The translations under genes were made by a program, and so were the position numbers. Below are positions 1 through 64,000 of a stretch of DNA of 64,000 nt, one piece after another (the first letter of the stretch is position 1; each line of letters starts with the position of its first letter). The DNA comes from Nitrosococcus wardiae (GTDB lineage Bacteria; Pseudomonadota; Gammaproteobacteria; Nitrosococcales; Nitrosococcaceae): NCBI RefSeq assembly GCF_004421105.1, contig NZ_CP038033.1, forward strand, positions 1,321,659 to 1,385,658. The letters are read 5' to 3'. The notes under the pieces were generated by a model. The model was not told where the DNA came from, searched no databases, and saw only the letters and a list, made by a program, of their open reading frames with translations.

Positions 1-18
1 GAGCTTCCCAGTTAAATA

Positions 19-1416
19 TTAGCTGGATTCTTCTTCCCCAAGGCGCCGGTATAAGGTGCGGCGGCTGATGCCGAGTAGGGCTGCGGCGCGGCGTTTGTTC
101 CCTCCTACTTGATCCAGGACATAATGGATATAACTCTGTTCAATTTCTCCTAGGGTAGACAGCATGCCCTCATCCGATGGGGAGAGGGGCTCGGACAGAT
201 TTTTTGCCCTAGACTTGGATTTAGGCATTCTTCTCATGCGTTCAGGAAGATGGAACAATTTGATTTCTTTTTCGTGACAGAAGACGACAGCACGTTCGAT
301 AGTGTTGCGTAGTTCCCGCACATTACCCGGAAACGGATAGGCTTTGAGATGAGCGAGGGCGGAGGGATGGATACCGCGTACTTCTCGTCGCAACTGGGTG
401 CGAAATAGATCAAGAAACCGCGCTATAAGTAGATCCAGATCATCCCCTCGATCCCGCAGCGGGGGGACCGGCAGGACAAAGGTTTCTAGTCGATAAAACA
501 AGTCTTCCCGAAACCGCCCCTGGTTGACCTCCTCTTCAAGGTTGCGATTTGTGGCAGCCATGATCCGAACGTCTACGCAGCGTTCCTGATTAGCCCCTAA
601 GGGTCGGACTCGGCCATCTTGAAGGATACGCAGCAACTTGGCTTGCAGTGCTAGCGGCATTTCTGCAACCTCATCTAAGAGTAATGTTCCACCTTCTGCC
701 TCTGCAAATAACCCCTTACGGGCATTGCTGGCGCCGGTGAAAGCCCCTGCAGCATGTCCGAAAAATTCGCTTTCTAACAGTTCCGTGGGGATGCCTGCAC
801 AGTTGACAGCGATGAAAGGGCCTGCAGCCTGCCCGCTTTCCCGGTGAATAGCCCGTGCTACCAATTCTTTGCCTACGCCGCTCTCCCCGGTAATCAGTAC
901 TGGACCTGCCGCGTGGGCTAATTGGCGAATGGTTGCAAAAAGGGTTTGCATGGGGACGCTGCGGCCGATAATGCCATGAAAATCATCGTTGTTCAGCAGC
1001 TCTCGAAAATGCTGTACTTCTTTTTTTAAGCGCCGATTCTCCAGGATGCGGGTAACGCAGAGCATCAGGTGGTCAAGATCCAGGGGTTTGGTAAGAAAAT
1101 CGTCAGCGCCTAGTTTGAGCGCCTCGACTGCTTGGTTGATGGTTCCGAATGCCGTGATCATAATGAAACCAGGGGGAACAGGATACGTACGTACCCGTTC
1201 TAGCAATTCCACGCCATTGGCACCCGGCAAGTATAAGTCGCTAAGAATCAATTCAGGGAGCCAGGTTTCGAGTATATGCCATGCCGAATTCACCTCTCCG
1301 GCAGTGCGTACTTGCAAACCTGCATCGGTCAGTTCTTCCTCTAGGAGTCGGCGCAAGGCTTTATCGTCTTCGACAATCAGCACCCGTTCCTTAGGATGAA
1401 TCTCTTCTTTTGTCAC
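19..1416 (-). CDS. Sigma-54-dependent response regulator (NtrC family)
   Basis: A 465-residue cytoplasmic transcription activator with three modules in order. The receiver domain (about residues 10-125) has the phospho-acceptor Asp in LILSDLYLPG. The AAA+ domain (about 150-385) has Walker A GESGVGKE and the sigma-54 contact loop GAFTGA. The C-terminal Fis-type helix-turn-helix reads GGNKRRAAALLGISRRTLYR. The family uses ATP hydrolysis to open sigma-54 promoters once phosphorylated. Its start overlaps the end of the upstream kinase gene by 26 nt, so the two form a two-component operon. The likely target in this window is the divergent exported-protein gene at 3194, which has a -24/-12 promoter. 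The exact NtrC subfamily is not resolved. Confidence 0.93.
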   Translation of the reverse strand: MTKEEIHPKERVLIVEDDKALRRLLEEELTDAGLQVRTAGEVNSAWHILETWLPELILSDLYLPGANGVELLERVRTYPVPPGFIMITAFGTINQAVEALKLGADDFLTKPLDLDHLMLCVTRILENRRLKKEVQHFRELLNNDDFHGIIGRSVPMQTLFATIRQLAHAAGPVLITGESGVGKELVARAIHRESGQAAGPFIAVNCAGIPTELLESEFFGHAAGAFTGASNARKGLFAEAEGGTLLLDEVAEMPLALQAKLLRILQDGRVRPLGANQERCVDVRIMAATNRNLEEEVNQGRFREDLFYRLETFVLPVPPLRDRGDDLDLLIARFLDLFRTQLRREVRGIHPSALAHLKAYPFPGNVRELRNTIERAVVFCHEKEIKLFHLPERMRRMPKSKSRAKNLSEPLSPSDEGMLSTLGEIEQSYIHYVLDQVGGNKRRAAALLGISRRTLYRRLGEEESS

Positions 1417-2899
1417 TTAGATATTCTCCTTGGAGTGATTTGGGCAGGGGAGGGAAAAAGAGATAAAACGCGGCTCCGCCAAGCAGACTGCGTCCCACCT
1501 CAATGCTGCCATGGTGTTCTTCTATGGCTCCGTGGACGACAGAAAGTCCCAAGCCGGTACCTTGACCAACGGGTTTAGTGGTGAAAAACGGTTCGAATAA
1601 TCGGGAATGGATCTCATCGTCAATGCCGGGACCATCGTCTTCTACACAAAATCCTGTTAATTCTCCTTCCTGAAACCAGGAAAGTCGCACATGGCCCCCA
1701 GGGCTTGCCTGCATTCCATTGCGCAGCAGGTTGATCAATACTTGTTCAATACGCACCGGATCGACGAGCATAAGGGGCGCAGGGTGGGGTCCGGCAAGCT
1801 CTAACTGCACCCCTGCATGGGCAAACTCGTCTCTGACCTGGGAGACGGCAGCCTGAGCCAGCCGAGCCGCGACCTCTGGGTGCAGACTTAAGGGGGTGGC
1901 GCGTCCAAAATCCATAAGTTGGCGGACAATATGTTCCATTCGTTTCACTGCATCTCGGATTTCCTGTAATCCCTCTGTGACCTGTAGAGGCAGATCTCGC
2001 AAGCGCAGCAGCCGTTGGGCCTTGCCGTCTACTACGCTAAGCGGTGTGCCCAACTCGTGGGCGGTGCCAGCCGCCAATTGACCGATTGCTGCCATTTTTT
2101 GGGATTGTCGCAAACGGTTCTCTAGTGTTGACTGCTCGGCGCGCCGGCGGGAGATCTCCGCCTCTGAATGGGCGATGCTGTCAAGCATGTTATTCATACA
2201 AGCACTCAAGGCGACTAGTTCCCGTGGACCTTGCAAAGGCGCTCGATGAGTACGGTCGCCTTGCTCAATCATTGCCATGCTATTCATCAGCGCAGCAAGA
2301 TATCGGCCAACAGATCGGTATTGGCCGTAAATCACGACGCCAGTGAGAAGAAGGGCAAGAAGCACCAAGAGAAGCAAACCCTGCCAGCGTATCTGACCAA
2401 GATAGTCCTGAAAATCGCTACCCTGGCGGGTAAGCTGTAAAAGACCAATGATGAGTCCGCTGGAATCGGTTAAGGGTACGAAATAGGAATAGATTTCCTC
2501 ACCGTCAAATTCGCCATATTGCCCCCGCCGGTTCCCTTCGGCCGCCAGCTGGATTAATTTGCGGCTCTGCATGCTAGGCTCCTTGGCGCCTGTGGCGGCC
2601 ACCTTCTTGCCTTGGGCATTGTAGACATACGCTCCATAGACGCGATTGATGTGGAAAGCAGAATTTAGGGCTTGTTTGACGTCCCCTTCCCGGTCTTGTT
2701 CTAGGGCATGACTGAGGGGGAGGCGGATCGCTCGGGCGATAAGTTCGACATCCTCCTGCATCCGCTTTTCAGTTTGTTTTTCTAACTCAGATAAACTGAG
2801 ATAACCAGCTATGGCGAGGATGGAAACCAGAGGCACCACCATGAAAAGCGTGAGTGCAGCACGTAGGCTATAGGCGTTTCGGAATAATTGAATAGTCAT
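1391..2899 (-). CDS. Membrane-bound sensor histidine kinase
   Basis: A 502-residue inner-membrane kinase, cognate to the response regulator that follows it with a 26-nt overlap. A first transmembrane helix lies at about residues 14-34. A periplasmic sensor region follows up to about 170, then a second helix (LLLLVLLALLLTGVVIYG) at about 175-195. A HAMP-like linker comes next. The HisKA box reads GQLAAGTAHELGTPLSVV and contains the phospho-His. The HATPase domain has DDGPGIDDE and GTGLGLSVV. Domain order and all kinase boxes are intact. The ligand is unknown. The gene is read away from a palindrome cluster at 2922-2955 that may autoregulate it. Confidence 0.93.
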   Translation of the reverse strand: MTIQLFRNAYSLRAALTLFMVVPLVSILAIAGYLSLSELEKQTEKRMQEDVELIARAIRLPLSHALEQDREGDVKQALNSAFHINRVYGAYVYNAQGKKVAATGAKEPSMQSRKLIQLAAEGNRRGQYGEFDGEEIYSYFVPLTDSSGLIIGLLQLTRQGSDFQDYLGQIRWQGLLLLVLLALLLTGVVIYGQYRSVGRYLAALMNSMAMIEQGDRTHRAPLQGPRELVALSACMNNMLDSIAHSEAEISRRRAEQSTLENRLRQSQKMAAIGQLAAGTAHELGTPLSVVDGKAQRLLRLRDLPLQVTEGLQEIRDAVKRMEHIVRQLMDFGRATPLSLHPEVAARLAQAAVSQVRDEFAHAGVQLELAGPHPAPLMLVDPVRIEQVLINLLRNGMQASPGGHVRLSWFQEGELTGFCVEDDGPGIDDEIHSRLFEPFFTTKPVGQGTGLGLSVVHGAIEEHHGSIEVGRSLLGGAAFYLFFPPLPKSLQGEYLSDKRRDSS

Positions 2900-2921
2900 G
2901 GGAGGAGGGATAGTTTTGGTT

Positions 2922-2955
2922 CATGACACATGTGTCATGTTAACACATGACGAGG
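2922..2955. promoter_or_regulatory. Palindromic operator / enhancer-like cluster
   Basis: The 18-base sequence CATGACACATGTGTCATG at 2922-2939 is a perfect palindrome. It is followed at once by another inverted ACATGAC half-site, so at least three GTCATG-type half-sites are stacked in about 34 bases. It lies between the kinase gene and the divergent exported-protein gene, about 135-170 bases upstream of a -24/-12 promoter. That is a usual distance for a sigma-54 activator enhancer. That the neighbouring NtrC-type regulator binds here is an inference. Confidence 0.6.
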
Positions 2956-3089
2956 CCCTCTCAATTAACCCCATTAGCTAATAGGCGAGAGCCGCATGAA
3001 TTAGCTTTGTTTCCGTGCTGTTTTAAAAATTTCTTCTAAATCTAGCAGTTATAAAAATAGAAGTAATTCTGGGGCATTGCCGGGACAAA

Positions 3090-3104
3090 TGGCATTATAT
3101 TTGC
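3090..3104 (+). promoter_or_regulatory. Sigma-54 (-24/-12) promoter
   Basis: TGGCATTATATTTGC carries the GG and GC doublets of the sigma-54 consensus at exactly the required 11-base offset, within TGGCA-N7-TTGC context. It would start transcription near 3116, ahead of the exported DUF4168 protein whose best start is 3194. A palindromic cluster upstream and a sigma-54 activator gene next door support the call. Confidence 0.68.
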
Positions 3105-3193
3105 CTGAATAAAGATCGAGCTAAGCCATGGAGCATGGCTCGGTGAGTCCTGAGAGGCTAATGCAAATTATTCAAGTTTATTGGAGCAAACCC

Positions 3194-3607
3194 ATGCAAA
3201 GTATGCTCAATGTAAAGAATATTTCTCTGGTCGTTTTTGTTATATTCTCTCTACTGGGAGCTTCGCTAACGTCTGCCCAAAGCGACGCTCCCTCTGGCCG
3301 CGGGATGGGTCAGGGACCCTCTGGGCAAACCCAATTTAGTGATGATCAATTGGAGGCTTTTGTTGCTGCTTCCAAGAAAGTGAATGAAATTAGTGCGGAG
3401 TATCGCCCACGCATAGAACAGACCCAGGATCGGGAGCGGGCTCTAGAACTTCAGCAGGAGGCCAGCAACGCCATGGTCGAAATGATAAACTCGAAGGAGA
3501 ACTTAGACGTGGAGACCTATAATGCGATAGCGCAAGCTGCATCTACTGATGCTAAGTTAGCCCAGAAGATACAGAAATTAATGGAACAGTCACAGCGCAG
3601 TTGGTGA
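3194..3607 (+). CDS. Exported DUF4168-type small protein
   Basis: A secreted or periplasmic protein of about 137 residues and unknown biochemical role. The ATG at 3194 is preferred because GGAG lies 8 bases upstream and it gives a clean signal peptide (hydrophobic ISLVVFVIFSLLGASL, then a site near TSAQS). An in-frame ATG at 3128 would add 22 residues that spoil the signal. The mature part is polar and helical: FSDDQLEAFVAASKKVNEI, then a Glu/Gln-rich stretch, ending IAQAASTDAKLAQKIQKLM. This pattern fits DUF4168. A -24/-12 promoter upstream suggests control by the divergent two-component system. Confidence 0.75.
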   Translation: MQSMLNVKNISLVVFVIFSLLGASLTSAQSDAPSGRGMGQGPSGQTQFSDDQLEAFVAASKKVNEISAEYRPRIEQTQDRERALELQQEASNAMVEMINSKENLDVETYNAIAQAASTDAKLAQKIQKLMEQSQRSW

Positions 3608-3620
3608 GGATAATAGGCGA

Positions 3621-3648
3621 GCCAGTCGATGGGCTTAAGTCGACTGGC
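3621..3648 (+). terminator. Stem-loop after the DUF4168 gene
   Basis: GCCAGTCGA and TCGACTGGC form a 9-bp perfect stem about a dozen bases after the stop codon. The following sequence is only weakly T-rich, so it may be a moderate terminator or a 3' stabilising hairpin. Confidence 0.5.
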
Positions 3649-3740
3649 AGCCTCTGTTTGTTAGGTCTATTTGGGTAAAAACCTAAATTTATAATTTCAT
3701 TTCCACCACTCTTAGCGGAAAACGAGCGGAATCAACCGGT

Positions 3741-4100
3741 ATGAATAACCCAATTTTACGTATTATGCAGATAAAGAAAAGTAGGGTATTTGTGTTTTTT
3801 GCGACTTTATTATTGCTCCTAACAGGTAGCACTTTAGCCGCTAACCAGGATACATCGCCACCACTCGTAGAGGAGGAACAATGGGGAACACGACAACCAA
3901 CTTTTACAGAATTAGATAAAAACCTAGATGGCTTTATTAGTAAAGATGAAGCAGAAGAGTGGAGTGAATTAAGCAAAAACAACAAATTTGACCAGATTGA
4001 TCAGAATAATGACAATAAAATTAATTATTCTGAATTCCGTGCTTTTCAGGAGAAAAAAATTAAAGAATCGATCAAAGAGTTTACCAAACCCAGAGAGTAA
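3741..4100 (+). CDS. Exported EF-hand calcium-binding protein
   Basis: A 119-residue protein with an N-terminal hydrophobic signal (VFVFFATLLLLLTGSTLAA) and a pair of EF-hand loops. The first loop, DKNLDGFISKDE, and the second, DQNNDNKINYSE, both have acidic or polar ligands at positions 1, 3, 5 and 12. The pair would bind Ca2+ in the periplasm or outside the cell. The start may be 3741 or the in-frame ATG at 3765; the latter gives a shorter signal region. It lies downstream of the DUF4168 gene on the same strand, separated by a hairpin. Its partner or target is unknown. Confidence 0.8.
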   Translation: MNNPILRIMQIKKSRVFVFFATLLLLLTGSTLAANQDTSPPLVEEEQWGTRQPTFTELDKNLDGFISKDEAEEWSELSKNNKFDQIDQNNDNKINYSEFRAFQEKKIKESIKEFTKPRE

Positions 4101-4127
4101 GGGTCAGTCAGGGAGTCAAAAAAAGTT

Positions 4128-4169
4128 CTCCCATCGGATTTTGTAGGGTGATATGCAATCTGATGGGAG
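4128..4169. terminator. Stem-loop downstream of the EF-hand gene
   Basis: CTCCCATCGGATT and AATCTGATGGGAG pair with one mismatch around a 16-base loop, about 30 bases after the stop. A partial direct copy of the left arm with its loop (CCATCGGATTTTG) recurs at 4257-4269 inside a broken small gene, so this may be part of a small repeat rather than only a terminator. Confidence 0.5.
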
Positions 4170-4204
4170 AGCCCTATCGCGGCTCGGGTGGGAAGAGGAG
4201 ACAC

Positions 4205-4303
4205 ATGTTAGTTCGGACAGAAGAACCACAAGATTGGGCTCGTATAAAGGGTCTACCATCGGATTTTGCAGGTAGCAGGCGAGCTTTAAAAAGGTTAGCC
4301 TAG
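4205..4303 (+). pseudogene. Remnant of a GNAT-type acetyltransferase N terminus
   Basis: A strong ribosome site (AAGAGGAG) precedes an ATG that opens a 32-residue reading frame beginning MLVRTEEPQDWARI. This resembles the first strand and helix of GNAT N-acetyltransferases. The resemblance stops where a copy of the CCATCGGATTTTG repeat begins, and the frame soon ends. The rest of the domain is absent downstream. It is best read as a truncated relic; a genuine 32-residue peptide cannot be excluded. The remaining sequence up to 4533 shows no gene. Confidence 0.4.
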
Positions 4304-4533
4304 GTTAGGACGGGGATGTGGCTCTTGGGGTCAGTGGCTGTGATGGCAGTTCACTAGACTTGAAATGCATAACGAAAAATTTGGTTACTATTTTGGCCTT
4401 TCCGGCATCCCGGTAACTTTGCCGCTATAAGTACTATCATGCCTTTCTATTCGGCTGGATAATCTTCAGCTATTGCGCCCAAATCAAACTTGAATTCCCC
4501 CAGATGAGGGTCCAGTGTTGCTAACTGAGATCG

Positions 4534-4779
4534 CTATATGGGGCCAGTCCATTGTCGGATAGCGTTGAGAGTGAAAGGCCAATCCAAGGATAACCCCGAT
4601 TCTGGCTGTAGAAGAACTGGGATCCGCATTCCGTAACGTTCAGTTAGCAGGGGATCATCCCCAATCTCCACTTCTTCGACGGTAATTTCAGGAATTCGTG
4701 TCAATAGTTGGCGTGCCTCGTCGCATAGATGGCAGCCTGCGGTATGGTAGAGAATAAGTCGAGTCGAGCTAGTGTTCAT
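4534..4779 (-). CDS. Glutaredoxin-family (DUF836-like) thiol protein
   Basis: An 81-residue thioredoxin-fold protein with the redox motif CHLC at residues 16-19 (YHTAGCHLCDEA). A cis-Pro region follows in RIPVLLQPE. Length and motif match the small glutaredoxin-like DUF836 family. These are presumed cytoplasmic thiol-disulfide proteins with unassigned partners. The start overlaps the 3' end of moaB by 11 nt, so it is translationally coupled as the second gene of a two-gene operon. Confidence 0.85.
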   Translation of the reverse strand: MNTSSTRLILYHTAGCHLCDEARQLLTRIPEITVEEVEIGDDPLLTERYGMRIPVLLQPESGLSLDWPFTLNAIRQWTGPI

Positions 4780-5284
4780 GTAATCGAGGGATTAATTCAG
4801 CAAAGTTGCACGGCCGATGGCGGTTATCGAGTTGATCCTTAAGGATGTCGTCCCAAGCGGTACGGCAGGCTCCGGAGGAGCCAGGTAAACAGAAAATAAA
4901 GGTCCCATTGGCCACGCCCGCCAGGGCCCGTGACTGAACGGTTGAAGTTTTGATTTCTTCATAGGAAAGAGCACGAAACAACTCACCGAAACCTTCGATG
5001 GTTTTGTCAAGCAAAGGTGCGATGGCCTCCGGCGTACTATCGCGGCCGGTGACACCAGTCCCGCCTGTTGTGATGACAATCTGTACTTGGCTATCGGCAA
5101 TCCAGCGTGAAACGATCTCGCGGATATAATAAACATTATCGGCAACAATCGCCTTCTCGGCAAGCTGATGCCCTGCTGCTTGGAGCCGCTCCGCCAGCAA
5201 TTTGCCAGAGCGGTCGGTCTCTTCCGTGCGCGTGTCAGAAACAGTGAGCACCGCAATAGTAAGGGGTGTGAAATCTCTTTCCAT
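4769..5284 (-). CDS. moaB: Molybdenum cofactor biosynthesis protein B
   Basis: A 171-residue MogA/MoaB-fold protein. Typical elements are [17 protein letters not shown] near the N terminus, the molybdopterin-binding motif [16 protein letters not shown] (about residues 90-105), and the loop [14 protein letters not shown]. The family adenylylates molybdopterin or binds it in the pathway to Moco. Length matches E. coli MoaB (170 residues). It is divergent from nfi across a 48-base gap and coupled to the glutaredoxin-like gene downstream. MogA is a less likely alternative. Confidence 0.9.
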
Positions 5285-5332
5285 GGACCCTAGGGTTATG
5301 ATATTTCAAACTGTATCAAGTATAGCACTGGT

Positions 5333-5998
5333 ATGTTGGTGAAAACTCATTCCTGGAATTTATCACCTCAGGAGGCTGTGGCCCTGCAACAACGGCTTGC
5401 GGCTCAGGTGATTACCGAAGATCGCTTAAATCAAGTTCATTCCGTTGCCGGGGTCGACGTGGGGTTTGAAAACCAGGGTAAGATAACTCGAGCCGCCGTG
5501 GTGGTGCTCCGTCTCGCCGATCTGAGCCTGGTGGAGCAGGCTGTTGCCCGGCAGCCTACCCGTTTTCCCTATATTCCTGGACTGTTGTCATTTCGGGAGT
5601 GTCCCGCGGTATTGGCTGCTTTGGAGAAATTAACTGTGATGCCAGACCTGCTGCTCTGCGATGGTCAAGGAATTGCCCATCCCCGTCGTTTTGGCATTGC
5701 CTGTCATCTAGGAGTACTGACCGATTTACCGAGCATCGGGGTCGCTAAGACCCGGTTGGTAGGCAAACATGGGGTTGTACCGGATGAGCGCGGCAGCTGG
5801 ACGCCCTTGGTGGATAAAGGTGAGACGGTGGGAGCCGTGCTGCGCACCCGCACTGGAGTCAAGCCCATCTTTATTTCGGCAGGGCACCGGATTAGCCTTT
5901 CCTCTGCCCTTCACTATGTGATGGCTTGTACTACCCGTTACCGGCTTCCGGAAACGACTCGTGCCGCCGATAAATTGGCTAGCGGTTCTGGAAGGTAA
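5333..5998 (+). CDS. nfi: Endonuclease V (deoxyinosine 3' endonuclease)
   Basis: A 221-residue cytoplasmic repair nuclease that nicks DNA one nucleotide 3' to deoxyinosine. Active-site elements are in order: the first catalytic Asp in SVAGVDVGF, the Glu in [12 protein letters not shown], and the second Asp in [15 protein letters not shown]. The characteristic [11 protein letters not shown] and ISAGHRISL segments follow. Length is normal for bacterial Nfi. It stands alone, divergent from moaB. Confidence 0.93.
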
Positions 5999-6066
5999 GA
6001 AGCAGTTGGAAAACTTTGTTGTCAGCCACAGTGTGGAGCAGGCCGGAGTGGATTTAGACTGGATGA

Positions 6067-6300
6067 TTAGCTCAGTGTGACAATCCCCAAGTAACCATCC
6101 ACAGTGACCCGGTCACCGGTATGGATACGGGAGGTGGCCTTCCCAATGCCCGTGGCACAGGAAATACCATATTCTCGGGCGATGATAGCGCTATGGATAA
6201 GCATGCCGCCGCGGCATTCCACGATCCCCGCCGCGAGGGGCACGATGAATGTCATGTTGGGATCAATCCGACTTTCCGACCCCCCCTGTAAAGATATTCC
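6067..6300 (-). pseudogene. C-terminal remnant of a PEP-synthase-like enzyme
   Basis: The reading frame encodes the PEP-utilising mobile (phosphohistidine) domain. It runs from IDPNMTFIVPLAAGIV into the signature GGMLIHSAIIAREYGI with the phospho-acceptor His, and ends at a natural stop after LGIVTL. Nothing upstream continues the enzyme; sequence to 6384 is unrecognised. A fragment of the N-terminal ATP-grasp part of a PEP-synthase-like gene lies on the same strand at 10535-10805. The two may be parts of one gene split by the intervening island, with the middle deleted. An ATG within the frame at 6255 cannot give a working enzyme. Confidence 0.75.
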
Positions 6301-6407
6301 TGATTTTCACGGATAAGCCTCCAGATAGGGTGAACCCAGCAAGATTGTAGTGGTCAAGTAAAAACGGACATTTTATTATGATGTGGCAAGGGTTTTCCGG
6401 ACACATA

Positions 6408-7277
6408 ATCACGCTATTTTTCGGTATTGTTTTTCATAGTCCCCTGGGGTCTGATAGCCAATTGCGGAGTGAGGCCTTTGGCGGTTATAAAATACTTCAA
6501 GATATTCAAAAATCTCTTGCTGGGCTTCTGCCCGGGTCAGGTAACGCCGGTGAGGGGTGAGTTCGGTTTTGAGGGTATTAAGTACCTATGAATAAAATAT
6601 GAGGTGTTTTAGGAGCGAGCCGGAGGTGTTCCGCAAACCCGTTTTTCCTCCCTGAAAAAAGGGTTTGCGGGGACTTCCCTGTCCCCTGGCTCCACGCCAC
6701 CGGCTCGCTCCAGGAATGCTTCAAAACTTTCACTGAGATACTTAAAAAAGCGCTCTGCGGGGGCATTGTCGTAGCAGCAGCCCCGACGGCTCATGCTACC
6801 TATAAAGCCATAATCGCTGAGAGTCTTCTGGTCGAGCTCGGAAGACTATTGACGGCCACGATCACTGTGCACAATCAATCCGGGGGCAGGTCGGCGCTTC
6901 CAGATGGCCATCATCAACGCATCGTGAGTGAGTGTAGCGTTGATCCGCGCTGACATGGCCCAGCCCACCACGGCTCGGGAGTAGAGGTCGAGCAAAACGG
7001 CCAAGTCAAGCCAGCCTTCCTCCGTGGGGATGAAGGTGATATCACCGACATACCCCCTATCGGGCCGAGTCGTTTCAAACGCCTGGTTGAATACATTAGG
7101 AGCCGCAGGACGCGTGGGATGGGCTTGGGTGGTGGCCTTGAATTGACGCCGACGCTTGCTCTTGAGCCCCTGCGGTTTCATCAAGCGAGCCACCCACGTA
7201 CGGCTGATGGGTTCGCCCTCGCTTGAGTTCATCATCAAGGTGTTCTTCACCCACCTTCTTTTCCACCGATTGAGCAC
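6408..7277 (-). pseudogene. IS3 OrfB integrase-type transposase, broken
   Basis: The integrase core is recognisable. The segment TRPDRGYVGDITFIPTEEG holds the first Asp, IVHSDRG the second, and RPHSAIGYQTP follows the Glu region. There is a frameshift just after HSDRG. The C-terminal part (NTLKTELTPHRRYL... to QYRKIA) is separated from CYDNAPAERFF by the inserted MITE. No active transposase can be made. Confidence 0.85.
6578..6745. mobile_element. 160-bp MITE with TTAA target duplication
   Basis: The element (6582-6741) interrupts the IS3 OrfB and is flanked on both sides by TTAA (6578-6581 and 6742-6745). Removing it with one TTAA restores the transposase frame (...ERFF-NTLKTE...). It has about 45-base imperfect terminal inverted repeats ending in GAGCGAGCCGG. 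Internally there is a hairpin from CCGCAAACCCGTTTTT and its complement. It encodes nothing. A partial second copy is at 23269. Confidence 0.8.
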
Positions 7278-7434
7278 AATGATACTTGCCTATCCAGGTA
7301 GGCAGGGTGTTCTTGTTGACCCCTAACTCTTCGGCGGTCTTGCTGAACGGCTGCTCACTCTCTACTGCCAGCTTCACCGCTCGCGCTTTAAATTCCGCGG
7401 TATACTGACTCGCTTTCTTCTCGGTATTCATCAC
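7260..7434 (-). pseudogene. IS3 OrfA (helix-turn-helix), truncated
   Basis: MMNTEKKASQYTAEFKARAV... is the start of an IS3-type OrfA with HTH segment FSKTAEELGVNKNTLPTWI. After about 52 residues the frame passes into sequence that, read in another frame, is OrfB. The leucine-zipper end of OrfA and the start of OrfB have therefore been deleted. Confidence 0.8.
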
Positions 7435-7500
7435 AACACACTTTCCTCATTTTGTCTTTAAGATGACTTGAGTTCGTGTGTCCGGAATAGTCTAGCCACT

Positions 7501-7713
7501 TCAAATTTTCGGAGCAAACAAGCCAAAGTTGGCCACATTGTTGGCCGCGGTGATATCTAAGGACTGAAACTGGTTAATTTGCTGGTTCAAGTTGATATCC
7601 ACACCTACATTGGCAAAACTCGACCCGGGAAAAGCTCCGAGAGTTTTACCGCCCCGCAGGGCAGTCATTTGCGTCCGATCCAGCGTTGTGCTTTCGGGCA
7701 AATCGGCAATCAT
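7501..7713 (-). CDS. Small peptide with Arg-Gly-Gly leader, copy 1
   Basis: A 70-residue peptide. Its N-terminal 22 residues match a leader also seen in the next gene and at 43792: IADLPESTTLDRTQMTALRGG, with the pattern I-x-D-L-x-E-x-x-T-L-D and then A-(V/L/I)-R-G-G. The remainder is Asn/Gln-rich (LNQQINQFQ) and ends with NNVANFG as in copy 2, then LFAPKI. The double-Gly position resembles leaders cut by export-linked C39-type peptidases or removed in RiPP maturation; that is inference. The product is unknown. The IS3 end lies about 3 bases after the stop, so the original C terminus may have been lost. Confidence 0.65.
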   Translation of the reverse strand: MIADLPESTTLDRTQMTALRGGKTLGAFPGSSFANVGVDINLNQQINQFQSLDITAANNVANFGLFAPKI

Positions 7714-7793
7714 CAGGGAAGCCCTCTCTTTTTCCTCTTGATGGAAGGAGGCCCGCAGACCCCCCGATACGTTGTTAACGACTGTGTTTGGGA

Positions 7794-8081
7794 TTACAGC
7801 CAGCCGCCTACATTGACGTTGTTCTGAGCCTGCTGGTTCTGGTGGTTGGTGTTGTCGAGATTTGAGAACCCAAAGTTGGCCACATTATTCCCCACGGCAT
7901 TTTGAATACCCTGGAACTGGGAAATGGCCTGGGTGGGGTTCACCTGCACGAACGGGTCCCCCATAGGACCCCAGTAGAGGCTCTGCTTCCCAAAGGTCCG
8001 CATACCCCCGCGAACCGCCGTCATGGCAGAATGGTCGAGGGTCTTGTTCTCGGTCAGGTCAGCGATACGCAGTGGGCTCAT
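7794..8081 (-). CDS. Small peptide with Arg-Gly-Gly leader, copy 2
   Basis: A 95-residue peptide, preceded by a good ribosome site (GAGGAA). The leader RIADLTENKTLDHSAMTAVRGG is followed by a core rich in Asn, Gln, Gly and Phe: QAISQFQGIQNAVGNNVANFG, then an Asn/Gln tail ending NVNVGGWL. QFQ and NNVANFG are shared with copy 1, which follows 80 bases downstream on the same strand, so the pair arose by tandem duplication. No Cys is present, so lanthipeptide- or disulfide-type chemistry is unlikely. The function is unknown; no modifying enzyme or transporter lies nearby. Confidence 0.7.
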   Translation of the reverse strand: MSPLRIADLTENKTLDHSAMTAVRGGMRTFGKQSLYWGPMGDPFVQVNPTQAISQFQGIQNAVGNNVANFGFSNLDNTNHQNQQAQNNVNVGGWL

Positions 8082-8433
8082 GGTCTATTTCCTCTTCAAT
8101 ACAGTGAATGGGTAGGGTTTTAAATGGGGGCACCGACGCGTCATTGTCTCGGTGCTTACCCCACTATTGCAGGGCTCATGCCAAGGGGGTAGGGGAGGGG
8201 GATAATCAAAAACAAGCCACTGATTCTAAAATAAAAGTAGATTCACCGAGACCTCCAGCGCTCGTGTCTCCTCCAGAGTCGGCCCTCGAAAAGTGGGTTT
8301 GAACCCCACAAAAATTTAAGCCGTGTGGGTGATTATCGTGATTTAGCGCCATGCGGGTTGAGGTGGGGGATTGAGGCGTGTTACGTGCCAGTACGTAATG
8401 GCGGTACAGTCCCAAACCGGGATGATTCCCAAC
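8082..8433. other. Intergenic leader region of the peptide pair
   Basis: There is no convincing gene in these 352 bases. GGCACCGA and TCGGTGC (about 8128-8155) form an inverted repeat upstream of copy 2 that would fold in its 5' leader. The remainder is unremarkable. Confidence 0.45.
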
Positions 8434-8991
8434 TCATAGCCATGGCCTAGGGTCTATCTCTTCCTCATATCTATCGAGCCTCGATGGCCGTTTGGGTGCG
8501 AGTCCATTTTTGGACACTAACCAATTTATCCTATCAGCGTTCCAACGTAGCCCCGCGGGGGTACGATAGCCGCATTTGTTGAGGATATTGGCTATATGCC
8601 TTCTATCCTTGCCTTGGCATATGAGGTTGATAACGAATTGAATGAGTCGGGTTTCGTTCTCTTGGTAGGGTTTGAGTGGGTGTTTATCACGGCGTCGTGA
8701 TACTTTATCTAACTCGGGTTCAGTGTCCGGTCCAGGAGAGGATAAGTCCATTTGCTCCTCAGCCGTTGGGGGTTTTTCCTTTGGCTTGGGTTTGGCTTTC
8801 GGGATCTCGGTTAGGTAGGGAGATTGACCCTCGCGCACTATAGACACGGCCCCATCATGCATGTGCAGGTATGCAGTAGTCATATCAAGCGCCTGCTCGT
8901 AGGTGTATCCTTGCCGCTGAAACCGAGCAATGGTGTCCTTGCGCAGCTTAAGCCATGCTTGGAGATCATAGTCACTGCCTTTTCCTCTCAT
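8434..8991 (-). CDS. Hypothetical protein with recombinase-like C terminus
   Basis: A 185-residue protein with no confident family. The N-terminal third is charged and helical (LQAWLKLRKDTIARFQRQGYTYEQAL). A Pro/Lys-rich linker (KAKPKPKEKPPTAEE) follows. The last 70 residues contain the pattern IANILNKCGYRTPAGLRWNA, which resembles the segment found in the large-serine-recombinase 'Recombinase' domain. No catalytic Ser domain is present. It may be a DNA-binding accessory protein or a fragment. Its start overlaps the end of the broken upstream gene by 20 nt, suggesting a former operon. Confidence 0.55.
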   Translation of the reverse strand: MRGKGSDYDLQAWLKLRKDTIARFQRQGYTYEQALDMTTAYLHMHDGAVSIVREGQSPYLTEIPKAKPKPKEKPPTAEEQMDLSSPGPDTEPELDKVSRRRDKHPLKPYQENETRLIQFVINLICQGKDRRHIANILNKCGYRTPAGLRWNADRINWLVSKNGLAPKRPSRLDRYEEEIDPRPWL

Positions 8992-9307
8992 CTCTTAATC
9001 CCCGCACTAATTTGGCTGCAAAATTGCTGTATTCTCTGATAATGACTTTATAGCTTATCCCCGTGTACTCGGCTAGCGTCTCCGCTGCTTTATGAGTATC
9101 TATTTCTAGATACAGACCAGAGTAAGCCTCAATAATTCTAGGTATCGCTTCATCAAGCTTTTTCTCAATAAGTTCCCGTTTCCTCTTTTCCTCAATCGTC
9201 CGAGAGTGCTAATTCCCGCTTTTGTTTCTGTTCAAAATTTCGTCGCCGCTCGCATGTCAAAGCCTCAACTTCGCTCTAGGAGGTGCAGAATTGGACTCTA
9301 GTGCCAT
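8972..9307 (-). pseudogene. Frameshifted hypothetical gene upstream of 8991
   Basis: Reading the minus strand from the ATG at 9307, three frames joined by two shifts give one continuous charged helical protein. It begins MALESNSAPPRA, continues EALTCERRRNFEQKQKREL, then RTIEEKRKRELIEKKLDEA, and ends KLVRGLRDERKRQ at 8972. A helix-turn-helix-like segment (HKAAETLAEYTGISYKVIIR) is visible. No single frame has a start and covers it all. The family is unknown. Confidence 0.5.
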
Positions 9308-9387
9308 GGTTCTATGCCTCCAGTGGGTGATTATAGAGCTTGGAGGAAGAGGAGAATGATAGAGAGAGGACAAGAGTAATTAACTGA

Positions 9388-10530
9388 TACTAATTTGCAT
9401 TACAAGAAGTAATTCTCATATAAGGGAAGTCAGTGAGGGAGCGGAGGCGATGGGGTTCATCGGCGAGCTGATTGAGGCCGGTGCAGAGTGTATTTTCCAG
9501 ATCTTCAAGCGAGGAGAAGGAGGTGTTAGCCAACGTTTTCTCTCGTAGCTCTTCCCAAAGATGCTCGACCGGGTTGAGTCCGGGCTGCGGGCCGGCTGAG
9601 GGACTAAGTGGATGTTCTCGGGCACGCTTAACCGGGGGGTGGTATGCCAACCGGCGCGGTCGACAAGCATAATAATAAAGTACTCGGAGAATTCCTGAGC
9701 CACCTGCGCCAGAAACAAGGCCATCCTCTCGGTATTGGCCGTGGGCAGCAGTAACGCCGTTAAACGCCCCAACGGCGCACACACCGCGGCAAAGACATAG
9801 ACAAACTCTCGTATCACCTGACAGGGGACATGAGGCCGAACGGGCTGGGGCGCCCAACCGCGCCGGGGGCGATCGATGCGGCCAAAACGCCCCTCATCCT
9901 GGGCCATTACGATGACCGGACGCCGGTCCTGCGGGTCGCGCTCTTGCAGGAGGGTTTGGACCGGGGAGGGGAAGTTGTTTTAAAGGCGTCTTGTTCGCTC
10001 CGACTGGCCTGCGGGTGACGGACTTTGCGCCACCGGTGGCGCTTGAGAAGGCGATAGACGGTACTTTTGGCTACTGGATGACCCACATCGCTTCCTCCAG
10101 GGCCGCTTTGAGGGGGAGAACGGTACTGAGTTGACCCGCCGCACTGCTTTGCAGGAAGGGAGCGATGACCGCCTGTTCCTGCTCGAGGCTGAGATAGGCC
10201 CGTTGTCGTTGGCCGCGGCCCGGGGTCTCTAACGCCGCCGGCCCGTGGCGGTTATAGGCGGCAATCAGGTTGTGGACCGTTTGCCGGGCTAACCCCAGCT
10301 CCAGGGCAATTTCCGCCGCCGGCTTGGGGTGGACCAACGCGCAACGGATCACTTGCCAGCGTCGGAGACGCCACGATTCGGTACAGTGCTTGAGCCGCTC
10401 ATCCATTTCTTCAACCCGCAAATGCTCAACGACCCGGGTGACCCTTCCCATCTTCTCTCTCCACTGGACAGATTCGATAAGCCAACACCTTCCCCTCTTT
10501 TTATTTTACTTTATAGATTGCAAATTGGTA
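9388..10530 (-). mobile_element. IS630-family insertion sequence, inactive
   Basis: The ends are C(T/C)AATTTGCA inverted repeats flanked by TA on both sides (9388-9389 and 10529-10530), as expected for IS630. Immediately outside are CTGA and TCAG, so the original site was the palindrome CTGATATCAG. The single transposase gene is broken in at least three places. The right end lies inside the PEP-synthase-like remnant at codon context EAVYGL. The left flank is not PEP-synthase sequence, so more than this insertion was involved. Confidence 0.82.
9390..10451 (-). pseudogene. IS630 transposase, multiply frameshifted
   Basis: The N-terminal HTH reads AAEIALELGLARQTVHNLIA, then a second HTH GHPVAKSTVYRLLKRHRW in another frame. 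The DDE catalytic domain follows in VIVMAQDEGRFGR (first Asp), IIMLVDRAGWH (second Asp) and, in a third frame, GLNPVEHLWEEL (Glu). Frame changes fall near 10080, 9985 and 9600. All catalytic residues survive, but no intact protein can be produced. Confidence 0.85.
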
Positions 10531-10534
10531 TCAG

Positions 10535-10805
10535 GCCATAAACCGCCTCGATGACACTTTGGGAAGAATCACGGGGGTTTTGGCTGAAAATAACCCCAGA
10601 ACAGTCCCCAGCCACTATTTCTTGCACCACCACCGCCATTGCGCTGCTGGCGATATCCAGCCCCAGTTCCCGCCGGTAAAGCAGGGCCCGATCAGACCAC
10701 AAAGAGGCCCACACCAGGCGAATATGTTCTAAGATGGAAGCGGTACCCTGGATATTGACATAGGATTCATGGAGTCCAGCGAAAGAAGTTGCGGGTCCAT
10801 CACTT
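10535..10805 (-). pseudogene. N-terminal-domain remnant of a PEP-synthase-like enzyme
   Basis: The frame reads SDGPATSFAGLHESYVNIQG, then IRLVWASLWSDRALLYRREL and VVVQEIVAGDCSGVIFSQNP, ending at EAVYGL. This is the ATP-binding (PPDK/PEP-synthase N-terminal) domain. The 5' part is missing, replaced by the tail of a PNP-oxidase-like gene. The 3' part stops at the IS630 end. It may pair with the mobile-domain remnant at 6067-6300, 4.2 kb away. Both breaks show that the enzyme has been lost. Confidence 0.8.
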
Positions 10806-11274
10806 CCTGAAAGCGCCTGACCAGGCTGTACTTTTTTACCCGGATTTTCACCAGGGCACAGCTAGGGGAGGGCAAAAAATTTTTCAGGTAAGGGTGCTTA
10901 TTAAGGTAGAGTTCTGTCAGCGCTTTGGCCTCCTAGGGCTCAATTTCTGTCGCCTGCCCGATGGCCGTGACGGCCATAGCCTGATAAAAATCACGAGCTA
11001 AATTTTCTCGATTGTCGATCACCATGGAGACGCTGGAGTTTCTGGCTAAATAATCATATTTGCGGGTGCTGCGGGGCGTGGCAAAAGTAAGGTGTTTCAG
11101 GTCGGGGGTAGAGACAAAGGCCACTAAGCTACCCCAAGGCTGGCACCCGTCCTGGGTGCCTAAGACCGCCAGTTTTTGGAAAGAAAGCAACTCCTGAATG
11201 GTGTTTAGAATTTGTGCCGTTTCTTTCAAGGTGCTGTTCTTTGCTAAGATCTTCTTGCTAATAATTTTAGTCAA
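10729..11274 (-). pseudogene. PNP-oxidase-like FMN-binding protein with internal stop
   Basis: The start at 11274 encodes a split-barrel flavin-binding protein: TIQELLSFQKLAVLGTQDG, VAFVSTPDLKHLTFATPRST, then SVSMVIDNRENLARDF. An in-frame TAG at 10933-10935 interrupts it after GQATEIEP. The frame then resumes with family-like sequence (ALTELYLNKHPYL, ALVKIRVKKYSLVRRFQEV) before running out of frame over the PEP-synthase remnant to 10731. The truncated 113-residue product may or may not fold. A deletion joined this gene to the PEP-synthase-like gene. Confidence 0.7.
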
Positions 11275-11309
11275 TATTCCTAGGCTTGGAACAATTCTGA
11301 AGCAGTGAT

Positions 11310-13262
11310 ATGAATGACGCCCAGTGGCTCAAACGGCACAGTACTGCCTCCCTTCGGCGCCTCATGCCTCGCCTGGAGGCACGTTTCAAGGCGCAGGTCG
11401 ATCCTGACGAGTGGCAAGGTTACGTCCAGCGCTTGGAAACTCATTTTCCGAGATTGTTCGATTGCTTGCACCGCCTCTATGGTCAGCAATATGATTTTTT
11501 CTTCCATCTAGAAAGTATCCTGGCATCGGCGACGGAGATGTGGCTGGTGCGCCCAACCGAACTCAAGGCGCTGGATGCCCTCCGGGCTGCCGACCCCTAT
11601 TGGTACCAATCCCACCGCTTGGTGGGGGCCATGTGCTATGTGGACCTTTTTGCGGGCGATCTGGCGGAACTACGTGAGCATATCCCCTATTTAACCGAGC
11701 TGGGAGTCAACTACCTTCATCTGATGCCGGTATTTAAGGTACCTGAAGGGGATAATGATGGTGGCTATGCGGTTAGTAGTTATCGCGAAGTCAACCCCCG
11801 CCTGGGAACCGTGGAAGAGCTGGCTCGGCTTGCGAACGAGTTGCGCTATCGAGGCATTTCCCTCTGCTTGGACTTTGTGTTTAATCATACCTCTGATGAG
11901 CACGAATGGGCTCACCGCGCCCTGGCCCGGGACCCCGAGTACCAGGAGTATTATCGCATGTTCCCCGATCGGGAACTGCCGGACGCCTATGAACGTAGCC
12001 TCAATCCCATCTTCCCCGATGAACACCCGGGGACATTTACTTACCGTCACCGTATCCGCAAGTGGATCTGGACCAGCTTCCACAATTATCAGTGGGATTT
12101 GAACTATGAGAATCCTGTGGTTTTCAATCGGATGCTGGAAGAGATGCTTTTTCTCGCCAATCAAGGAGTAGAGATTTTGCGCCTGGATGCAGTGGCCTTT
12201 GTCTGGAAGAAGTTGGGCACCAGCTGTCAGAATTTGCCCGAAGCACACACCATTATCCAAGCTTTTAATGCTTTAGTGCGTGTTGCCGCGCCAGCCATGG
12301 TCTTTAAATCTGAGGCCATCGTGCATCCAGATGAGGTGAGAAAATACATTAGTGAAAAGGAATGCCAGCTTTCTTATAACCCCCAGCTTATGGCCCTTTT
12401 ATGGGATGCTTTAGCAAGTCGGGATATCCGTCTTTTACGCTATGCTTTGCAGCAGCGCTTTGCCCTCCCCTTTGGTTGTGCTTGGGTGAACTATGTGCGT
12501 TGTCACGATGATATTGGGTGGACATTTTCCGATGATGATGTCCGTGCCCTTGGCCTCGATCCCCAAGCCCATCGCCGCTTTCTTACCCAGTTTTACACCG
12601 CGCAGTTTGAAGGCAGCTTTGCCCGGGGAATGCCCTTCCAAGAAAACCTGGTCACCGGAGATGCCCGGGTGTCCGGCACCTGTGCCTCTTTGGCGGGATT
12701 GGAAAAAGGCCTCCATAACAACGATGAGATGGAAATTGACTACGCCATTCGCAAGATCCTACTTCTGCACGGGGTGATTTTGACTATCGGCGGCATACCG
12801 TTGATTTATCTTGGCGACGAAATCGGCACTTTGAATGATTATAGTTACGAAAAAGATCCCGCTAAAATTGGCGATACTCGCTGGCTGCACCGGTTGCCCT
12901 TCGATTGGGCGCGGGCCGAGCAACGCTGGGACGCCAATACCGTTGCCGGCCGGATTTACCAGGGCTTGTTGAGGCTGATCCAAATCCGCCAGCAAAATCT
13001 GGCCTTTACTCGGGCTGAAACAGAAATTGTCGATACCGGTAACCATCACGTGTTTGGCTATTTCCGCAACCATGATGAACACACGGTACTAATACTGGCG
13101 AATTTCAGCGACTCCACTCAGCACTTGGAAGCCCGGCGGTTGCGCATGTTAGGACTACGTAAAACGGAGGTTGACCTTTTCGCAGGCAAAACTATCACCG
13201 CCACCCACGAGCTGAGCTTAGAGCCCTACGCTTTTATGGTGTTGGCTCGACCGGGTAAATAG
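11310..13262 (+). CDS. Amylosucrase (GH13)
   Basis: A 650-residue GH13 enzyme that transfers glucose from sucrose onto alpha-glucan and releases fructose. It matches amylosucrase rather than sucrose hydrolases in length (family about 630-650) and in signatures. Catalytic elements are ILRLDAVAFVWKKLGTSCQN (nucleophile Asp), VFKSEAIVHPDEV (acid/base Glu) and NYVRCHDDIGWTFSDDD (transition-state Asp). The N-terminal helical region (1-90) and C-terminal beta domain are present. No signal peptide is seen, so it is cytoplasmic. It is monocistronic, divergent from the decayed island, and its neighbours give no pathway context. Confidence 0.9.
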   Translation: MNDAQWLKRHSTASLRRLMPRLEARFKAQVDPDEWQGYVQRLETHFPRLFDCLHRLYGQQYDFFFHLESILASATEMWLVRPTELKALDALRAADPYWYQSHRLVGAMCYVDLFAGDLAELREHIPYLTELGVNYLHLMPVFKVPEGDNDGGYAVSSYREVNPRLGTVEELARLANELRYRGISLCLDFVFNHTSDEHEWAHRALARDPEYQEYYRMFPDRELPDAYERSLNPIFPDEHPGTFTYRHRIRKWIWTSFHNYQWDLNYENPVVFNRMLEEMLFLANQGVEILRLDAVAFVWKKLGTSCQNLPEAHTIIQAFNALVRVAAPAMVFKSEAIVHPDEVRKYISEKECQLSYNPQLMALLWDALASRDIRLLRYALQQRFALPFGCAWVNYVRCHDDIGWTFSDDDVRALGLDPQAHRRFLTQFYTAQFEGSFARGMPFQENLVTGDARVSGTCASLAGLEKGLHNNDEMEIDYAIRKILLLHGVILTIGGIPLIYLGDEIGTLNDYSYEKDPAKIGDTRWLHRLPFDWARAEQRWDANTVAGRIYQGLLRLIQIRQQNLAFTRAETEIVDTGNHHVFGYFRNHDEHTVLILANFSDSTQHLEARRLRMLGLRKTEVDLFAGKTITATHELSLEPYAFMVLARPGK

Positions 13263-13290
13263 AGAAGGGGTAGAGAGGTTGAACAAGGGT

Positions 13291-13665
13291 TTACTTGGTC
13301 GATTTGAAAGCGGTGCGGATGCGATCAATCAGAACATCAGGTTGAAAAGGCTTTTCCAGGATATCCAGGGCACCGGCGTTACGTGCAAGCTTGACTTTGT
13401 CATTGCTGCTGTAGGCAGTAATAAAAATGATAGGTAGTTCAATCTGGTGGGCCGCTAGATGCGCTTGAAGCTCTAGTCCATCCATCTTTGGCATGCAGAT
13501 GTCGAGTACCAGACAGCCCTCTCGATCGGGAGCATAACTGTCAAGAAAGGCCTGGGCTGAGGCATAGCTTTCTACTTGCAGCCCGTGGGCCTCGCATAGA
13601 AGATGCACTGCATCGCGCACTGCCTTGTCGTCATCAACGATGAATACAATCGGTTGCGGGGACAC
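13291..13665 (-). CDS. Single-domain response regulator
   Basis: A 124-residue receiver-only protein: acidic pair in FIVDDDKAVRD, phospho-acceptor Asp in LVLDICMPKMDGLE, conserved Thr in IIFITAYSS, Lys in ILEKPFQP. It resembles the receiver half of FixJ/TodT-type regulators but lacks the output HTH. It follows the broken hybrid-type kinase gene by 1 base, so it was its partner. The gene is intact although the kinase is not. Confidence 0.88.
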   Translation of the reverse strand: MSPQPIVFIVDDDKAVRDAVHLLCEAHGLQVESYASAQAFLDSYAPDREGCLVLDICMPKMDGLELQAHLAAHQIELPIIFITAYSSNDKVKLARNAGALDILEKPFQPDVLIDRIRTAFKSTK

Positions 13666-13666
13666 G

Positions 13667-15283
13667 CTAGCGGTTTCCTATTTGAGTCGATGCGGTGAAG
13701 TGGAAAGTGACCCCCTGGTCCGGGTTAGGAGTAGCCCAGATTTCTCCGCCATGGGCTTCGACGATGGACTTACTCAGGGATAAGCCTAGGCCCATACCGG
13801 TGGGTTTGGTGGTAAAAAATGGTTGGAATAACTGCTTCATTGCTTCTGGAGACAGACCGGGTCCTGTGTTGGATACGGCAACCTCCACCGCGCCGCCATC
13901 AGCGGGGGAGGTTTGGATAGGTCAGTTCCCGTTTCCTGTCCGAGGTTTCACTCATTGCCTCAATGCCATTGCAGACCAGGGTCAAAATAACTTGCTGAAG
14001 CCGAATGTTATCGCCCCATACGGGGGATAGAGAATCGGCCAATTCCAGCCGCAGCTGGACGCCGTATTGGCGGGCTTCAATATTGGCTAGGCGGGCGGCT
14101 TCTTCGAGGATTTCCCCAAATTTCTCTATATTGACCATTCCCGAGCGCAATAGTTGCAGGCAGGTGTGGGCATTGGTGGTAATGGCGGTGAGGGGTTGGT
14201 TGAGTTCATGGGCTAATCCGGCGGTGAGCTCGCTGGCCAAACCCAGGCGCGCCATGTGTGCTAACTCTGCCTGTTGCAACTGGGTCTGCTCCTCGGCACG
14301 TTGGCGTTCGATCCCTGTGGCCAGCAGGGTGGCCATGGTCTGTAGAAAGCAGAGGTCGTGACTGAAGTTTCGCGGTTGAGGGATATATACCCCTAGGATG
14401 CCAAAAGGGCGTTCCCGTCCTGGGATGATCAGGCTTACCCCACTCACGAGACCGTGCTCGAGTAGCAGCGGTTCGGGGCGAAAGCGGTGCTCTGGTGCTC
14501 TGTGCCTAGGTCTTCCACCATAACTGGCTCTTGGGAGAGCAGGGTATAGCCGACTAGGGTATCGGGTTCAGCATTGACGGTAGCCTGTCCTTGATCATAG
14601 GTCTTAAAGCCCACACTGACACGGAGCAACAAGGTCTTACGGTTGGGTAATAACTCCAATATTTGGCCGTAGGTTACGTCGAGAATTCGCGCCAGCAGGG
14701 TAAGGGTTTCATTGAGCAGCGCATCTAGATTGCCCCCTCTGAGTGCCCGCCGCCCTATCTCCGCCACGGCAGCTTGCTGGCACGCCCGGGTACGGAATTC
14801 AAACTCCACCCGTTTGCGTTCAGTGATATCATAATAGTGTTCGATGCGCCCCCCAACATATAGTCCACTGCGAATCGGTTGGCTCCAATGCTCAAGCCAG
14901 CGTTCCTGGCGCTCGCCATTAGGCAGCATATGGCACTCAAACTGCTCAATGTAGCTACTATCAGTATAGGTTGTGAGTACGGTTTTGGTGAAATCCTCTG
15001 GTTGTTCAAAGCACCCCTTGAGTTGTTCCTGAATAAGCTGCCGTTTATTCCCTCCCAGGAGTGTTTTTCTGGGTAATCCAAAATAGCTGGCTATGGCCTG
15101 GTTCACCCAGACTATCCGGAATTCAGCATTAAGGATAAAGACTCCAACTCGTGATGTATCTAGGGTATCCTCGGTCAAACTACAAAGTAACAGCAACCCA
15201 GCAGAAGAATGATCTTGGATCTTTAGCATGTTTATTGGCGTTCCCATTTGCCAACTGATTACCTTTGAATATGGGTTTGGCAT
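13667..15283 (-). pseudogene. PAS-GAF sensor histidine kinase broken by two frameshifts
   Basis: Three reading frames together encode one soluble kinase. The first (15283-14444) has a PAS domain (FILNAEFRIVWVNQAIASYF) and the start of a GAF domain. The second (to about 13905) has the GAF end (FGILGVYIPQPRNFSHDL) and HisKA with phospho-His (ELTAGLAHELNQPLTAIT). The third (to 13667) has the HATPase G boxes (GPGLSPEAM, GMGLGLSLS). One shift lies near 14500 and a single-base gain near 13908. Either recent decay or sequence errors would explain this. Confidence 0.85.
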
Positions 15284-15439
15284 CCACGAGGATTAGGGCG
15301 GTGAGGGTAGCAGTGGCGGAAGCGGGATATTTTCTTGCAACTCTATACGGCTATTATAAGCAGTTCAATGCTGCGCCATTGAGTATCGGCAGCGATTTGC
15401 CGCTGAGTTCGCCCGCTAACCTGGATAATTCATGAGATC

Positions 15440-15571
15440 ACCACAAAGGCACTAAGCGCCCAAAGAAATCAAAAAGTTAAATAGATTAAAATAAATTTCT
15501 CCCAACTGACTGAGATTCCCTCACCTTCGTGTCCTTTGTGTCTTGGTGGTTGGTGGTGAAAAATTCAGGCT
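15440..15571. repeat. Interspersed repeat, copy 1, with inverted arm
   Basis: The 78 bases at 15494-15571, containing CTTCGTGTCCTTTGTGTC, are nearly identical to 39499-39568. An approximately complementary arm (ACCACAAAGGCAC...) lies upstream at 15440-15469, so the unit can fold. It is non-coding and lies between the broken kinase and the SGNH-like gene. Confidence 0.75.
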
Positions 15572-15662
15572 GGGGTAGATCGACTGATTGAAGTGGAAAG
15601 TGAGTTATTTTAGTCCGGTTTGGTGCAATAATGGCGACAGTATTTAAATTTAACTGTAATCC

Positions 15663-16457
15663 ATGAATAAGTGGGAGCAATCTAGGCCCGTCAACCAAAT
15701 TGTCTTACTCGGTGCCAGCAACCTTAGCCGTTCACTTCCTCGGATAGTGGCTACAGCTCAGCTCATTTGTGGTCGACCCAGCCGGTTTCTCGTTGCTGCT
15801 GGTCATGGTCGATCCTTTGGAGTTTATAGCCGGGTGGGAGGCCGTGGTCTGCCGGGCATCACCCAATGTGGTCTTTGGGAGGACCTTGTCCTGGAAGCTC
15901 CAGGGCCTACTTTTGCCCTACTGACCGATCTGGGTAATGACATTGCTTATGGACAACTCCCTGAGAAACTTATGCGCTGGGTGCAGTGGTGTCTGGAACA
16001 GTTGGCAGAATGCAGGGCCAGGACGGTGATTACCGGTTTACCCTTGCCTCGTCTTGAGCAGTTAGCCCCTTGGCAATACTATGCCTTTCGGACATTGCTG
16101 TTCCCAGGTCAAAGCCTTGCCTGGGAGCAGGCGTTGGCACGGGCCCGTGGAGTGAACCAGGCCCTAAGGGAACTTTGTCAGGAGCAGGGGGCAACATTTA
16201 TTGAGCAACGCTTAGAATGGTACGGCTTTGATCCCATTCATATTCTCCGGCGGCAGAGCGCTGTGGCTTATTATCAGATTTTGAGTCCGTGGAAAGCACC
16301 TGGCCAAGTTTCCCCCTTAGTCCTTGGGAAGAAACTCCGCTGGAGGTGGCGGCTATGGTTCTTAGGGCCCCAGTATCAGCGCCTTTTCGGCTTTGATTGT
16401 TACCGCAAGCAGCCTGCTGGCGTGCTCCCTGATGGTTCTACTCTTTCCCTTTATTAA
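15663..16457 (+). CDS. SGNH-hydrolase-like protein, unknown substrate
   Basis: A 264-residue protein with the spaced blocks of the SGNH/GDSL fold. Block I is VLLGASNLSRSLP (Ser nucleophile candidate), the oxyanion Asn block is LLTDLGNDIAYG, and the C-terminal Asp-x-x-His block is WYGFDPIHIL. No signal peptide is visible. The C-terminal 60 residues are basic and aromatic (LRWRWRLWFLGPQYQRLFG). It could be an esterase or acyltransferase; the assignment rests on motifs only. It is monocistronic, with a repeat immediately upstream. Confidence 0.55.
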   Translation: MNKWEQSRPVNQIVLLGASNLSRSLPRIVATAQLICGRPSRFLVAAGHGRSFGVYSRVGGRGLPGITQCGLWEDLVLEAPGPTFALLTDLGNDIAYGQLPEKLMRWVQWCLEQLAECRARTVITGLPLPRLEQLAPWQYYAFRTLLFPGQSLAWEQALARARGVNQALRELCQEQGATFIEQRLEWYGFDPIHILRRQSAVAYYQILSPWKAPGQVSPLVLGKKLRWRWRLWFLGPQYQRLFGFDCYRKQPAGVLPDGSTLSLY

Positions 16458-16687
16458 TTAAGGGGTTTGAATCCTTGGAATTTTCCTGAAAAAAGCATTT
16501 GGCCGCGAATTAACGTCAATAAACGCAAATATTTCAATGGCTCAGAGACAGACCAGAGTTCACCCGCCAGGCAATTATTCAATGCATTGTTTTATAACCG
16601 TTAATCCCTATAGTTAAGCTGAGAAGTTAAGGTCCTGGTCGGTCTATGTTGGTCTCCTATTTTTCGGAAACGCTAAGGTAAACGGCT

Positions 16688-17497
16688 GTGAGTAAGAAGC
16701 GCAGATTTGAGAGCTTCAATTCGGGGAAAATCAGGCACGAGGACAGTGAGAGCAGCGAATTGCGCTATGGATTGCATGCTGTCCGCGCGGCCTTGGAACA
16801 GCCCGCGACTCAAATTATCTCCTTATGGGTGGACCAAAGTCGGAAGGATCGGGCGATTCAGGAGATTGTCGAACTTGCTCTTGAACAAGGCTTAGATTTC
16901 TATTCCGTGGATCGGGAGGATCTGGATAACCTAGTTCCTGGGGTTCGCCACCAAGGAATCGTGGCCTATTGCTCAGCGCAACCGACGTTTACAGAGGAGG
17001 GGTTATTTGATCTTTTGGACAATTTAAACGCGCCTCCTTTGTTATTGATCCTCGATGGGGTTCAAGATCCCCATAATCTAGGGGCTTGCCTGCGTACAGC
17101 GGAGGCGGCGGGAGTCCATGGGGTGATTGCCCCTAAAGATCGGGCGGTGGGTTTGACTGCTGCAGTGCGCAAAGTCGCTAGCGGTGCAGCGGAGCGGGTC
17201 CCTTTTGTGCGAGTAACTAACCTAGCCCGGCTAATGCGCAAGCTGCATGAACAGGGACTATGGTTGGTCGGGACGGTGGCGAAGGGGGGAGGAAGTCTTT
17301 ATGAAACCGATCTTAAGGGTCCTCTTGGTTTGGTACTTGGCGCTGAGGATCGGGGTCTGCGGCGGTTAACGTCAGAGCACTGCGATTGCCTGGTTCAGAT
17401 TCCCATGCAGGGGTCAGTCGGTAGCCTCAATGTCTCAGTTGCCGCGGGAGTATGCCTCTTTGAGGTCCAGCGCCAGCGTGGCTTTGCTCTAGCCTAA
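16688..17497 (+). CDS. rlmB: 23S rRNA (guanosine-2'-O-)-methyltransferase RlmB
   Basis: A 269-residue SPOUT methyltransferase that methylates G2251 of 23S rRNA. The N-terminal substrate-binding domain begins LRYGLHAVRAALE. The knot motifs are DPHNLGACLRTAEAAGVHGVI, LVLGAEDRGLRRL and IPMQGSVGSLNVSVAAGV. It starts with GTG at 16688. It sits upstream of rpsF, and in related bacteria it is found beside this ribosomal cluster. The 23-residue basic N-terminal extension before LRYG is slightly longer than in E. coli. Confidence 0.93.
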   Translation: MSKKRRFESFNSGKIRHEDSESSELRYGLHAVRAALEQPATQIISLWVDQSRKDRAIQEIVELALEQGLDFYSVDREDLDNLVPGVRHQGIVAYCSAQPTFTEEGLFDLLDNLNAPPLLLILDGVQDPHNLGACLRTAEAAGVHGVIAPKDRAVGLTAAVRKVASGAAERVPFVRVTNLARLMRKLHEQGLWLVGTVAKGGGSLYETDLKGPLGLVLGAEDRGLRRLTSEHCDCLVQIPMQGSVGSLNVSVAAGVCLFEVQRQRGFALA

Positions 17498-17626
17498 ATG
17501 ATGGACCCCCGCTAACGATCTATTTTGTGATCCCCAGATAGCTGACGTATAATCTTGCACCTTTTTACAAACCTCCTTGTCGTTCCTCAGTGGAGCGGCT
17601 GCCCAGACCGTAAGGAGTCATAATCA

Positions 17627-18073
17627 ATGCGGCACTATGAAGTTGTATTTTTAGTTCACCCGGATCAGAGTGAGCAACTCCCTGCTATGATAGAGCGCTA
17701 TCGTCAGCTCATTGAAACCGATGGGGGGCGTATCCATCGCTTGGAAGATTGGGGCCGACGTCAGCTTGCTTATCCCATTCAAAAGGTCCATAAAGCCCAC
17801 TATGTTTTGATGAATGTGGAGTGTACACCCCAGGCGATTGAAGAGCTCACAAGCGCTTTTCGGTTTAATGATGCGGTGCTACGGGATGTGGTGATGCGGC
17901 GGGAGGAAGCCGTTACGGAGCCTTCGCCGTTGGCCAAGGGAGAGGAATCCGGTAGCCGCAGTTATGACAATTCCCGCCCCTCCAGGGATAGGGAAGAGAG
18001 GGATGAATCTGAAAATAAGTCATCTGAAAGTGAATCGGAAGACAAAGGCGAACAGGAAAAGGAATCAGATTAA
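17627..18073 (+). CDS. rpsF: 30S ribosomal protein S6
   Basis: A 148-residue S6. The core ([21 protein letters not shown] to [16 protein letters not shown]) is typical. It is followed by a 45-residue Ser/Glu-rich acidic tail, as in many proteobacteria where the C terminus is the site of glutamate addition. A ribosome site (AAGGAG) precedes it. It is the first gene of rpsF-rpsR-rplI. Confidence 0.96.
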
Positions 18074-18239
18074 AACGGGAGCTTTCTGGTCTTATCTTGT
18101 TTTAGAATATTAGCATGGTGATAGGACCTGGTTAAATTTATAGTTGCTGCCAACAGCGGGCTACCGTATTTTTAATAGGTAAAAGCAGTCCGGCTGTTGG
18201 CCGAGTTCTATGGTAGATTAACTCATTCGAAGGTGAATT

Positions 18240-18464
18240 ATGGCACGTTATTTTCGGCGTAGAAAATTTTGCCGCTTTACAGCTGAGGGCGTCAAAGAGA
18301 TTGATTACAAAGATCTTGCTACCCTCAAAGAATATATTACTGAGACTGGCAAAATTGTACCGAGCCGGATTACGGGTACTAAAGCTAAATATCAGCGGCA
18401 GTTGTCCCGGGCGGTCAAGCGGGCCCGTTACTTAGCGTTACTTCCTTATTGTGATCGCCATTAA
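18240..18464 (+). CDS. rpsR: 30S ribosomal protein S18
   Basis: A 74-residue S18 ([17 protein letters not shown]...), ending [15 protein letters not shown], which is diagnostic. It binds the platform with S6. The gap of 166 bases after rpsF shows no gene; a PriB gene found here in some gammaproteobacteria is absent. Confidence 0.97.
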
Positions 18465-18573
18465 TATTCAATAACTTTATTGGAGCAGTGGTTACGGGTA
18501 TACCCTGTATCCTGAGCTATCAATGCAAAGTGACGGCTTAGCTTTGGGCGGCGATGAGAGTGGGGGATAGAAA

Positions 18574-19026
18574 GTGGAAGTAATATTACTGGAACAAGTA
18601 CTAAATCTAGGCAGACTTGGAGACAAAGTGTCGGTAAAAGCCGGTTATGCCCGCAATTACCTAATACCTCAAGGGAAGGCGGTGACCGCAACGAAGGAAA
18701 ACGAGGCCTATTTTGAATCCCGCAAGGCCGAACTGGAAAAGGCCGCTGGGGAGAAGGTTGCGGTAGCGGAAAGGCGCAAGCAAGCGTTGGCAGACCTGGG
18801 TAGCGTCACTATTGCAGCCAAGGCCGGTACCGAAGGCAAGTTGTTTGGCTCGGTGGGGACCGCGGATATTGCCGAAGCCTTGACCAAAGCTGGGGTGGAT
18901 GTGGTGAAGAAGGAAGTACGACTACCTGAAGGGGCTTTGCGCCAGGTTGGCGAATACGAGGTCGGGATTTATTTACACCCCAATGTAGAAACCTCTGTCA
19001 AGGTAGTCGTGACGAGCGAGGAATAA
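18574..19026 (+). CDS. rplI: 50S ribosomal protein L9
   Basis: A 150-residue L9. The N-terminal domain has [20 protein letters not shown], a long connecting helix follows, and the C-terminal domain includes [17 protein letters not shown]. The start is GTG at 18574, giving the conserved opening MEVILLEQV. It is cotranscribed with rpsF and rpsR. Confidence 0.96.
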
Positions 19027-19107
19027 CATTTCTCGGCGTACGGGGCTGAGACAGGCGTGCTTGTGCCGGGTATAGGCCCTGGCAATTAGCTCATCAGGAG
19101 AGGATGG

Positions 19108-20508
19108 ATGCCGGGACTCGCCTACCAGGAGCAGAAAGACGAACTGGTTGATGGACTTAAGGTTCCTCCCCATTCCATTGAGGCCGAGCAATCGGTATTA
19201 GGGGGATTATTATTAGATAATCAGGCCTGGGATCAGATCGCTGATATTCTTAGCGTGGAGGATTTCTATCGCCAGGACCACCGCCTTTTATTCCACTCTA
19301 TTGGTGAGCTGATTGAACGCTCACGGCCCTGTGATGTGGTGACGCTGTCCGAATGGCTAAAGGACAAGCAAGTATTGGAGGAAGTGGGCGGCTTAGCTTA
19401 TCTAACGAGCTTAGCGCGCAATACGCCGACGGCGGCCAACATTAAGGCCTATGGGGAGGTTGTCCGGGAACGTTCGGTCTTGCGCCAGCTTATCCGGGTG
19501 GGCACTGATATTGCCGGTAATGCCTATCAGCCGGGGGGACGGAATAGTGGGGAATTGCTTGACGAAGCCGAGAAGCGGGTATTCGAAATTGCCGAACAAG
19601 GTGCCCGTGGTCGGCAAGGTTTTGTCAACATAAAGAACCTACTAGGTAAGGTGGTGGATCGGATCGACCACCTATTCGAACAGGATAGTCCGATTACTGG
19701 GCTTCCCTCGGGCTTTACGGATTTTGATGCCCTAACTTCTGGTCTCCAGCCGGCGGATTTAATTATTGCCGCCGGCAGGCCCTCCATGGGTAAGACTACC
19801 TTCGCCATGAATATTGCGGAACATGTGGCCATTAAACATCGGGTGCCTGTGGCTGTATTTAGCATGGAAATGCCCGGCGAACAATTGGCCATGCGGATGA
19901 TGTCTTCTTTGGGGCACATTGATCAGCACCGGATACGGACGGGTCGTCTTGAAGACGATGACTGGCCGCGTCTGACCTCAGCGGTCAGTTTGCTGACTGA
20001 GGCGCCGCTTTTTATCGATGATACCCCGGCCCTTTCCCCTACTGAGCTACGGGCGCGCGCACGACGGTTGATGCGGGAACAAGATGGCCTGGGCCTGATC
20101 CTCATTGATTACTTGCAGCTGATGCAGGTACCCGGCCACCGAGAGAATCGGGCGACTGAGATTTCCGAGATTTCACGTAACCTCAAGGCTGTGGCTAAGG
20201 AACTCAATGTCCCCGTGTTGGCTATCTCCCAGCTTAACCGCAGCTTGGAACAACGGCCTAACAAACGGCCAGTGATGTCCGATCTGCGGGAATCTGGTGC
20301 CATCGAGCAGGATGCCGATCTTATCGTGTTTATCTATCGCGATGAGGTCTATAATGAGGATAGCCCGGATCGGGGAACGGCTGAAATCATCATTGGTAAG
20401 CAACGCAATGGTCCTATTGGAACCGTGCGTCTCACCTTCCGCGGTCAGTATACCCGCTTCGAAAATTATGTTCAGGACGTCTACGGTGCAGGGAGTGGGA
20501 CCACTTAG
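19108..20508 (+). CDS. dnaB: Replicative DNA helicase DnaB
   Basis: A 466-residue hexameric helicase. The N-terminal domain begins PPHSIEAEQSVLGGLLLD. The RecA-type C-terminal domain has Walker A GRPSMGKTTFAMN, Walker B LILIDYLQLM and the DnaB segment SDLRESGAIEQDADLI. Length is normal and no intein is present. It follows rplI in the conserved order rplI-dnaB-alr. Confidence 0.97.
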   Translation: MPGLAYQEQKDELVDGLKVPPHSIEAEQSVLGGLLLDNQAWDQIADILSVEDFYRQDHRLLFHSIGELIERSRPCDVVTLSEWLKDKQVLEEVGGLAYLTSLARNTPTAANIKAYGEVVRERSVLRQLIRVGTDIAGNAYQPGGRNSGELLDEAEKRVFEIAEQGARGRQGFVNIKNLLGKVVDRIDHLFEQDSPITGLPSGFTDFDALTSGLQPADLIIAAGRPSMGKTTFAMNIAEHVAIKHRVPVAVFSMEMPGEQLAMRMMSSLGHIDQHRIRTGRLEDDDWPRLTSAVSLLTEAPLFIDDTPALSPTELRARARRLMREQDGLGLILIDYLQLMQVPGHRENRATEISEISRNLKAVAKELNVPVLAISQLNRSLEQRPNKRPVMSDLRESGAIEQDADLIVFIYRDEVYNEDSPDRGTAEIIIGKQRNGPIGTVRLTFRGQYTRFENYVQDVYGAGSGTT

Positions 20509-20560
20509 GCGATGTAGATAAAATTGATTAGTAAGCTATACACCTCGTCGTGCAGCTTCC

Positions 20561-21631
20561 TTGAATTTTCCTCAGGCTATTATTGACCTTAGCGCCTTAC
20601 GCCATAATCTGCAACGGGTCCGGGAGCGGGCACCCTATAGCCGAGTTATGGCTGTGGTTAAAGCGGATGGTTATGGTCATGGGCTAAAAAGGGTAGCCCA
20701 AGTGCTGGCAGAAGCACATGCTTTTGCCGTGGCTCGGCTAGGGGAAGCCTTGGTGTTGCGCCAAGCAGGATACCAAGGCACTATTGTTTTACTAGAAGGC
20801 ATCGCCGATAAAGAAGAATTACAGGTTGCCGCTGCCTACAACCTGACCCTAGTGGTGCACGAAACCACCCAATTGGATTTGCTGTGGCAGGTTCCGGTGA
20901 AAGCACCGCTTTCAGTTTGGCTTAAAGTAGATACCGGCATGCACCGTCTAGGTTTTCCACCAGAACGGGTGGCTGAAGCGGTTGCCAGCTTACGCCGCTG
21001 TCCAGCGGTTGCTGCCGTCGTTGGCTTGATGAGTCACCTAGCCAATGCGGATCAAGCTGAGGATTCACTCACTGCTATCCAATTGGAGACTTTTGAAAGA
21101 ATAACGGTGCCAGGGCTGTGGCGCAGTATAGCCAATTCAGCAGCCGTTATTGCCTGTCCTCAAGCCCATTTTGATTGGGTTCGCCCAGGCCTTATGCTTT
21201 ATGGAGCCTCGCCTTTTGCCAATTGTACGGGTGCTGCCGTAGGTCTCAAACCGGTTATGACCCTGAAGACCCGTCTTATTGCCATCCATCACCTGCATCC
21301 GGGCGATAGCATTGGTTATGGCGCCACCTGGGTTTGTCCCGAGGCGATGGTTGTTGGCGTAGCAGCCATTGGCTATGGCGATGGTTATCCCCGTCATGCC
21401 GCGCCGGGAACGCCGCTGCTGGTAAATGGTCGGCCCGTACCCCTGGTGGGGCGAGTGTCTATGGATATGGTGACCCTTGATCTGCGCAGCCAGCCGGAGG
21501 CAAAAGTTGGTGATCCGGTGATTGTTTGGGGACCCGGTTTGCCAGTGGAGGAGATCGCCTGCCATGCCGCCACGATTCCCTATGAGTTGCTGTGCCAAGT
21601 CACCGCTCGGGTGCCACGAATTAGGGAGTAA
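20561..21631 (+). CDS. alr: Alanine racemase
   Basis: A 356-residue PLP enzyme that supplies D-Ala for peptidoglycan. The PLP-binding Lys is in AVVKADGYGHG and the second catalytic base Tyr is in DSIGYGATW. The start is TTG at 20561 (NFPQAIIDLSALRHN), the only one giving normal length. It ends 4 bases before the radA GTG. Confidence 0.95.
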   Translation: MNFPQAIIDLSALRHNLQRVRERAPYSRVMAVVKADGYGHGLKRVAQVLAEAHAFAVARLGEALVLRQAGYQGTIVLLEGIADKEELQVAAAYNLTLVVHETTQLDLLWQVPVKAPLSVWLKVDTGMHRLGFPPERVAEAVASLRRCPAVAAVVGLMSHLANADQAEDSLTAIQLETFERITVPGLWRSIANSAAVIACPQAHFDWVRPGLMLYGASPFANCTGAAVGLKPVMTLKTRLIAIHHLHPGDSIGYGATWVCPEAMVVGVAAIGYGDGYPRHAAPGTPLLVNGRPVPLVGRVSMDMVTLDLRSQPEAKVGDPVIVWGPGLPVEEIACHAATIPYELLCQVTARVPRIRE

Positions 21632-21635
21632 GGAG

Positions 21636-23006
21636 GTGGGGAAGTCCAAAACCGTTTATCAGTGCGATCAATGTGGCGCCGAGACGATTCGTTGGGCTGG
21701 CCAATGCCCCGGCTGCGGCGCCTGGAATAGTCTGGAGGAGCAACTAAGAGCTCAACTACCGAAACGAACGGGACGATATGCCCACTATGCCGGTGCGTTA
21801 AGTACGGTGCAGCCCTTAGCGGAGGTTCAAGTCGAAGGTGAGGTGCGCCTGTCAACGGGCCTATCCGAGCTGGATCGGGTCTTAGGCGGAGGGCTAGTGG
21901 CCGGTTCGGTGGTGCTCATTGGCGGAGATCCAGGAATTGGCAAATCTACTTTGTTATTACAGGCCCTGGCAAAATTGGGGACTATCCAGAAAGGTCGGGT
22001 GCTGTATCTAACCGGGGAGGAATCCTTAGCGCAAATCAGCCTCAGGGCCCAGCGCTTGGGATTGGGAACCGCACCAGTGCGTTTGCTAGCCGATACCCTA
22101 GTGGAGCGGGTACTGGCCGTTGTTCAGCAAGAGCGGCCCGAGGTGATGGTGGTCGACTCTATTCAGACTTTATATACAGAGCAGTTGCAATCGGCGCCGG
22201 GAACGGTGACTCAAGTGCGGGAAAGCGCCGGACAATTGCTGCGTTTTGCTAAACAAAGCGGGACTGCGGTAATCCTGGTGGGCCATGTGACCAAAGAAGG
22301 GGCTTTGGCGGGGCCCCGGGTGTTAGAGCATATGGTTGATACAGTGCTTTACTTCGAAGGCGATGGGGGAGAGCGGCTGCGGGTATTGCGGGCAGCAAAG
22401 AATCGCTTCGGTGCGGCTAACGAGCTGGGGGTTTTCGCCATGACCGAGCGGGGATTGCGGGGCGTGACCAATCCCTCAGCCATCTTTCTCTCCCGGGGGA
22501 AGGAAGCGGTTCCCGGTAGTGCTGTCACAGTCATCCGGGAAGGTAGTCGTCCTTTGCTGGTGGAAGTCCAGGCCTTAGTGGATGACAGTCATCTTGCCAA
22601 CCCCCGCCGGGTCACAGTGGGTTTGGAACCCAATCGCTTAGCTATGTTGCTGGCCATTCTTCATCGCCATGGGGCGGTAATGCCGGGCGCCCAGGACGTA
22701 TTTGTCAATGTGGTGGGGGGAGTACGAGTCCATGAAACGGGCGCTGATCTGGCGGTCCTGGCCGCTATTGTCTCCAGCTTGCGAGATAGGCCTCTAGGCC
22801 AGGAGTTGGTGTTGTTCGGAGAAGTGGGTTTAACCGGGGAAATCCGTCCCGTGCCTGGGGGTGAAGAACGTTTGGCCGCTGCCGCTAAGCATGGCTTTAA
22901 AAAGGCCATCTTGCCCCAGGGAAATATCCCGAGACGGTCGGTTGAGAATATCACCATTGTTCCGGTGAGCCGCCTAGCCGAGGTGTTGGAGGCGCTTAGG
23001 GAGTGA
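21636..23006 (+). CDS. radA: DNA repair protein RadA (Sms)
   Basis: A 456-residue branch-migration helicase. Features in order are a C4 zinc finger (CDQCGAETIRWAGQCPGCG), a RecA-like core with Walker A GDPGIGKST, the RadA-specific KNRFG motif (AAKNRFGAANELG), and a Lon-type C-terminal domain (NVVGGVRVHETGADL). The GTG at 21636, preceded by AAGGAG, is the true start. An earlier in-frame ATG at 21522 would lie inside alr. Confidence 0.95.
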   Translation: MGKSKTVYQCDQCGAETIRWAGQCPGCGAWNSLEEQLRAQLPKRTGRYAHYAGALSTVQPLAEVQVEGEVRLSTGLSELDRVLGGGLVAGSVVLIGGDPGIGKSTLLLQALAKLGTIQKGRVLYLTGEESLAQISLRAQRLGLGTAPVRLLADTLVERVLAVVQQERPEVMVVDSIQTLYTEQLQSAPGTVTQVRESAGQLLRFAKQSGTAVILVGHVTKEGALAGPRVLEHMVDTVLYFEGDGGERLRVLRAAKNRFGAANELGVFAMTERGLRGVTNPSAIFLSRGKEAVPGSAVTVIREGSRPLLVEVQALVDDSHLANPRRVTVGLEPNRLAMLLAILHRHGAVMPGAQDVFVNVVGGVRVHETGADLAVLAAIVSSLRDRPLGQELVLFGEVGLTGEIRPVPGGEERLAAAAKHGFKKAILPQGNIPRRSVENITIVPVSRLAEVLEALRE

Positions 23007-23013
23007 GTTGTCC

Positions 23014-23244
23014 TCAGTTGAAATCATCCGTTGGAACTGTGGCAGCGGGAAAGGCACGTCCCTTTTCCGCAAAGGCTGCGGCTGCCGTCTCAATGCTGTC
23101 CACTACCAAGTCATAGGCTTCTTGGTAGCTCTCGCCGTACTCTACTAGATCCGGCAGCTCTTTCACCCGCCCCTCAAACAACACCTCTCCGTCGAAGTTA
23201 TCGCGACGGATGCTAATGTTGTAGGCATGGGGATCAATACTCAT
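23014..23244 (-). CDS. HicB-family antitoxin-like protein, solitary
   Basis: A 76-residue protein with the partial RNase-H-like HicB fold: YNISIRRDNFDGEVLFEGRV, then LPDLVEYGESYQEAYDLVVDSIETAA. HicB normally neutralises the HicA mRNA interferase. No hicA is found on either side: radA ends 8 bases away, and a truncated MITE lies just upstream, where hicA often sits. It has no added DNA-binding tail. It is probably an orphan antitoxin. Confidence 0.75.
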   Translation of the reverse strand: MSIDPHAYNISIRRDNFDGEVLFEGRVKELPDLVEYGESYQEAYDLVVDSIETAAAAFAEKGRAFPAATVPTDDFN

Positions 23245-23268
23245 CTGATTTCTCCTAAGTGGTAGTCA

Positions 23269-23340
23269 GTACCTATGAATAAAATATGAGGTGTTTTAGA
23301 AGCGAGCCGGTGGTGTTCTACAAACCCGTTTTTTCTCCCT
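23269..23340. repeat. Partial second copy of the 160-bp MITE
   Basis: 72 bases match 6582-6653 of the MITE (GTACCTATGAATAAAATATG through CAAACCCG and a T-rich run) with about five differences, then similarity stops. TTAA is not present at its outer edge. It lies 24 bases upstream of the solitary hicB and is a truncated, older insertion. Confidence 0.75.
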
Positions 23341-23475
23341 ATCCTCTCGGCCATCTGGTGCTGATAGTCATTCACTTCGCCAAATAGGTAAGGAGCTATG
23401 CTAAAGTTTGACTATCTACCAGAACGTTGGGGGTGGATAAATAATAATTAATCTTAACTTGGAGCGATCAATAGC

Positions 23476-23895
23476 ATGCTTTGGGTCAAGGCTTTTCATA
23501 TTATCTTTGTAGTGACATGGTTTGCCGGCTTGTTTTATTTGCCACGATTATTTGTCTACCATGCTCAATGTGAGGATAAGCCAGGACGGGAGCGTTTTAA
23601 AATCATGGAGCGCAAGCTTTATCGTGGCATTATGCACCCGAGCGCTATTTTAGCCGTAGGGTTCGGGGTGTGGTTGCTTTATTTAATGCCCTCTTGGTTG
23701 AGCGCAGGGTGGCTCCATGTCAAACTTTCCCTGGTTCTGGTTTTGATTGTCTATCATCTCTATTGTGGCCGGTTATTGGTTGCCTTTCGGGAGGAGCGCA
23801 ATCGCCACAGCCATGTTTATTATCGCTGGTTCAATGAATTCCCGGTTTTAATCTTAATTGGAGCAGTGATTTTAGTGGTAGTGAAGCCCTTTTGA
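23476..23895 (+). CDS. hemJ: Protoporphyrinogen IX oxidase HemJ
   Basis: A 139-residue inner-membrane protein with four helices. It matches the HemJ (UPF0093) family, which oxidises protoporphyrinogen IX in heme synthesis. The N-terminal KAFHIIFVVTWFAGLFYLPR contains the conserved His, and KLYRGIMHPSAILAVGFGVW follows. A ribosome site (TTGGAG) precedes the ATG. It stands alone upstream of lpxD. Confidence 0.9.
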   Translation: MLWVKAFHIIFVVTWFAGLFYLPRLFVYHAQCEDKPGRERFKIMERKLYRGIMHPSAILAVGFGVWLLYLMPSWLSAGWLHVKLSLVLVLIVYHLYCGRLLVAFREERNRHSHVYYRWFNEFPVLILIGAVILVVVKPF

Positions 23896-23952
23896 AGGGA
23901 GCGCTTGCTTCATTCTTATAGCGTAAAAAAAAACTAAGTCGAGTGGGGGGGC

Positions 23953-24996
23953 ATGGAAATTCGTCTTTGGGAGATCGCCCGGTTTTTGGGTTGTGTCATT
24001 GAGGGCGATAGAGAAACCCTTATCCGGGGGGTTGCACCATTAGATCAGGCGCAAGCAGATGACTTGAGCTTTTATACTAACCGTAAATATATCTCTCGAG
24101 CTCGGTTATCAAAGGCAGCTGCTTTGGTGGTGGGACCTGATGATCGGGAACAGTTTGCGGAGCGACCCCTGCTCATTTCAGATAATCCCTATCGAGATTT
24201 CGCTAGGGTCGTAGACAAATGGTTCAATCGGCCCTATCGCCCGGCGCCCGGTGTGCATCCCACGGCTATCGTGGGGGAGGGGGTGCAAATAGCAGAGGGG
24301 TGTAGCATTGGCGCCTACTGTGTGATCGAAAAGGGCGCCACCATCAAAGCTCACACCGTCTTATTTCCCTTTTGTTATGTGGGCGCAAAGGCTACCGTGG
24401 GGGAACACTGTTTGCTCTACCCGCGGGTGACCTTGCTGGAGCGGGTGAGCATTGGTAATCGGGTTATTCTGCACTCCGGGGTGATTATCGGTGGCGATGG
24501 ATTTGGGTTTGCGCCTGATCCCCGGCAAGGCTATTTCAAGGTGCCGCAAGTGGGGCGGGTAGAAATTGCCGATGATGTAGAGGTGCAATGCAATACTGCC
24601 ATTGACCGGGGGGCGCTAGGTGCCACCAGCATCGGCCGGGGTACCAAAATTGATAATCTGGTTCAAATTGGCCACAACGTGGAGGTTGGCGAGCACAACA
24701 TTATCGTCAGTCAGGTAGGTATTTCCGGGAGTACTAAAATCGGTAACTGGGTAACCTTGGCGGGCCAAGTGGGCCTTGTAGGTCATATTCAGGTTGGCGA
24801 TGGAGCTATTGTAACCGCCCAGTCGGGGGTGGCCAAAGACGTGCCGCCTAAGGCCGTCGTGACTGGTAGTCCTGCCCAACCGATGATTGAAAACCGCCGA
24901 GCATTGGCGGAGGTGAACCGGCTTTCGGGGTTACGAAAGAAGGTCCATGAATTGGAACAGCGGCTTAAGGCGCTGGAGCAGGATAAAAACGGATAG
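23953..24996 (+). CDS. lpxD: UDP-3-O-(3-hydroxyacyl)glucosamine N-acyltransferase
   Basis: A 347-residue lipid A enzyme. The N-terminal uridine-binding domain ends near 100. A left-handed beta-helix of hexapeptide repeats follows (IAEGCSIGAYCVIEKGATI ...), with the catalytic His in LVQIGHNVEVGEH. A C-terminal helix (LSGLRKKVHELEQRLKALE) completes it. It adds the amide-linked 3-hydroxy fatty acid in the cytoplasm. It is not linked here to lpxA/fabZ, which is unusual for gammaproteobacteria, so this may be a second lpxD copy. Confidence 0.93.
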   Translation: MEIRLWEIARFLGCVIEGDRETLIRGVAPLDQAQADDLSFYTNRKYISRARLSKAAALVVGPDDREQFAERPLLISDNPYRDFARVVDKWFNRPYRPAPGVHPTAIVGEGVQIAEGCSIGAYCVIEKGATIKAHTVLFPFCYVGAKATVGEHCLLYPRVTLLERVSIGNRVILHSGVIIGGDGFGFAPDPRQGYFKVPQVGRVEIADDVEVQCNTAIDRGALGATSIGRGTKIDNLVQIGHNVEVGEHNIIVSQVGISGSTKIGNWVTLAGQVGLVGHIQVGDGAIVTAQSGVAKDVPPKAVVTGSPAQPMIENRRALAEVNRLSGLRKKVHELEQRLKALEQDKNG

Positions 24997-25034
24997 CATG
25001 GTCCCTTAAAGACAATTTGCGGGCAAGATTGAAG

Positions 25035-25958
25035 CTAACGGGCTTTTATCAGGCGATAGACACGACCTCGGTTGATGCTGGCCGCTTCTCGTTCCGAGCC
25101 ACCCAGAATATACAAATGGGGACCGGTGCTGATAGTGGGCATCCCGTGCAGCGCTACTGGCAAGCTAGGGCCTTGTTGCCATTTTCCCGATAGATTTTCC
25201 AAGCTCTCTGAACTGGCCAGGATATCCCGTCCGGTCATGATCACCTCGCCGCCAAAGACCATGATTTTTCCCTGATGAACTGTGGCTCCATGGCCGCCCC
25301 GTGCTGTATTCAAGGAAGGGCCCTCATGCCAAGTATCGGTTACGGGATTATAGATTTCCACCGAGCGCAGTTCACCGGCTCCCTGATAACGCCCAGCAAT
25401 AACGACGATCTTGTCTTCAAAAACAACGCTACGAGTGTGTTCCCGGCGCTCCTGCATTCCCTTGAGATGGGTCCAGGAATCTTGCTCCGGGTCATAACGG
25501 AGTAGCTTATTGCTAGGGCCTTTGCCGCCTACGAGGTAGATAAAATTCCCCATCGAAACCGCATCTCCGGCATAACGGGGTTCAGGCATGGGGGTTAAGG
25601 TTTGCCATTGATGGGTGTGGGAATCGTAAGCCCAGGCGGTTGCTGTTGGAGACCAATCCCGATCGCTGCCCCCAAAAATATAAATTTTCCCTTGATGAGC
25701 GGTCACCATGAGATGATGGCGAGGTGCGGGCAGCGGCGCCAGTTGCTTCCAGGTGTCGGTAATGACATTATAGGCTTCAAACTGGCGCTGGCCTCCCAGC
25801 CCTCCGGGCACATAGATTTTGCCGTCAAGATAGGTTGCCGACATTTCTGAACGATGGGTGGGCATGGGGGAGAGTTGTTGCCATTGCCCTGGTGCGGAGT
25901 ATGCTAGGAATGAAATACTTAGCAGTAGCCCGCCCAAGTGACTTTTTTTAAGTCTCAT
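25035..25958 (-). CDS. Exported kelch-repeat beta-propeller protein
   Basis: A 307-residue protein with a signal peptide (LGGLLLSISFLAYSAPG) and about six kelch repeats, each with a Gly-Gly turn and a spaced Tyr...Trp pair (for example GKIYVPGG, then YNVITDTWKQL; GKIYIFGG, then YDSHTHQWQTL). It would form a periplasmic or extracellular propeller. Kelch proteins of this type include sialic-acid epimerases, but no specific active site is recognised. It is monocistronic. Confidence 0.82.
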   Translation of the reverse strand: MRLKKSHLGGLLLSISFLAYSAPGQWQQLSPMPTHRSEMSATYLDGKIYVPGGLGGQRQFEAYNVITDTWKQLAPLPAPRHHLMVTAHQGKIYIFGGSDRDWSPTATAWAYDSHTHQWQTLTPMPEPRYAGDAVSMGNFIYLVGGKGPSNKLLRYDPEQDSWTHLKGMQERREHTRSVVFEDKIVVIAGRYQGAGELRSVEIYNPVTDTWHEGPSLNTARGGHGATVHQGKIMVFGGEVIMTGRDILASSESLENLSGKWQQGPSLPVALHGMPTISTGPHLYILGGSEREAASINRGRVYRLIKAR

Positions 25959-26150
25959 TTGCTGCTTTCCTTTGAGCTATTGCCATTGTTCAGAAAGTTT
26001 AGCAGTTGCGAAAAAAAGGAAAAGAAATTGGAGGTTCAACCGAGCCCTCCAACAGAAGATGGCTAAAAAGGGCATTGAGAACATGGCAGCCAGGCAACTT
26101 CAAAAGCTTTGTTAGTTTCAATTGCAACTTTTATAGCACAGGATTAAGCA

Positions 26151-26336
26151 ATGGATATTGAAGTAGGGGGCTTTTTTGGCTTATTGTTATTGGTGGCGGA
26201 CGTTTGGGCGATTTTGAATATTTTTCAGAGTGGTACTTCTACGGGTGGAAAAGCAGCATGGATCGTATTGGTGCTGGTGCTGCCATTACTCGGGTTTATC
26301 CTTTGGTTTTTGTTGGGTCCACGGTCTTCCTCTTAG
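26151..26336 (+). CDS. Small PLDc_N-domain membrane protein
   Basis: A 61-residue protein with two transmembrane helices. The pattern is LLLVADVWAILNIFQSGTST, then KAAWIVLVLVLPLLGFILWF and the end LLGPRS. This is the short phospholipase-D N-terminal (PLDc_N) motif. Stand-alone proteins of this kind are common and uncharacterised. It lies between the kelch gene and the ABC transporter. Confidence 0.75.
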   Translation: MDIEVGGFFGLLLLVADVWAILNIFQSGTSTGGKAAWIVLVLVLPLLGFILWFLLGPRSSS

Positions 26337-26415
26337 CCACTGGGCTTAGGGGGTACCAAAGGCGTGCAACTTATCGGTGAGTTGATTTGGAGGAATTAGC
26401 AGAGTTTAGGCTGCT

Positions 26416-27219
26416 CTAAGAACGTTTAGTAAGGCGGTGGATGAGTGGTGCGTGCACCACTTCAAGGGAGAACCGCAGGCAGGCAATGGCTACCGCTGCC
26501 AGCGTAAATGTCACCAGTACGGCCAGATCAGTCGCCAGGGTAAAGTCGGGTCCAAAGGGGTGGGGGGCATTCCTTTGGAGGGCATGTTTCAGTAAATCGA
26601 CTCCATAGCTAAAGGGATTGGCGGTGGCGATAGCCCGTAGCCCAGGGGGGAGGGGGTCCACTGGATAGAGAGCGCCACTCAGGAAAAAGACCGGAAAAAT
26701 GACAAAGTTCATGATGACCGCGAAATTATCCAGGGCCTTGGCAAAGACGGCAATGAGTACTCCCAGAGCGGCGCAGGCAAGCGCCGTTAAGGCCATGGCA
26801 GCAAAGAGAGCCAAGAGCACAGCACTGAGCTTGAGATATCCCAGCAATAGCAAAAGGGCAATGAGCAATGCACCCTGCGCCAGGCTAGCAAAGGTCCCGG
26901 CGATTAACTTGCCGATAATGATTTGGTAGTGGGGAAAAGGGGCGATCATCAGCATCCGCATGATCCCAAGCTCCTTGTCGTAAACTAGGGTAAGGGAAGC
27001 CATCAAAGAGCCAAAGAGCAGGGTCATGGCAATGATGCCAGGGGCCAAGAATTCCCTATAGCCGCTATCCCCTTGCTCGCCTAGCATGCTTCCTATCCCG
27101 GAGCCAATGACCAGTAACCAAATCAAGGGACGGACCATGGCCGATAGCAAGCGGCCCCGTTGACGAAATAATTTGGCCATCTCGCGACCGATAAGCGCCT
27201 TCAGGGGACGCCAACCCAT
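26416..27219 (-). CDS. ABC-2 type transporter permease
   Basis: An integral membrane protein of about 267 residues with six helices (e.g. LIWLLVIGSGIGSM, IVIFPVFFLSGALYPV-like segment FVIFPVFFLSGALYPVD). The ABC-2 signature region lies near FLSGALYPVDPLP. The ATG at 27219 is preferred: it has GGGAGA upstream and begins after the ATPase stop. The ATG at 27252 would overlap the ATPase gene by 31 nt. It is an exporter subunit with the ATPase encoded just upstream. In many PQQ clusters an ABC-2 exporter accompanies pqq genes; the cargo is unknown. Confidence 0.88.
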   Translation of the reverse strand: MGWRPLKALIGREMAKLFRQRGRLLSAMVRPLIWLLVIGSGIGSMLGEQGDSGYREFLAPGIIAMTLLFGSLMASLTLVYDKELGIMRMLMIAPFPHYQIIIGKLIAGTFASLAQGALLIALLLLLGYLKLSAVLLALFAAMALTALACAALGVLIAVFAKALDNFAVIMNFVIFPVFFLSGALYPVDPLPPGLRAIATANPFSYGVDLLKHALQRNAPHPFGPDFTLATDLAVLVTFTLAAVAIACLRFSLEVVHAPLIHRLTKRS

Positions 27220-27221
27220 GG

Positions 27222-28163
27222 TCAGTCTCCCACTCCATTGCTTAAGGTCCAAAGGAAAACGTCATTCAAGTTGGGGCGGCGCCAGCGCATAGCGCTTACT
27301 GTACTGCCTAGCTCCTCTTGAAGGTTGGCAAAGGAGAATTGGGGATCCGTCACTCGAAAACTTAAGAAGCCAGGCTCCCGTAAAGCCGAACCGAGTCTAT
27401 CCTTCAGGCGGTTTTCCACTGCCTCCGTCTCCCCACACTCTAACTCGAGGATATAATCTCCCAGCTTAGCTGTAAGCTGTTCCGGGATGCCGCCAGAGAT
27501 CAGGCGGCCCTGTTTGAGAAAATCAACTCGGTCGCAGGCCTCGGCTTCTTCCAAGTAATGGGTGGTGAGAAATACCGTCATGCCTTCCCGGCGCAGTTGC
27601 TCGATAAAACGCCAAATGGCGCGACGGTTAGGAATATCCAGGCCTAGCGTGGGTTCATCCAAGAAAAGGATTTGGGGACGGTGAAGTACCCCTCGGGCGA
27701 TATCGAGGGCCCGCCGCATACCGCCGGAGAGGGCGGTGAGTCGTTGCTGACGCTTATTTTGGAGATTAAATAGCGTCAACAATTCATCAATACGCTGGTT
27801 GGCCAAGGACGGCGGAAGGCTGTAGAGGGCAGCGGCAAAGCAAAGATTTTCTGCCACCGTCATAGTGGGATCTAAGGCTGATTCTTGGAAGACAAGACCA
27901 ATAGCCTGGCGTACCGCCACGGGTTGGGTCGTCACCTCAAAACCGGCCACCCGTGCCTGGCCGGCGGTCGGCCGGACCAAGGTCGTTAGTATATGAATAG
28001 TAGTGGTCTTGCCAGAGCCATTGGGGCCTAGCAAGCCGTAGAATTGACCATGGGGAATAGTAAGGTAAAGATCTTTGACGGCTTGCAAGTCGCCATAGTG
28101 TTTACTCAGTCCCTGGGCTTGGATGGCAATGGCGATCCCGTTGTCGCTTTCAGGGATGGCCAT
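27222..28163 (-). CDS. ABC transporter ATP-binding protein
   Basis: A 313-residue cytoplasmic ATPase. Walker A GPNGSGKTTT, signature LSGGMRRALD, Walker B ILFLDEPTLGLD and switch His (LTTHYLEEAE) are all intact. The C-terminal 80 residues are the extension typical of ABC-2 drug-exporter ATPases (CcmA/DrrA type). Its start shares the base at 28163 with the pqqE stop, so it is the next gene of the pqq operon. Confidence 0.92.
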   Translation of the reverse strand: MAIPESDNGIAIAIQAQGLSKHYGDLQAVKDLYLTIPHGQFYGLLGPNGSGKTTTIHILTTLVRPTAGQARVAGFEVTTQPVAVRQAIGLVFQESALDPTMTVAENLCFAAALYSLPPSLANQRIDELLTLFNLQNKRQQRLTALSGGMRRALDIARGVLHRPQILFLDEPTLGLDIPNRRAIWRFIEQLRREGMTVFLTTHYLEEAEACDRVDFLKQGRLISGGIPEQLTAKLGDYILELECGETEAVENRLKDRLGSALREPGFLSFRVTDPQFSFANLQEELGSTVSAMRWRRPNLNDVFLWTLSNGVGD

Positions 28164-29323
28164 TAGGCACAGAATTTTTTGGAATTCTGTGGATTACGGA
28201 AGACCCAAGGGCGGGTCTCGCTGGCTGCTGAAGGCGCTTGCCGGTTAGCGGTGGCTATGGCGTCCGCTACGATCTGATGGTGGGGTGAGAGGCTACAAAC
28301 AGGATCGGTATTGCGGGGATCGCCCGTCAGCAAATAGGCTTGACAGCGGCATCCCCCAAAATCCTTGAAACGATCCGGACAGCTCCGGCAAGGCTCCTTC
28401 ATCCATCCTTGGCCCCGAAATAGATTAAAGTCCGGCGACTCCCGCCAAATCCATTCAATGCTATGATCTTTCACATTAGGCAAGCTCAGCCCGGGGAGTT
28501 GGCGAGCTGCATGGCAGGGAAGAGCGGTCCCATCCGGGGCGATGGTGAGGAAAATATTCCCCCAGCCGTTCATACAGGCCTTGGGCCGGTTTTCGTAATA
28601 ATCCGGCACCACATAGTAAATCTTCATCTTTCCTTTCATGCGGGCCTGGTATTGATGGGCCAGGATTTCGGCCCGAGTCAATTGTTCCCGAGTGGGGAGC
28701 AGGGAGTCCCGGTTGTGCCAGGCCCAGCCGTAATATTGGGTTGTGGCTAACTCTACATAGTCCGCTTGAAGCTCAATGGCAAGCTCTAGAATTTGCTCCA
28801 TCTGGTCAATATTGTAACGGTGGATGACAAAGCAGAGCACCATAGGATAGCCGTGCTTTTTCACGGCCCGGGCCATGGCCAGTTTATGTTGAAAGACATT
28901 GGCGCCAGCAAGCTGATTATTGAGGCCTTCGGAGGACGCTTGGAAACTAATCTGGATATGGTCGAGTTGAGCGGCCTGAAAGGCAGCAACCCGCTCTTCA
29001 TCCATGCCCATAGCGGAGGTGATTAAGTTGGTATAGTAGCCAAGTTTACGCGCTTCAGTGATCAATACCTCTAAATCACGCCGTAGCAGGGGTTCGCCAC
29101 CCGAAAAACCAAGCTGAGTGGCCCCCATGGCCCGGGCCTCGCGAAACACCCGCAGCCAGTCCTCGGTGGTAAGCTCATTGCTGTGATCGGCAAAATCCAA
29201 AGGGTTGGAACAGTAAGGACATTGCAGGGGACAGGCATAGCTGAGTTCCGCTAACAGCCACAGGGGTTGAGCTCTGTCATTTCCAGTAAAGTGGTTAACC
29301 TTAGTCGATCCAACCGTTTCCAT
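28163..29323 (-). CDS. pqqE: PqqA peptide cyclase (radical SAM)
   Basis: A 386-residue radical SAM/SPASM enzyme that forms the Glu-Tyr carbon-carbon bond in PqqA. The SAM cluster motif is [11 protein letters not shown] (CxxxCxxC), with GGEP in [12 protein letters not shown]. Auxiliary Cys are seen in [32 protein letters not shown] and [10 protein letters not shown]. The start overlaps pqqD by 23 nt, as expected because PqqD delivers PqqA to PqqE. Confidence 0.96.
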
Positions 29324-29561
29324 GGGCGACCTCTAAAAATTCGTGCACATCACCTTCTAGATCCGCATCCGGGTATCGCTGCTGCAGTGCAGCAATAATT
29401 GCCCTGACGGTTTGCGTTCCATCGCAATGTTTGAGTATTTCGGCGGCGCTGGGGTTCAGTTTAACCATGCCCTCTGGGTAGAGCAGGACGTAACAATTTT
29501 GTGCTTTTTCCCATTGGAAACGGTAGCTAGAAGCCAGGGTGGGAATGCTGTCATCGTGCAT
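29301..29561 (-). CDS. pqqD: PQQ biosynthesis peptide chaperone PqqD
   Basis: An 86-residue RiPP recognition element that binds the PqqA peptide. It reads [40 protein letters not shown] and then a winged-helix end, as in the family. It sits 8 bases downstream of pqqC and overlaps pqqE, matching the usual order. Confidence 0.94.
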
Positions 29562-29569
29562 GACTTGGG

Positions 29570-30292
29570 TTAGACCTCCGTGTGATAGGGGGGACGGTTT
29601 TCAATATACGCCATCCACATGGCATCCAGCATAGTCCACAGCACATCCAATTTGAACTGCAAGATCCCTAAGGCCCTTTCCTGTTGGGCACGATCTTGGA
29701 AGTAATCCAAGGTAATCTCTAGGCCATGTTGCACATCCCGCCGGGCTTCGTTAAGGCGTTTGCGAAAATAATGGTAGCCTTCCGCTTTAATCCAAGGGTA
29801 ATAGCGGGGCCAATTATCTAGGCGCTGCTGATGAAGCGAAGGCGCAAATAATTCCGTCAGGGATGAGCAGGCTGCTTCCTGCCAGGTGGCACGGCGGGCA
29901 AAGTTGACATAGGCGTCAATGGCAAAGCGCACTCCCGGTAAGACATGCTGCTGAGATTCCAGCTCTTCCCGTGCTAACCCTACGGCTTCGCCTAGCTGAA
30001 ACCAGGCTTCGATACCCCCCACGTCTTCTCCATAACCATCATGGTCTAGGATCCGCTGTATCCAATGTCGCCGCACTGAGCGCTGGGGACAGTTGGCCAG
30101 GATGGCAGCATCCTTGATGGGAATGCTGGTTTGATAGTAAAAACGGTTGGCGACCCAGCCTTGGACCTGTTGTTGGTTCAACTTGCCCCTGTTCATTAGG
30201 ATGTGGAAAGGGTGATGGAGGTGGTAGAAACACTCTTTATCCCGTAGCTTTTGTTCGAATTCTTCGCGGCTCCAGGGTTTTTGTTCCGCCAT
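29570..30292 (-). CDS. pqqC: Pyrroloquinoline-quinone synthase PqqC
   Basis: A cofactorless oxidase of about 240 residues that performs the final ring closure and eight-electron oxidation of PQQ. It reads [36 protein letters not shown] and later [19 protein letters not shown]. The start at 30292 ([12 protein letters not shown]) is preferred because AAGGAGGGG lies just upstream. The ATG at 30334 is within pqqB. Confidence 0.95.
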
Positions 30293-30308
30293 ATTCCCCT
30301 CCTTGTTA

Positions 30309-31238
30309 CTAGAGGATAATGTCCATGCCATCAAAAGCTACCTCAATCCCCGCCGCCTCTAGTTGGGCCCGCTCCGGCGATTCTTCGTCCAGGATGGGAT
30401 TGGTGTTGTTGATATGAATGAGGATTTTTCGGGGGTTAGTGAGGGGAGCCATGAGGCTCATCATGCCCCCTGGCCCCCATTGAGGAAGGTGGCCCATTTC
30501 GGCGGCGCGTTTCTGGCTAATTCCTGCTTGTTCCATCTCATCCTCGGCCCAGAAGGTCCCATCGACAAGCAGACAGTCGGCCTCTGCCATCAAGGAAAGG
30601 ATATGGCTTTCAATCTGTCCCAGACCTGGCGCGTAAAATAAGCGTTTTTGAGTGGTCAAATCCTCCATCAGCACGCCGATGGTGTCCCCTACATGATAAT
30701 TATGGCGATGGGGGGAATAGGGCGGGGCCTCGCTGCGTAGAGGGACCGGCACTAAGCGCAGCCCTTCCAGGCCTTCCACTTGAAAAGCCTCGCCGGGCGC
30801 ATCTTCCCGGGGCAGTCGAATTGGATGCCAATTCACCGTGCAGTAATGATCCAGCACTTTAAACAGGGGATTACCGGTAGTGAGGTCCTGGTAGACCGGT
30901 TCAGTGCAGTATACTTCCAAGGGTTGGTGATGTTCCCGCAGCATCAGCAGTCCAGTGGTATGGTCGATTTGGCTGTCAATAAGCACAATGCCGCAGATAC
31001 CGGTATCCCGGAGTCCTCGACCCGGTTGGATAGCAGGAAAACTTTGGAGTTGTTTGAGAATATCCGGAGAGGTGTTGAAAAGCACCCAATCGCTACCGTT
31101 GGTGCTGGCTGCAACCGAGGACTGGGAGCGTGCTTGCCCCTTGAACTCGCCCTTACGCAGACGGCTGCAGTTGTAGCAGTTGCAATTCCACTGGGGAAAG
31201 CCCCCGCCCGCGGCTGCACCTAGAACGTGGATTAACAT
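30309..31238 (-). CDS. pqqB: PQQ biosynthesis protein PqqB
   Basis: A 309-residue metallo-beta-lactamase-fold protein. The N terminus [20 protein letters not shown] is diagnostic, with the Cys pair [25 protein letters not shown] is the metal site region and [11 protein letters not shown] lies near the end. It is an oxygenase that hydroxylates the Glu-Tyr intermediate. It is the first gene after pqqA, separated by a strong stem-loop. Confidence 0.95.
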
Positions 31239-31263
31239 CGCTTGGCTTGCCCTAAGGAGTCAA

Positions 31264-31297
31264 AAGTCTCTCCCGGGCTCAGGTCCGGGAGAGACTT
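31264..31297 (-). terminator. Stem-loop between pqqA and pqqB
   Basis: AAGTCTCTCCCGG and CCGGGAGAGACTT form a perfect 13-bp stem with an 8-base loop, directly after pqqA, followed by TTG and no long T-run. Such stems after pqqA are thought to protect a short abundant pqqA transcript while limiting read-through into pqqB. That role here is inference. Confidence 0.75.
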
Positions 31298-31311
31298 GAA
31301 CCGGGTTCCAA

Positions 31312-31383
31312 TTACCGATGGCAAATGTACATGGTGACTTCGAAGCCAAAGCGCAGGTCACAGTAAGCAGGTTTTATCCACAT
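31312..31383 (-). CDS. pqqA: Coenzyme PQQ precursor peptide PqqA
   Basis: A 23-residue ribosomal precursor of PQQ. The frame begins [19 protein letters not shown] and ends ICHR. The conserved E-V-T-M-Y supplies the Glu and Tyr that become the cofactor. AAAGGAG lies 7 bases upstream of the ATG. It carries a Cys at position 8 and another near the end, which is unusual among PqqA peptides. It is the first gene of the operon. Confidence 0.95.
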
Positions 31384-31606
31384 ACCCAAACTCCTTTGAT
31401 TGAGTGGTTAACTGGCGTTGGTTATCTGCCACTTAAAGTGCAAGATAATTGCTGAGGCAAAATTTGCGATGGCATTAAGTAATGCATTTTAAATCATATC
31501 CTGGGAGAAGTTCACTAAATAGGAATCCGCATTTTTTCTATCAACCGCTCCTAGATTCAACCGCTCCTAGATTGGTCTAAATATCGCCCCCTCGGACCGG
31601 AAAAGA

Positions 31607-33061
31607 TTACGAATCTTCTTCGGCCTTGATTTCCATTTGCAGTTGCCGCAGACGGGCTTCGATCTTGGAGCGTTCGTAGAAGTCGTTACTCGCTGCTTTG
31701 CTAGCCAACTGCAAGTGCTTGATTGCCATATTAGTCTGCCCATTGTAATAGTGGTACTCGGCCAACCAACGGTGGGCCTCTGCGCGGTTGCCGGCATCCC
31801 CTTCCGCTTGAGCCATTAAGTGGTAGATTTGCCCTGTGTCTACGCCTGACTGGATCTGACGCCTTAGTAGATCCCGGGCGGCCTGGGGGCGGTGACCCTG
31901 CAACAAGGCATGGGCATAGTTGATAACGACAGCATAGTCATCAGGATATAGCGCTTGGGCTTCCTTATAAACTTTAAAAGCGGTTTCAAAGCGGCCAGCG
32001 GCTGCTTCCACGCGAGCGAGGGCGAGCCGGTAGGCTAGATTGTCACCGTCTTTTTTAAGCAACTGTAAAATTTGCCGTCGCGCCTCGCTCGAATCTCCTG
32101 TGGCGACCAAAGCTAGCGCATAGCCATAGCGGGTGGCCGCTTCATTCCGATAGCGGCCCGTCTCTAAGGCCTCTCTAAACTGGCGCACCGTTTGTTCATG
32201 ATTATCACTAGCCAGAACTTGGAGTTTAGCCCGTACCAGATGAAACTGGAGATGATCCTTTACGGGATGGGGGTTGAGGGTTTCAGCACGGCCCATGGCA
32301 TCCGCAATACGGTTGCTGGTCACCGGGTGGGTGCTGAGAAATTCTGGCGGTCGGGTTCCGTAGTAACGGCTGACCTGGTGGAGGCGCTCGAAGAAAGCGG
32401 GCATGGCAAAAGGGTCGAAGCCAGCCCGTACTAGGGTTTGCATCCCTACTCGGTCGGCTTCTTTTTCATTGGAACGGGTAAAGTTGATTTGGAGCTGAGC
32501 AGCACCGGCCTGAGCAGCGGCTAATCCAGCAAGACCGGCATCAGGGCTCTGGGTGCCCATAATGATAGCAGCCACTATCGCGGCGGTCATGGGCAGGCTC
32601 AAGCGGCGGCGTTGTTCAAAGGCACGGGCCAAGTGGCGTTGGGTGATATGGGCGATTTCATGGGCCAGTACCGCCGCCAGCTCGCTCTCTGTTTGGGAAT
32701 TTTCAATAAGCCCGGAGTGGATGCCAATATATCCCCCTGGGGCGGCAAAGGCATTGATAGTCGAATCCTGAATGACAAAGAAAGTGAATCCTTGCCCGGG
32801 GTTATCGCTATTCGCAACCAGCCGATACCCTAATGATTGGACATACGTCGCTACTTCTGGATCTTCGATAATCGTCACCGAATTACGCAGGCGGCGCATA
32901 AAAGCCTGCCCAATGCTGCGTTCTTGTTCGGGTGATAGGGCAACTCCCGAATGATCACCGATTTCTGGTAGTTCAATTTCATCGGCCTTTAGGATTGGCA
33001 CCGTCAACAAAATGACGGCCCATAATAGTGTGCTCAACAATCGCACTGGTAATTTCCGCAT
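31607..33061 (-). CDS. bepA: Periplasmic M48 metalloprotease / chaperone BepA
   Basis: A 484-residue protein with a signal peptide (LLSTLLWAVILLTVPIL, then KADEIE). The zinc site is LAHEIAHITQRH with the downstream Glu in NEKEADRVGMQTL, and C-terminal TPR-like repeats run from about 290. BepA degrades or helps assemble outer-membrane proteins such as LptD. Length equals E. coli BepA (487). It is monocistronic. Confidence 0.92.
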   Translation of the reverse strand: MRKLPVRLLSTLLWAVILLTVPILKADEIELPEIGDHSGVALSPEQERSIGQAFMRRLRNSVTIIEDPEVATYVQSLGYRLVANSDNPGQGFTFFVIQDSTINAFAAPGGYIGIHSGLIENSQTESELAAVLAHEIAHITQRHLARAFEQRRRLSLPMTAAIVAAIIMGTQSPDAGLAGLAAAQAGAAQLQINFTRSNEKEADRVGMQTLVRAGFDPFAMPAFFERLHQVSRYYGTRPPEFLSTHPVTSNRIADAMGRAETLNPHPVKDHLQFHLVRAKLQVLASDNHEQTVRQFREALETGRYRNEAATRYGYALALVATGDSSEARRQILQLLKKDGDNLAYRLALARVEAAAGRFETAFKVYKEAQALYPDDYAVVINYAHALLQGHRPQAARDLLRRQIQSGVDTGQIYHLMAQAEGDAGNRAEAHRWLAEYHYYNGQTNMAIKHLQLASKAASNDFYERSKIEARLRQLQMEIKAEEDS

Positions 33062-33221
33062 CCCTGATTAACGTTAATATTAAATCATAGACTCAGCCTG
33101 GCCAGCCCGGTTCAGCTAACCCACCTATCTCTCTTCTATGGTAGTGTTTTTAGTTTATAATTTAGTCTTTTTTTAACTAAAGAAATGGGTTGCTATCCAT
33201 TCATTTCAGAGTCAAACCACC

Positions 33222-33464
33222 ATGCCTGATTACGACGCTGAGCTCAATGCTATTGGTTTACCCTGTCCTCTGCCCGTGTTGCGGATCCGTAAAGCTCTAG
33301 AGACTCTGGAAGGTGGACAAACCCTTTATGTGGTGGCTACGGATCCAGGCTCCTTAAAAGATGTGAAGGCCTTTGCCCGCATTACCGAGAATGAGCTTTT
33401 GGAAGCCCGTGAGGAAGAAGGCCAGTATCATTTCGTGATCCGCAAACGGATAAGTAGTAGATAA
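33222..33464 (+). CDS. TusA-family sulfur carrier protein
   Basis: An 80-residue protein with the family motif CPLP (AIGLPCPLPVLRIRKALE), whose Cys carries persulfide sulfur. The later TDPGSLKDVKAFARITE is typical. It could be TusA for tRNA thiolation, or a related carrier in sulfur oxidation. No tus or dsr genes are nearby, so the specific role is open. Confidence 0.88.
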   Translation: MPDYDAELNAIGLPCPLPVLRIRKALETLEGGQTLYVVATDPGSLKDVKAFARITENELLEAREEEGQYHFVIRKRISSR

Positions 33465-33554
33465 TAATAATTCTAATTTGAGTGTCCTTTGTTGCGCCGC
33501 CTGAAAAAAGCCCTTACTCTTAGACGCCCTATAGTTATTTAAGGTGAGGAGTCG

Positions 33555-34193
33555 ATGAACCTGGAGCAAGCTCGCTTCAATATGGTGGAACAGCAGGTCC
33601 GGCCTTGGGAAGTGCTCGATCAGCGAGTATTGGATCGGCTGGCTGCTGTACCTCGGGAAGATTTTGTTCCGCCAGCGTTTAGGAATTTGGCTTACGCTGA
33701 TATTCAAATACCCATTGGGCAGGGGCAGGTGATGTTGCCGCCCAAAATTGAGGGTCGTTTGCTGCAGGCATTGGAGCTTAAAGAACGGGATTCGGTCCTA
33801 GAGATAGGGACAGGAACCGGCTACCTGACAGCGGTCATGGCAGGTCTGGCTGAGTACGTGACTAGTGTTGATATTTTTCCTGAATTGCAGCGTCTGGCTG
33901 AGTGGCAGCTAAAGAATGTCTCTTTGCAGGTGGGGGATGCATCCCGGGGTTGGTCTCAGGGCGGGCCATTTGATGCCATCGCTGTGACGGGCTCTCTCCC
34001 CAGTGTACCCAATGCTTTTCTGGAAGCACTCAAATTGGAGGGGCGTTTGTTTGTAGTTTTGGGCCAGGCGCCGGTGATGGAAGCGGTGCTGATCACCCGG
34101 GTGGGTGAGAAGGAGTGGTCCCGTGAGGGGTTGTTTGAAACGGTCATACCACCGCTGCTTCACAGTAAGCCCAAGCCAAAATTTGTTTTTTAG
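33555..34193 (+). CDS. Protein-L-isoaspartate O-methyltransferase-like
   Basis: A 212-residue SAM methyltransferase of the PCMT family. It has QGQVMLPPKIEGRLLQAL and motif I VLEIGTGTGYLTAVMAGL. It begins MNLEQARFNMVEQQVRPWEV, typical of the divergent PCMT-like proteins encoded beside tolC. The Thr of the PCMT active loop (usually ISQP) is replaced by MLPP, so substrate specificity may differ. A ribosome site (GGTGAGGAG) precedes it. Confidence 0.85.
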   Translation: MNLEQARFNMVEQQVRPWEVLDQRVLDRLAAVPREDFVPPAFRNLAYADIQIPIGQGQVMLPPKIEGRLLQALELKERDSVLEIGTGTGYLTAVMAGLAEYVTSVDIFPELQRLAEWQLKNVSLQVGDASRGWSQGGPFDAIAVTGSLPSVPNAFLEALKLEGRLFVVLGQAPVMEAVLITRVGEKEWSREGLFETVIPPLLHSKPKPKFVF

Positions 34194-34247
34194 CTAAAGG
34201 AAGCCCTTAACTCAGGAAATAGACTCTTATTTATTGAACTGAAACTC

Positions 34248-35576
34248 GTGTCTTTTATCAAAAAATGTCTTGTGCTATTCATGTTTGGTCTAGTGATCCC
34301 TGGGCTTGCCCAAGCCTCCGATCTACTAGAGGTCTATCGCTTGGCAAGGGCGAATGATCCCCAATTGCGGGCCCAGGTGGCGGCAGTGCGGGCCGCATTA
34401 GAAGCCAAGCCCCAGGCGAGGGCCTTGTTTTTACCGGTTGTGGATATTTCCTCCAATTATGATCGGACTTTCCAGACAATCGAGTTGCTTGAGCAACAGC
34501 CTTTTCCCGGCTTTGAGGGCGTCTTTAATAATTGGGGCTATACCCTTAGTTTGACCCAGCCTCTGTACCGGCGGGAAAACTTTGTCCGCCTCAAGCAGGC
34601 GGATGCCACTATCGCCCAGGCCCAGGCTGATTTGGTGGCCGAGGAACAGGCATTATTGGTCCGGGCGGCGGAGCGCTATTTCGATGTGCTCACTGCCCAG
34701 AGTGAACTAGAATTTGCCCGGGCGGAAAAAGAGGCCATTGATAAGCAGATGGAGCAGACTCGGCAGCGTTTCGAAGTGGGGCTGGATACGATCGTTGACG
34801 TTAATGAAGCCCAGGCCGCCTATGACCTTGCAGTTTCCCAGGAAATCGCTGCTGAGAATGCCCTTTCCAATGCCCATGAGCGACTGCGGGAGGTGACGGG
34901 GCAATACTTTCGGGAACTAGAAGATTTGGAAAAAGACGCCCCTTTACTCCGGCCTGATCCCATGAACATTGACGAATGGGCTGAGACTGCGCTTCAGCAA
35001 AACCCGCAGATTGATGCTTCAGCGGCGGCGGTAGAGAACGCCCGCCAAGAGATAGAGCGAGAAAAGTCGGGGCATTATCCCTCTCTAGATATTGTGGGTG
35101 CTAACTCCACCAATGTGACGGGAGGGGGGAGATTTGGCGGTGTCCAAGTCGATCAAAATGTGATTGGGTTACGGTTTAACCTACCGCTTTTCCAGGGGGG
35201 CGCAGTAGTATCTCGTACCCGCGAAGCTCAGCACCGGCTGGAACAGGCCTTGGAGCAGTTAGAACAGGCCCGTAGACAGGTGGTCCGCCAGACCCGTGAG
35301 GCTTTTTTGGGCGTCATCTCTGAAGTGAGTCAGGTTAAGGCCTTGCAGCAGGCCATTGTTTCCAATGAGAGCTCTCTCGAAGCGACCGAAGCCGGCTTTG
35401 AAGTGGGGACCCGTACTACGGTAGATGTCCTCAATATACGGCGTGATTTGTTTCGTGCCCTCCGTGATCACTCTCGCTCCCGCTATGAATACATCCTCGA
35501 TACGCTGCGTCTGAAGCAAGGGGCGGGTATTATCGCTCCAGAAGATTTGGAGAAAATTAATGAGTGGTTGCATTGA
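34248..35576 (+). CDS. tolC: TolC-family outer membrane channel
   Basis: A 442-residue protein with signal peptide (CLVLFMFGLVIPGLAQAS). Two TolC-type repeats follow: the first has SLTQPLYRRENFVRLKQA, the second LRFNLPLFQGGAVVSRTREA. The long coiled helices contain RFEVGLDTIVDVNEAQAAYD and FEVGTRTTVDVLNIRRDLF. It starts with GTG. It forms the outer-membrane exit duct for type I secretion and efflux. It lies 55 bases after the PCMT-like gene, a conserved neighbour. It could serve any double-Gly peptide exporter in this cell. Confidence 0.92.
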   Translation: MSFIKKCLVLFMFGLVIPGLAQASDLLEVYRLARANDPQLRAQVAAVRAALEAKPQARALFLPVVDISSNYDRTFQTIELLEQQPFPGFEGVFNNWGYTLSLTQPLYRRENFVRLKQADATIAQAQADLVAEEQALLVRAAERYFDVLTAQSELEFARAEKEAIDKQMEQTRQRFEVGLDTIVDVNEAQAAYDLAVSQEIAAENALSNAHERLREVTGQYFRELEDLEKDAPLLRPDPMNIDEWAETALQQNPQIDASAAAVENARQEIEREKSGHYPSLDIVGANSTNVTGGGRFGGVQVDQNVIGLRFNLPLFQGGAVVSRTREAQHRLEQALEQLEQARRQVVRQTREAFLGVISEVSQVKALQQAIVSNESSLEATEAGFEVGTRTTVDVLNIRRDLFRALRDHSRSRYEYILDTLRLKQGAGIIAPEDLEKINEWLH

Positions 35577-35697
35577 AGGAGTGCCAGGACGTACGAGGGC
35601 TCCCCTAGTCATGCGGTGTGTAAGTTCTAAGTATTAAGAGATTTGGTTAAATTAGTATTAACCCTGAACACTTAAAACCTAAAACTTAACCCTTTCG

Positions 35698-36990
35698 TCA
35701 TGGCGAAACTCCAGCGAGGGTAGTCATCAACTCTAGTATTTTACTTGATGCTCCCTGGTTTTGGGCAATCACCTGCCGTCCCGCTTTGCCTGCCTTCCCA
35801 CGGAGTTGAGGATCGTCGAAATAATGCTGGACAGTCTGGGCCAGCTCCTCAATGGTTTGTACTTGGATAGCCGCACCGGCCGCCAGTAACCGTTGGCTGA
35901 TCTCATTAAAATTGAACATATGGGGCCCGAGAATGATGGGCCGTTTTAGGGCGGCAGGTTCCAAAGGATTATGTCCCCCAACAGGGACTAGGCTGCCTCC
36001 GAGAAAGGCAACATCGGAGGCCGCGAAGAATAAGGGGAGTTCCCCCATAGTGTCACCGATGAAAATCTCCGTAGCCGGATCGCAAGCTCGTTGTTCACTG
36101 CGAAGTTGGGTAATAAAGCCTTGTCGTTGGCATAAGTGATGGACACGAGCGAATCGTTCGGGATGCCGTGGCACCAGGACGAGTAGGGTTGTTGGATAGG
36201 ATTGCTGCACCTGTTTGAAGGCAGTTAGGATCTGTTCTTCTTCCCCCTCATGGGTGCTGGCGGCGATCCAAAGGGGGCGTGACCGACCCCATTGGCGCCG
36301 TAATAGGGCTCCCTGAGATTCCAGGTGAGAGGGGAGTTTGAGTTCAAACTTGAGATTGCCGGTTACCTGAACTCGCTCAGGGGGCGCTCCAAGGGCAATA
36401 AAGCGTTCGGCATCGGTTTTTCCCTGGGCCGCAATAAAGGCTAGATCAGACAACATATCTCGGGAAAACGCTCCCAAGCGGGAATAGCCTCGCGCCGAGC
36501 GTTCCGAAAGGCGGGCATTGGCGAGTATTAGCGGGATCCTGCGGCGTTGGCACTGGCGCAAGAGGTTGGGCCAAAGCTCTGTTTCCAGGATAACCCCCCA
36601 TTGGGGTTGAACTCGCTGGAGGAAACGGGCAATGGCATCGGGTAAATCATAGGGTAGGTAGCAATGGGCTACTTGCTCTCCCAGGCTCTTTCGCACCTGT
36701 GTGGAGCCTGTGGGTGTCATGGTGGTTAACAATACTATGTGGTGGGGGTAATGGTGAAGCAGAGCCCGTACTAAAGGCAGGCTTGCTTGGACCTCTCCTA
36801 CGGATACGGCATGGACCCAAATGACTGCTCTCCCGGCTAGGGAGGGGACAAAGCCAAACCGTTCTTTCCAGCGATGGAGATAGGCCGGAGCACGGTAACC
36901 CCGCCATAGAAGGCGCATCACCACCAGCGGGGTGAGCGAATAGAACAAGAGGTTATAGAGAGCCCGCAAGATTGAAAGTGAAACCGGCAC
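35698..36990 (-). CDS. waaA: 3-deoxy-D-manno-octulosonic acid (Kdo) transferase
   Basis: A 430-residue inner-membrane-associated GT30 enzyme that adds Kdo to lipid IVA. It has an N-terminal membrane anchor (LYNLLFYSLTPLVVMRLLW), VWVHAVSVGEVQASLPLV, the acceptor-side Glu in VILETELWPNLL, and the CMP-Kdo region FLGGSLVPVGGHNPLEPA. It is the third gene of hldE-hldD-waaA, all for the LPS inner core. Confidence 0.95.
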   Translation of the reverse strand: MPVSLSILRALYNLLFYSLTPLVVMRLLWRGYRAPAYLHRWKERFGFVPSLAGRAVIWVHAVSVGEVQASLPLVRALLHHYPHHIVLLTTMTPTGSTQVRKSLGEQVAHCYLPYDLPDAIARFLQRVQPQWGVILETELWPNLLRQCQRRRIPLILANARLSERSARGYSRLGAFSRDMLSDLAFIAAQGKTDAERFIALGAPPERVQVTGNLKFELKLPSHLESQGALLRRQWGRSRPLWIAASTHEGEEEQILTAFKQVQQSYPTTLLVLVPRHPERFARVHHLCQRQGFITQLRSEQRACDPATEIFIGDTMGELPLFFAASDVAFLGGSLVPVGGHNPLEPAALKRPIILGPHMFNFNEISQRLLAAGAAIQVQTIEELAQTVQHYFDDPQLRGKAGKAGRQVIAQNQGASSKILELMTTLAGVSP

Positions 36991-37020
36991 TAACAGAAAA
37001 CCCGCTGGTTTGGAAATAGG

Positions 37021-37974
37021 CTAGCCTTGATTTTTGCTTAACCAGTCCAGGTAGGTTTTTACCCCTTCCTCAACCGGAGCGAAAGGTGCAGTATAGCCTG
37101 CTGCCCGTAGGGCGCTCATATCCGCTTGGGTAAAGCTTTGATAACGCCCCCGCAAATGATCGGGGAATGGAATGTACTCAATTTCACCGCGCCCATGAAA
37201 GGCGAGTACAGCACGAGCTACTTCATTGAAAGTTTGGGCTTGGCCTGTGCCCACATTAAAGATCCCTGAGCAGTGGGGATGTTCCAGGAACCAGAGGCTG
37301 ACCGCAGCCACATCAGCAACATAGATGAAATCACGCCGTTGTTCGCCGTGTCCGTAGCCATCGCAGCCTTCAAACAGCTTGATGCGGCCGGTTTCTTTAA
37401 GCTGGCAATGGGCATGGTAGGCGACACTGGCCATGGGGCCTTTGTGGGTTTCCCGGGGACCATAAACATTAAAGTAGCGAAAGCCAACGATCTGGCTGGG
37501 AGCCGTCGGTAGGCAACGCCGGACGTATTGGTCGAAAAGAAATTTAGAATAACCATAGACATTGCGTGGGGCCTCAAATTCCCGGCGCTCGCGAAAGGTC
37601 AGGCCGTGGCCATAGACTGCCGCGCTAGAGGCATAAAGGAAGGGGATGCGGCGTTCCAAGCAATAATGTAACAGGCGCTTGGAATAGTGGAAGTTGTTTT
37701 CCATCATATAGCGCCCATTCCATTCCGTCGTGGAGCTGCAAGCGCCCTGATGTACAATTGCCTCTGGTAGGTGAGGAAAACCCTTTCCAGCTTTTATGGT
37801 GTGTAGAAATTGTTCTTTATCCCAATAGTCCCAGATCTCACGGTCCACCAGATTGATAAATTTTTCTCCCCGGGTTAGGTCATCGACCACCAAAATATCT
37901 TCGCGCCCGCGCTGATTTAGGGCCTTGATAATATTGCTGCCAATAAAGCCAGCGCCGCCAGTGACAATAATCAA
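37021..37974 (-). CDS. hldD: ADP-L-glycero-D-manno-heptose 6-epimerase
   Basis: A 317-residue short-chain dehydrogenase-type epimerase. NADP motif is [14 protein letters not shown]; catalytic Tyr-Lys is in [22 protein letters not shown] and [17 protein letters not shown] follow. It makes the heptose donor for LPS. It lies 12 bases downstream of hldE. Confidence 0.95.
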
Positions 37975-37986
37975 GAACGAGCCTCC

Positions 37987-39408
37987 TTAGCCTTTGCGAA
38001 TAGTCTCAATGATCTGGCTGGTAGAACAACCTCGCTGGTAATTGAGGATGATGACTTTTCCGCCATTGGCAACAACAGCCTTGCCCCCTGCTACCTGCTC
38101 GGGGGTGTAGTCGCCGCCCTTCACTAAGATGTCGGGTAGCACCCGTTCAATTAGCCGCGCCGGGGTATCCTCTGAGAAAGGGACGACCCAGTCCACGTCA
38201 TGGAGCGCCGACAAAACCGCCATGCGTTGGGCAAGATTGTTTACCGGCCGGTCTTTGCCCTTGAGGCGCTGGACCGAGGCATCGTCGTTGACGGCGACAA
38301 TCAGCCGATCTCCCCGTTGGCGTGCTTCAGCTAAGTAGCCCACATGGCCTGGATGAAGAATGTCAAAGCAGCCATTGGTCATCACAATCCGTTCACCTCG
38401 ACTCCGAGCCAGATGGATGAGATTCAGCAGTTCTTCTTCAGTGAGGATTCCTCGGCGGGTTGTCATAGGATGGAGGACCCTTTGTAGTTCATCACGGGTC
38501 ACGCTGGCCGTACCCAATTTCCCCACGACGATCCCCGCGGCTAGATTGGCAAGGGTGGTGGCCTCCTTAAAGGTGCTGCCCGCTGCCAGGGCGGTGCCCA
38601 GCACTGAAATTACGGTATCTCCAGCCCCAGTGACATCAAAGACCTCTCGTGCCTCGGTGGGCAGATGAAGGGGGGCGTGCCCTTGCTGTAACAGGGTCAT
38701 CCCCTGCTCGCCGCGGGTAATAAGTAAGGCCTCAAGGGCTAGTTGTTGCCGTAACTGCTCTCCTTTTTCAATGAGGGTTGTCTCGTCGGCGCAAGGCCCA
38801 ACTACGGCTTCAAATTCAGCCAGGTTGGGGGTGATGATGCTGGCGCCATAATAGCGAGAGAAATCAGCACCTTTGGGATCGATAAGAATGGGCACTCCGG
38901 CTTCCTGGCCGAGGGCAATTAACCGTTGGGGCGCTTGCAGGGTCCCTTTGCCATAATCGGAGAGAATCACCACAGGCTTGTTGTCTAGGGCAGTGTTATA
39001 GGCAGGCAGTAATGCCTCGCTGTAGGCAGGAACTAAGCCGTCTTCAAAATCCAAACGGAGCAGCTGTTGGTGGTGACTGATCACTCGCAGTTTGGTGATC
39101 GTGGCCATATTGGCAACACCTTCCAAGCGGCAGTGGACTCCCTGGCGAGTGAGCAAAGACTGCAGCGTAGCGGCAGCCTCATCCGTGCCAATCAATCCTA
39201 GCAGTGTTGTCTGAGCTCCTAGTGCCGCTACATTAACTGCTACATTGCCTGCCCCACCAGGCCGTTCTTCTCGGCCGGTGACATGGACCACGGGTACAGG
39301 AGCCTCTGGCGAGATGCGTGAGGTAGCACCGTGCCAGTAACGGTCCAACATTACATCGCCAATTATCAATACCTGGGCGGCGGTAAAATCAGGTAAGCCG
39401 TGGATCAT
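37987..39408 (-). CDS. hldE: Bifunctional heptose kinase / adenylyltransferase HldE
   Basis: A fusion of about 473 residues. The N-terminal ribokinase-like domain has [20 protein letters not shown] and [15 protein letters not shown]. The C-terminal nucleotidyltransferase domain has [16 protein letters not shown]. It catalyses two steps to ADP-D-glycero-D-manno-heptose. The ATG at 39408 matches the E. coli length; an upstream in-frame ATG at 39447 would add 13 residues without a better ribosome site. Confidence 0.94.
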
Positions 39409-39498
39409 GCCGTGGGATGGTTCGTAAAAGTTAGCCCATAATACCATAGGGATGCAGGCTGAATCTCAAGCTTTCTGAAGCAATGAGCCTATCCATCA

Positions 39499-39568
39499 AT
39501 TTCTCCCCACTGACTGAGATTCCCTTACCTTCGTGTCCTTTGTGTCTTGGTGGTGAAAAATTCAGGCT
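39499..39568. repeat. Interspersed repeat, copy 2
   Basis: 70 bases are almost identical to 15494-15571, from AATTTCTCCCC through CTTCGTGTCCTTTGTGTC to AAATTCAGGCT. It is non-coding and lies just upstream of hldE and of the Fur-box promoter region. Confidence 0.78.
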
Positions 39569-39628
39569 AAATAAGAATAGGAGCCGTTACAAGTTCGAAG
39601 TTGCAATCTCTTGTTTGTATTAGATAAA

Positions 39629-39647
39629 ATTAATGATAATCATTATT
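39629..39647. promoter_or_regulatory. Fur box upstream of multicopper oxidase
   Basis: ATTAATGATAATCATTATT matches the 19-base Fur consensus at 16 positions, with 14 contiguous matches. It lies 19-37 bases upstream of the multicopper oxidase ATG at 39666, where Fur-Fe2+ would block transcription. Two more ATT triplets follow directly. Confidence 0.8.
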
Positions 39648-39665
39648 ATTACAAAGGGGGTTGCC

Positions 39666-40778
39666 ATGGTATTTCACATCCAACCAGGAGGGGCTCTGCT
39701 GGGGGGCTTGTTGCTGCTAGGGTCGCTGCCTGCCAGTGGGAATGACGCCGGCCATTTGCTCCAGCTCTCACCTTTTCTGAGAGAAAGTTCGGTGGGTTCT
39801 GCTCCCGGAGCAGGTGCCATTCGGCATTATTACATCGCGGCCCAAGAAGTAGAGTGGGATTTCGCACCCACTAATCAGAATCTCATCCGTTGTTCGGATC
39901 GACAAAATCTCTGTTCTTTGCCAGAGCCCTGGGCGGATAGTCATACTTTCCCCGCAGTTCGCTACGTAGAGTACACGGATGAAACTTTTACCATCCCTCA
40001 ACCTCAACCTGAGTGGCTGGGTATTTTGGGGCCCATTATCCGAGCGGAGGTGGGCGACACCGTCAAGGTGCATTTTTGCAATCTGACGGCAAACGGCACC
40101 TATAGCATGCACCCCCATGGCCTGCGGTATACGAAAGATAACGAGGGAGCCCCCTATTTTGGGGTGAATTCGACCAATACTCTCCCAGGAGTAGGAGCCC
40201 GTGTTCCTGCCGGTGAATGTTTTGATTATACCTGGATCGCCGATGAAGACAGCGGACCCGCCAGGGGCGATCTATCTTCAAAGGTATGGTGGTACCACTC
40301 CCATGTGGATACGCCTGCCGACACCAATGCCGGTCTTCTAGGTCCCATCATTATCACCCGTTATGGCATGGCCAATGGGGATGGCAGCCCGAGGGATGTG
40401 GATCAGGAGTTCGTGACGGCTTTCTTTATCTTCGACAAGTTGGAGGGTGAAGAGGCAGGGCTTATGCATGGCATCAATGGATATGTTTTTGGGAATCTTC
40501 CCGGATTAGTTGCGAAGCAGGGTGACCGAGTGCGTTGGCATGTGCTTGGGATGGGCAATGAAGTGGATCTCCATACCCCCCACTGGCATGGCGAAACGGT
40601 ATGGGTAGGGGCACCCCATGTGGCGCGACGGACGGATGTATTGGAATTATTGCCTGCCTCGATGATTACGGCCGATATGGAGGCCGATAATCCTGGGGAG
40701 TGGCTATACCACTGTCATGTCGCTGACCATATCGAGGCAGGGATGAGTACCACTTACCAAATCTTGCCCTTACCTTAA
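39666..40778 (+). CDS. Two-domain ceruloplasmin-like multicopper oxidase
   Basis: A copper oxidase of about 370 residues with a weak signal region (GALLGGLLLLGSLPASG). Domain 1 resembles ceruloplasmin/hephaestin domains (YYIAAQEVEWDFAP, LGILGPIIRAEVGDTVKV). It has HPHG and YHSHV but Ser where a type 1 Cys would be. Domain 2 has HTPHWHG and HCHVADHIEAGM, giving a full type 1 site and the remaining trinuclear ligands. It should be a trimer of two-domain subunits. The ATG at 39666 follows AAAGGGGG; an earlier ATG at 39633 lies in the Fur box. Fur control suggests a ferroxidase role. Confidence 0.88.
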   Translation: MVFHIQPGGALLGGLLLLGSLPASGNDAGHLLQLSPFLRESSVGSAPGAGAIRHYYIAAQEVEWDFAPTNQNLIRCSDRQNLCSLPEPWADSHTFPAVRYVEYTDETFTIPQPQPEWLGILGPIIRAEVGDTVKVHFCNLTANGTYSMHPHGLRYTKDNEGAPYFGVNSTNTLPGVGARVPAGECFDYTWIADEDSGPARGDLSSKVWWYHSHVDTPADTNAGLLGPIIITRYGMANGDGSPRDVDQEFVTAFFIFDKLEGEEAGLMHGINGYVFGNLPGLVAKQGDRVRWHVLGMGNEVDLHTPHWHGETVWVGAPHVARRTDVLELLPASMITADMEADNPGEWLYHCHVADHIEAGMSTTYQILPLP

Positions 40779-40848
40779 ACTAGCTACAATGTCCTCATTG
40801 CCCCGGACCCAGGCTACCAGGTTCGGGGCGTTCCCCCCTTTTGGGGGG

Positions 40849-42363
40849 TTAGGGAGTGGAAGGGTGGTGGGTATTGTTGAGATAAGAATGACGAAAATCT
40901 TTTCGTTTTTTCACTGTCTTTTTATGGAATTTCTTGCTTTTTGCCTCACTTCTTCTTGTTGCCTTTAAAGCGGCCATCTTTTTGGCCTTTTTCTTAACCG
41001 GCTTATGGAGTGTTTTGTCATGAATAGCCGATTCCTCTAATGGAGGCCCTGCTAACGGACGTTCACGTTGCATGGAATAGGTCAATGCCGCGGCCACATC
41101 CAGCGCGGAGAGATTTTCCTGTTCAATCCATTGTTGAAGCAAGTGGCGGAATGTAGCCAAATCTTCCCTTTCCAAGGTTCCCATAATCTGTTGCTTAAAT
41201 TGTTCAATACGCCGGTCTATGATTTGCTGGTGACTGGGTAGTGGCATTTCATAAAGGGGTTGTCCCGTTACCTTTTTGATAGCGCTCAACATCCGCCGCT
41301 CGCGGGGGGCAACAAACAGGGTTGCTGTCCCGGTGCGGCCTGCGCGACCCGTACGGCCAATACGGTGGATGTAAGTCCCGGTATCGTAGGGAATGTCGTA
41401 ATTGACGACATGGCTGATTCGCTTCACATCCAAGCCACGGGCAGCCACATCAGTGGCGACAATGATGTCGAGAGCATTTTTTTTGAGTTGACCGATGACT
41501 TTTTCCCGCTGTGCCTGGGCCATATCCCCATTCAGTGCTGCTGCCGCATAACCCCGTGCCGACAATTTTTTTGCCAGTTCCTCCGTCGCTATTTTGGTGC
41601 GAACAAAGATAATTGTGGCATCATATTCCTCCACCTCTAGCATCCGGGTGAGAGCATCTAATTTATGTAAATCGGAAACCAGACAATAGCGCTGATTGAT
41701 GGTAGGGAGAGACGCGGTTTGCCCCTTGATTTTAATATCATGGGGATTATGCAAATGGCGGCTTGCGATATGACGAACGGAACTTGGCATGGTTGCGGAA
41801 AAAAGTGCCGTCTGCCGCTCCGTGGGCATGTGTCCTAAAATCCACTCCACATCTTCGATGAATCCCATTTTTAACATCTCATCGGCTTCGTCTAAGACCA
41901 CCGTCGCCAATTTATCTAGTAACAGGCTTTTGCGCCGCAGGTGATCCATGATCCTGCCTGGGGTACCCACGATCACGTGAACGCCCCGTTTCAGTTGGCG
42001 TAACTGATTTCCCATGGATTGGCCGCCGTAAATGGGAAGGACACAAAAGTCTTCCAGATACCGAGCATACGTTTGAAATGCCTCTGCCACTTGAATGGCT
42101 AGCTCCCGCGTTGGAACTAAGACCAGTGCTTGGGGCTCTTTCCGCGCCAATGCCAGTCGGTTCAAAATAGGGATGGCAAACGCTGCGGTTTTGCCAGTGC
42201 CGGTTTGGGCCTGCCCCATTAGGTCACAGCCTGCCAAAAGATGAGGGATCGCCCTCGCTTGAATCTGGGTAGGGGTCTCATATCCTACCTGTTTGATGGC
42301 TTGTAGAATAGGAGCGCTGATAGCAAAGTTATCAAAAAATAGGGCTTCTGGAGAAGATGCCAT
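40849..42363 (-). CDS. DEAD-box ATP-dependent RNA helicase
   Basis: A helicase of about 504 residues. Q-motif FDNFAISAPILQAIKQVGYETPTQIQ; motif I AQTGTGKTAAF; motif II VLDEADEM; motif III FSATMP; motif VI HRIGRTGRAGR. A basic Lys-rich tail (KPVKKKAKKMAALKAT...) likely binds RNA. The family resembles DeaD/CshA-type cold-shock helicases. The start at 42363 (MASSPEALFFDN) has AGGA upstream; the ATG at 42438 adds a non-conserved extension. Encoded beside RRM and cold-shock proteins, suggesting joint cold or RNA-folding stress function. Confidence 0.9.
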   Translation of the reverse strand: MASSPEALFFDNFAISAPILQAIKQVGYETPTQIQARAIPHLLAGCDLMGQAQTGTGKTAAFAIPILNRLALARKEPQALVLVPTRELAIQVAEAFQTYARYLEDFCVLPIYGGQSMGNQLRQLKRGVHVIVGTPGRIMDHLRRKSLLLDKLATVVLDEADEMLKMGFIEDVEWILGHMPTERQTALFSATMPSSVRHIASRHLHNPHDIKIKGQTASLPTINQRYCLVSDLHKLDALTRMLEVEEYDATIIFVRTKIATEELAKKLSARGYAAAALNGDMAQAQREKVIGQLKKNALDIIVATDVAARGLDVKRISHVVNYDIPYDTGTYIHRIGRTGRAGRTGTATLFVAPRERRMLSAIKKVTGQPLYEMPLPSHQQIIDRRIEQFKQQIMGTLEREDLATFRHLLQQWIEQENLSALDVAAALTYSMQRERPLAGPPLEESAIHDKTLHKPVKKKAKKMAALKATRRSEAKSKKFHKKTVKKRKDFRHSYLNNTHHPSTP

Positions 42364-42472
42364 GTAATAAAATCCTGGTAATCTAAATATTCGGTAAAAA
42401 GCAAATGGGGCACCATCCAGGTATTGGAATTTTGCCAAAACCCAGGGAGGTGTTTAGGAATCAAGTAGCAAG

Positions 42473-42748
42473 TTAGCGGCGGCGCCTGCCGCCGCGGCCG
42501 CGCCGTTTATTCTCTTTACTCTGGCCCACATAAATGGTACGGCCTTGGAACTCTGAACCGTCCAATGCCGCAATAGCAGCACGGGCTTCATGGCCTTCCA
42601 TATCGATTAGAGCGGTGCCACGTGCTTGGCCAGTAAATAAATCTTTACGTAGAGTCAAAGAGCGCACGGTACCGTAATTAGCGAACAAAGCGGTAAGGTT
42701 CTCCTCGGTTGTACTTGCGGGCAAACCACGCACGAAAAGTGTGATCAT
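42473..42748 (-). CDS. RRM-type RNA-binding protein
   Basis: A 91-residue single RRM. The RNP2-like strand is ITLFVRGLPAST. The RNP1 position reads ARGTALIDM, weaker than the consensus with fewer aromatics. A basic tail (NKRRGRGGRRRR) follows. Such small RRM proteins in bacteria are usually cold-induced and act on mRNA. It lies between the cold-shock protein and the helicase on the same strand. Confidence 0.88.
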   Translation of the reverse strand: MITLFVRGLPASTTEENLTALFANYGTVRSLTLRKDLFTGQARGTALIDMEGHEARAAIAALDGSEFQGRTIYVGQSKENKRRGRGGRRRR

Positions 42749-42775
42749 TGAGCCTCTCTAAAAAAATAGGGAGCA

Positions 42776-42808
42776 AGAAGAAGCCGGCTCCCAGAGCCGG
42801 CTTCTTCT
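42776..42808 (-). terminator. Intrinsic terminator after the cold-shock gene
   Basis: AGAAGAAGCCGGCTC pairs perfectly over 15 bases with its complement around a 3-base loop, 16 bases after the cold-shock stop codon. On the minus strand a T-rich stretch (TATTTTTTT) follows after a short gap. It separates the cold-shock gene from the RRM gene. Confidence 0.75.
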
Positions 42809-42824
42809 AAAAGGGATATTATTT

Positions 42825-43034
42825 TTATAAAACAACAACATTGTCGGCTTGGGGGCCTTTATGGCCTTGTACTTCAACAAAGCTAACCTGTTGACCTTCC
42901 TTGAGGGTTTTGTGGCCTTGGCCAACGATGGAACGGTAGTGAACAAATAAATCACCACCGCCTTCCCGTTGTATAAACCCATAACCCTTTGAATCATTGA
43001 ACCATTTCACGGTTCCTGTCTGCTGTTCTGACAT
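42825..43034 (-). CDS. Cold-shock protein (CspA family)
   Basis: A 69-residue nucleic-acid chaperone. RNP1 is [11 protein letters not shown] and RNP2 DLFVHYRSI, after the usual start [12 protein letters not shown]. Tyr replaces the His of the typical FVHFS motif. A terminator follows, and a long A/T-rich leader precedes it. Confidence 0.93.
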
Positions 43035-43791
43035 AGAAAACTCTCAAAAAAATGATATAACTGCCCGACATTCTTGTTAGAAATGCCAGTGGGTAGAACT
43101 GAGTATTGCAGGGCGAACGAGTTGGAGCAGAAATGAATTCGGAAGGAAAGACAAAAACTACTACGCTAACACGAAAACGCGATCCTTAATACTCTAGCGC
43201 TTTGTATCATAGGAGACTGAGGGGACAATTACAAGTTCAAAATGAGGTTCATGTTGCTCATGCAGATCCCTTCTGCAATATATTCTCGATTAAACCGTTT
43301 GCGCCCGCAATGACTAACTTGAGCAAAACGAATTCCTTTCAGGATTTCTGTTGTTGACCTGGGTCAGTTCTATAGTTGGGTGAAGGTGAAGATATCAAAT
43401 CAAGGTTTTTCTTCTCAGAATTCTCTCATTCCCAGCTTATTTTCCGCCCCCTTGCTCTGAAAAAAAGCGAGGAAAGGACAGAAAAGATAAGATTATATAA
43501 ATCAGGTCTTTAGTTATGGTTTGGCTTTCTACTCCTTCTTTTGCCCCAGACGGTGACCTCCTTCTGAGTGGGATAAGGGGGTGTTTTGTTGCTAAAAGGC
43601 AAGTAGGCCTAGATTGACTGTTATTTATAAACCAACATTTGCCTAGTCATTGCTTCTTGCGGTAAGAGAAGGGTTAGTTTTTTATCTATAATACAGTGAC
43701 TTATATTTTTTTGAGAAACTGATAAAAATGGCGCACTTTATGCAAAATATTTGAGTAAAATTGGGATGATTTATCGAGCAGGAGAAAATCA
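43035..43791. other. Long intergenic region before the third Arg-Gly-Gly peptide
   Basis: No convincing gene is seen in these 757 bases. The part next to 43034 probably holds the long 5' leader typical of cold-shock genes. The part next to 43791 is A/T-rich and should contain the promoter of the peptide gene. No tRNA, repeat or phage site is recognised. Confidence 0.5.
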
Positions 43792-44079
43792 ATGGCAATC
43801 ATTACTATCAGAGATTTGAATGAAAGCAGAACTTTGGATCCCCAGGAGAGAGCTGCGATACGTGGCGGTTGGCTGTGGGGCTGGATTGTCCCCTACCGCC
43901 AGGGAAGCCAAAGGGGTTTTCCTTTACAAGTCAACCAGTATTTCCGGGTTAACCAGTACTTTGCAGATCAAATTCAGATCGTGAACCAAAATCAGGTAGT
44001 CAGCATCATCGACTCTGCCGGAGCTAATGTGTCCTTGGACGAGGACAGCATTAACACCATTAACTTACCTGCAGCTTAA
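43792..44079 (+). CDS. Small peptide with Arg-Gly-Gly leader, copy 3
   Basis: A 95-residue peptide preceded by CAGGAGA. The leader TIRDLNESRTLDPQERAAIRGG matches the I-x-D-L-x-E-x-x-T-L-D / R-G-G pattern of the two peptides near 7.6-8.0 kb. The core is different but again Asn/Gln-rich with aromatic residues: WLWGWIVPYRQGSQRG, then QVNQYFRVNQYF and QIVNQNQVVSI. It has no Cys. The core ends with an acidic stretch (SLDEDSINTINLPAA). The function is unknown. A frameshifted Crp/Fnr regulator follows it. Confidence 0.72.
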   Translation: MAIITIRDLNESRTLDPQERAAIRGGWLWGWIVPYRQGSQRGFPLQVNQYFRVNQYFADQIQIVNQNQVVSIIDSAGANVSLDEDSINTINLPAA

Positions 44080-44267
44080 AGGCAATGCATCCAATCTTGG
44101 CCTATTTACTCCCCTCATTAGCTCGATGTTGGCCGGGATGCTAACCTATTTAAGGTAATTTTTTGGCTAAGCGTTTACCAAAATTAAATTGTAAAAGCAC
44201 TCTCTCCCCCCTGGAAGGGAGTATCATTCGCTACGCCGTCTAAATCCTAAATTAAAAAACTGAGGCT

Positions 44268-44923
44268 TTGATCTCGGACAAGATGGTTACAATTGAACGT
44301 TGGAAGGCGGCTTGTCCTTCTTTGACCCTATTAAATTTTCGCCATAATGCACTTATCTACCGACAAGGCGATTTGTGTACCCATCTTTTTTATATCGCCA
44401 AAGGGTATATTAAGCTCTCGAAAGTGACCCCTGACGGGGAACAATTTATCGTTATCCTTCTGCCTGCTGGAGAATTGCTCAGCTCGTCTTTTTCAAATAA
44501 TGCTAGAGAGTTATTTCAGGAGACGGCTACTGCGAAGGGGAGGGTGCAGCTTTACCGTTTTTCTAGGGAGGAATTTATGGCTTCTCTTTCAGCCTATCCG
44601 GACCTAGCCCGCTATGTTATCGAGCGATTATCTAATCGGCAACTTTTCTTGGAACGTCGGCTGGAGTATCTGCTTTATAAGAATGTCCATGCCAGGATGG
44701 CGGCGCTGCTGTACGAGTTGGCGAAACGTTATGGTGGAAATGCGCCCATGGCCATGAAGTGGATGTGAGGATGACACAGCAGGAACTGGCCGAATTGGCA
44801 GGTGCTAGTCGTCCTGTGGTCAGCCTGGTGCTGAATGAGTGGCGTCGTAACGGTATTGTCAGCTATACTCGACAGTTTATCTGCATTGACGACATGGATT
44901 CCCTCAAACAGATTGCCAGTTAG
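44268..44923 (+). pseudogene. Crp/Fnr-family regulator with a frameshift before the HTH
   Basis: The first frame (TTG at 44268 or ATG at 44283 to 44768) encodes the cyclic-nucleotide-binding beta barrel (YIAKGYIKLSKVTPDGEQF) and the dimer helix (NRQLFLERRLEYLLYKNV). The HTH is in another frame, starting about 44750: HEVDVRMTQQELAELAGASR, then PVVSLVLNEWRRNGIV, ending at 44923. A single-base loss near GCCCATGGCC joins them. No Cys cluster of Fnr type is present. It sits between the third Arg-Gly-Gly peptide and cytochrome P460. Confidence 0.8.
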
Positions 44924-45136
44924 CCTGGATTTTTTACGCCAGTTAAGCTTTTGATTTCTTTCTCCCTTTGTGGTGCTCTCACGAATTACCTGGGCTAGTT
45001 TCCTGATTTCCAGAAACAAATTTATATTCCCTCCGTATTGTCATCTTCCTAACTGTTTTATCTAGGGCAACTCCTTAAAGTAGCGTTTATCCCCTAAATG
45101 GGACGTGAAGTTAATGCTGAACTTTAGGAGGAGACG

Positions 45137-45706
45137 ATGAGAACACAGGCAATCATGGTGTTGGCAGCTTCCCTTGGCATGGCTGTTGGCGCTTATGGGC
45201 AGCAAGGGAGCGAGCTTCCCTTTTCAGCTTATGTGGACCAGCAAGGGAGTATACGCCTACCTAAGGAAATACGGTCCCACTGGGTGCATTTGGGATCGTG
45301 GGCTGTCATGGACAAGAATGCATCAGGCTATGGTTTTCACGATGTCTACACCCAGCCGGAGGCAGTAGCAGTCTACCAGGAGAGCGGCCAATTTCCAGAT
45401 GGCACGGTCCTAGTCAAGGAAATTCGCGAGATTGTTGAGGGGGAATTGACCACGGGTCAGGCCCGCTGGGCGGCAGCTCCCAAGGTCTGGTTTGTCATGA
45501 TCAAGGATAAAAAGGGGCGTTTCCCAAACCATCCTAACTGGGGCGAAGGTTGGGGGTGGGCCTTATTTGAGGCCAAAGACCCGGCAACCAATGTCTCCCA
45601 AAACTGGCAGCAAGATTGTAGGAGTTGCCATGTCCCCGCCCAAGAGAGTGACTGGGTTTATATAGAAGGCTATCCCACCCTGAAGCCACTGCATTCACAG
45701 AAGTAG
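45137..45706 (+). CDS. Cytochrome P460 family protein
   Basis: A 189-residue periplasmic c-type cytochrome. Signal peptide IMVLAASLGMAVGAYGQQ; heme c motif CRSCH near the C terminus. The P460-typical segments are LPKEIRSHWVHLGSWAVMDK, FPDGTVLVKEIREI and FEAKDPATNVS. Cytochromes P460 of ammonia oxidisers oxidise hydroxylamine to N2O, with heme cross-linked to a Lys. Candidate Lys residues exist, but the cross-link cannot be seen from sequence. AGGAGGAG precedes the ATG. A small membrane peptide follows. Confidence 0.9.
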   Translation: MRTQAIMVLAASLGMAVGAYGQQGSELPFSAYVDQQGSIRLPKEIRSHWVHLGSWAVMDKNASGYGFHDVYTQPEAVAVYQESGQFPDGTVLVKEIREIVEGELTTGQARWAAAPKVWFVMIKDKKGRFPNHPNWGEGWGWALFEAKDPATNVSQNWQQDCRSCHVPAQESDWVYIEGYPTLKPLHSQK

Positions 45707-45718
45707 AGATGAAAAGCT

Positions 45719-45820
45719 ATGAAAATATTCATGATACGGTTGATATTATTAGTCGGTTTATTCGGGCTCAAGCTCGCCTGGACAGCTCCGGATGCTGTCT
45801 ACGTTATGACCAACGTATAG
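45719..45820 (+). CDS. 33-residue hydrophobic peptide downstream of P460
   Basis: The frame reads MKIFMIRLILLVGLFGLKLA, then WTAPDAVYVMTNV and a TAG at 45818-45820. It looks like a signal peptide or single membrane helix. The stop falls 1 base before a REP-like inverted repeat, so it may be a gene cut short by that element rather than a full peptide. No family is recognised. Confidence 0.4.
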   Translation: MKIFMIRLILLVGLFGLKLAWTAPDAVYVMTNV

Positions 45821-45821
45821 G

Positions 45822-45856
45822 TCAAACGGCTATGGTCACCCCGGCAGAGCCGGGGG
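45822..45856. repeat. REP-like inverted repeat, left copy
   Basis: The 35 bases at 45822-45856 (TCAAACGGCTATGGTCACC, then CCGGCAGAGCCGGGGG) are the reverse complement of 46475-46509 with one mismatch. Each copy contains its own hairpin CCCCGGC-AGA-GCCGGGG. Together they bracket a 618-base segment with one frameshifted gene. Confidence 0.8.
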
Positions 45857-45888
45857 CTTACCTCGCTTAGTTAGAGGAGATGATGATC

Positions 45889-46393
45889 ATGTTGAAGAAT
45901 GTTGCTTCAATCACATGCGGACTGATAATGAGTATCGCGATATCTGAGACTGCTTTTGCCGGCGCTACGACCGCCAACGGCTGGTACGAAGGCGAGGAGA
46001 TTTATTTATATCCTTGGTGGTGTGGAAGATGTTTCTAGTCGGGGAAAGAACCAGCTCTACTTGATTGGTGGCGACCGGGTGTACCAGGCGAACGTCGCCC
46101 TTCATATTCCAGGTGAGCCCGGCTACACGCCGCACTGGAACGTAAACATTGTCCATACTGCGGAAGGAAAAACGCTCGAAGACATTCTTGACTCCCCCTA
46201 CCTGTCGGAGCATTATCCCGAGGCCCTTTTCGACGATGCCGTAAATATCTTGAAGGCGAGGGAAGACGGCCTCATCATCATTGAGAAACCGGGCATCGTG
46301 GTCCTTTGTCCGATTATCTCTGAGGAAGGTGCAGAAGCACCAGGCAACAATGAGTTATCGGAATTATTTCCGCCGTTCCCTGAAACCTTCTGA
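45889..46393 (+). pseudogene. Exported hypothetical protein with a TTTA-slippage frameshift
   Basis: GAGGAG precedes ATG 45889, which opens a signal peptide (VASITCGLIMSIAISETAFA) and GATTANGWYEGEEIY. The frame then fails. Sequence from about 46005 in the next frame continues naturally as IYILGGVEDVSSRGKNQLYL and runs to 46393 (VVLCPIISEEGAEAPG). At the junction TTTATTTA is a tandem 4-base duplication, so one extra TTTA explains the shift. The family is unknown. It is flanked by inverted REP-like repeats. Confidence 0.65.
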
Positions 46394-46474
46394 TCGCCTA
46401 TTGCACTGTGTCGCGACAATGAAGGAAAAAACCGTGGAAACCACAGGCTCCATTGTTAATCAGTAATGGGAATT

Positions 46475-46509
46475 CCCCCGGCTCTGCCGGGGTGACCGTA
46501 GCCGTTTGA
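46475..46509. repeat. REP-like inverted repeat, right copy
   Basis: This is the inverted partner of 45822-45856, starting CCCCCGGCTCTGCCGGGGTG and ending GTAGCCGTTTGA. It lies 81 bases after the end of the frameshifted gene. Confidence 0.8.
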
Positions 46510-46700
46510 TATTTACGGGAGTCCATCGGGGATACTCCAGATCGTAAGCCACTAAGCACACGAGATTAGAGAATCCCCGTGGAATATTCCAGATCAACCA
46601 GGCGGATGGTAGTCTGAGTTCCTTAGGTGAGCTTGAGCTACCTGATTGGCCTGTTCTGGATGGTGTGCGAGGGATCGTTGCTCGTTAGGATTGGGGTAGG

Positions 46701-46720
46701 GGGGAGCCGTACGGCTCCCC
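46701..46720. terminator. Perfect 20-base palindrome
   Basis: GGGGAGCCGTACGGCTCCCC is a perfect palindrome in the 254-base gap between the REP-like repeat and the stop of the DoeA-like gene. It has no T-run. It could act as a 3' stem for the minus-strand operon or be another REP-type unit. The rest of the gap has no gene. Confidence 0.45.
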
Positions 46721-46763
46721 ACCGCCCGTATCATCAGGGAGAGCTTGTTAGATAACCACACCG

Positions 46764-48116
46764 CTAGCGCACATCGAGTTCCCGCGGAGTCCTGGTGAGA
46801 AACTCGCCCCCCTGGTCCGTCACCACGACCGTATCGGAGAAAAAGGCGTCGCCCTCTCCCGTTCGCAGCAGCCAGGACATGAGGTGAAAAACCATGCCTT
46901 TTTGAATAATCATGTTAGAGCCTTCCCGTAACCCCTTTGGGATACCGGAACCTGACCAACTCGGAGGGAAGCCGATACCTACAATATAGCCACAGTGATG
47001 GCGGCGGTAGTGGGACAATCCCGCTCTATCCACACGCCGCTGCCAGGCTTTATAGACAGAATCGGCGGTAACGCCAGGTTTTAAAGCCTCTGCTGCACTA
47101 TATAAAGCCTCCAGACAGAGCTCGTAGGCTTTTTCTGCTTTCGGTGAGATTTTCCCAATATGCACGAGGCGTCCAATGGGTGCATGATAACGCCAGTAAC
47201 AGCCGGCCATTTCCAGAAACAAAAGATCTTCGTCCTGTAATATGTTTGCGTTCCATTCGTCCCAGGTTCCATGTTCGTGGGCCAGTGTGCGGGTGGACCG
47301 TACCAGGGGGACAAAGGCAGGATAGGTCCCCCCCCGTAGGATCATGGTTTGATAGATAGCCCCCATCACATTGCGGCTAGAGACTCCCGGACCAGCCATG
47401 GCAATCCCTGACATCATCATGGCATCAGAAATTTCGGCAGCTTTTCGGGTGCACTCCAACTCGGCCGGAGATTGGACAATCCGGCATTCGGTGACCAGAT
47501 CTTCCGCATCAGACCATTTCACATCGACCATTTTGGTCACAAAGGCTTCTGCGATTTTGTAGGGCAGAAAGGAGCTACTTTTCTCAAAAGCCACGTGGGC
47601 AGAAGTCAGTTCTAACTGACGGAGGGCTTGACAAGTGGCTTTTACTGGTGCTGAAAAATCCTTGAGTTCTTCTTCATCGCTTTGAATGGAGACTCCTAAG
47701 CTCATGGACCAGGGATGCAGCCCACCTGCCTCAGGGCCCTCCATGGGAGCGCTCAGCGTGAGGTCTTCGTCCCGATGTCTGGGTTTAGGCAGAGGGGCAA
47801 TGCCGTCTGAGTAAAGATAGGACTTTACGGTGGGAACCACCATATCATCGATAATGGCTTTCTCCATCGCCCGGATAATCAGAACGGGCTCTTTATCAAG
47901 GGGTAGCAACAAAGAGGTATAGGCAAAATAGCCTTGATGATTGAGGCCCGTAAGATAGTAAATGTTTTCAGGATTGGTAATGATGACGGCATCAATCTTC
48001 CGCTCTGCCATTTTTTTCCGAACCTGATGGGTTCTTTCCTCGAATTCCCGGTCCGAAAAAAATCTCATCACCTGTCCATTCCTCTTTTCTATTTCCTGCT
48101 CCGCCAAAACTCTCAT
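46764..48116 (-). CDS. M24-family hydrolase, DoeA (ectoine hydrolase)-like
   Basis: A 450-residue creatinase/prolidase-fold protein. The N-terminal domain contains PENIYYLTGLNHQGYFAY. The pita-bread domain has MAGCYWRYHAPIGRLVHIGK and HHCGYIVGIGFPPSWSG, matching ectoine hydrolases. The metal-binding Asp pair of aminopeptidases is absent. Ectoine hydrolase opens the ectoine ring to N-acetyl-diaminobutyrate. A central 50-residue insert (about 110-155) makes it longer than usual DoeA (about 400). It is the fourth gene of an operon with aldehyde dehydrogenase, threonine aldolase and an ArgE-like deacetylase. Substrate is inferred. Confidence 0.75.
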   Translation of the reverse strand: MRVLAEQEIEKRNGQVMRFFSDREFEERTHQVRKKMAERKIDAVIITNPENIYYLTGLNHQGYFAYTSLLLPLDKEPVLIIRAMEKAIIDDMVVPTVKSYLYSDGIAPLPKPRHRDEDLTLSAPMEGPEAGGLHPWSMSLGVSIQSDEEELKDFSAPVKATCQALRQLELTSAHVAFEKSSSFLPYKIAEAFVTKMVDVKWSDAEDLVTECRIVQSPAELECTRKAAEISDAMMMSGIAMAGPGVSSRNVMGAIYQTMILRGGTYPAFVPLVRSTRTLAHEHGTWDEWNANILQDEDLLFLEMAGCYWRYHAPIGRLVHIGKISPKAEKAYELCLEALYSAAEALKPGVTADSVYKAWQRRVDRAGLSHYRRHHCGYIVGIGFPPSWSGSGIPKGLREGSNMIIQKGMVFHLMSWLLRTGEGDAFFSDTVVVTDQGGEFLTRTPRELDVR

Positions 48117-48158
48117 TTAGGTTCCTTTGCCGCCAGAAGGGACGTGTCCTCTGGCGCT

Positions 48159-49298
48159 TTATTTCTGTTCTACTAGATCTCCAACTACTTGATGAAGGAA
48201 AGTACGATAAGCTTCCATCTTAGAGATAGCAATGTTTTCATCAGGCTGGTGGGCTTCCTGGATGGTGCCCGGACCGCAGACTACAGTGGGAAGGCCGGCT
48301 TGCTGATAAAGTCCAGCTTCGGTGACAAAGGGGGCAGTGCCGATTTTTCCCTCTTCCAGAAATTCCTTTAGCCAAGCGGCGATTTCCCGATTGAGCCCGG
48401 ATTGAAGCCCAGGAACAGCGGTTTTGATATGATTTTCGACCTCAATGCCCTGTATTCGTTTTTTCAGGGAGTGGATCAAACGTTCCCATGCCTCATTGAT
48501 CTGGGCCGTGTTTTGGGAGGGCAGGGTACGGCATTCCCAATCAAATTGACAATGTTCCGGAATAATGTTGATGGCGGTACCGCCTCGGATGGTCCCCACA
48601 TTGAAAGTGGCCGATGGGGGGTTAAAATCCCTATTTTCTTCGGGAGGCAAAAGCTCTTCCAGGGCGGCGATCAGTTTGGAGGCGAATACAATTGCACTGG
48701 CGCCCAAGTGGGGACAGCTTGAGTGGGCCGGTTTCCCTTTGATGTGAGTGGTGGTAATTTGAATGCCCTTATGGGCGGTGACCAGCGCTAAATCGGTGGG
48801 CTCACCAATCAAAGCAAACCGAGGAGGGGGAGACAAGGTTTTTAAATATCCTATAAGCGCTTTCGCGCCTCCGCAACCGATCTCCTCATCGTAGGTAAAA
48901 CATACATAGAGGGGGCGCTGCAGCTGGCGACTATCGAGAGCCGCCGCCGTCTCCAGAGCCAAGGCCAGAAAACCTTTCATATCCGAAGTTCCCCGCCCAT
49001 ACAGGTGACCGTTTTTTTCGGTCAGGCGAAAGGGGTCGGTGGTCCAATCCTGTTGGTCGACTGGGACCACATCGGTATGTCCGGCCAGCATCAGACCCCC
49101 GTCCCTTTCGGGTCCGATCCAGGCCATAAGATTCGCTTTATTTCCCTGCTCATTGTAGAAGCGTTGGGTTTGAAAACCCTGGCTGCGCAGGAAATCTTCG
49201 CTATAGTCGATAAGCGGCAGATTGGTTTCCCTGGAGATGGTCGGAAAACCAATCAGTTTCTCCAGAATCGGGAGATAATGGGTAGGATTGTTTGGCAT
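48159..49298 (-). CDS. M20-family deacetylase, ArgE-like
   Basis: A 379-residue zinc peptidase of the acetylornithine deacetylase type. Zinc motifs are LAGHTDVVPVDQ, GRGTSDMKGF and the catalytic Glu in TYDEEIGCGGAKAL; VTEAGLYQQAGLPTVVCGPG and IQEAHQPDE follow. ArgE removes acetyl from N-acetylornithine. Beside a DoeA-like gene, its substrate could instead be N-acetyl-2,4-diaminobutyrate, a one-carbon-shorter analogue; this is inference. Its ATG overlaps the threonine aldolase stop (TAATG). Confidence 0.85.
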   Translation of the reverse strand: MPNNPTHYLPILEKLIGFPTISRETNLPLIDYSEDFLRSQGFQTQRFYNEQGNKANLMAWIGPERDGGLMLAGHTDVVPVDQQDWTTDPFRLTEKNGHLYGRGTSDMKGFLALALETAAALDSRQLQRPLYVCFTYDEEIGCGGAKALIGYLKTLSPPPRFALIGEPTDLALVTAHKGIQITTTHIKGKPAHSSCPHLGASAIVFASKLIAALEELLPPEENRDFNPPSATFNVGTIRGGTAINIIPEHCQFDWECRTLPSQNTAQINEAWERLIHSLKKRIQGIEVENHIKTAVPGLQSGLNREIAAWLKEFLEEGKIGTAPFVTEAGLYQQAGLPTVVCGPGTIQEAHQPDENIAISKMEAYRTFLHQVVGDLVEQK

Positions 49299-50338
49299 TA
49301 TCGCGGGTTTTCCTCACTCACATCTTGGATTTTTCGTTCAAAATTCCGTACCTCCTCAGCCGTTGTATCAAATGAGGTCATCCATCGGACCACCGTGTTC
49401 GCAGGGTCCCAGACCGCAAAAGCATAATGTTGTTGCAGGTGGGCTACCCAAGGAGAAGGGATACGGGCAAATACCCCATTGGTTTCTACGGGAACGACGA
49501 TCTCCACCTGATCGATATCCCTGAGCCTTTGTTCTAGTAAAGTCGCCATAGTATTAGCGTGCTGGGCGTTTTTCTTCCAAAGATCATCGGCTAAAAGGGC
49601 TAAAAACTGAGCCGAAACAAAACGCATTTTGGAGACCAGATGCATGCCTTGCTTGCGGTAGAAAGGGGCGTTTTTTGCCAATTTAGGATCAAAAAAAACA
49701 ATGGCTTCAGCCGCGAGCAGACCGTTTTTGGTTCCGCCAAAGGAGAGCAGATCGACTCCCACGTCCCCGGTAATTTCTTTTAGGCTTAAATTCAGTCGGG
49801 CAGCCGCGTTGCTTAACCGCGCACCATCCATATGAAGCAGTAACCCATGTTCATGGCAAAAGTCTGCCAAGGTTTGGATTTCTTCGGGGGTATAGACGGT
49901 CCCCCATTCTGTGCACTGGGTAATGGAGAGCACTTTAGGTTGAGCACGGTGCACGATATCCATGCCGCGCAGGAGGGGTGCAACCGTTTCCACACTGAGC
50001 TTACCCTGATGGGTTTTAGCGACCAGCACTTTTGCTCCCAGGAATTTTTCCGGCGCACCGCATTCATCCCGATGAAGGTGGGCACAGTCGGCACAAATAA
50101 CAGCCTCGAAAGAAGCCATAACACTTTGCAACGCAATGACATTGGCGGCGGTCCCGGTCAGCACAAAAAACGTCTCCGTCTGGGTTCCAAAGTGCTGTTT
50201 GAACAGTTGCAGGGCCTGCTGTGTGAGGGGATCGTTGCCGTAGGCAATGGCATGGCCGCGACTGGCTTTTGCCATCATAGCCATGACTTCTGGGTGGACA
50301 CCCGCCGCATTATCACTAACAAAATGACACTTTGTCAT
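49298..50338 (-). CDS. ltaE: Low-specificity L-threonine aldolase-like
   Basis: A 346-residue fold-type I PLP enzyme. It has FVSDNAAGVHPEVMAMM near the start, LHMDGARLSNAAARL, and the PLP Lys in LLSFGGTKNGLLAAEA. It cleaves threonine to glycine and acetaldehyde, or runs in reverse. It lies 8 bases after the aldehyde dehydrogenase gene, which could oxidise the acetaldehyde, and near sarcosine oxidase, which makes glycine. Confidence 0.88.
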   Translation of the reverse strand: MTKCHFVSDNAAGVHPEVMAMMAKASRGHAIAYGNDPLTQQALQLFKQHFGTQTETFFVLTGTAANVIALQSVMASFEAVICADCAHLHRDECGAPEKFLGAKVLVAKTHQGKLSVETVAPLLRGMDIVHRAQPKVLSITQCTEWGTVYTPEEIQTLADFCHEHGLLLHMDGARLSNAAARLNLSLKEITGDVGVDLLSFGGTKNGLLAAEAIVFFDPKLAKNAPFYRKQGMHLVSKMRFVSAQFLALLADDLWKKNAQHANTMATLLEQRLRDIDQVEIVVPVETNGVFARIPSPWVAHLQQHYAFAVWDPANTVVRWMTSFDTTAEEVRNFERKIQDVSEENPR

Positions 50339-50346
50339 TGAAGCGA

Positions 50347-51831
50347 TTACTTCCGCAGTACGGTGACGGTCTTGGTTTCCGTATAGGCATCCAGGGCCTG
50401 TTCACTCAGTTCCCGACCGACCCCGGACATTTTGAAGCCTCCAAAAGGGGCGGCTGGATCGACAATATTGTAACAGTTGACCCAGACGGTCCCCGCTTTC
50501 ACGCCTTCGGCCACCGCATTGGCTTTGTCAATATCTTGGGTCCACACGGCAGCGGCAAGGCCAAACATGGTGTTGTTGGCTTTTGCAATCACTTCATTGA
50601 TGTCTTTGAAGCGCAAGACACTGACCACCGGCCCGAAAATTTCGTCGGTGGCAATAGCCATATTCTCATTGACCTCACTAAAGACGGTGGGTTGGATAAA
50701 ATAACCCCGGTCGAAAGCCTGGCTGCCGCCGGTGACGCATGCCGCGCCCTGTTCTTTGCCAAGGGCGATATAGTGCATGATTTTGTCGAACTGGGCCTTG
50801 TCAATCTGGGGTCCATGTTCGGTATTGGAATCGAAGGGATCTCCCAGCCTGCGTTTTTCCGCCTTATCGGCAAATCGCTCTACAAATTCATTATATACAT
50901 TGTCCTGCACAAAGGCGCGGCTGCCGGCACAGCAATTCTGTCCCTGATTTAGAAAAATGGCACCAAAGGAACCGGTGATGGCGTCTTCCAAGTTGGCATC
51001 ATTAAAAATGATATTGGGGCTCTTCCCGCCAAGCTCAAAGGAGAGGCGTTTCATGCTATTCACCGTGGCCTGTTTGATGATTTGGGCGGTTTTGTATTCT
51101 CCCGTGAAGGCAATTTTTTCAACCAGAGGATGTTTTACCAAGGCTGCCCCTGCCGTGGGACCGAAACCAGGCACAATATTGATTACCCCCGGGGGAATTC
51201 CTGCCTCCAAGGCTAGTTCCCCGGCACGAAGGGCCGTTAGCGGAGTTTGCTCTGCTGGTTTTAGAATGGTGGTGCAGCCGGCGGCTAGAGCGGGGCCTAA
51301 TTTCCAGGCCGCCATCGCCAAGGGAAAGTTCCAGGGAATGATGAGGCCACAAACCCCGACGGGTTCCCGGCGGGTATAAGTAAAGAAAGGACCGGAAATG
51401 GGGATGGTCTTGCCATGAATCTTGTCCGCCCAGCCAGCAAAATAACGGATGGTGGCCGCGGCACTGGGAATATCATAGCCTAAGGCTTCATTGATGGGCT
51501 TACCATTATCCAAGACTTCGAGCTTAGCCAATTCCTCCATATGGGCTTCGATTAGATCGGCCCACTTCAACATCCGGCGGCCCCGTTCGCGGGCGTCCAT
51601 TTGCTGCCAAGGGCCAATGTCGAAAGCTTTGCGAGCGGCTTTAACCGCCAGGTCAATATCCTCCGCATCCCCTTCAGCCACCTGGGCGATCACTTCTTCG
51701 GTAACCGGGTCGATGGTGGCAAAGGTCTTACCGCTGAGGCTGTCGCGGAACTTACCGTCAATCAGCAAGCGGGTCTGGCGCACCTCTACCTGTTCTTTGT
51801 GGGTTAGGGGCAATGAGGCTGACGTGCTCAT
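50347..51831 (-). CDS. NAD-dependent aldehyde dehydrogenase
   Basis: An enzyme of about 494 residues. Catalytic Glu is in LSFELGGKSPNIIF and the nucleophile Cys in NQGQNCCAGSR; PWNFPLAMAAWKLGPALA and EIFGPVVSVLRF are typical. The cofactor loop reads FTGEYKTAQ where most relatives have FTGSTEVG. The start at 51831 (MSTSASLPL) has AAGGAGGG upstream; the ATG at 51900 lacks a site. It is the first gene of the operon leading to the DoeA-like gene. The substrate is open; betaine aldehyde and acetaldehyde are candidates. Confidence 0.92.
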   Translation of the reverse strand: MSTSASLPLTHKEQVEVRQTRLLIDGKFRDSLSGKTFATIDPVTEEVIAQVAEGDAEDIDLAVKAARKAFDIGPWQQMDARERGRRMLKWADLIEAHMEELAKLEVLDNGKPINEALGYDIPSAAATIRYFAGWADKIHGKTIPISGPFFTYTRREPVGVCGLIIPWNFPLAMAAWKLGPALAAGCTTILKPAEQTPLTALRAGELALEAGIPPGVINIVPGFGPTAGAALVKHPLVEKIAFTGEYKTAQIIKQATVNSMKRLSFELGGKSPNIIFNDANLEDAITGSFGAIFLNQGQNCCAGSRAFVQDNVYNEFVERFADKAEKRRLGDPFDSNTEHGPQIDKAQFDKIMHYIALGKEQGAACVTGGSQAFDRGYFIQPTVFSEVNENMAIATDEIFGPVVSVLRFKDINEVIAKANNTMFGLAAAVWTQDIDKANAVAEGVKAGTVWVNCYNIVDPAAPFGGFKMSGVGRELSEQALDAYTETKTVTVLRK

Positions 51832-51970
51832 GGATTGGCCCTCCTTAAAATTGGAGTTGATTTCGAATATAGGTATAGCACTCTTGGGAGCCATAACCAA
51901 TGGCCCTTTCCTATCATAGGGTTCTGGGATGCACTATAGTTAGGGGTAAAAAAAAAGAAGACAAGAAAAA

Positions 51971-53230
51971 ATGAAAAATTATTCTATTTGGAGCCTGTTC
52001 CGCAATGCTTTTTCTGGCCACCGTAGCTGGCCACAAGCCTTACCCGACGTGGCCCCCCAGGAGCAATACGATGCTGTTATTGTTGGCGGCGGTGGACACG
52101 GGCTGGCGACAGCCTATTACCTGGCCAAAAATCATGGTATCACCCATATTGCCGTGCTGGAAAAAAGCTGGCTTGGGGGAGGGAATGTCGCTCGCAATAC
52201 CACCATCGTCCGCTCTAATTATTTCCATGACGCCCGGGGCAGATTGACCGAACAGGCCCTGAAACTCTGGGAAAACCTAAGCCGGGAGCTGAACTTTAAT
52301 GTGATGTTTAGTCCGCGGGGGATTTTGAATCTGGCCCATAGCACCGCCCAACTTGACGACTATGCCCGCCTTGGAAACGCCATGGCAGTCCGGGGCGTGG
52401 ACGCGGAATTGCTCACCGTCGGCCAGATTAAAGCGCTTGTTCCCTATCTGGATACCAGCCCAGAGGCCCGTTTCCCCATAACGGGGGGATTGATGCAGCG
52501 GCGGGCGGGCACTGCTCGACACGATGCCGTGGCCTGGGGATATGGGCGGGCAGCGGCATTGCGGGGGGTCGATATTGTGCAAAATTGTGAAGTCACCAGC
52601 ATTGTGCGTCAGGGGGGTAAAGTGATCGCTATTGACACCACCCGGGGTAGAATCCGTACCCCCAAGGTGGGGATATGTGTGGCTGGTGCTTCGAGCCGGA
52701 TGGCGGAATTGGCTGAAATCCGGCTTCCCCTGGAAAACCACCTTTTGCAGGCTTGTGTTACCGAGCCGGTCAAACCCATTCTCAATACTATTGTGACCCA
52801 TGGGCTATTCAATTTTTATATTAGCCAGACCGATAAAGGGGAATTGGTGATGGGAGGCGATATTGACGGCTATAATCGCTACTCTACGTTTGGTGAACTG
52901 CCGCCTTTGGAAGCCGCCATTCGGGCCTGTTTATCCCTGTTTCCCTCTTTTAGCCGGTTACGCCTCATGCGCACCTGGGGAGGTGTGGTTGACATGTCCA
53001 TGGATGGCAGTCCGATTCTTTCTAAAACCTCCCTCGACGGTTTCTACATTAATGCCGGTTGGTGCTACGGTGGCTTCAAGGCCACCCCTGCTGTGGGCCA
53101 GGTATTGGCCCAGATGATGGCCACAGATGAAACCCCTGAACTGGCGGCCCCCTTCGTTCTCGATCGCTTCCATAGCGGACATATCATTGCTGAGGAAGGC
53201 AAGGGACCCAAGCCTTGGCTGTATCATTAA
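51971..53230 (+). CDS. soxB: Sarcosine oxidase beta subunit
   Basis: A 419-residue FAD flavoprotein. The dinucleotide motif is DAVIVGGGGHGLATAYYLAK, then LEKSWLGGGNVARNTTIVRS with the conserved flavin-linking region, and GGFKATPAVGQV near the end. It oxidises sarcosine to glycine and passes the methylene to tetrahydrofolate. Length matches the family (about 415). It heads soxBDAG and is divergent from the aldehyde dehydrogenase operon. Confidence 0.93.
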   Translation: MKNYSIWSLFRNAFSGHRSWPQALPDVAPQEQYDAVIVGGGGHGLATAYYLAKNHGITHIAVLEKSWLGGGNVARNTTIVRSNYFHDARGRLTEQALKLWENLSRELNFNVMFSPRGILNLAHSTAQLDDYARLGNAMAVRGVDAELLTVGQIKALVPYLDTSPEARFPITGGLMQRRAGTARHDAVAWGYGRAAALRGVDIVQNCEVTSIVRQGGKVIAIDTTRGRIRTPKVGICVAGASSRMAELAEIRLPLENHLLQACVTEPVKPILNTIVTHGLFNFYISQTDKGELVMGGDIDGYNRYSTFGELPPLEAAIRACLSLFPSFSRLRLMRTWGGVVDMSMDGSPILSKTSLDGFYINAGWCYGGFKATPAVGQVLAQMMATDETPELAAPFVLDRFHSGHIIAEEGKGPKPWLYH

Positions 53231-53245
53231 AAGAGCAGAAAATTT

Positions 53246-53518
53246 ATGTTGCGTATTCCTTGTCCCTATTGTGGTGAACGGGACCGAACCGAGTTTACCT
53301 ATGGCGGTGATGCAAGTGTCCAAAGGCCGGCGGATACGGCTCACGTAAGCGATAAGGCCTGGGATAATTATCTTTATTTCCGCGATAATCCGGCCGGTGA
53401 GCATCGGGAATATTGGCAGCACAACCTCGGCTGCCGCCAATGGTTTACGCTGGTGCGCAATACGGTCACCAACGAAGTGCTAAAAGAGTCAGCGGCAAAT
53501 CCTGGGAGCGGTCCATGA
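53246..53518 (+). CDS. soxD: Sarcosine oxidase delta subunit
   Basis: A 90-residue zinc-binding subunit. It begins MLRIPCPYCGERDRTEFTYG with CPYC, and later has YWQHNLGCRQWFTLVRNTVT, as in the family. It overlaps soxA by ATGA. Confidence 0.93.
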   Translation: MLRIPCPYCGERDRTEFTYGGDASVQRPADTAHVSDKAWDNYLYFRDNPAGEHREYWQHNLGCRQWFTLVRNTVTNEVLKESAANPGSGP

Positions 53519-56454
53519 GACAACCATTTCGGCTCCCTGCAGGAGGTCTAGTAGACCGCAGTCAGAGACTGACGTTTAGTTTCAATGGCAAGCGCCTCGA
53601 AGGCTATACAGGCGATACGTTGGCCTCCGCCCTTCTGGCTAATGGTATCCATCTGGTTGGCCGCAGTTTCAAATATCATCGGCCGCGGGGTATTTTTACC
53701 GCCGGGGTAGAGGAACCCAATGCCCTGGTCCGACTAGGGAGTGGAGCGTACGCCGAGCCTAACCTCCGGGCCACGGAAGTGCTTTTATCTCATGGGCTTG
53801 AAGCCTATAGCCAGAATTGCTGGCCCTCGCTTCATTTTGATCTGGGGGCTGTTTCTCAATGGCTGGCGCCTGTTCTAACGGCTGGTTTCTATTACAAAAC
53901 GTTTATGGGACCGGGCCGTCGTGCTTGGCCCTTCTACGAATATTTTATTCGCCATGCCGCCGGGTTGGGCAAAGCGCCGGAAGCCCCGGATCCGGATCGC
54001 TACGACAAACGTCACCTCCATTGTGATGTTCTGGTGATTGGCACGGGGCCGGCAGGGCTGGCAGCGGCGCTCACAGCTGCTAAAACAGGCGCACGGGTGG
54101 TGGTGGCTGAGGAAAACCCGCTACTAGGAGGCAGCCTGCTGGACAGGGAAGAATCCCGAGAAGGGGTAAGAGAGATCATGGAACAGCTTGTGGCCCTGTC
54201 GGATGTTTTTCTCTTGCGCCGAACGACGGTGTTTGGCCATTATCGGCAAGGTCGCTTTGCTGCCTTCCAGCGTTTGGAAAACCAGGTGGTAAAACAACGC
54301 CTATGGCAGATTCAGGCAAAACAGGCCATCCTCGCCACGGGAGCTATGGAACGGCCATTAGTGTTTCCCAACAACGACCGGCCTGGTGTCATGTTGGCTT
54401 CTGCCGCTCGCCGCTATGTTAATCGTTATGGCGTCCAGCCTGGTCGAGATGCCGTCCTCTTCACCAATAATGACAATGCTTATGCTACTGCCCAAGATTT
54501 GGTAGACGCGGGTGTTGCAGTGAAGATGATTGTGGATCTGCGCCCGCAACCGCCTGCAGTGCCGGTCCCTAAGGAGACTGAAGTTTTGACGGGTGCCAAG
54601 GTATTCAATGTCAAAGGCCGGCGTCATGTGGTAGAGGTGGAGGTGGAGAGGAATTGTCTGCGGCGGAGATTGGATTGCGATTTGCTCTGTATCTCCGGAG
54701 GGTGGAGTCCCGTGCTGCATCTTTTTGCCCACAGTCCAGGGCAGACACGCTACGAGGCTTCCTTGGGAGCTTGGATTCCGGACTCGGCTCAAGAAGGGTT
54801 GCAAGTTGCCGGGGCGGCCAGTGGAGTTTTCGGTCTTGAAGCCTGTTGGCAGCAAGGTCTGGAAGTCGGTTTCAAGGCAGTGCAGGCTATCGGATTTTCT
54901 GTCCCAAAAAAACCGGAAATTATTGTTCCTCAGGAAATAGGGAAGGAGCTGTCGGTCACGGTGCCCGATATCTCCCCCATTATTCCCGGAAAGAAGGGGC
55001 CACGTTTTGTGGATCTGCAAAATGATGTCAAAGTGGAGGATATTGAGTTGGCCCTGCGGGAAGGGTACCGTTCCATTGAACAGGTGAAACGCTATACCAC
55101 CTTAGGTATGGGGACAGATCAGGGCCGTACCGCTAATATTAATGGCGCGCGCCTGGTGGCTGAAGTCCTCTCTCGATCTCTCTCCACAGTGGGCACTACG
55201 ACCTTTCGGCCCCCCTGGACACCGGTGACCCTAGGAGCGGTTGCGGGCCGGCAAAGCGAAACCCCTATAGCGCCCCTGCGGCGTTCGCCGATACACCCTT
55301 GGCATGAGGAAAACGGCGCGGTTTTTATGCCATCCGGTCTGTGGTGGCGGCCCCATTATTATCGAAGTCATGGCGCTCAATTGGTGCAAGCCGCTACCCG
55401 TGAAGCCCAGAACGTGCGCCACAATGTGGGCATTGCCGATGTCTCCACCCTAGGAAAAATCGATATTCAGGGAACAGGCGCCTCGGAATTCCTCAATCGG
55501 GTTTATATTAATCACTGGAGCAAGCTAGCGGTAGGCAAGGTCCGTTACGGCGTCATGTTACGGGAGGATGGTTATGTGTTCGATGATGGCACCACAGCAA
55601 GGCTGGCTGAAAATCATTTCCTGATGAGCACCACCACGACCAATGCCTCGGCGGTACAGTCCCATTTGGAGTTTTATCAACAGATGATCTGGCCCGATCT
55701 GGATGTGAAAATCACCTCAGTTACCGATCACTGGGCCGTGGTTGCCCTGGCCGGACCCAATAGCCGGAGGGTGCTAGAAAGGCTGTTTGAGGGGCGGGAT
55801 GTAGATAACCACGCTTTACCCTTTCTGGGCATAGTGGAAACGGAATTGCACGGGGTACAGGCTCGGATTGCGCGCATTAGTTTCTCCGGCGAACGGGCCT
55901 ATGAAATTGCGGTGCCCGCCGATTACGGACTGGCGTTATGGGAAGCGCTGCTGGAAGTAGGAAAAACATTTGCAATCCTGCCTTATGGCCTTGAAGCCAT
56001 GGACTACTTGCGGATTGAAAAAGGCCACCTGGTAGTAGGTGCGGATATTGACGGCCGCGTATCGCCCTATGACCTCGGCCTGGAGGGTCTGTGTAGTCAA
56101 AGCAAGGATTTTATTGGCCGCCGTTCTCTCCAAAAACCCGCTTTCCATGAGGAAGAAAGATTGAAGCTGGCGGGCTTTGTGTCCACCGACGGAAAAACCA
56201 TGATTACCGCCGGTGCTCAGTTGCTGGCCGAACCTTTTAAGAAGGATACACCGCAAAAAAGTCTGGGCCGGATTACTTCCCGAGCCTACAGTCCGGTGCG
56301 GGAAGCCCCTATCGCCCTAGGCCTGATTGTAGGGGGGATGGAGACCTATAACCGGCCAGTGTATGCGGTATCTCCGGTGACAGGTGAGCAGGCCGAAGTC
56401 ATGGTGACCTCACCTCACTTTTATGATCCTAAGGGGGAGCGGATGAAAGGATAA
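53515..56454 (+). CDS. soxA: Sarcosine oxidase alpha subunit
   Basis: A subunit of about 979 residues. It has a 2Fe-2S-fold-like N-terminal domain, an NAD-binding domain (VLVIGTGPAGLAAALTAAKT), and a C-terminal folate-binding aminomethyltransferase-like half (VGIADVSTLGKIDIQG, GLEAMDYLRIEKGHL). The ATG at 53515 overlaps the soxD stop and gives MRQPFRLPAGGLVDRS; an earlier ATG at 53413 lies in soxD. Length is in the family range. Confidence 0.94.
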   Translation: MRQPFRLPAGGLVDRSQRLTFSFNGKRLEGYTGDTLASALLANGIHLVGRSFKYHRPRGIFTAGVEEPNALVRLGSGAYAEPNLRATEVLLSHGLEAYSQNCWPSLHFDLGAVSQWLAPVLTAGFYYKTFMGPGRRAWPFYEYFIRHAAGLGKAPEAPDPDRYDKRHLHCDVLVIGTGPAGLAAALTAAKTGARVVVAEENPLLGGSLLDREESREGVREIMEQLVALSDVFLLRRTTVFGHYRQGRFAAFQRLENQVVKQRLWQIQAKQAILATGAMERPLVFPNNDRPGVMLASAARRYVNRYGVQPGRDAVLFTNNDNAYATAQDLVDAGVAVKMIVDLRPQPPAVPVPKETEVLTGAKVFNVKGRRHVVEVEVERNCLRRRLDCDLLCISGGWSPVLHLFAHSPGQTRYEASLGAWIPDSAQEGLQVAGAASGVFGLEACWQQGLEVGFKAVQAIGFSVPKKPEIIVPQEIGKELSVTVPDISPIIPGKKGPRFVDLQNDVKVEDIELALREGYRSIEQVKRYTTLGMGTDQGRTANINGARLVAEVLSRSLSTVGTTTFRPPWTPVTLGAVAGRQSETPIAPLRRSPIHPWHEENGAVFMPSGLWWRPHYYRSHGAQLVQAATREAQNVRHNVGIADVSTLGKIDIQGTGASEFLNRVYINHWSKLAVGKVRYGVMLREDGYVFDDGTTARLAENHFLMSTTTTNASAVQSHLEFYQQMIWPDLDVKITSVTDHWAVVALAGPNSRRVLERLFEGRDVDNHALPFLGIVETELHGVQARIARISFSGERAYEIAVPADYGLALWEALLEVGKTFAILPYGLEAMDYLRIEKGHLVVGADIDGRVSPYDLGLEGLCSQSKDFIGRRSLQKPAFHEEERLKLAGFVSTDGKTMITAGAQLLAEPFKKDTPQKSLGRITSRAYSPVREAPIALGLIVGGMETYNRPVYAVSPVTGEQAEVMVTSPHFYDPKGERMKG

Positions 56455-56966
56455 TGGCTTATTCTATTGCGGAAAAATTTAAAAATCGTTGTACCGCGTT
56501 GACTGATAGACCCCAGAGTTTCCTAGAGGGGCTGTCCACACCCCAGCCTACCGCTATCATTACGGTTGCAGGGATTCATGAAGATGGGATTAAGACTATT
56601 GTGCCGGATGAAGCTATTCTCTGGCTGGGACCTGATAAGTGGTGGGTGGTTTCCGAGACCCAGCCGCCCCAAGAATTGACTGAAAAGTTAACCTATGCTC
56701 TAGAAACCGAAAATGCGGCGCTGACCGATGTGAGTCATGGGGTCTTCCGTTTTCGGATGAGGGGACCTGATGTTCCCCATGTGTTAAGCGCCGGGGTGAG
56801 TCTTGATTTGCATCCTTCTGTTTTTAAACCGGGCCGGAGTGTGCCCTCTGCCTGGGATGATGTCTATATCCTATTGCATAGGGTAGAGGAAGAATGTTTC
56901 GACATTTATACCCTTCGCAGCTACGCTTCCTCCCTGGAGGAGTGGTTGGTCGCTAGCTATACATGA
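56454..56966 (+). CDS. soxG: Sarcosine oxidase gamma subunit
   Basis: A 170-residue subunit in the family pattern: TAIITVAGIHEDGIKTI, ILWLGPDKWWVVSE, LTDVSHGVFRFRMRG and LLHRVEEECFDIYTLRSYA. TAATG couples it to soxA. Its 3' end overlaps the convergent cysteine synthase gene by 14 nt. Confidence 0.92.
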   Translation: MAYSIAEKFKNRCTALTDRPQSFLEGLSTPQPTAIITVAGIHEDGIKTIVPDEAILWLGPDKWWVVSETQPPQELTEKLTYALETENAALTDVSHGVFRFRMRGPDVPHVLSAGVSLDLHPSVFKPGRSVPSAWDDVYILLHRVEEECFDIYTLRSYASSLEEWLVASYT

Positions 56967-57855
56967 GGGAGAGATATTTTTCGGCTTCATCGCAGAGGAA
57001 GGTGAGGACGTTTTTGATCCCCGGATCGCGGCGTTTGAGTTCCTGGGCTGCCCAAATGTTTGCCCCTGAGCTGGGACCCACAAATAGACCCCGTCCCCGT
57101 CCTAGTTGTTTGGAGACCTCAATCGCCGTTTCGCTTTCTACATGGATGATTTCATCGATTTCATGCCGATGGCGCTGATAAATGGTCGGAATAAAGCCGT
57201 CGGAAATGCCTTCAATCTGATGATCGGCCACGATACAACATTCAATGGTGCGGGATTCCGTGGGCTCCATGGCGTAAACTTTGATCTGATCATTGTGCCA
57301 TTGACGCAAAGCTTGGGACACGCCGACCAGCGTTCCGCCGGTGCCAACCCCCTGCACGATGGCATCGATCCGCATCCCTTCGGGGATCTGGGCGATGACC
57401 TCCCGGCCTAGCCATTCCCGGTTTTCTTCCACATTCCATTCATTATCAAATTGTCGAGGACAAAAATAGCCTTCTTGGGCGCCGAGTTCCTGCGCCGTAC
57501 GTAAAGCATCATTGACTTGAAAGCGGCCAACGAATTTGACTTCGGCCCCCAGTCCACGGGAAATTTTGACTCTCTCGGAAGTATATCCCGCCGGCATCAC
57601 CACTATCATGCGATAGCCTTTGATAGCGGCGACCATACTCATGGCATTTCCGGTGTTGCCGCTGGTGGCTTCAACAATGGTATCACCCGGTTTTAGTAAG
57701 CCCTCCGCCTCCGCCTTCTCAATCATATACTTGGCCATCCGGGCCTTGATAGAACCGGAGGGATTCAGAAATTCACATTTGGCGAAAATGCCATCCCCCA
57801 TATCCAGCAAAGGCGTGTTGCCAATGGCGTCCAAAATCGTGTGGCTAATGGTCAT
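56953..57855 (-). CDS. Cysteine synthase-type PLP enzyme
   Basis: A 300-residue fold-type II enzyme. The PLP Lys is in LNPSGSIKARMAKYM; the substrate loop is EATSGNTGNAMS; the phosphate loop is GVGTGGTLVG. It would make cysteine from O-acetylserine and sulfide. The exact type (CysK, CysM or a relative) is not fixed by sequence alone; Ser replaces the more usual Val/Arg-type spacing in SGSIKAR. It converges on soxG with 14 nt overlap. Confidence 0.85.
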   Translation of the reverse strand: MTISHTILDAIGNTPLLDMGDGIFAKCEFLNPSGSIKARMAKYMIEKAEAEGLLKPGDTIVEATSGNTGNAMSMVAAIKGYRMIVVMPAGYTSERVKISRGLGAEVKFVGRFQVNDALRTAQELGAQEGYFCPRQFDNEWNVEENREWLGREVIAQIPEGMRIDAIVQGVGTGGTLVGVSQALRQWHNDQIKVYAMEPTESRTIECCIVADHQIEGISDGFIPTIYQRHRHEIDEIIHVESETAIEVSKQLGRGRGLFVGPSSGANIWAAQELKRRDPGIKNVLTFLCDEAEKYLSLMYS

Positions 57856-57955
57856 GAAAGGCCTCAGTTCGGTAGACGATTACGGGGTTTTCTATTCACG
57901 TGAGTTCATGGATAACGACATGGGCTTATTACAATAGTAGCCCTATCAATAAGTT

Positions 57956-59821
57956 TTAAGTATTAAGAGAAGAATAAGAATATTTTAAATCTTTATTTTC
58001 CTTAAAACTTCCCACGGTATCAGGTGGGCCAAAGCTAATGACGATATCTCCTGCTTGCAGAGAATCCAAGTCGGCAAGGGGGTGGAACCTCACCTGACCG
58101 TATTTGGTCACCACAGCGATTAATATGGTTTCCTGCTGGTGATCCTGAAGATAATCCTGATAGGTATACTCTTCCGTGAGTTGGGTTTTTCGAAATTCCC
58201 AACCATGATAGTAGAGTCGCATAAAGTCTTCATATTGGGTGCTTTCGTCAAAGGCGATTCTTCCTCTTACCGTGCGGGCAAAGATTTTATCTTCCTCATC
58301 GGGGATTGATAAGGAGGGTAATTGGAATACTTTATTTTGGCCCAACTCCGGCGCAAAACGGGTGCATACCAGGGCGTTGTAGGCATCATTGGCGGTGACG
58401 GCCAGCACATGACTAATTTCATTGAGCTCAAGGGAGCTTTCTACGGTTTCCGACAATATTTGCCCCCGGTATATTTTTAGGTTCGACATGCGTGCGGAGT
58501 GTAAATGATGCCATGAAGTATCATTGACAATCACCGGGACGCCCAGTTCTTTAAGCAAACGGGCCAGTGCAATTGACCAGGGGGTTGCACCAACGATGAG
58601 TACCCCGCTGGGATTGCGAGAGGCAAGGCCCAGGAGACGACTCAGCCATTCGATGGTAAGGCCGTGCAAGATAACGGTGGCTGCGATGAGCGCAAAGATC
58701 AAAGGCAGCAACTGGTCAGCGCCGCCAAAGCCTTGCTGGGTCAGGGGAAAAGCCAACAAACCTGCCATTGAGGCAGCGACAATGCCTCGGGGTGCAATCC
58801 AGGCAATGAGCAATTTTTCCTGCCATTTCATCCCTGTTCCCAGGGTGGATAGGTATACGGATAGCGGTCGCACCAAAAAGATCACTGTGCCCAGCAAAGC
58901 AAGGCTGTGCCAGTCGAGTTTGGCCAGCACTTCAAGCTCAATGGTGGCGGTCAATACGATAAAGACCACTGAAACCAGTACGAGGGTGATGTATTGTTTG
59001 AAGCGGCGTAGCTCTTCAATATTCCGTAGCCGTTGGTTGGCCACGACGACTCCGGCGACGGTAACGGCCAGCAGCCCCGCTTCTTCTTGCACCCCATTGA
59101 CGGCCACATAGAGCAAAAGGACAGCGCCTAACATGACCGGGGACTTAAGAAATTCCGGGACGTGTTCTCTGTGAAAAGCCCAGCTTAGCAAGTAGCCAAG
59201 AGCGATTCCCGAGCCGGTAGCCACCAATAAACCTAGGCTGAGGTTGCCTAGCACTGTGAGCACGCTATGCTCAGGGGAATCTATTGTCCAATACCACACT
59301 GTCCAATACTCGAAGACTAAAATAGCAAGCAGTGCGCCTAGCGGATCATTAATAATCCCTTCCCACTTAAGCAGTGCGGCCGTATGGCGCTGAAGTCGGG
59401 CATGTTTTAGCAAGGGCATGAGCACAGTGGGACCAGTTACCACACTAATAGCGCCAAAGAGGGTGGCAATCGGCCAAGAGAGCCCGGCAATAAAGTGGGC
59501 CGCCGCTGCGCTAAGGATCCAAGTCAAAAGCAAGCCCAAACTGACCAAGCGCTTTACATCAACGCCCGCTTCTTTATATTCATGCCACTGCAGATTGAGG
59601 CCCCCTTCAAATAAAATGATGGCGACTGAGAGGGCGATTAAGGGAGGGAGAACTTGGCCGAATTCTTGTGCTGGATTGAGCCAGCCTAAGACTGGACCGG
59701 CTGCAAAGCCGGCCATCAACAGCAGTACAATGGCCGGAATATGCATGCGCCATGCCAACCATTGGGCGCTGATTCCGAGCACAATAATCAGTGAAAAAGT
59801 AAGCGTTAAGTTGGCTTCCAT
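57956..59821 (-). CDS. Na+/H+ antiporter with C-terminal TrkA domain
   Basis: A 621-residue CPA-type antiporter. About 12 membrane helices span residues 1-400, with conserved VVTGPTVLMPLLKH, EGIINDPLGALLA and WIAPRGIVAASMAG. A RCK/TrkA-N domain follows (VLIVGATPWSIALARLLKEL), then a TrkA-C type end. This is the NhaP/CvrA-like arrangement. It would pump Na+ or K+ out for H+ in, useful in a marine cell. Monocistronic. Confidence 0.92.
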   Translation of the reverse strand: MEANLTLTFSLIIVLGISAQWLAWRMHIPAIVLLLMAGFAAGPVLGWLNPAQEFGQVLPPLIALSVAIILFEGGLNLQWHEYKEAGVDVKRLVSLGLLLTWILSAAAAHFIAGLSWPIATLFGAISVVTGPTVLMPLLKHARLQRHTAALLKWEGIINDPLGALLAILVFEYWTVWYWTIDSPEHSVLTVLGNLSLGLLVATGSGIALGYLLSWAFHREHVPEFLKSPVMLGAVLLLYVAVNGVQEEAGLLAVTVAGVVVANQRLRNIEELRRFKQYITLVLVSVVFIVLTATIELEVLAKLDWHSLALLGTVIFLVRPLSVYLSTLGTGMKWQEKLLIAWIAPRGIVAASMAGLLAFPLTQQGFGGADQLLPLIFALIAATVILHGLTIEWLSRLLGLASRNPSGVLIVGATPWSIALARLLKELGVPVIVNDTSWHHLHSARMSNLKIYRGQILSETVESSLELNEISHVLAVTANDAYNALVCTRFAPELGQNKVFQLPSLSIPDEEDKIFARTVRGRIAFDESTQYEDFMRLYYHGWEFRKTQLTEEYTYQDYLQDHQQETILIAVVTKYGQVRFHPLADLDSLQAGDIVISFGPPDTVGSFKENKDLKYSYSSLNT

Positions 59822-60195
59822 GGTGTCCTGTCTGGCAAAGGAATAAGAGAGTTAGAGGGGGAAGGGTATGGACCCTTGTCCCTATACGCCGTATCGAGTA
59901 CCTCAATCGCTGAAGTTTTTCTTAGTCCATGATAGCTATAGGATAGAAGTAATTCTCGGGGGAACACAAAATAAGAGGGGTGGCATGGAGCGATCCTATA
60001 GCCGATTTTGCCATGGTGGACCGGGCTCGGGGCATTCGCACTCGACCCGATTACACGTAATTAGCCTGTGCGGCCTTTGGGCCAGGTTTACCGGCTAAGC
60101 GGTGAAACATAGGATACGGTCAATCGCAAGGGCGAGCGGTCAAACCATGTTTCACCAGGTTATAGGGCAGATAGTCGAATGAAGGAGCCGATGCT
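59822..60195. other. Intergenic region with an inverted repeat
   Basis: No gene is seen. GGTGAAACATAGG (60101) and CCATGTTTCACC (60145) are inverted copies 12 bases long around a 31-base spacer, just upstream of the membrane-protein gene at 60196. They could be an operator or an RNA stem. Confidence 0.4.
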
Positions 60196-60567
60196 ATGAG
60201 AGGAGTCATCCTAACCACTTTGCTAACTTTGCTATTTTTGTTTTGGTTGGCGGCGGAGCTTTATGATTTTTTTAAAACCAAACATAAATCGACAGAGGCC
60301 AAGCGAACGGTTGCTTATATTTTTGGGTACCCTTTGCTTACGGCTTATGTGGTGAGCCATGGCCTACCGCCTGCCGCAATCCTGTTTCCAGTCGCCCTGG
60401 GTGGAGTAGCTTGGCTATTGGCGGGGATGCATCTAAGGAAAGTTTTAGAAGGCGAGTATCAATCCACGCCCGGAACGTTTATTGGAATCCCGATAAAGTA
60501 TTGGTTTGGTGGTGGCCTCAGCGCATTTCTTCTGGGTGCCTTGCTTCAATACGTCGGACTGTTTTAG
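60196..60567 (+). CDS. Unknown integral membrane protein
   Basis: A 123-residue protein with about four hydrophobic helices: VILTTLLTLLFLFWLAAELY, VAYIFGYPLLTAYVVSH, AAILFPVALGGVAWLLAGMH and GGGLSAFLLGALLQYVGLF. No family is recognised. GAAGGAG precedes the ATG. It stands alone. Confidence 0.65.
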   Translation: MRGVILTTLLTLLFLFWLAAELYDFFKTKHKSTEAKRTVAYIFGYPLLTAYVVSHGLPPAAILFPVALGGVAWLLAGMHLRKVLEGEYQSTPGTFIGIPIKYWFGGGLSAFLLGALLQYVGLF

Positions 60568-61353
60568 GACCCGTTTTGGATGAGGTAGCAATGTCTGCCA
60601 AAAAGCAAGGTGCTACCCTTGGTGGGTTGAGTGGCTATCACCACATTGAGTTTATCGCAAGGAGTTGACTCAAGTTTTTGGAAAATTCATAGGGGCGAGG
60701 CGATCATATTAGAAGCATCGAAATCACTTTAGCTAAATGGATGGATATGGGAAATTCTTTCTCCACTTTGAGAGATAGCGGTGTAAAAAAGGGTCACGTC
60801 TTGTCTATTGCTATTTCTATCAAACTAAAGGGAAAGCATTTAATTAAAATTATACCCTTTATTTCTTAAGAGCTGTGATGTTGAATCCGCTGCGAGCAGC
60901 CATGGTCGATAAAACAGCTCTCTGTTGATGATCGTAGAAGCGAATGTGCCACAGTGGCTATATATGGACAGGCAACTCAGCTAGTTTAGCGGGCGCTTTT
61001 TTATGAACGAACTGCGGGAGAAATGAAACAAAATAACCGAGAGTAGTGATGTTAGAACTGACCCTAAATTTCGAGCCTAAATTTATTCGTCATGTGCCGC
61101 ATTCGTTGTGTGAAATCCCTGTTTAATACTTTTTTTATAGCTTCTCTATTTTCCTCCAATATTATGTTTTTATTGGATAATTATACTTTAGTATCAATAT
61201 TGAATGTTTAATAGATCAGAAGATGAGCTCGGTAATAGTTTTTCTCTACTCTCCCTTTAGTTCGTAGTTCTTTGCAGTCGCTGCGGTACAAGGATGTACC
61301 GCTATTTTTTTCTGTTGCTAAGCAGGTAATCCCCATTTGTTAGGAGCCGTGAA
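60568..61353. other. Long non-coding or decayed region
   Basis: No intact gene is seen in these 786 bases. Short open stretches do not resemble known proteins. A strong stem-loop with T-run lies near the end at 61283-61311, far from any gene stop, so an RNA or leader may precede it. Confidence 0.45.
61283..61311 (+). terminator. Orphan intrinsic terminator
   Basis: GCGGTACA and TGTACCGC form a perfect 8-bp stem with a 4-base loop, followed by TATTTTTTT. No gene stop lies within 700 bases upstream. It lies 43 bases before the haloperoxidase ATG, so it may end a small RNA or be an attenuator in that gene's leader. Confidence 0.7.
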
Positions 61354-62091
61354 ATGCTCAGAATATTTCATCGGAAACTGCTTGTATGGTTAGCGTTGGT
61401 GGTGCTTTTACTGACCACAATACCAAGAATATCCCTGGCGCAAGGAAATGCTGGTGCGGGTGGGTGGATGGCTCCGGATGTAGTCATGGAGTGGAACCTG
61501 GCGACACTGAATCTAATAAAAGACAAGAATATACCTGCTAGCCAATTCGGCAGCCGGTTGATAGCTATGGTGCACATTGCCATGTTTGACACTATTAACG
61601 GCGTTCAGCCGGAATATAGCCCATTCCTTGTTGACGGGACACGACCCAAGTTGATATTTCCGGAAGCCGCCGCAGCTACCGCAGCTTATACCATACTGTC
61701 TACCCTGTACCCGGCTGAAAAAGACTCCTTTGAAGCACTCTACCGTGAGCAACTCTCCTGGCTGTCTGACAACTCCGGACTCAGCCGACTAGCGGTGCGC
61801 TATGGCGAGCGAATCGCTCAGGCAGTGCTGGAATGGCGGCAGGATGACGGCTCTGGCCAGGCAGCGGCAGGGAGTGCAGTTTATCCCGATGGAACAGAAC
61901 TCGGCGAATGGCGGAGGACCCCGCCTGCCTATATGAACCCCAGGCTCCCAGGATGGGGGAATGTTACTCCTTTCGCCATGACCAGCGGAGACCAGTTCCG
62001 GCTGATAGGCCCACCGCCTTTGGACAGCTACGAATACGCCTGCGATTACAATGAGGTCAAGGCCATGGGCGCTAAGGACTCCGCTTTTTGA
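61354..62091 (+). pseudogene. Vanadium-dependent haloperoxidase, truncated
   Basis: 245 residues with a signal peptide (LVWLALVVLLLTTIPRISLA). The N-terminal helical domain of secreted vanadium haloperoxidases follows: VVMEWNLATLNLIKD, SRLIAMVHIAMFDTINGVQP and FPEAAAATAAYTILSTLYPA. The frame ends at EVKAMGAKDSAF. The C-terminal half with the vanadate-binding Lys, Arg and His (PAP2-like) is missing. The next 180 bases do not resume it, so a deletion rather than only the nearby IS caused the loss. The fragment should be inactive. Confidence 0.75.
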
Positions 62092-62270
62092 TGATTGTGC
62101 TTTCTCCACCGAATGTTCGCTTGCCTGATAGGAAGTTTCAAGCTCTATTAGCTAAAGCTAACCGAACGCAGAGGATTGTCAATTAGTTAGCTGTGTTGAT
62201 CTTCCCTCGATAAAACGAACACAACATCGTCTATGTCGCTGAGCAGGTCATTGACGCATAGATATAATTA

Positions 62271-63734
62271 CACGACTTGGAAAGTTAACTGCTTAAGAGG
62301 GATGATAGGGGGAAGAACAACTGAAGAAAATGCATAGAGATGTGGCTACCGTTAGTCGGTGTTTCCAGCCTAATAAAGGAGGGTCTTGAGCCTTACCGAG
62401 AGTTCTTTTGTCGGGACGCCGGGTTTGAGCATGTGAGTCGCTATATCACGGGATTGTTGCTCAGTCCCAATAAGACGCTGCAAGGGATTGACGCCCAGCA
62501 GGTTTGGGCGAAGGCTGGAGGGGTGAGCCGACGAGCGATGCATGCGGCGGTGTTTGAAGCCGGCGGGGATAGTGAGGGGTTGCTGGCGCGCCATTGAGCG
62601 GTGGTCGCAGGCGAGCATCGAGGACGGGGCTTGGAAGTCATGGTTCTGGATTGGACCTACGTGCATCATGACCGGGGACCTGAGATTTACGCCACCAAGC
62701 GGGCTTATGACCCCGTCGAAGGTCGGATGAGTACCTACCCGACGCTGGTCACGGCGGTAGTGGCCCATGCCGATAGGGTCGATGGTTTAGCGCTAGAGGT
62801 TCAGTTTCCCAACTCTCAAGCCGAAGAGTTAGGCTATTTGAACATGACGGCCCAAGAGGACTACACCGCTCTGGAGCAGGCGCGAGAGCGATTTATCGAC
62901 TTGCTGCATTATCAGAAGAACCGTCTGTCGTATCGCAAACGCACCGAAATCGCTGTGGAGATGGTGCGCCAACTCGAAGCCGAGGGCCATTTTCCGCAGG
63001 CACCTTATGCCTTTGATAATGGGGTGCTCTCGTTACCGTTAATCCAGCTCATCGAACAGCAGGGGAAGCATTGGGTTTCGGAGCTGGAAAGCTCTCGGCT
63101 CATTCAATGGCAGGGGCAATGGCGGCGGGTCGATGAGATCGCCGCCGAGTTGCGTCAGCAGCATCCCGAGAGCTTTCGTCGCGTCAACGTGAAGCGGCGT
63201 AGCGGTGAGGAAAAAGCGTTCTGGGCCTTTACCAAGACGGTGCGGTTGAAGCGCTATGGGCGCAAACGCCTGGTCATTGTTCATGAGCAAGCCGATCTCA
63301 GTGATACTCCTCGGTTTCTACTCACCGATGCCCTGCACTGGGAAGCAGGCCGGGTGATTCGGGTCTGGAGCGATCGCTGGCCGGTGGAGATCTTTCATGA
63401 GTTCTGCAAACAAGCCGTGGGCCTGGAAGCGTCTCAGGTACGTAAGGAGGAAGCGCTCAAACGCCACTTCCGCTTGAGTGGCGTAGCGCAGTCGTTGCTT
63501 CAGCGGACCCCGGCGGGTGGCAGAAAATCAGAACGATTTGCCTTTGCTGAAGATAATCAGCAAACCGTCGCTCAGAAGCTCTATACCCTCACCCGTGATG
63601 CCTTGAGTCAGTGGGTGCAGTTGGCACAGGGCCTCTTCGCTCAGGGGCAATCTTATCAACAGGTTTTGGAGCGACTCATGTCCGTCTAAATCAAGCCCGC
63701 TCTCAGCATGGGGAGGGTAACGTTCCAAGTCGTG
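62271..63734 (+). mobile_element. IS701-like insertion sequence with 7-bp target duplication
   Basis: Ends are inverted repeats CACGACTTGGAA-(A/C)-GTTA (62271 onward, and inverted to 63734), flanked by the direct repeat ATAATTA (62264-62270 and 63735-63741). The element is 1464 bp. Joining the flanks gives CGCATAGA ... TCTATGCG, so it inserted in the loop of a perfect 8-bp hairpin. The single transposase gene has one internal stop codon. Confidence 0.85.
62340..63689 (+). pseudogene. IS701-like DDE transposase with an internal stop
   Basis: One frame runs from MWLPLVGVSSLIKEGLEPYR through HVSRYITGLLLSPNKTLQGI. An in-frame TGA at about 62595-62597 sits in ARH*AVVAGEHRG. The frame then continues to 63689. 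The first catalytic Asp is in MVLDWTYVHHDRG, and the Glu region likely in VWSDRWPVEIFHEFCKQ. A CGA-to-TGA change would explain the stop. The family assignment (IS701/DDE_5) is from overall pattern. Confidence 0.75.
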
Positions 63735-63778
63735 ATAATTACTCTATGCGCGGGAATGTTCTGAAAAGGATGCGATAA

Positions 63779-64000
63779 TGAGACTGACAACTAATAGAGC
63801 TAGTATGCTAGGCCTTGCGGCCGTTGCGAGTATGGCGCTAGGTTTTGTGCTGCCGGCTTGGGCGGTGCCGAAACCGCTTATACGCAAACGACTGCCGCCG
63901 GCAGGCTCGAGGTTACTCCCAGTCCTGCTTTAGGGATCACTGGAACAGGCGTTGGGACAAGGAGATCCGTGAGGGCATCCGGACACCGCCGGACTGCGTA
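63779..64000 (+). pseudogene. Start of an exported protein, frame-disrupted, cut by window end
   Basis: GGATGCGATA precedes an ATG that opens a clear signal peptide (ASMLGLAAVASMALGFVLPA, then WA). The same frame stops at 63932 after LLPVLL. A neighbouring frame continues with more protein-like sequence (FRDHWNRRWDKEIREGIR, then TPPDCV) to the edge. It is either a frameshifted gene or a short secreted peptide. The family is not recognised. Confidence 0.4.

What the first reader, a model, noticed from the sequence alone, without database searches (positions are those of the whole stretch)
7501..8081. Tandem pair of small peptides sharing an Arg-Gly-Gly leader
Two adjacent genes encode 70- and 95-residue peptides. 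Their first ~22 residues share the pattern I-A-D-L-x-E-x-x-T-L-D-x-x-x-M-T-A-(L/V)-R-G-G, while the cores differ. This leader/core contrast is how exported bacteriocins and RiPP precursors look. The peptides lack Cys and no modification enzyme is adjacent, so they do not fit common classes. Seen directly: the motif and the duplication. Inferred: cleavage after Gly-Gly and export.
Basis: partly seen in the sequence, partly recalled or inferred. Interest (0 to 1): 0.82.

Follow-up and report, generated by a model that had tools for sequence, protein, structure and literature searches.

The report
Secreted peptide pair, exporter now broken
Two neighbouring small genes encode precursors of peptides made to be cut at a Gly-Gly signal and exported by a dedicated, sigma-54-controlled secretion machine found in scattered beta- and gammaproteobacteria; in this strain that machine is disrupted by mutations and one of the two genes is damaged, so the pair looks like a recently orphaned part of a little-known secretion system.

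Summary
The two peptides (A, 95 aa; B, 70 aa) and the Arg-Gly-Gly leader are real, but 'the cores differ' is wrong: A and B are paralogues sharing a core (Q-x-I-x-Q-F-Q...N-N-V-A-N-F-G). The unit sigma-54 promoter + A + B recurs in this genome and in one sister species; two other genomes of the genus have none. The same leader heads 16 ORFs here, 16 in the sister, and 6-18 in Noviherbaspirillum, Thiogranum and an Oxalobacteraceae MAG, where several lie beside an exporter operon (OEP, FHA, HlyD, PpiC, cNMP-C39-ABC, sigma-54 activator). Lead genes mostly carry TGGCAC-N5-YTGC 80-130 nt upstream. Among 369 sampled Gammaproteobacteria, the exporter's PpiC protein and multiple leaders mark the same three genomes. 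So 'exported GG-leader precursors' is well supported; but in this strain the exporter, 1.29 Mb away, carries frameshifts and nonsense codons, and gene B lost its original start and was cut by an IS element. Closest known: cyanobacterial group I bacteriocin clusters (HlyD + SurA + long-type C39 ABC). What the cores do (microcin, matrix subunit, signal) is unresolved.

The parts
7794..8081 (-). Gene A: 95-aa GG-leader precursor (stop codon included)
   Evidence: ORF; 60-76% identical paralogues at several loci in own genome and sister species; dN/dS 0.05-0.21 for five orthologous A pairs
8004..8081 (-). Leader of A, residues 1-26, ending RGG; hydrophobic at -4 (V), -7 (M), -12 (L)
   Evidence: alignments A2 and A6; leader HMM hits
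7797..8003 (-). Core of A, 69 aa, no Cys, 32% Asn+Gln
7501..7713 (-). Gene B: 70-aa GG-leader precursor, damaged: ancestral start ATG is AGG, C-terminus truncated by an IS element
7648..7713 (-). Leader of B as read from the present start (22 residues, ends RGG)
8168..8183 (-). Sigma-54 promoter TGGCATGAGCCCTGCA, 102 nt before the start codon of A
8305..8329 (.). Candidate activator site: dyad CCCACA-N13-TGTGGG, at the position where most sibling copies have CAACA...TGTTG
6609..7503 (-). IS3-type element remnant (rve, HTH_Tnp_1) whose end at 7503 truncates gene B; left limit approximate
43792..44079 (+). Type C GG-leader precursor (95 aa, core WxWIxPY...), third leader in the window
43729..43744 (+). 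Weaker sigma-54-like site TGGCGCACTTTATGCA, 63 nt before the type C gene

Best explanation
A and B are a co-transcribed pair of precursor peptides of a sigma-54-controlled, PCAT-type type I secretion system. An activator encoded with the exporter, probably tied to the Ser/Thr kinase, PP2C and FHA proteins of the same cluster, switches on sigma-54 promoters in front of many scattered A-B units. The leaders dock in the C39 domain of the cNMP-C39-ABC exporter and are cut after Gly-Gly. The unmodified cores leave the cell through the HlyD adaptor and the OEP channel, with the PpiC-like protein assisting. Shown by sequence: leader, paralogy of the cores, promoters, co-occurrence, operon, selection. 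Inferred: cleavage, export, the regulatory chain. In this strain the exporter has several inactivating mutations and B is truncated, so this copy is most likely a recently orphaned relic of a system intact in its sister species. What the cores do outside the cell is open: I put about 0.4 on a microcin-like effector, 0.35 on a matrix or adhesive subunit, 0.15 on a signal.
For: Leader HMM hits 16 ORFs in the own genome, 16 in G001, 0 in four other genomes of the genus or family, and 6-18 in the five genomes found through the PpiC-like protein. C39 ABC exporter of about 1,030-1,050 aa intact in G001, G219 and G252, none in G002 and G003; intact in four of the five named genomes, a longer 1,151-aa C39 frame in the fifth. 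Catalytic Cys, His, Asp region aligns with solved PCAT1 and ComA. In a sample of 369 Gammaproteobacteria, PpiC at E < 1e-100 and two or more strong leaders occur in the same three genomes. Leaders lie beside the operon in Noviherbaspirillum and Thiogranum and beside the PP2C/VWA/kinase part of the cluster in G252. Sigma-54 sites without mismatch precede 12 of 14 A genes of the two Nitrosococcus-type genomes (one more has one mismatch) and most distant lead genes, versus 4 of 352 control ORFs. A and B core HMMs reach betaproteobacterial cores above all shuffles. dN/dS 0.05-0.21. Lesions in this strain: HlyD E271 stop, PpiC Q181 stop, ABC +1 and -1 frameshifts and a TAG at codon 591, two FHA frameshifts, a split Sel1-caspase gene.
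Against: The exporter is not adjacent to the window pair (about 1.29 Mb away) and is disrupted here. Two A copies in this genome have RGE or RGD instead of RGG. G261 has a leader peptide with a sigma-54 site but no C39 protein. No experiment shows cleavage or export. The link of the sigma-54 promoters to this particular activator rests on co-location and on a dyad found only in the two Nitrosococcus-type genomes. AlphaFold models of A and B are of low confidence (pLDDT about 46) and say nothing.
Confidence: 0.82

Rival explanations
1. The cores are a two-peptide class II microcin or bacteriocin that kills competitors.
For: GG leader plus C39 exporter is the microcin route; A and B types are paired in several taxa; the same leader also heads a Gly-rich microcin-like core near 3.815 Mb.
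Against: The unit conserved between loci runs only from about -165 to +660 and contains no immunity gene. Cores are Asn/Gln-rich and under strong purifying selection over many near-identical copies. No activity data.
Confidence: 0.4
2. The cores are secreted structural subunits (matrix fibre or adhesin), A and B acting as two kinds of subunit.
For: Asn/Gln 22-32% in full-length cores; alternating patterns such as NVNVNVTLNQQI in the betaproteobacterial B type; strong purifying selection; gene multiplicity; an autotransporter-type outer-membrane barrel conserved in the cluster.
Against: No Pfam or NCBIfam match, curlin included; no confident structure.
Confidence: 0.35
3. The cores are secreted signalling peptides.
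For: GG-leader peptides exported by PCATs include pheromones such as ComC (established knowledge); the cluster contains kinase, phosphatase and FHA proteins.
Against: Cores of 48-70 aa and many near-identical copies are unusual for pheromones; no receptor is linked to the pairs.
Confidence: 0.15
4. The shared N-terminus is part of a folded intracellular domain and the Gly-Gly is incidental.
For: Two copies lack the second Gly; no export shown.
Against: The leader is shared by otherwise different cores (types A, B, C, D, Pro-rich, Gly-rich), follows the exporter across genomes and lies beside it.
Confidence: 0.06

Closest known systems
Cyanobacterial group I bacteriocin clusters (long-type C39 ABC transporter + HlyD + SurA/rotamase; Wang et al. 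2011, PMC3140520)
   Same: Exporter core: C39 ABC transporter with an N-terminal extension of about 300 aa (here two cNMP domains), HlyD, and a rotamase-type protein, with GG-leader precursors nearby
   Different: Here sigma-54 promoters, a sigma-54 activator, kinase/PP2C/FHA/VWA/Sel1-caspase neighbours, scattered A-B units, and a leader (LDxxAMxxVRGG) without the Glu residues of the consensus quoted there
Colicin V-type class II microcins and other Gram-negative GG-leader peptides (Dirix et al. 2004 as cited in PMC3140520)
   Same: Short unmodified precursor, GG leader, C39 ABC + HlyD + outer-membrane channel
   Different: No adjacent immunity gene, paired Asn/Gln-rich cores, exporter encoded away from most precursors in the Nitrosococcus-type genomes
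HetC of Nostoc (cNMP + C39 ABC exporter; PMC10986499)
   Same: cNMP domain fused to an active C39 ABC exporter
   Different: HetC acts in heterocyst development, has no known substrate and no adaptor gene nearby; here an adaptor and candidate substrates are in view
NHLP/Nif11 leader RiPP systems
   Same: GG leader and C39 exporter
   Different: No NHLP or Nif11 match to the leader, no maturase near the pairs; exporter scores below the NHLM cut-off

Membership tests
GG-leader substrates of C39 (PCAT) exporters | Leader ending Gly-Gly with hydrophobic residues at -4, -7 and -12 | tested here: met
   A2 and A6 alignments: L-12 and both Gly invariant, M/L-7 nearly so
GG-leader substrates of C39 (PCAT) exporters | Cognate C39 ABC exporter with catalytic residues in the same genome | tested here: inconclusive
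   Intact in G001, G219, G252 and four of the five named genomes; in the window's own genome present but disrupted
GG-leader substrates of C39 (PCAT) exporters | Precursor genes linked to the exporter | tested here: met
   Met in Noviherbaspirillum, Thiogranum and G252; not at the window locus itself
GG-leader substrates of C39 (PCAT) exporters | Cleavage after Gly-Gly and export | not testable with these tools
   needs biochemistry or mass spectrometry
Class II microcins | Immunity gene next to the precursor | tested here: not met
   Conserved unit holds only promoter, A and B
Class II microcins | Antibacterial activity | not testable with these tools
   no activity data
RiPPs with modified cores (NHLP, Nif11, lanthipeptides) | Known leader family or adjacent modification enzyme | tested here: not met
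   No Pfam or NCBIfam match; neighbours are transposases, a recombinase-like fragment and unrelated genes
Cyanobacterial group I bacteriocin clusters | Long-type C39 ABC + HlyD + rotamase protein in one operon | tested here: met
   Architecture in L067-L069 and L073 compared with PMC3140520
Cyanobacterial group I bacteriocin clusters | Leader consensus M(R/K)ELX3E(I/L)X2(I/V)XG(G/A) | tested here: not met
   Hydrophobic spacing fits, both Glu positions do not

The most novel reading that the evidence does not exclude
A sigma-54-regulated multi-peptide secretion regulon of beta- and gammaproteobacteria: many scattered small genes share one leader and one promoter type and feed one cNMP-C39-ABC exporter whose cluster also encodes a Ser/Thr kinase, PP2C, FHA/VWA proteins, a Sel1-caspase lipoprotein and an outer-membrane barrel, with A and B cores acting together outside the cell.
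Probability: 0.4. Interest if true: 0.75.

Novelty: new variant of a known kind. Interest (0 to 1): 0.6.

Why it matters
It links many unannotated small genes to a specific exporter and promoter in bacteria where GG-leader peptides are little studied, gives a testable regulon (promoter + leader), and offers a natural comparison in one genus: system intact, disrupted, or absent. Searches of the open-access library found no description of a sigma-54-controlled GG-leader system; papers outside that library were not searched.

Tried and rejected
Pfam and NCBIfam on A and B: only chance matches. Viral contigs and the first genome-contig scan with A/B: nothing. Plasmids: one weak match over 31 residues, E = 0.3. 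AlphaFold of A and B: pLDDT about 46, so no fold search was run. First sigma-54 pattern scan over distant loci used a faulty spacing and was redone. A genome-wide sigma-54 pattern scan gave 70 sites, mostly unrelated. HlyD 'codon 12' TAA lies before the start codon and is not a lesion. The resemblance of NNVANFG to flagellar rod signatures, recalled from memory, was dropped: no Pfam match.

Full report
Observation. The two minus-strand ORFs exist at the stated places: B at 7501-7713 (70 aa) and A at 7794-8081 (95 aa), both with a leader ending Arg-Gly-Gly. A third leader lies at 43792-44079 +. A and B are not two unrelated cores behind one leader. Aligned with their relatives they share Q-x-I-x-Q-F-Q and N-N-V-A-N-F-G in the core, and a core-only HMM of A finds every B core at E = 8e-8 to 3e-6, above all shuffled controls. 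B is damaged: intact copies begin at an ATG that reads AGG here, leaving a start four codons further on, and about the last 16 residues are missing because an IS3-type element begins at 7503 and supplies the stop. The same element end occurs at two other places of the genome, one identical and one with a mismatch, after different flanking sequence.

A repeated unit. The own genome (G000, one contig of 4.02 Mb) holds seven A genes, one of them truncated, and four B genes; G001 of the same genus holds seven A and three B genes, while G002 and G003 of the genus and the other relatives among 59 genomes searched have none. DNA comparison of the loci shows what is copied: from about 165 nt before A to the end of B, about 660 nt after the start of A, and little else, so no immunity gene travels with it. 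Orthologous A and B pairs between G000 and G001 have dN/dS 0.05-0.21. Two A copies in G000 read RGE or RGD where their G001 orthologues read RGG.

Promoter. A genes carry TGGCAC-N5-(C/A)TGC about 100 nt before the start codon, the window copy TGGCATGAGCCCTGCA at 8168-8183; B genes have none of their own. Among 352 other ORFs of the same loci only 4 have a site as good. A dyad CAACA...TGTTG lies about 145 nt further upstream in most copies of the two Nitrosococcus-type genomes; the window copy has CCCACA-N13-TGTGGG at the same place. Lead genes of arrays in Thiogranum, Noviherbaspirillum, an Oxalobacteraceae MAG, G219 and G252 carry sigma-54 sites 79-133 nt before the start, some with one mismatch; L048, L071_B, L076_D, G001_6A and most inner genes of arrays do not.

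Exporter. PF03412 (C39) is absent from G002, G003 and G004, with one weak below-cut-off hit in G005, and present as open frames of 1,029-1,052 aa in G001, G219 and G252. In G001 the operon reads OEP, FHA protein, HlyD, PpiC-like protein (related to TIGR04500, below cut-off), cNMP-cNMP-C39-ABC, sigma-54 activator, then PP2C on the other strand. Its C39 domain aligns with PCAT1 and ComA of the PDB, the DCGAAC, His and ADP regions included. GG-leader genes of the same leader lie beside the operon in L071, L072 and L073, beside the partial PpiC match in L076, and beside PP2C in G252. Noviherbaspirillum and the Oxalobacteraceae MAG have both A-like and B-like cores; B-like cores are recognised at E = 5e-6 to 3e-3 and the L076 A-like cores at 5e-4 to 0.014, all above the shuffles. 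The L071 and L072 A-like cores were not recognised by the A core HMM, so their A label rests on alignment and leader only.

Co-occurrence. In 369 sampled Gammaproteobacteria the PpiC-like protein at E < 1e-100 occurs in G000, G219 and G252 (four further genomes have weak hits near 1e-25), and leaders with several strong hits occur in the same three. G261 is an exception: one leader ORF at E = 7e-7 with a sigma-54 site but no C39 protein. The leader HMM was built from members of these genomes, so their high counts are partly by construction; the zeros and the additional members found carry the weight. Genomes reached through the PpiC probe carry 6-18 leaders.

State in this strain. Compared with G001 the own operon has HlyD Glu271 to stop, PpiC Gln181 to stop, two compensating frameshifts in the ABC gene that scramble the C39 domain from just before its His to beyond its Asp, a TAG at codon 591, two frameshifts in the FHA gene, and a Sel1-caspase gene in three pieces; OEP, PP2C and the activator are open. 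Frameshifts alone could be sequencing errors; the three nonsense substitutions are hard to explain that way. I therefore read the window pair as orphaned, and cannot say for how long.

Cluster. Homologues of a Ser/Thr kinase, PP2C, a VWA-FHA protein, a Sel1 plus caspase-domain protein and an autotransporter-type barrel sit around the operon or the peptides in G000 and G252, and most of them also in G001 and G219 as far as the stretches read.

Function. Established knowledge says C39 exporters cut after Gly-Gly and export the rest; that step is inferred here. Nothing in the data decides between a two-peptide microcin, a matrix subunit and a signal. Absence of an immunity gene and strong purifying selection weigh against a microcin; core diversity across the regulon and a Gly-rich core near 3.815 Mb weigh for it.

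Identity of the genomes. From memory the size of G001's contig recalls Nitrosococcus halophilus, and G000 may be N. wardiae; this was not tested.

Noticed in passing
L050:5555-9204 (G000:C1 about 1039554-1043203): A stand-alone C39 peptidase with an N-terminal hydrophobic segment beside a barrel-like protein and small signal-peptide proteins carrying LTDVQMDNVTAG-type motifs, reminiscent of a Fap-like amyloid operon; a second such peptidase is at G001:C2:147239.
   Followed up: partly
L137:1375-1782 (G000:C1 about 3815 kb): A further GG-leader pair: a Pro-rich short core with a sigma-54 site at -117, followed by a Gly-rich core (SLAIGGLVGGITAAALGEKVGETAAKLW...) that looks microcin-like.
   Followed up: partly
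L067:404-3070, L068:12530-15172, L051:9390-12383: A Sel1-repeat plus caspase-domain (PF00656) protein with a lipoprotein-like N-terminus lies next to the exporter cluster in three genomes; it is split in the window's own genome.
   Followed up: partly
L067:3185-4603, L051:5895-7223, L054:373-1863: An autotransporter-type outer-membrane barrel (PF03797) near the peptides or exporter in several genomes, in G219 divergent from a peptide gene.
   Followed up: partly
L070:5325-10512 (G252:C101): A second, NHLP-like exporter pair (C39 ABC plus ABC without C39) in G252, separate from the system described.
   Followed up: no
L140:1132-1338 (G261:C122): A GG-leader ORF with a good sigma-54 site in a 99%-complete genome with no C39 protein: perhaps another orphan.
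   Followed up: partly
window 8434-10451: Fragments of a recombinase-like gene (PF07508, just below cut-off) and of a DDE_3/IS630-type transposase upstream of the pair.
   Followed up: no
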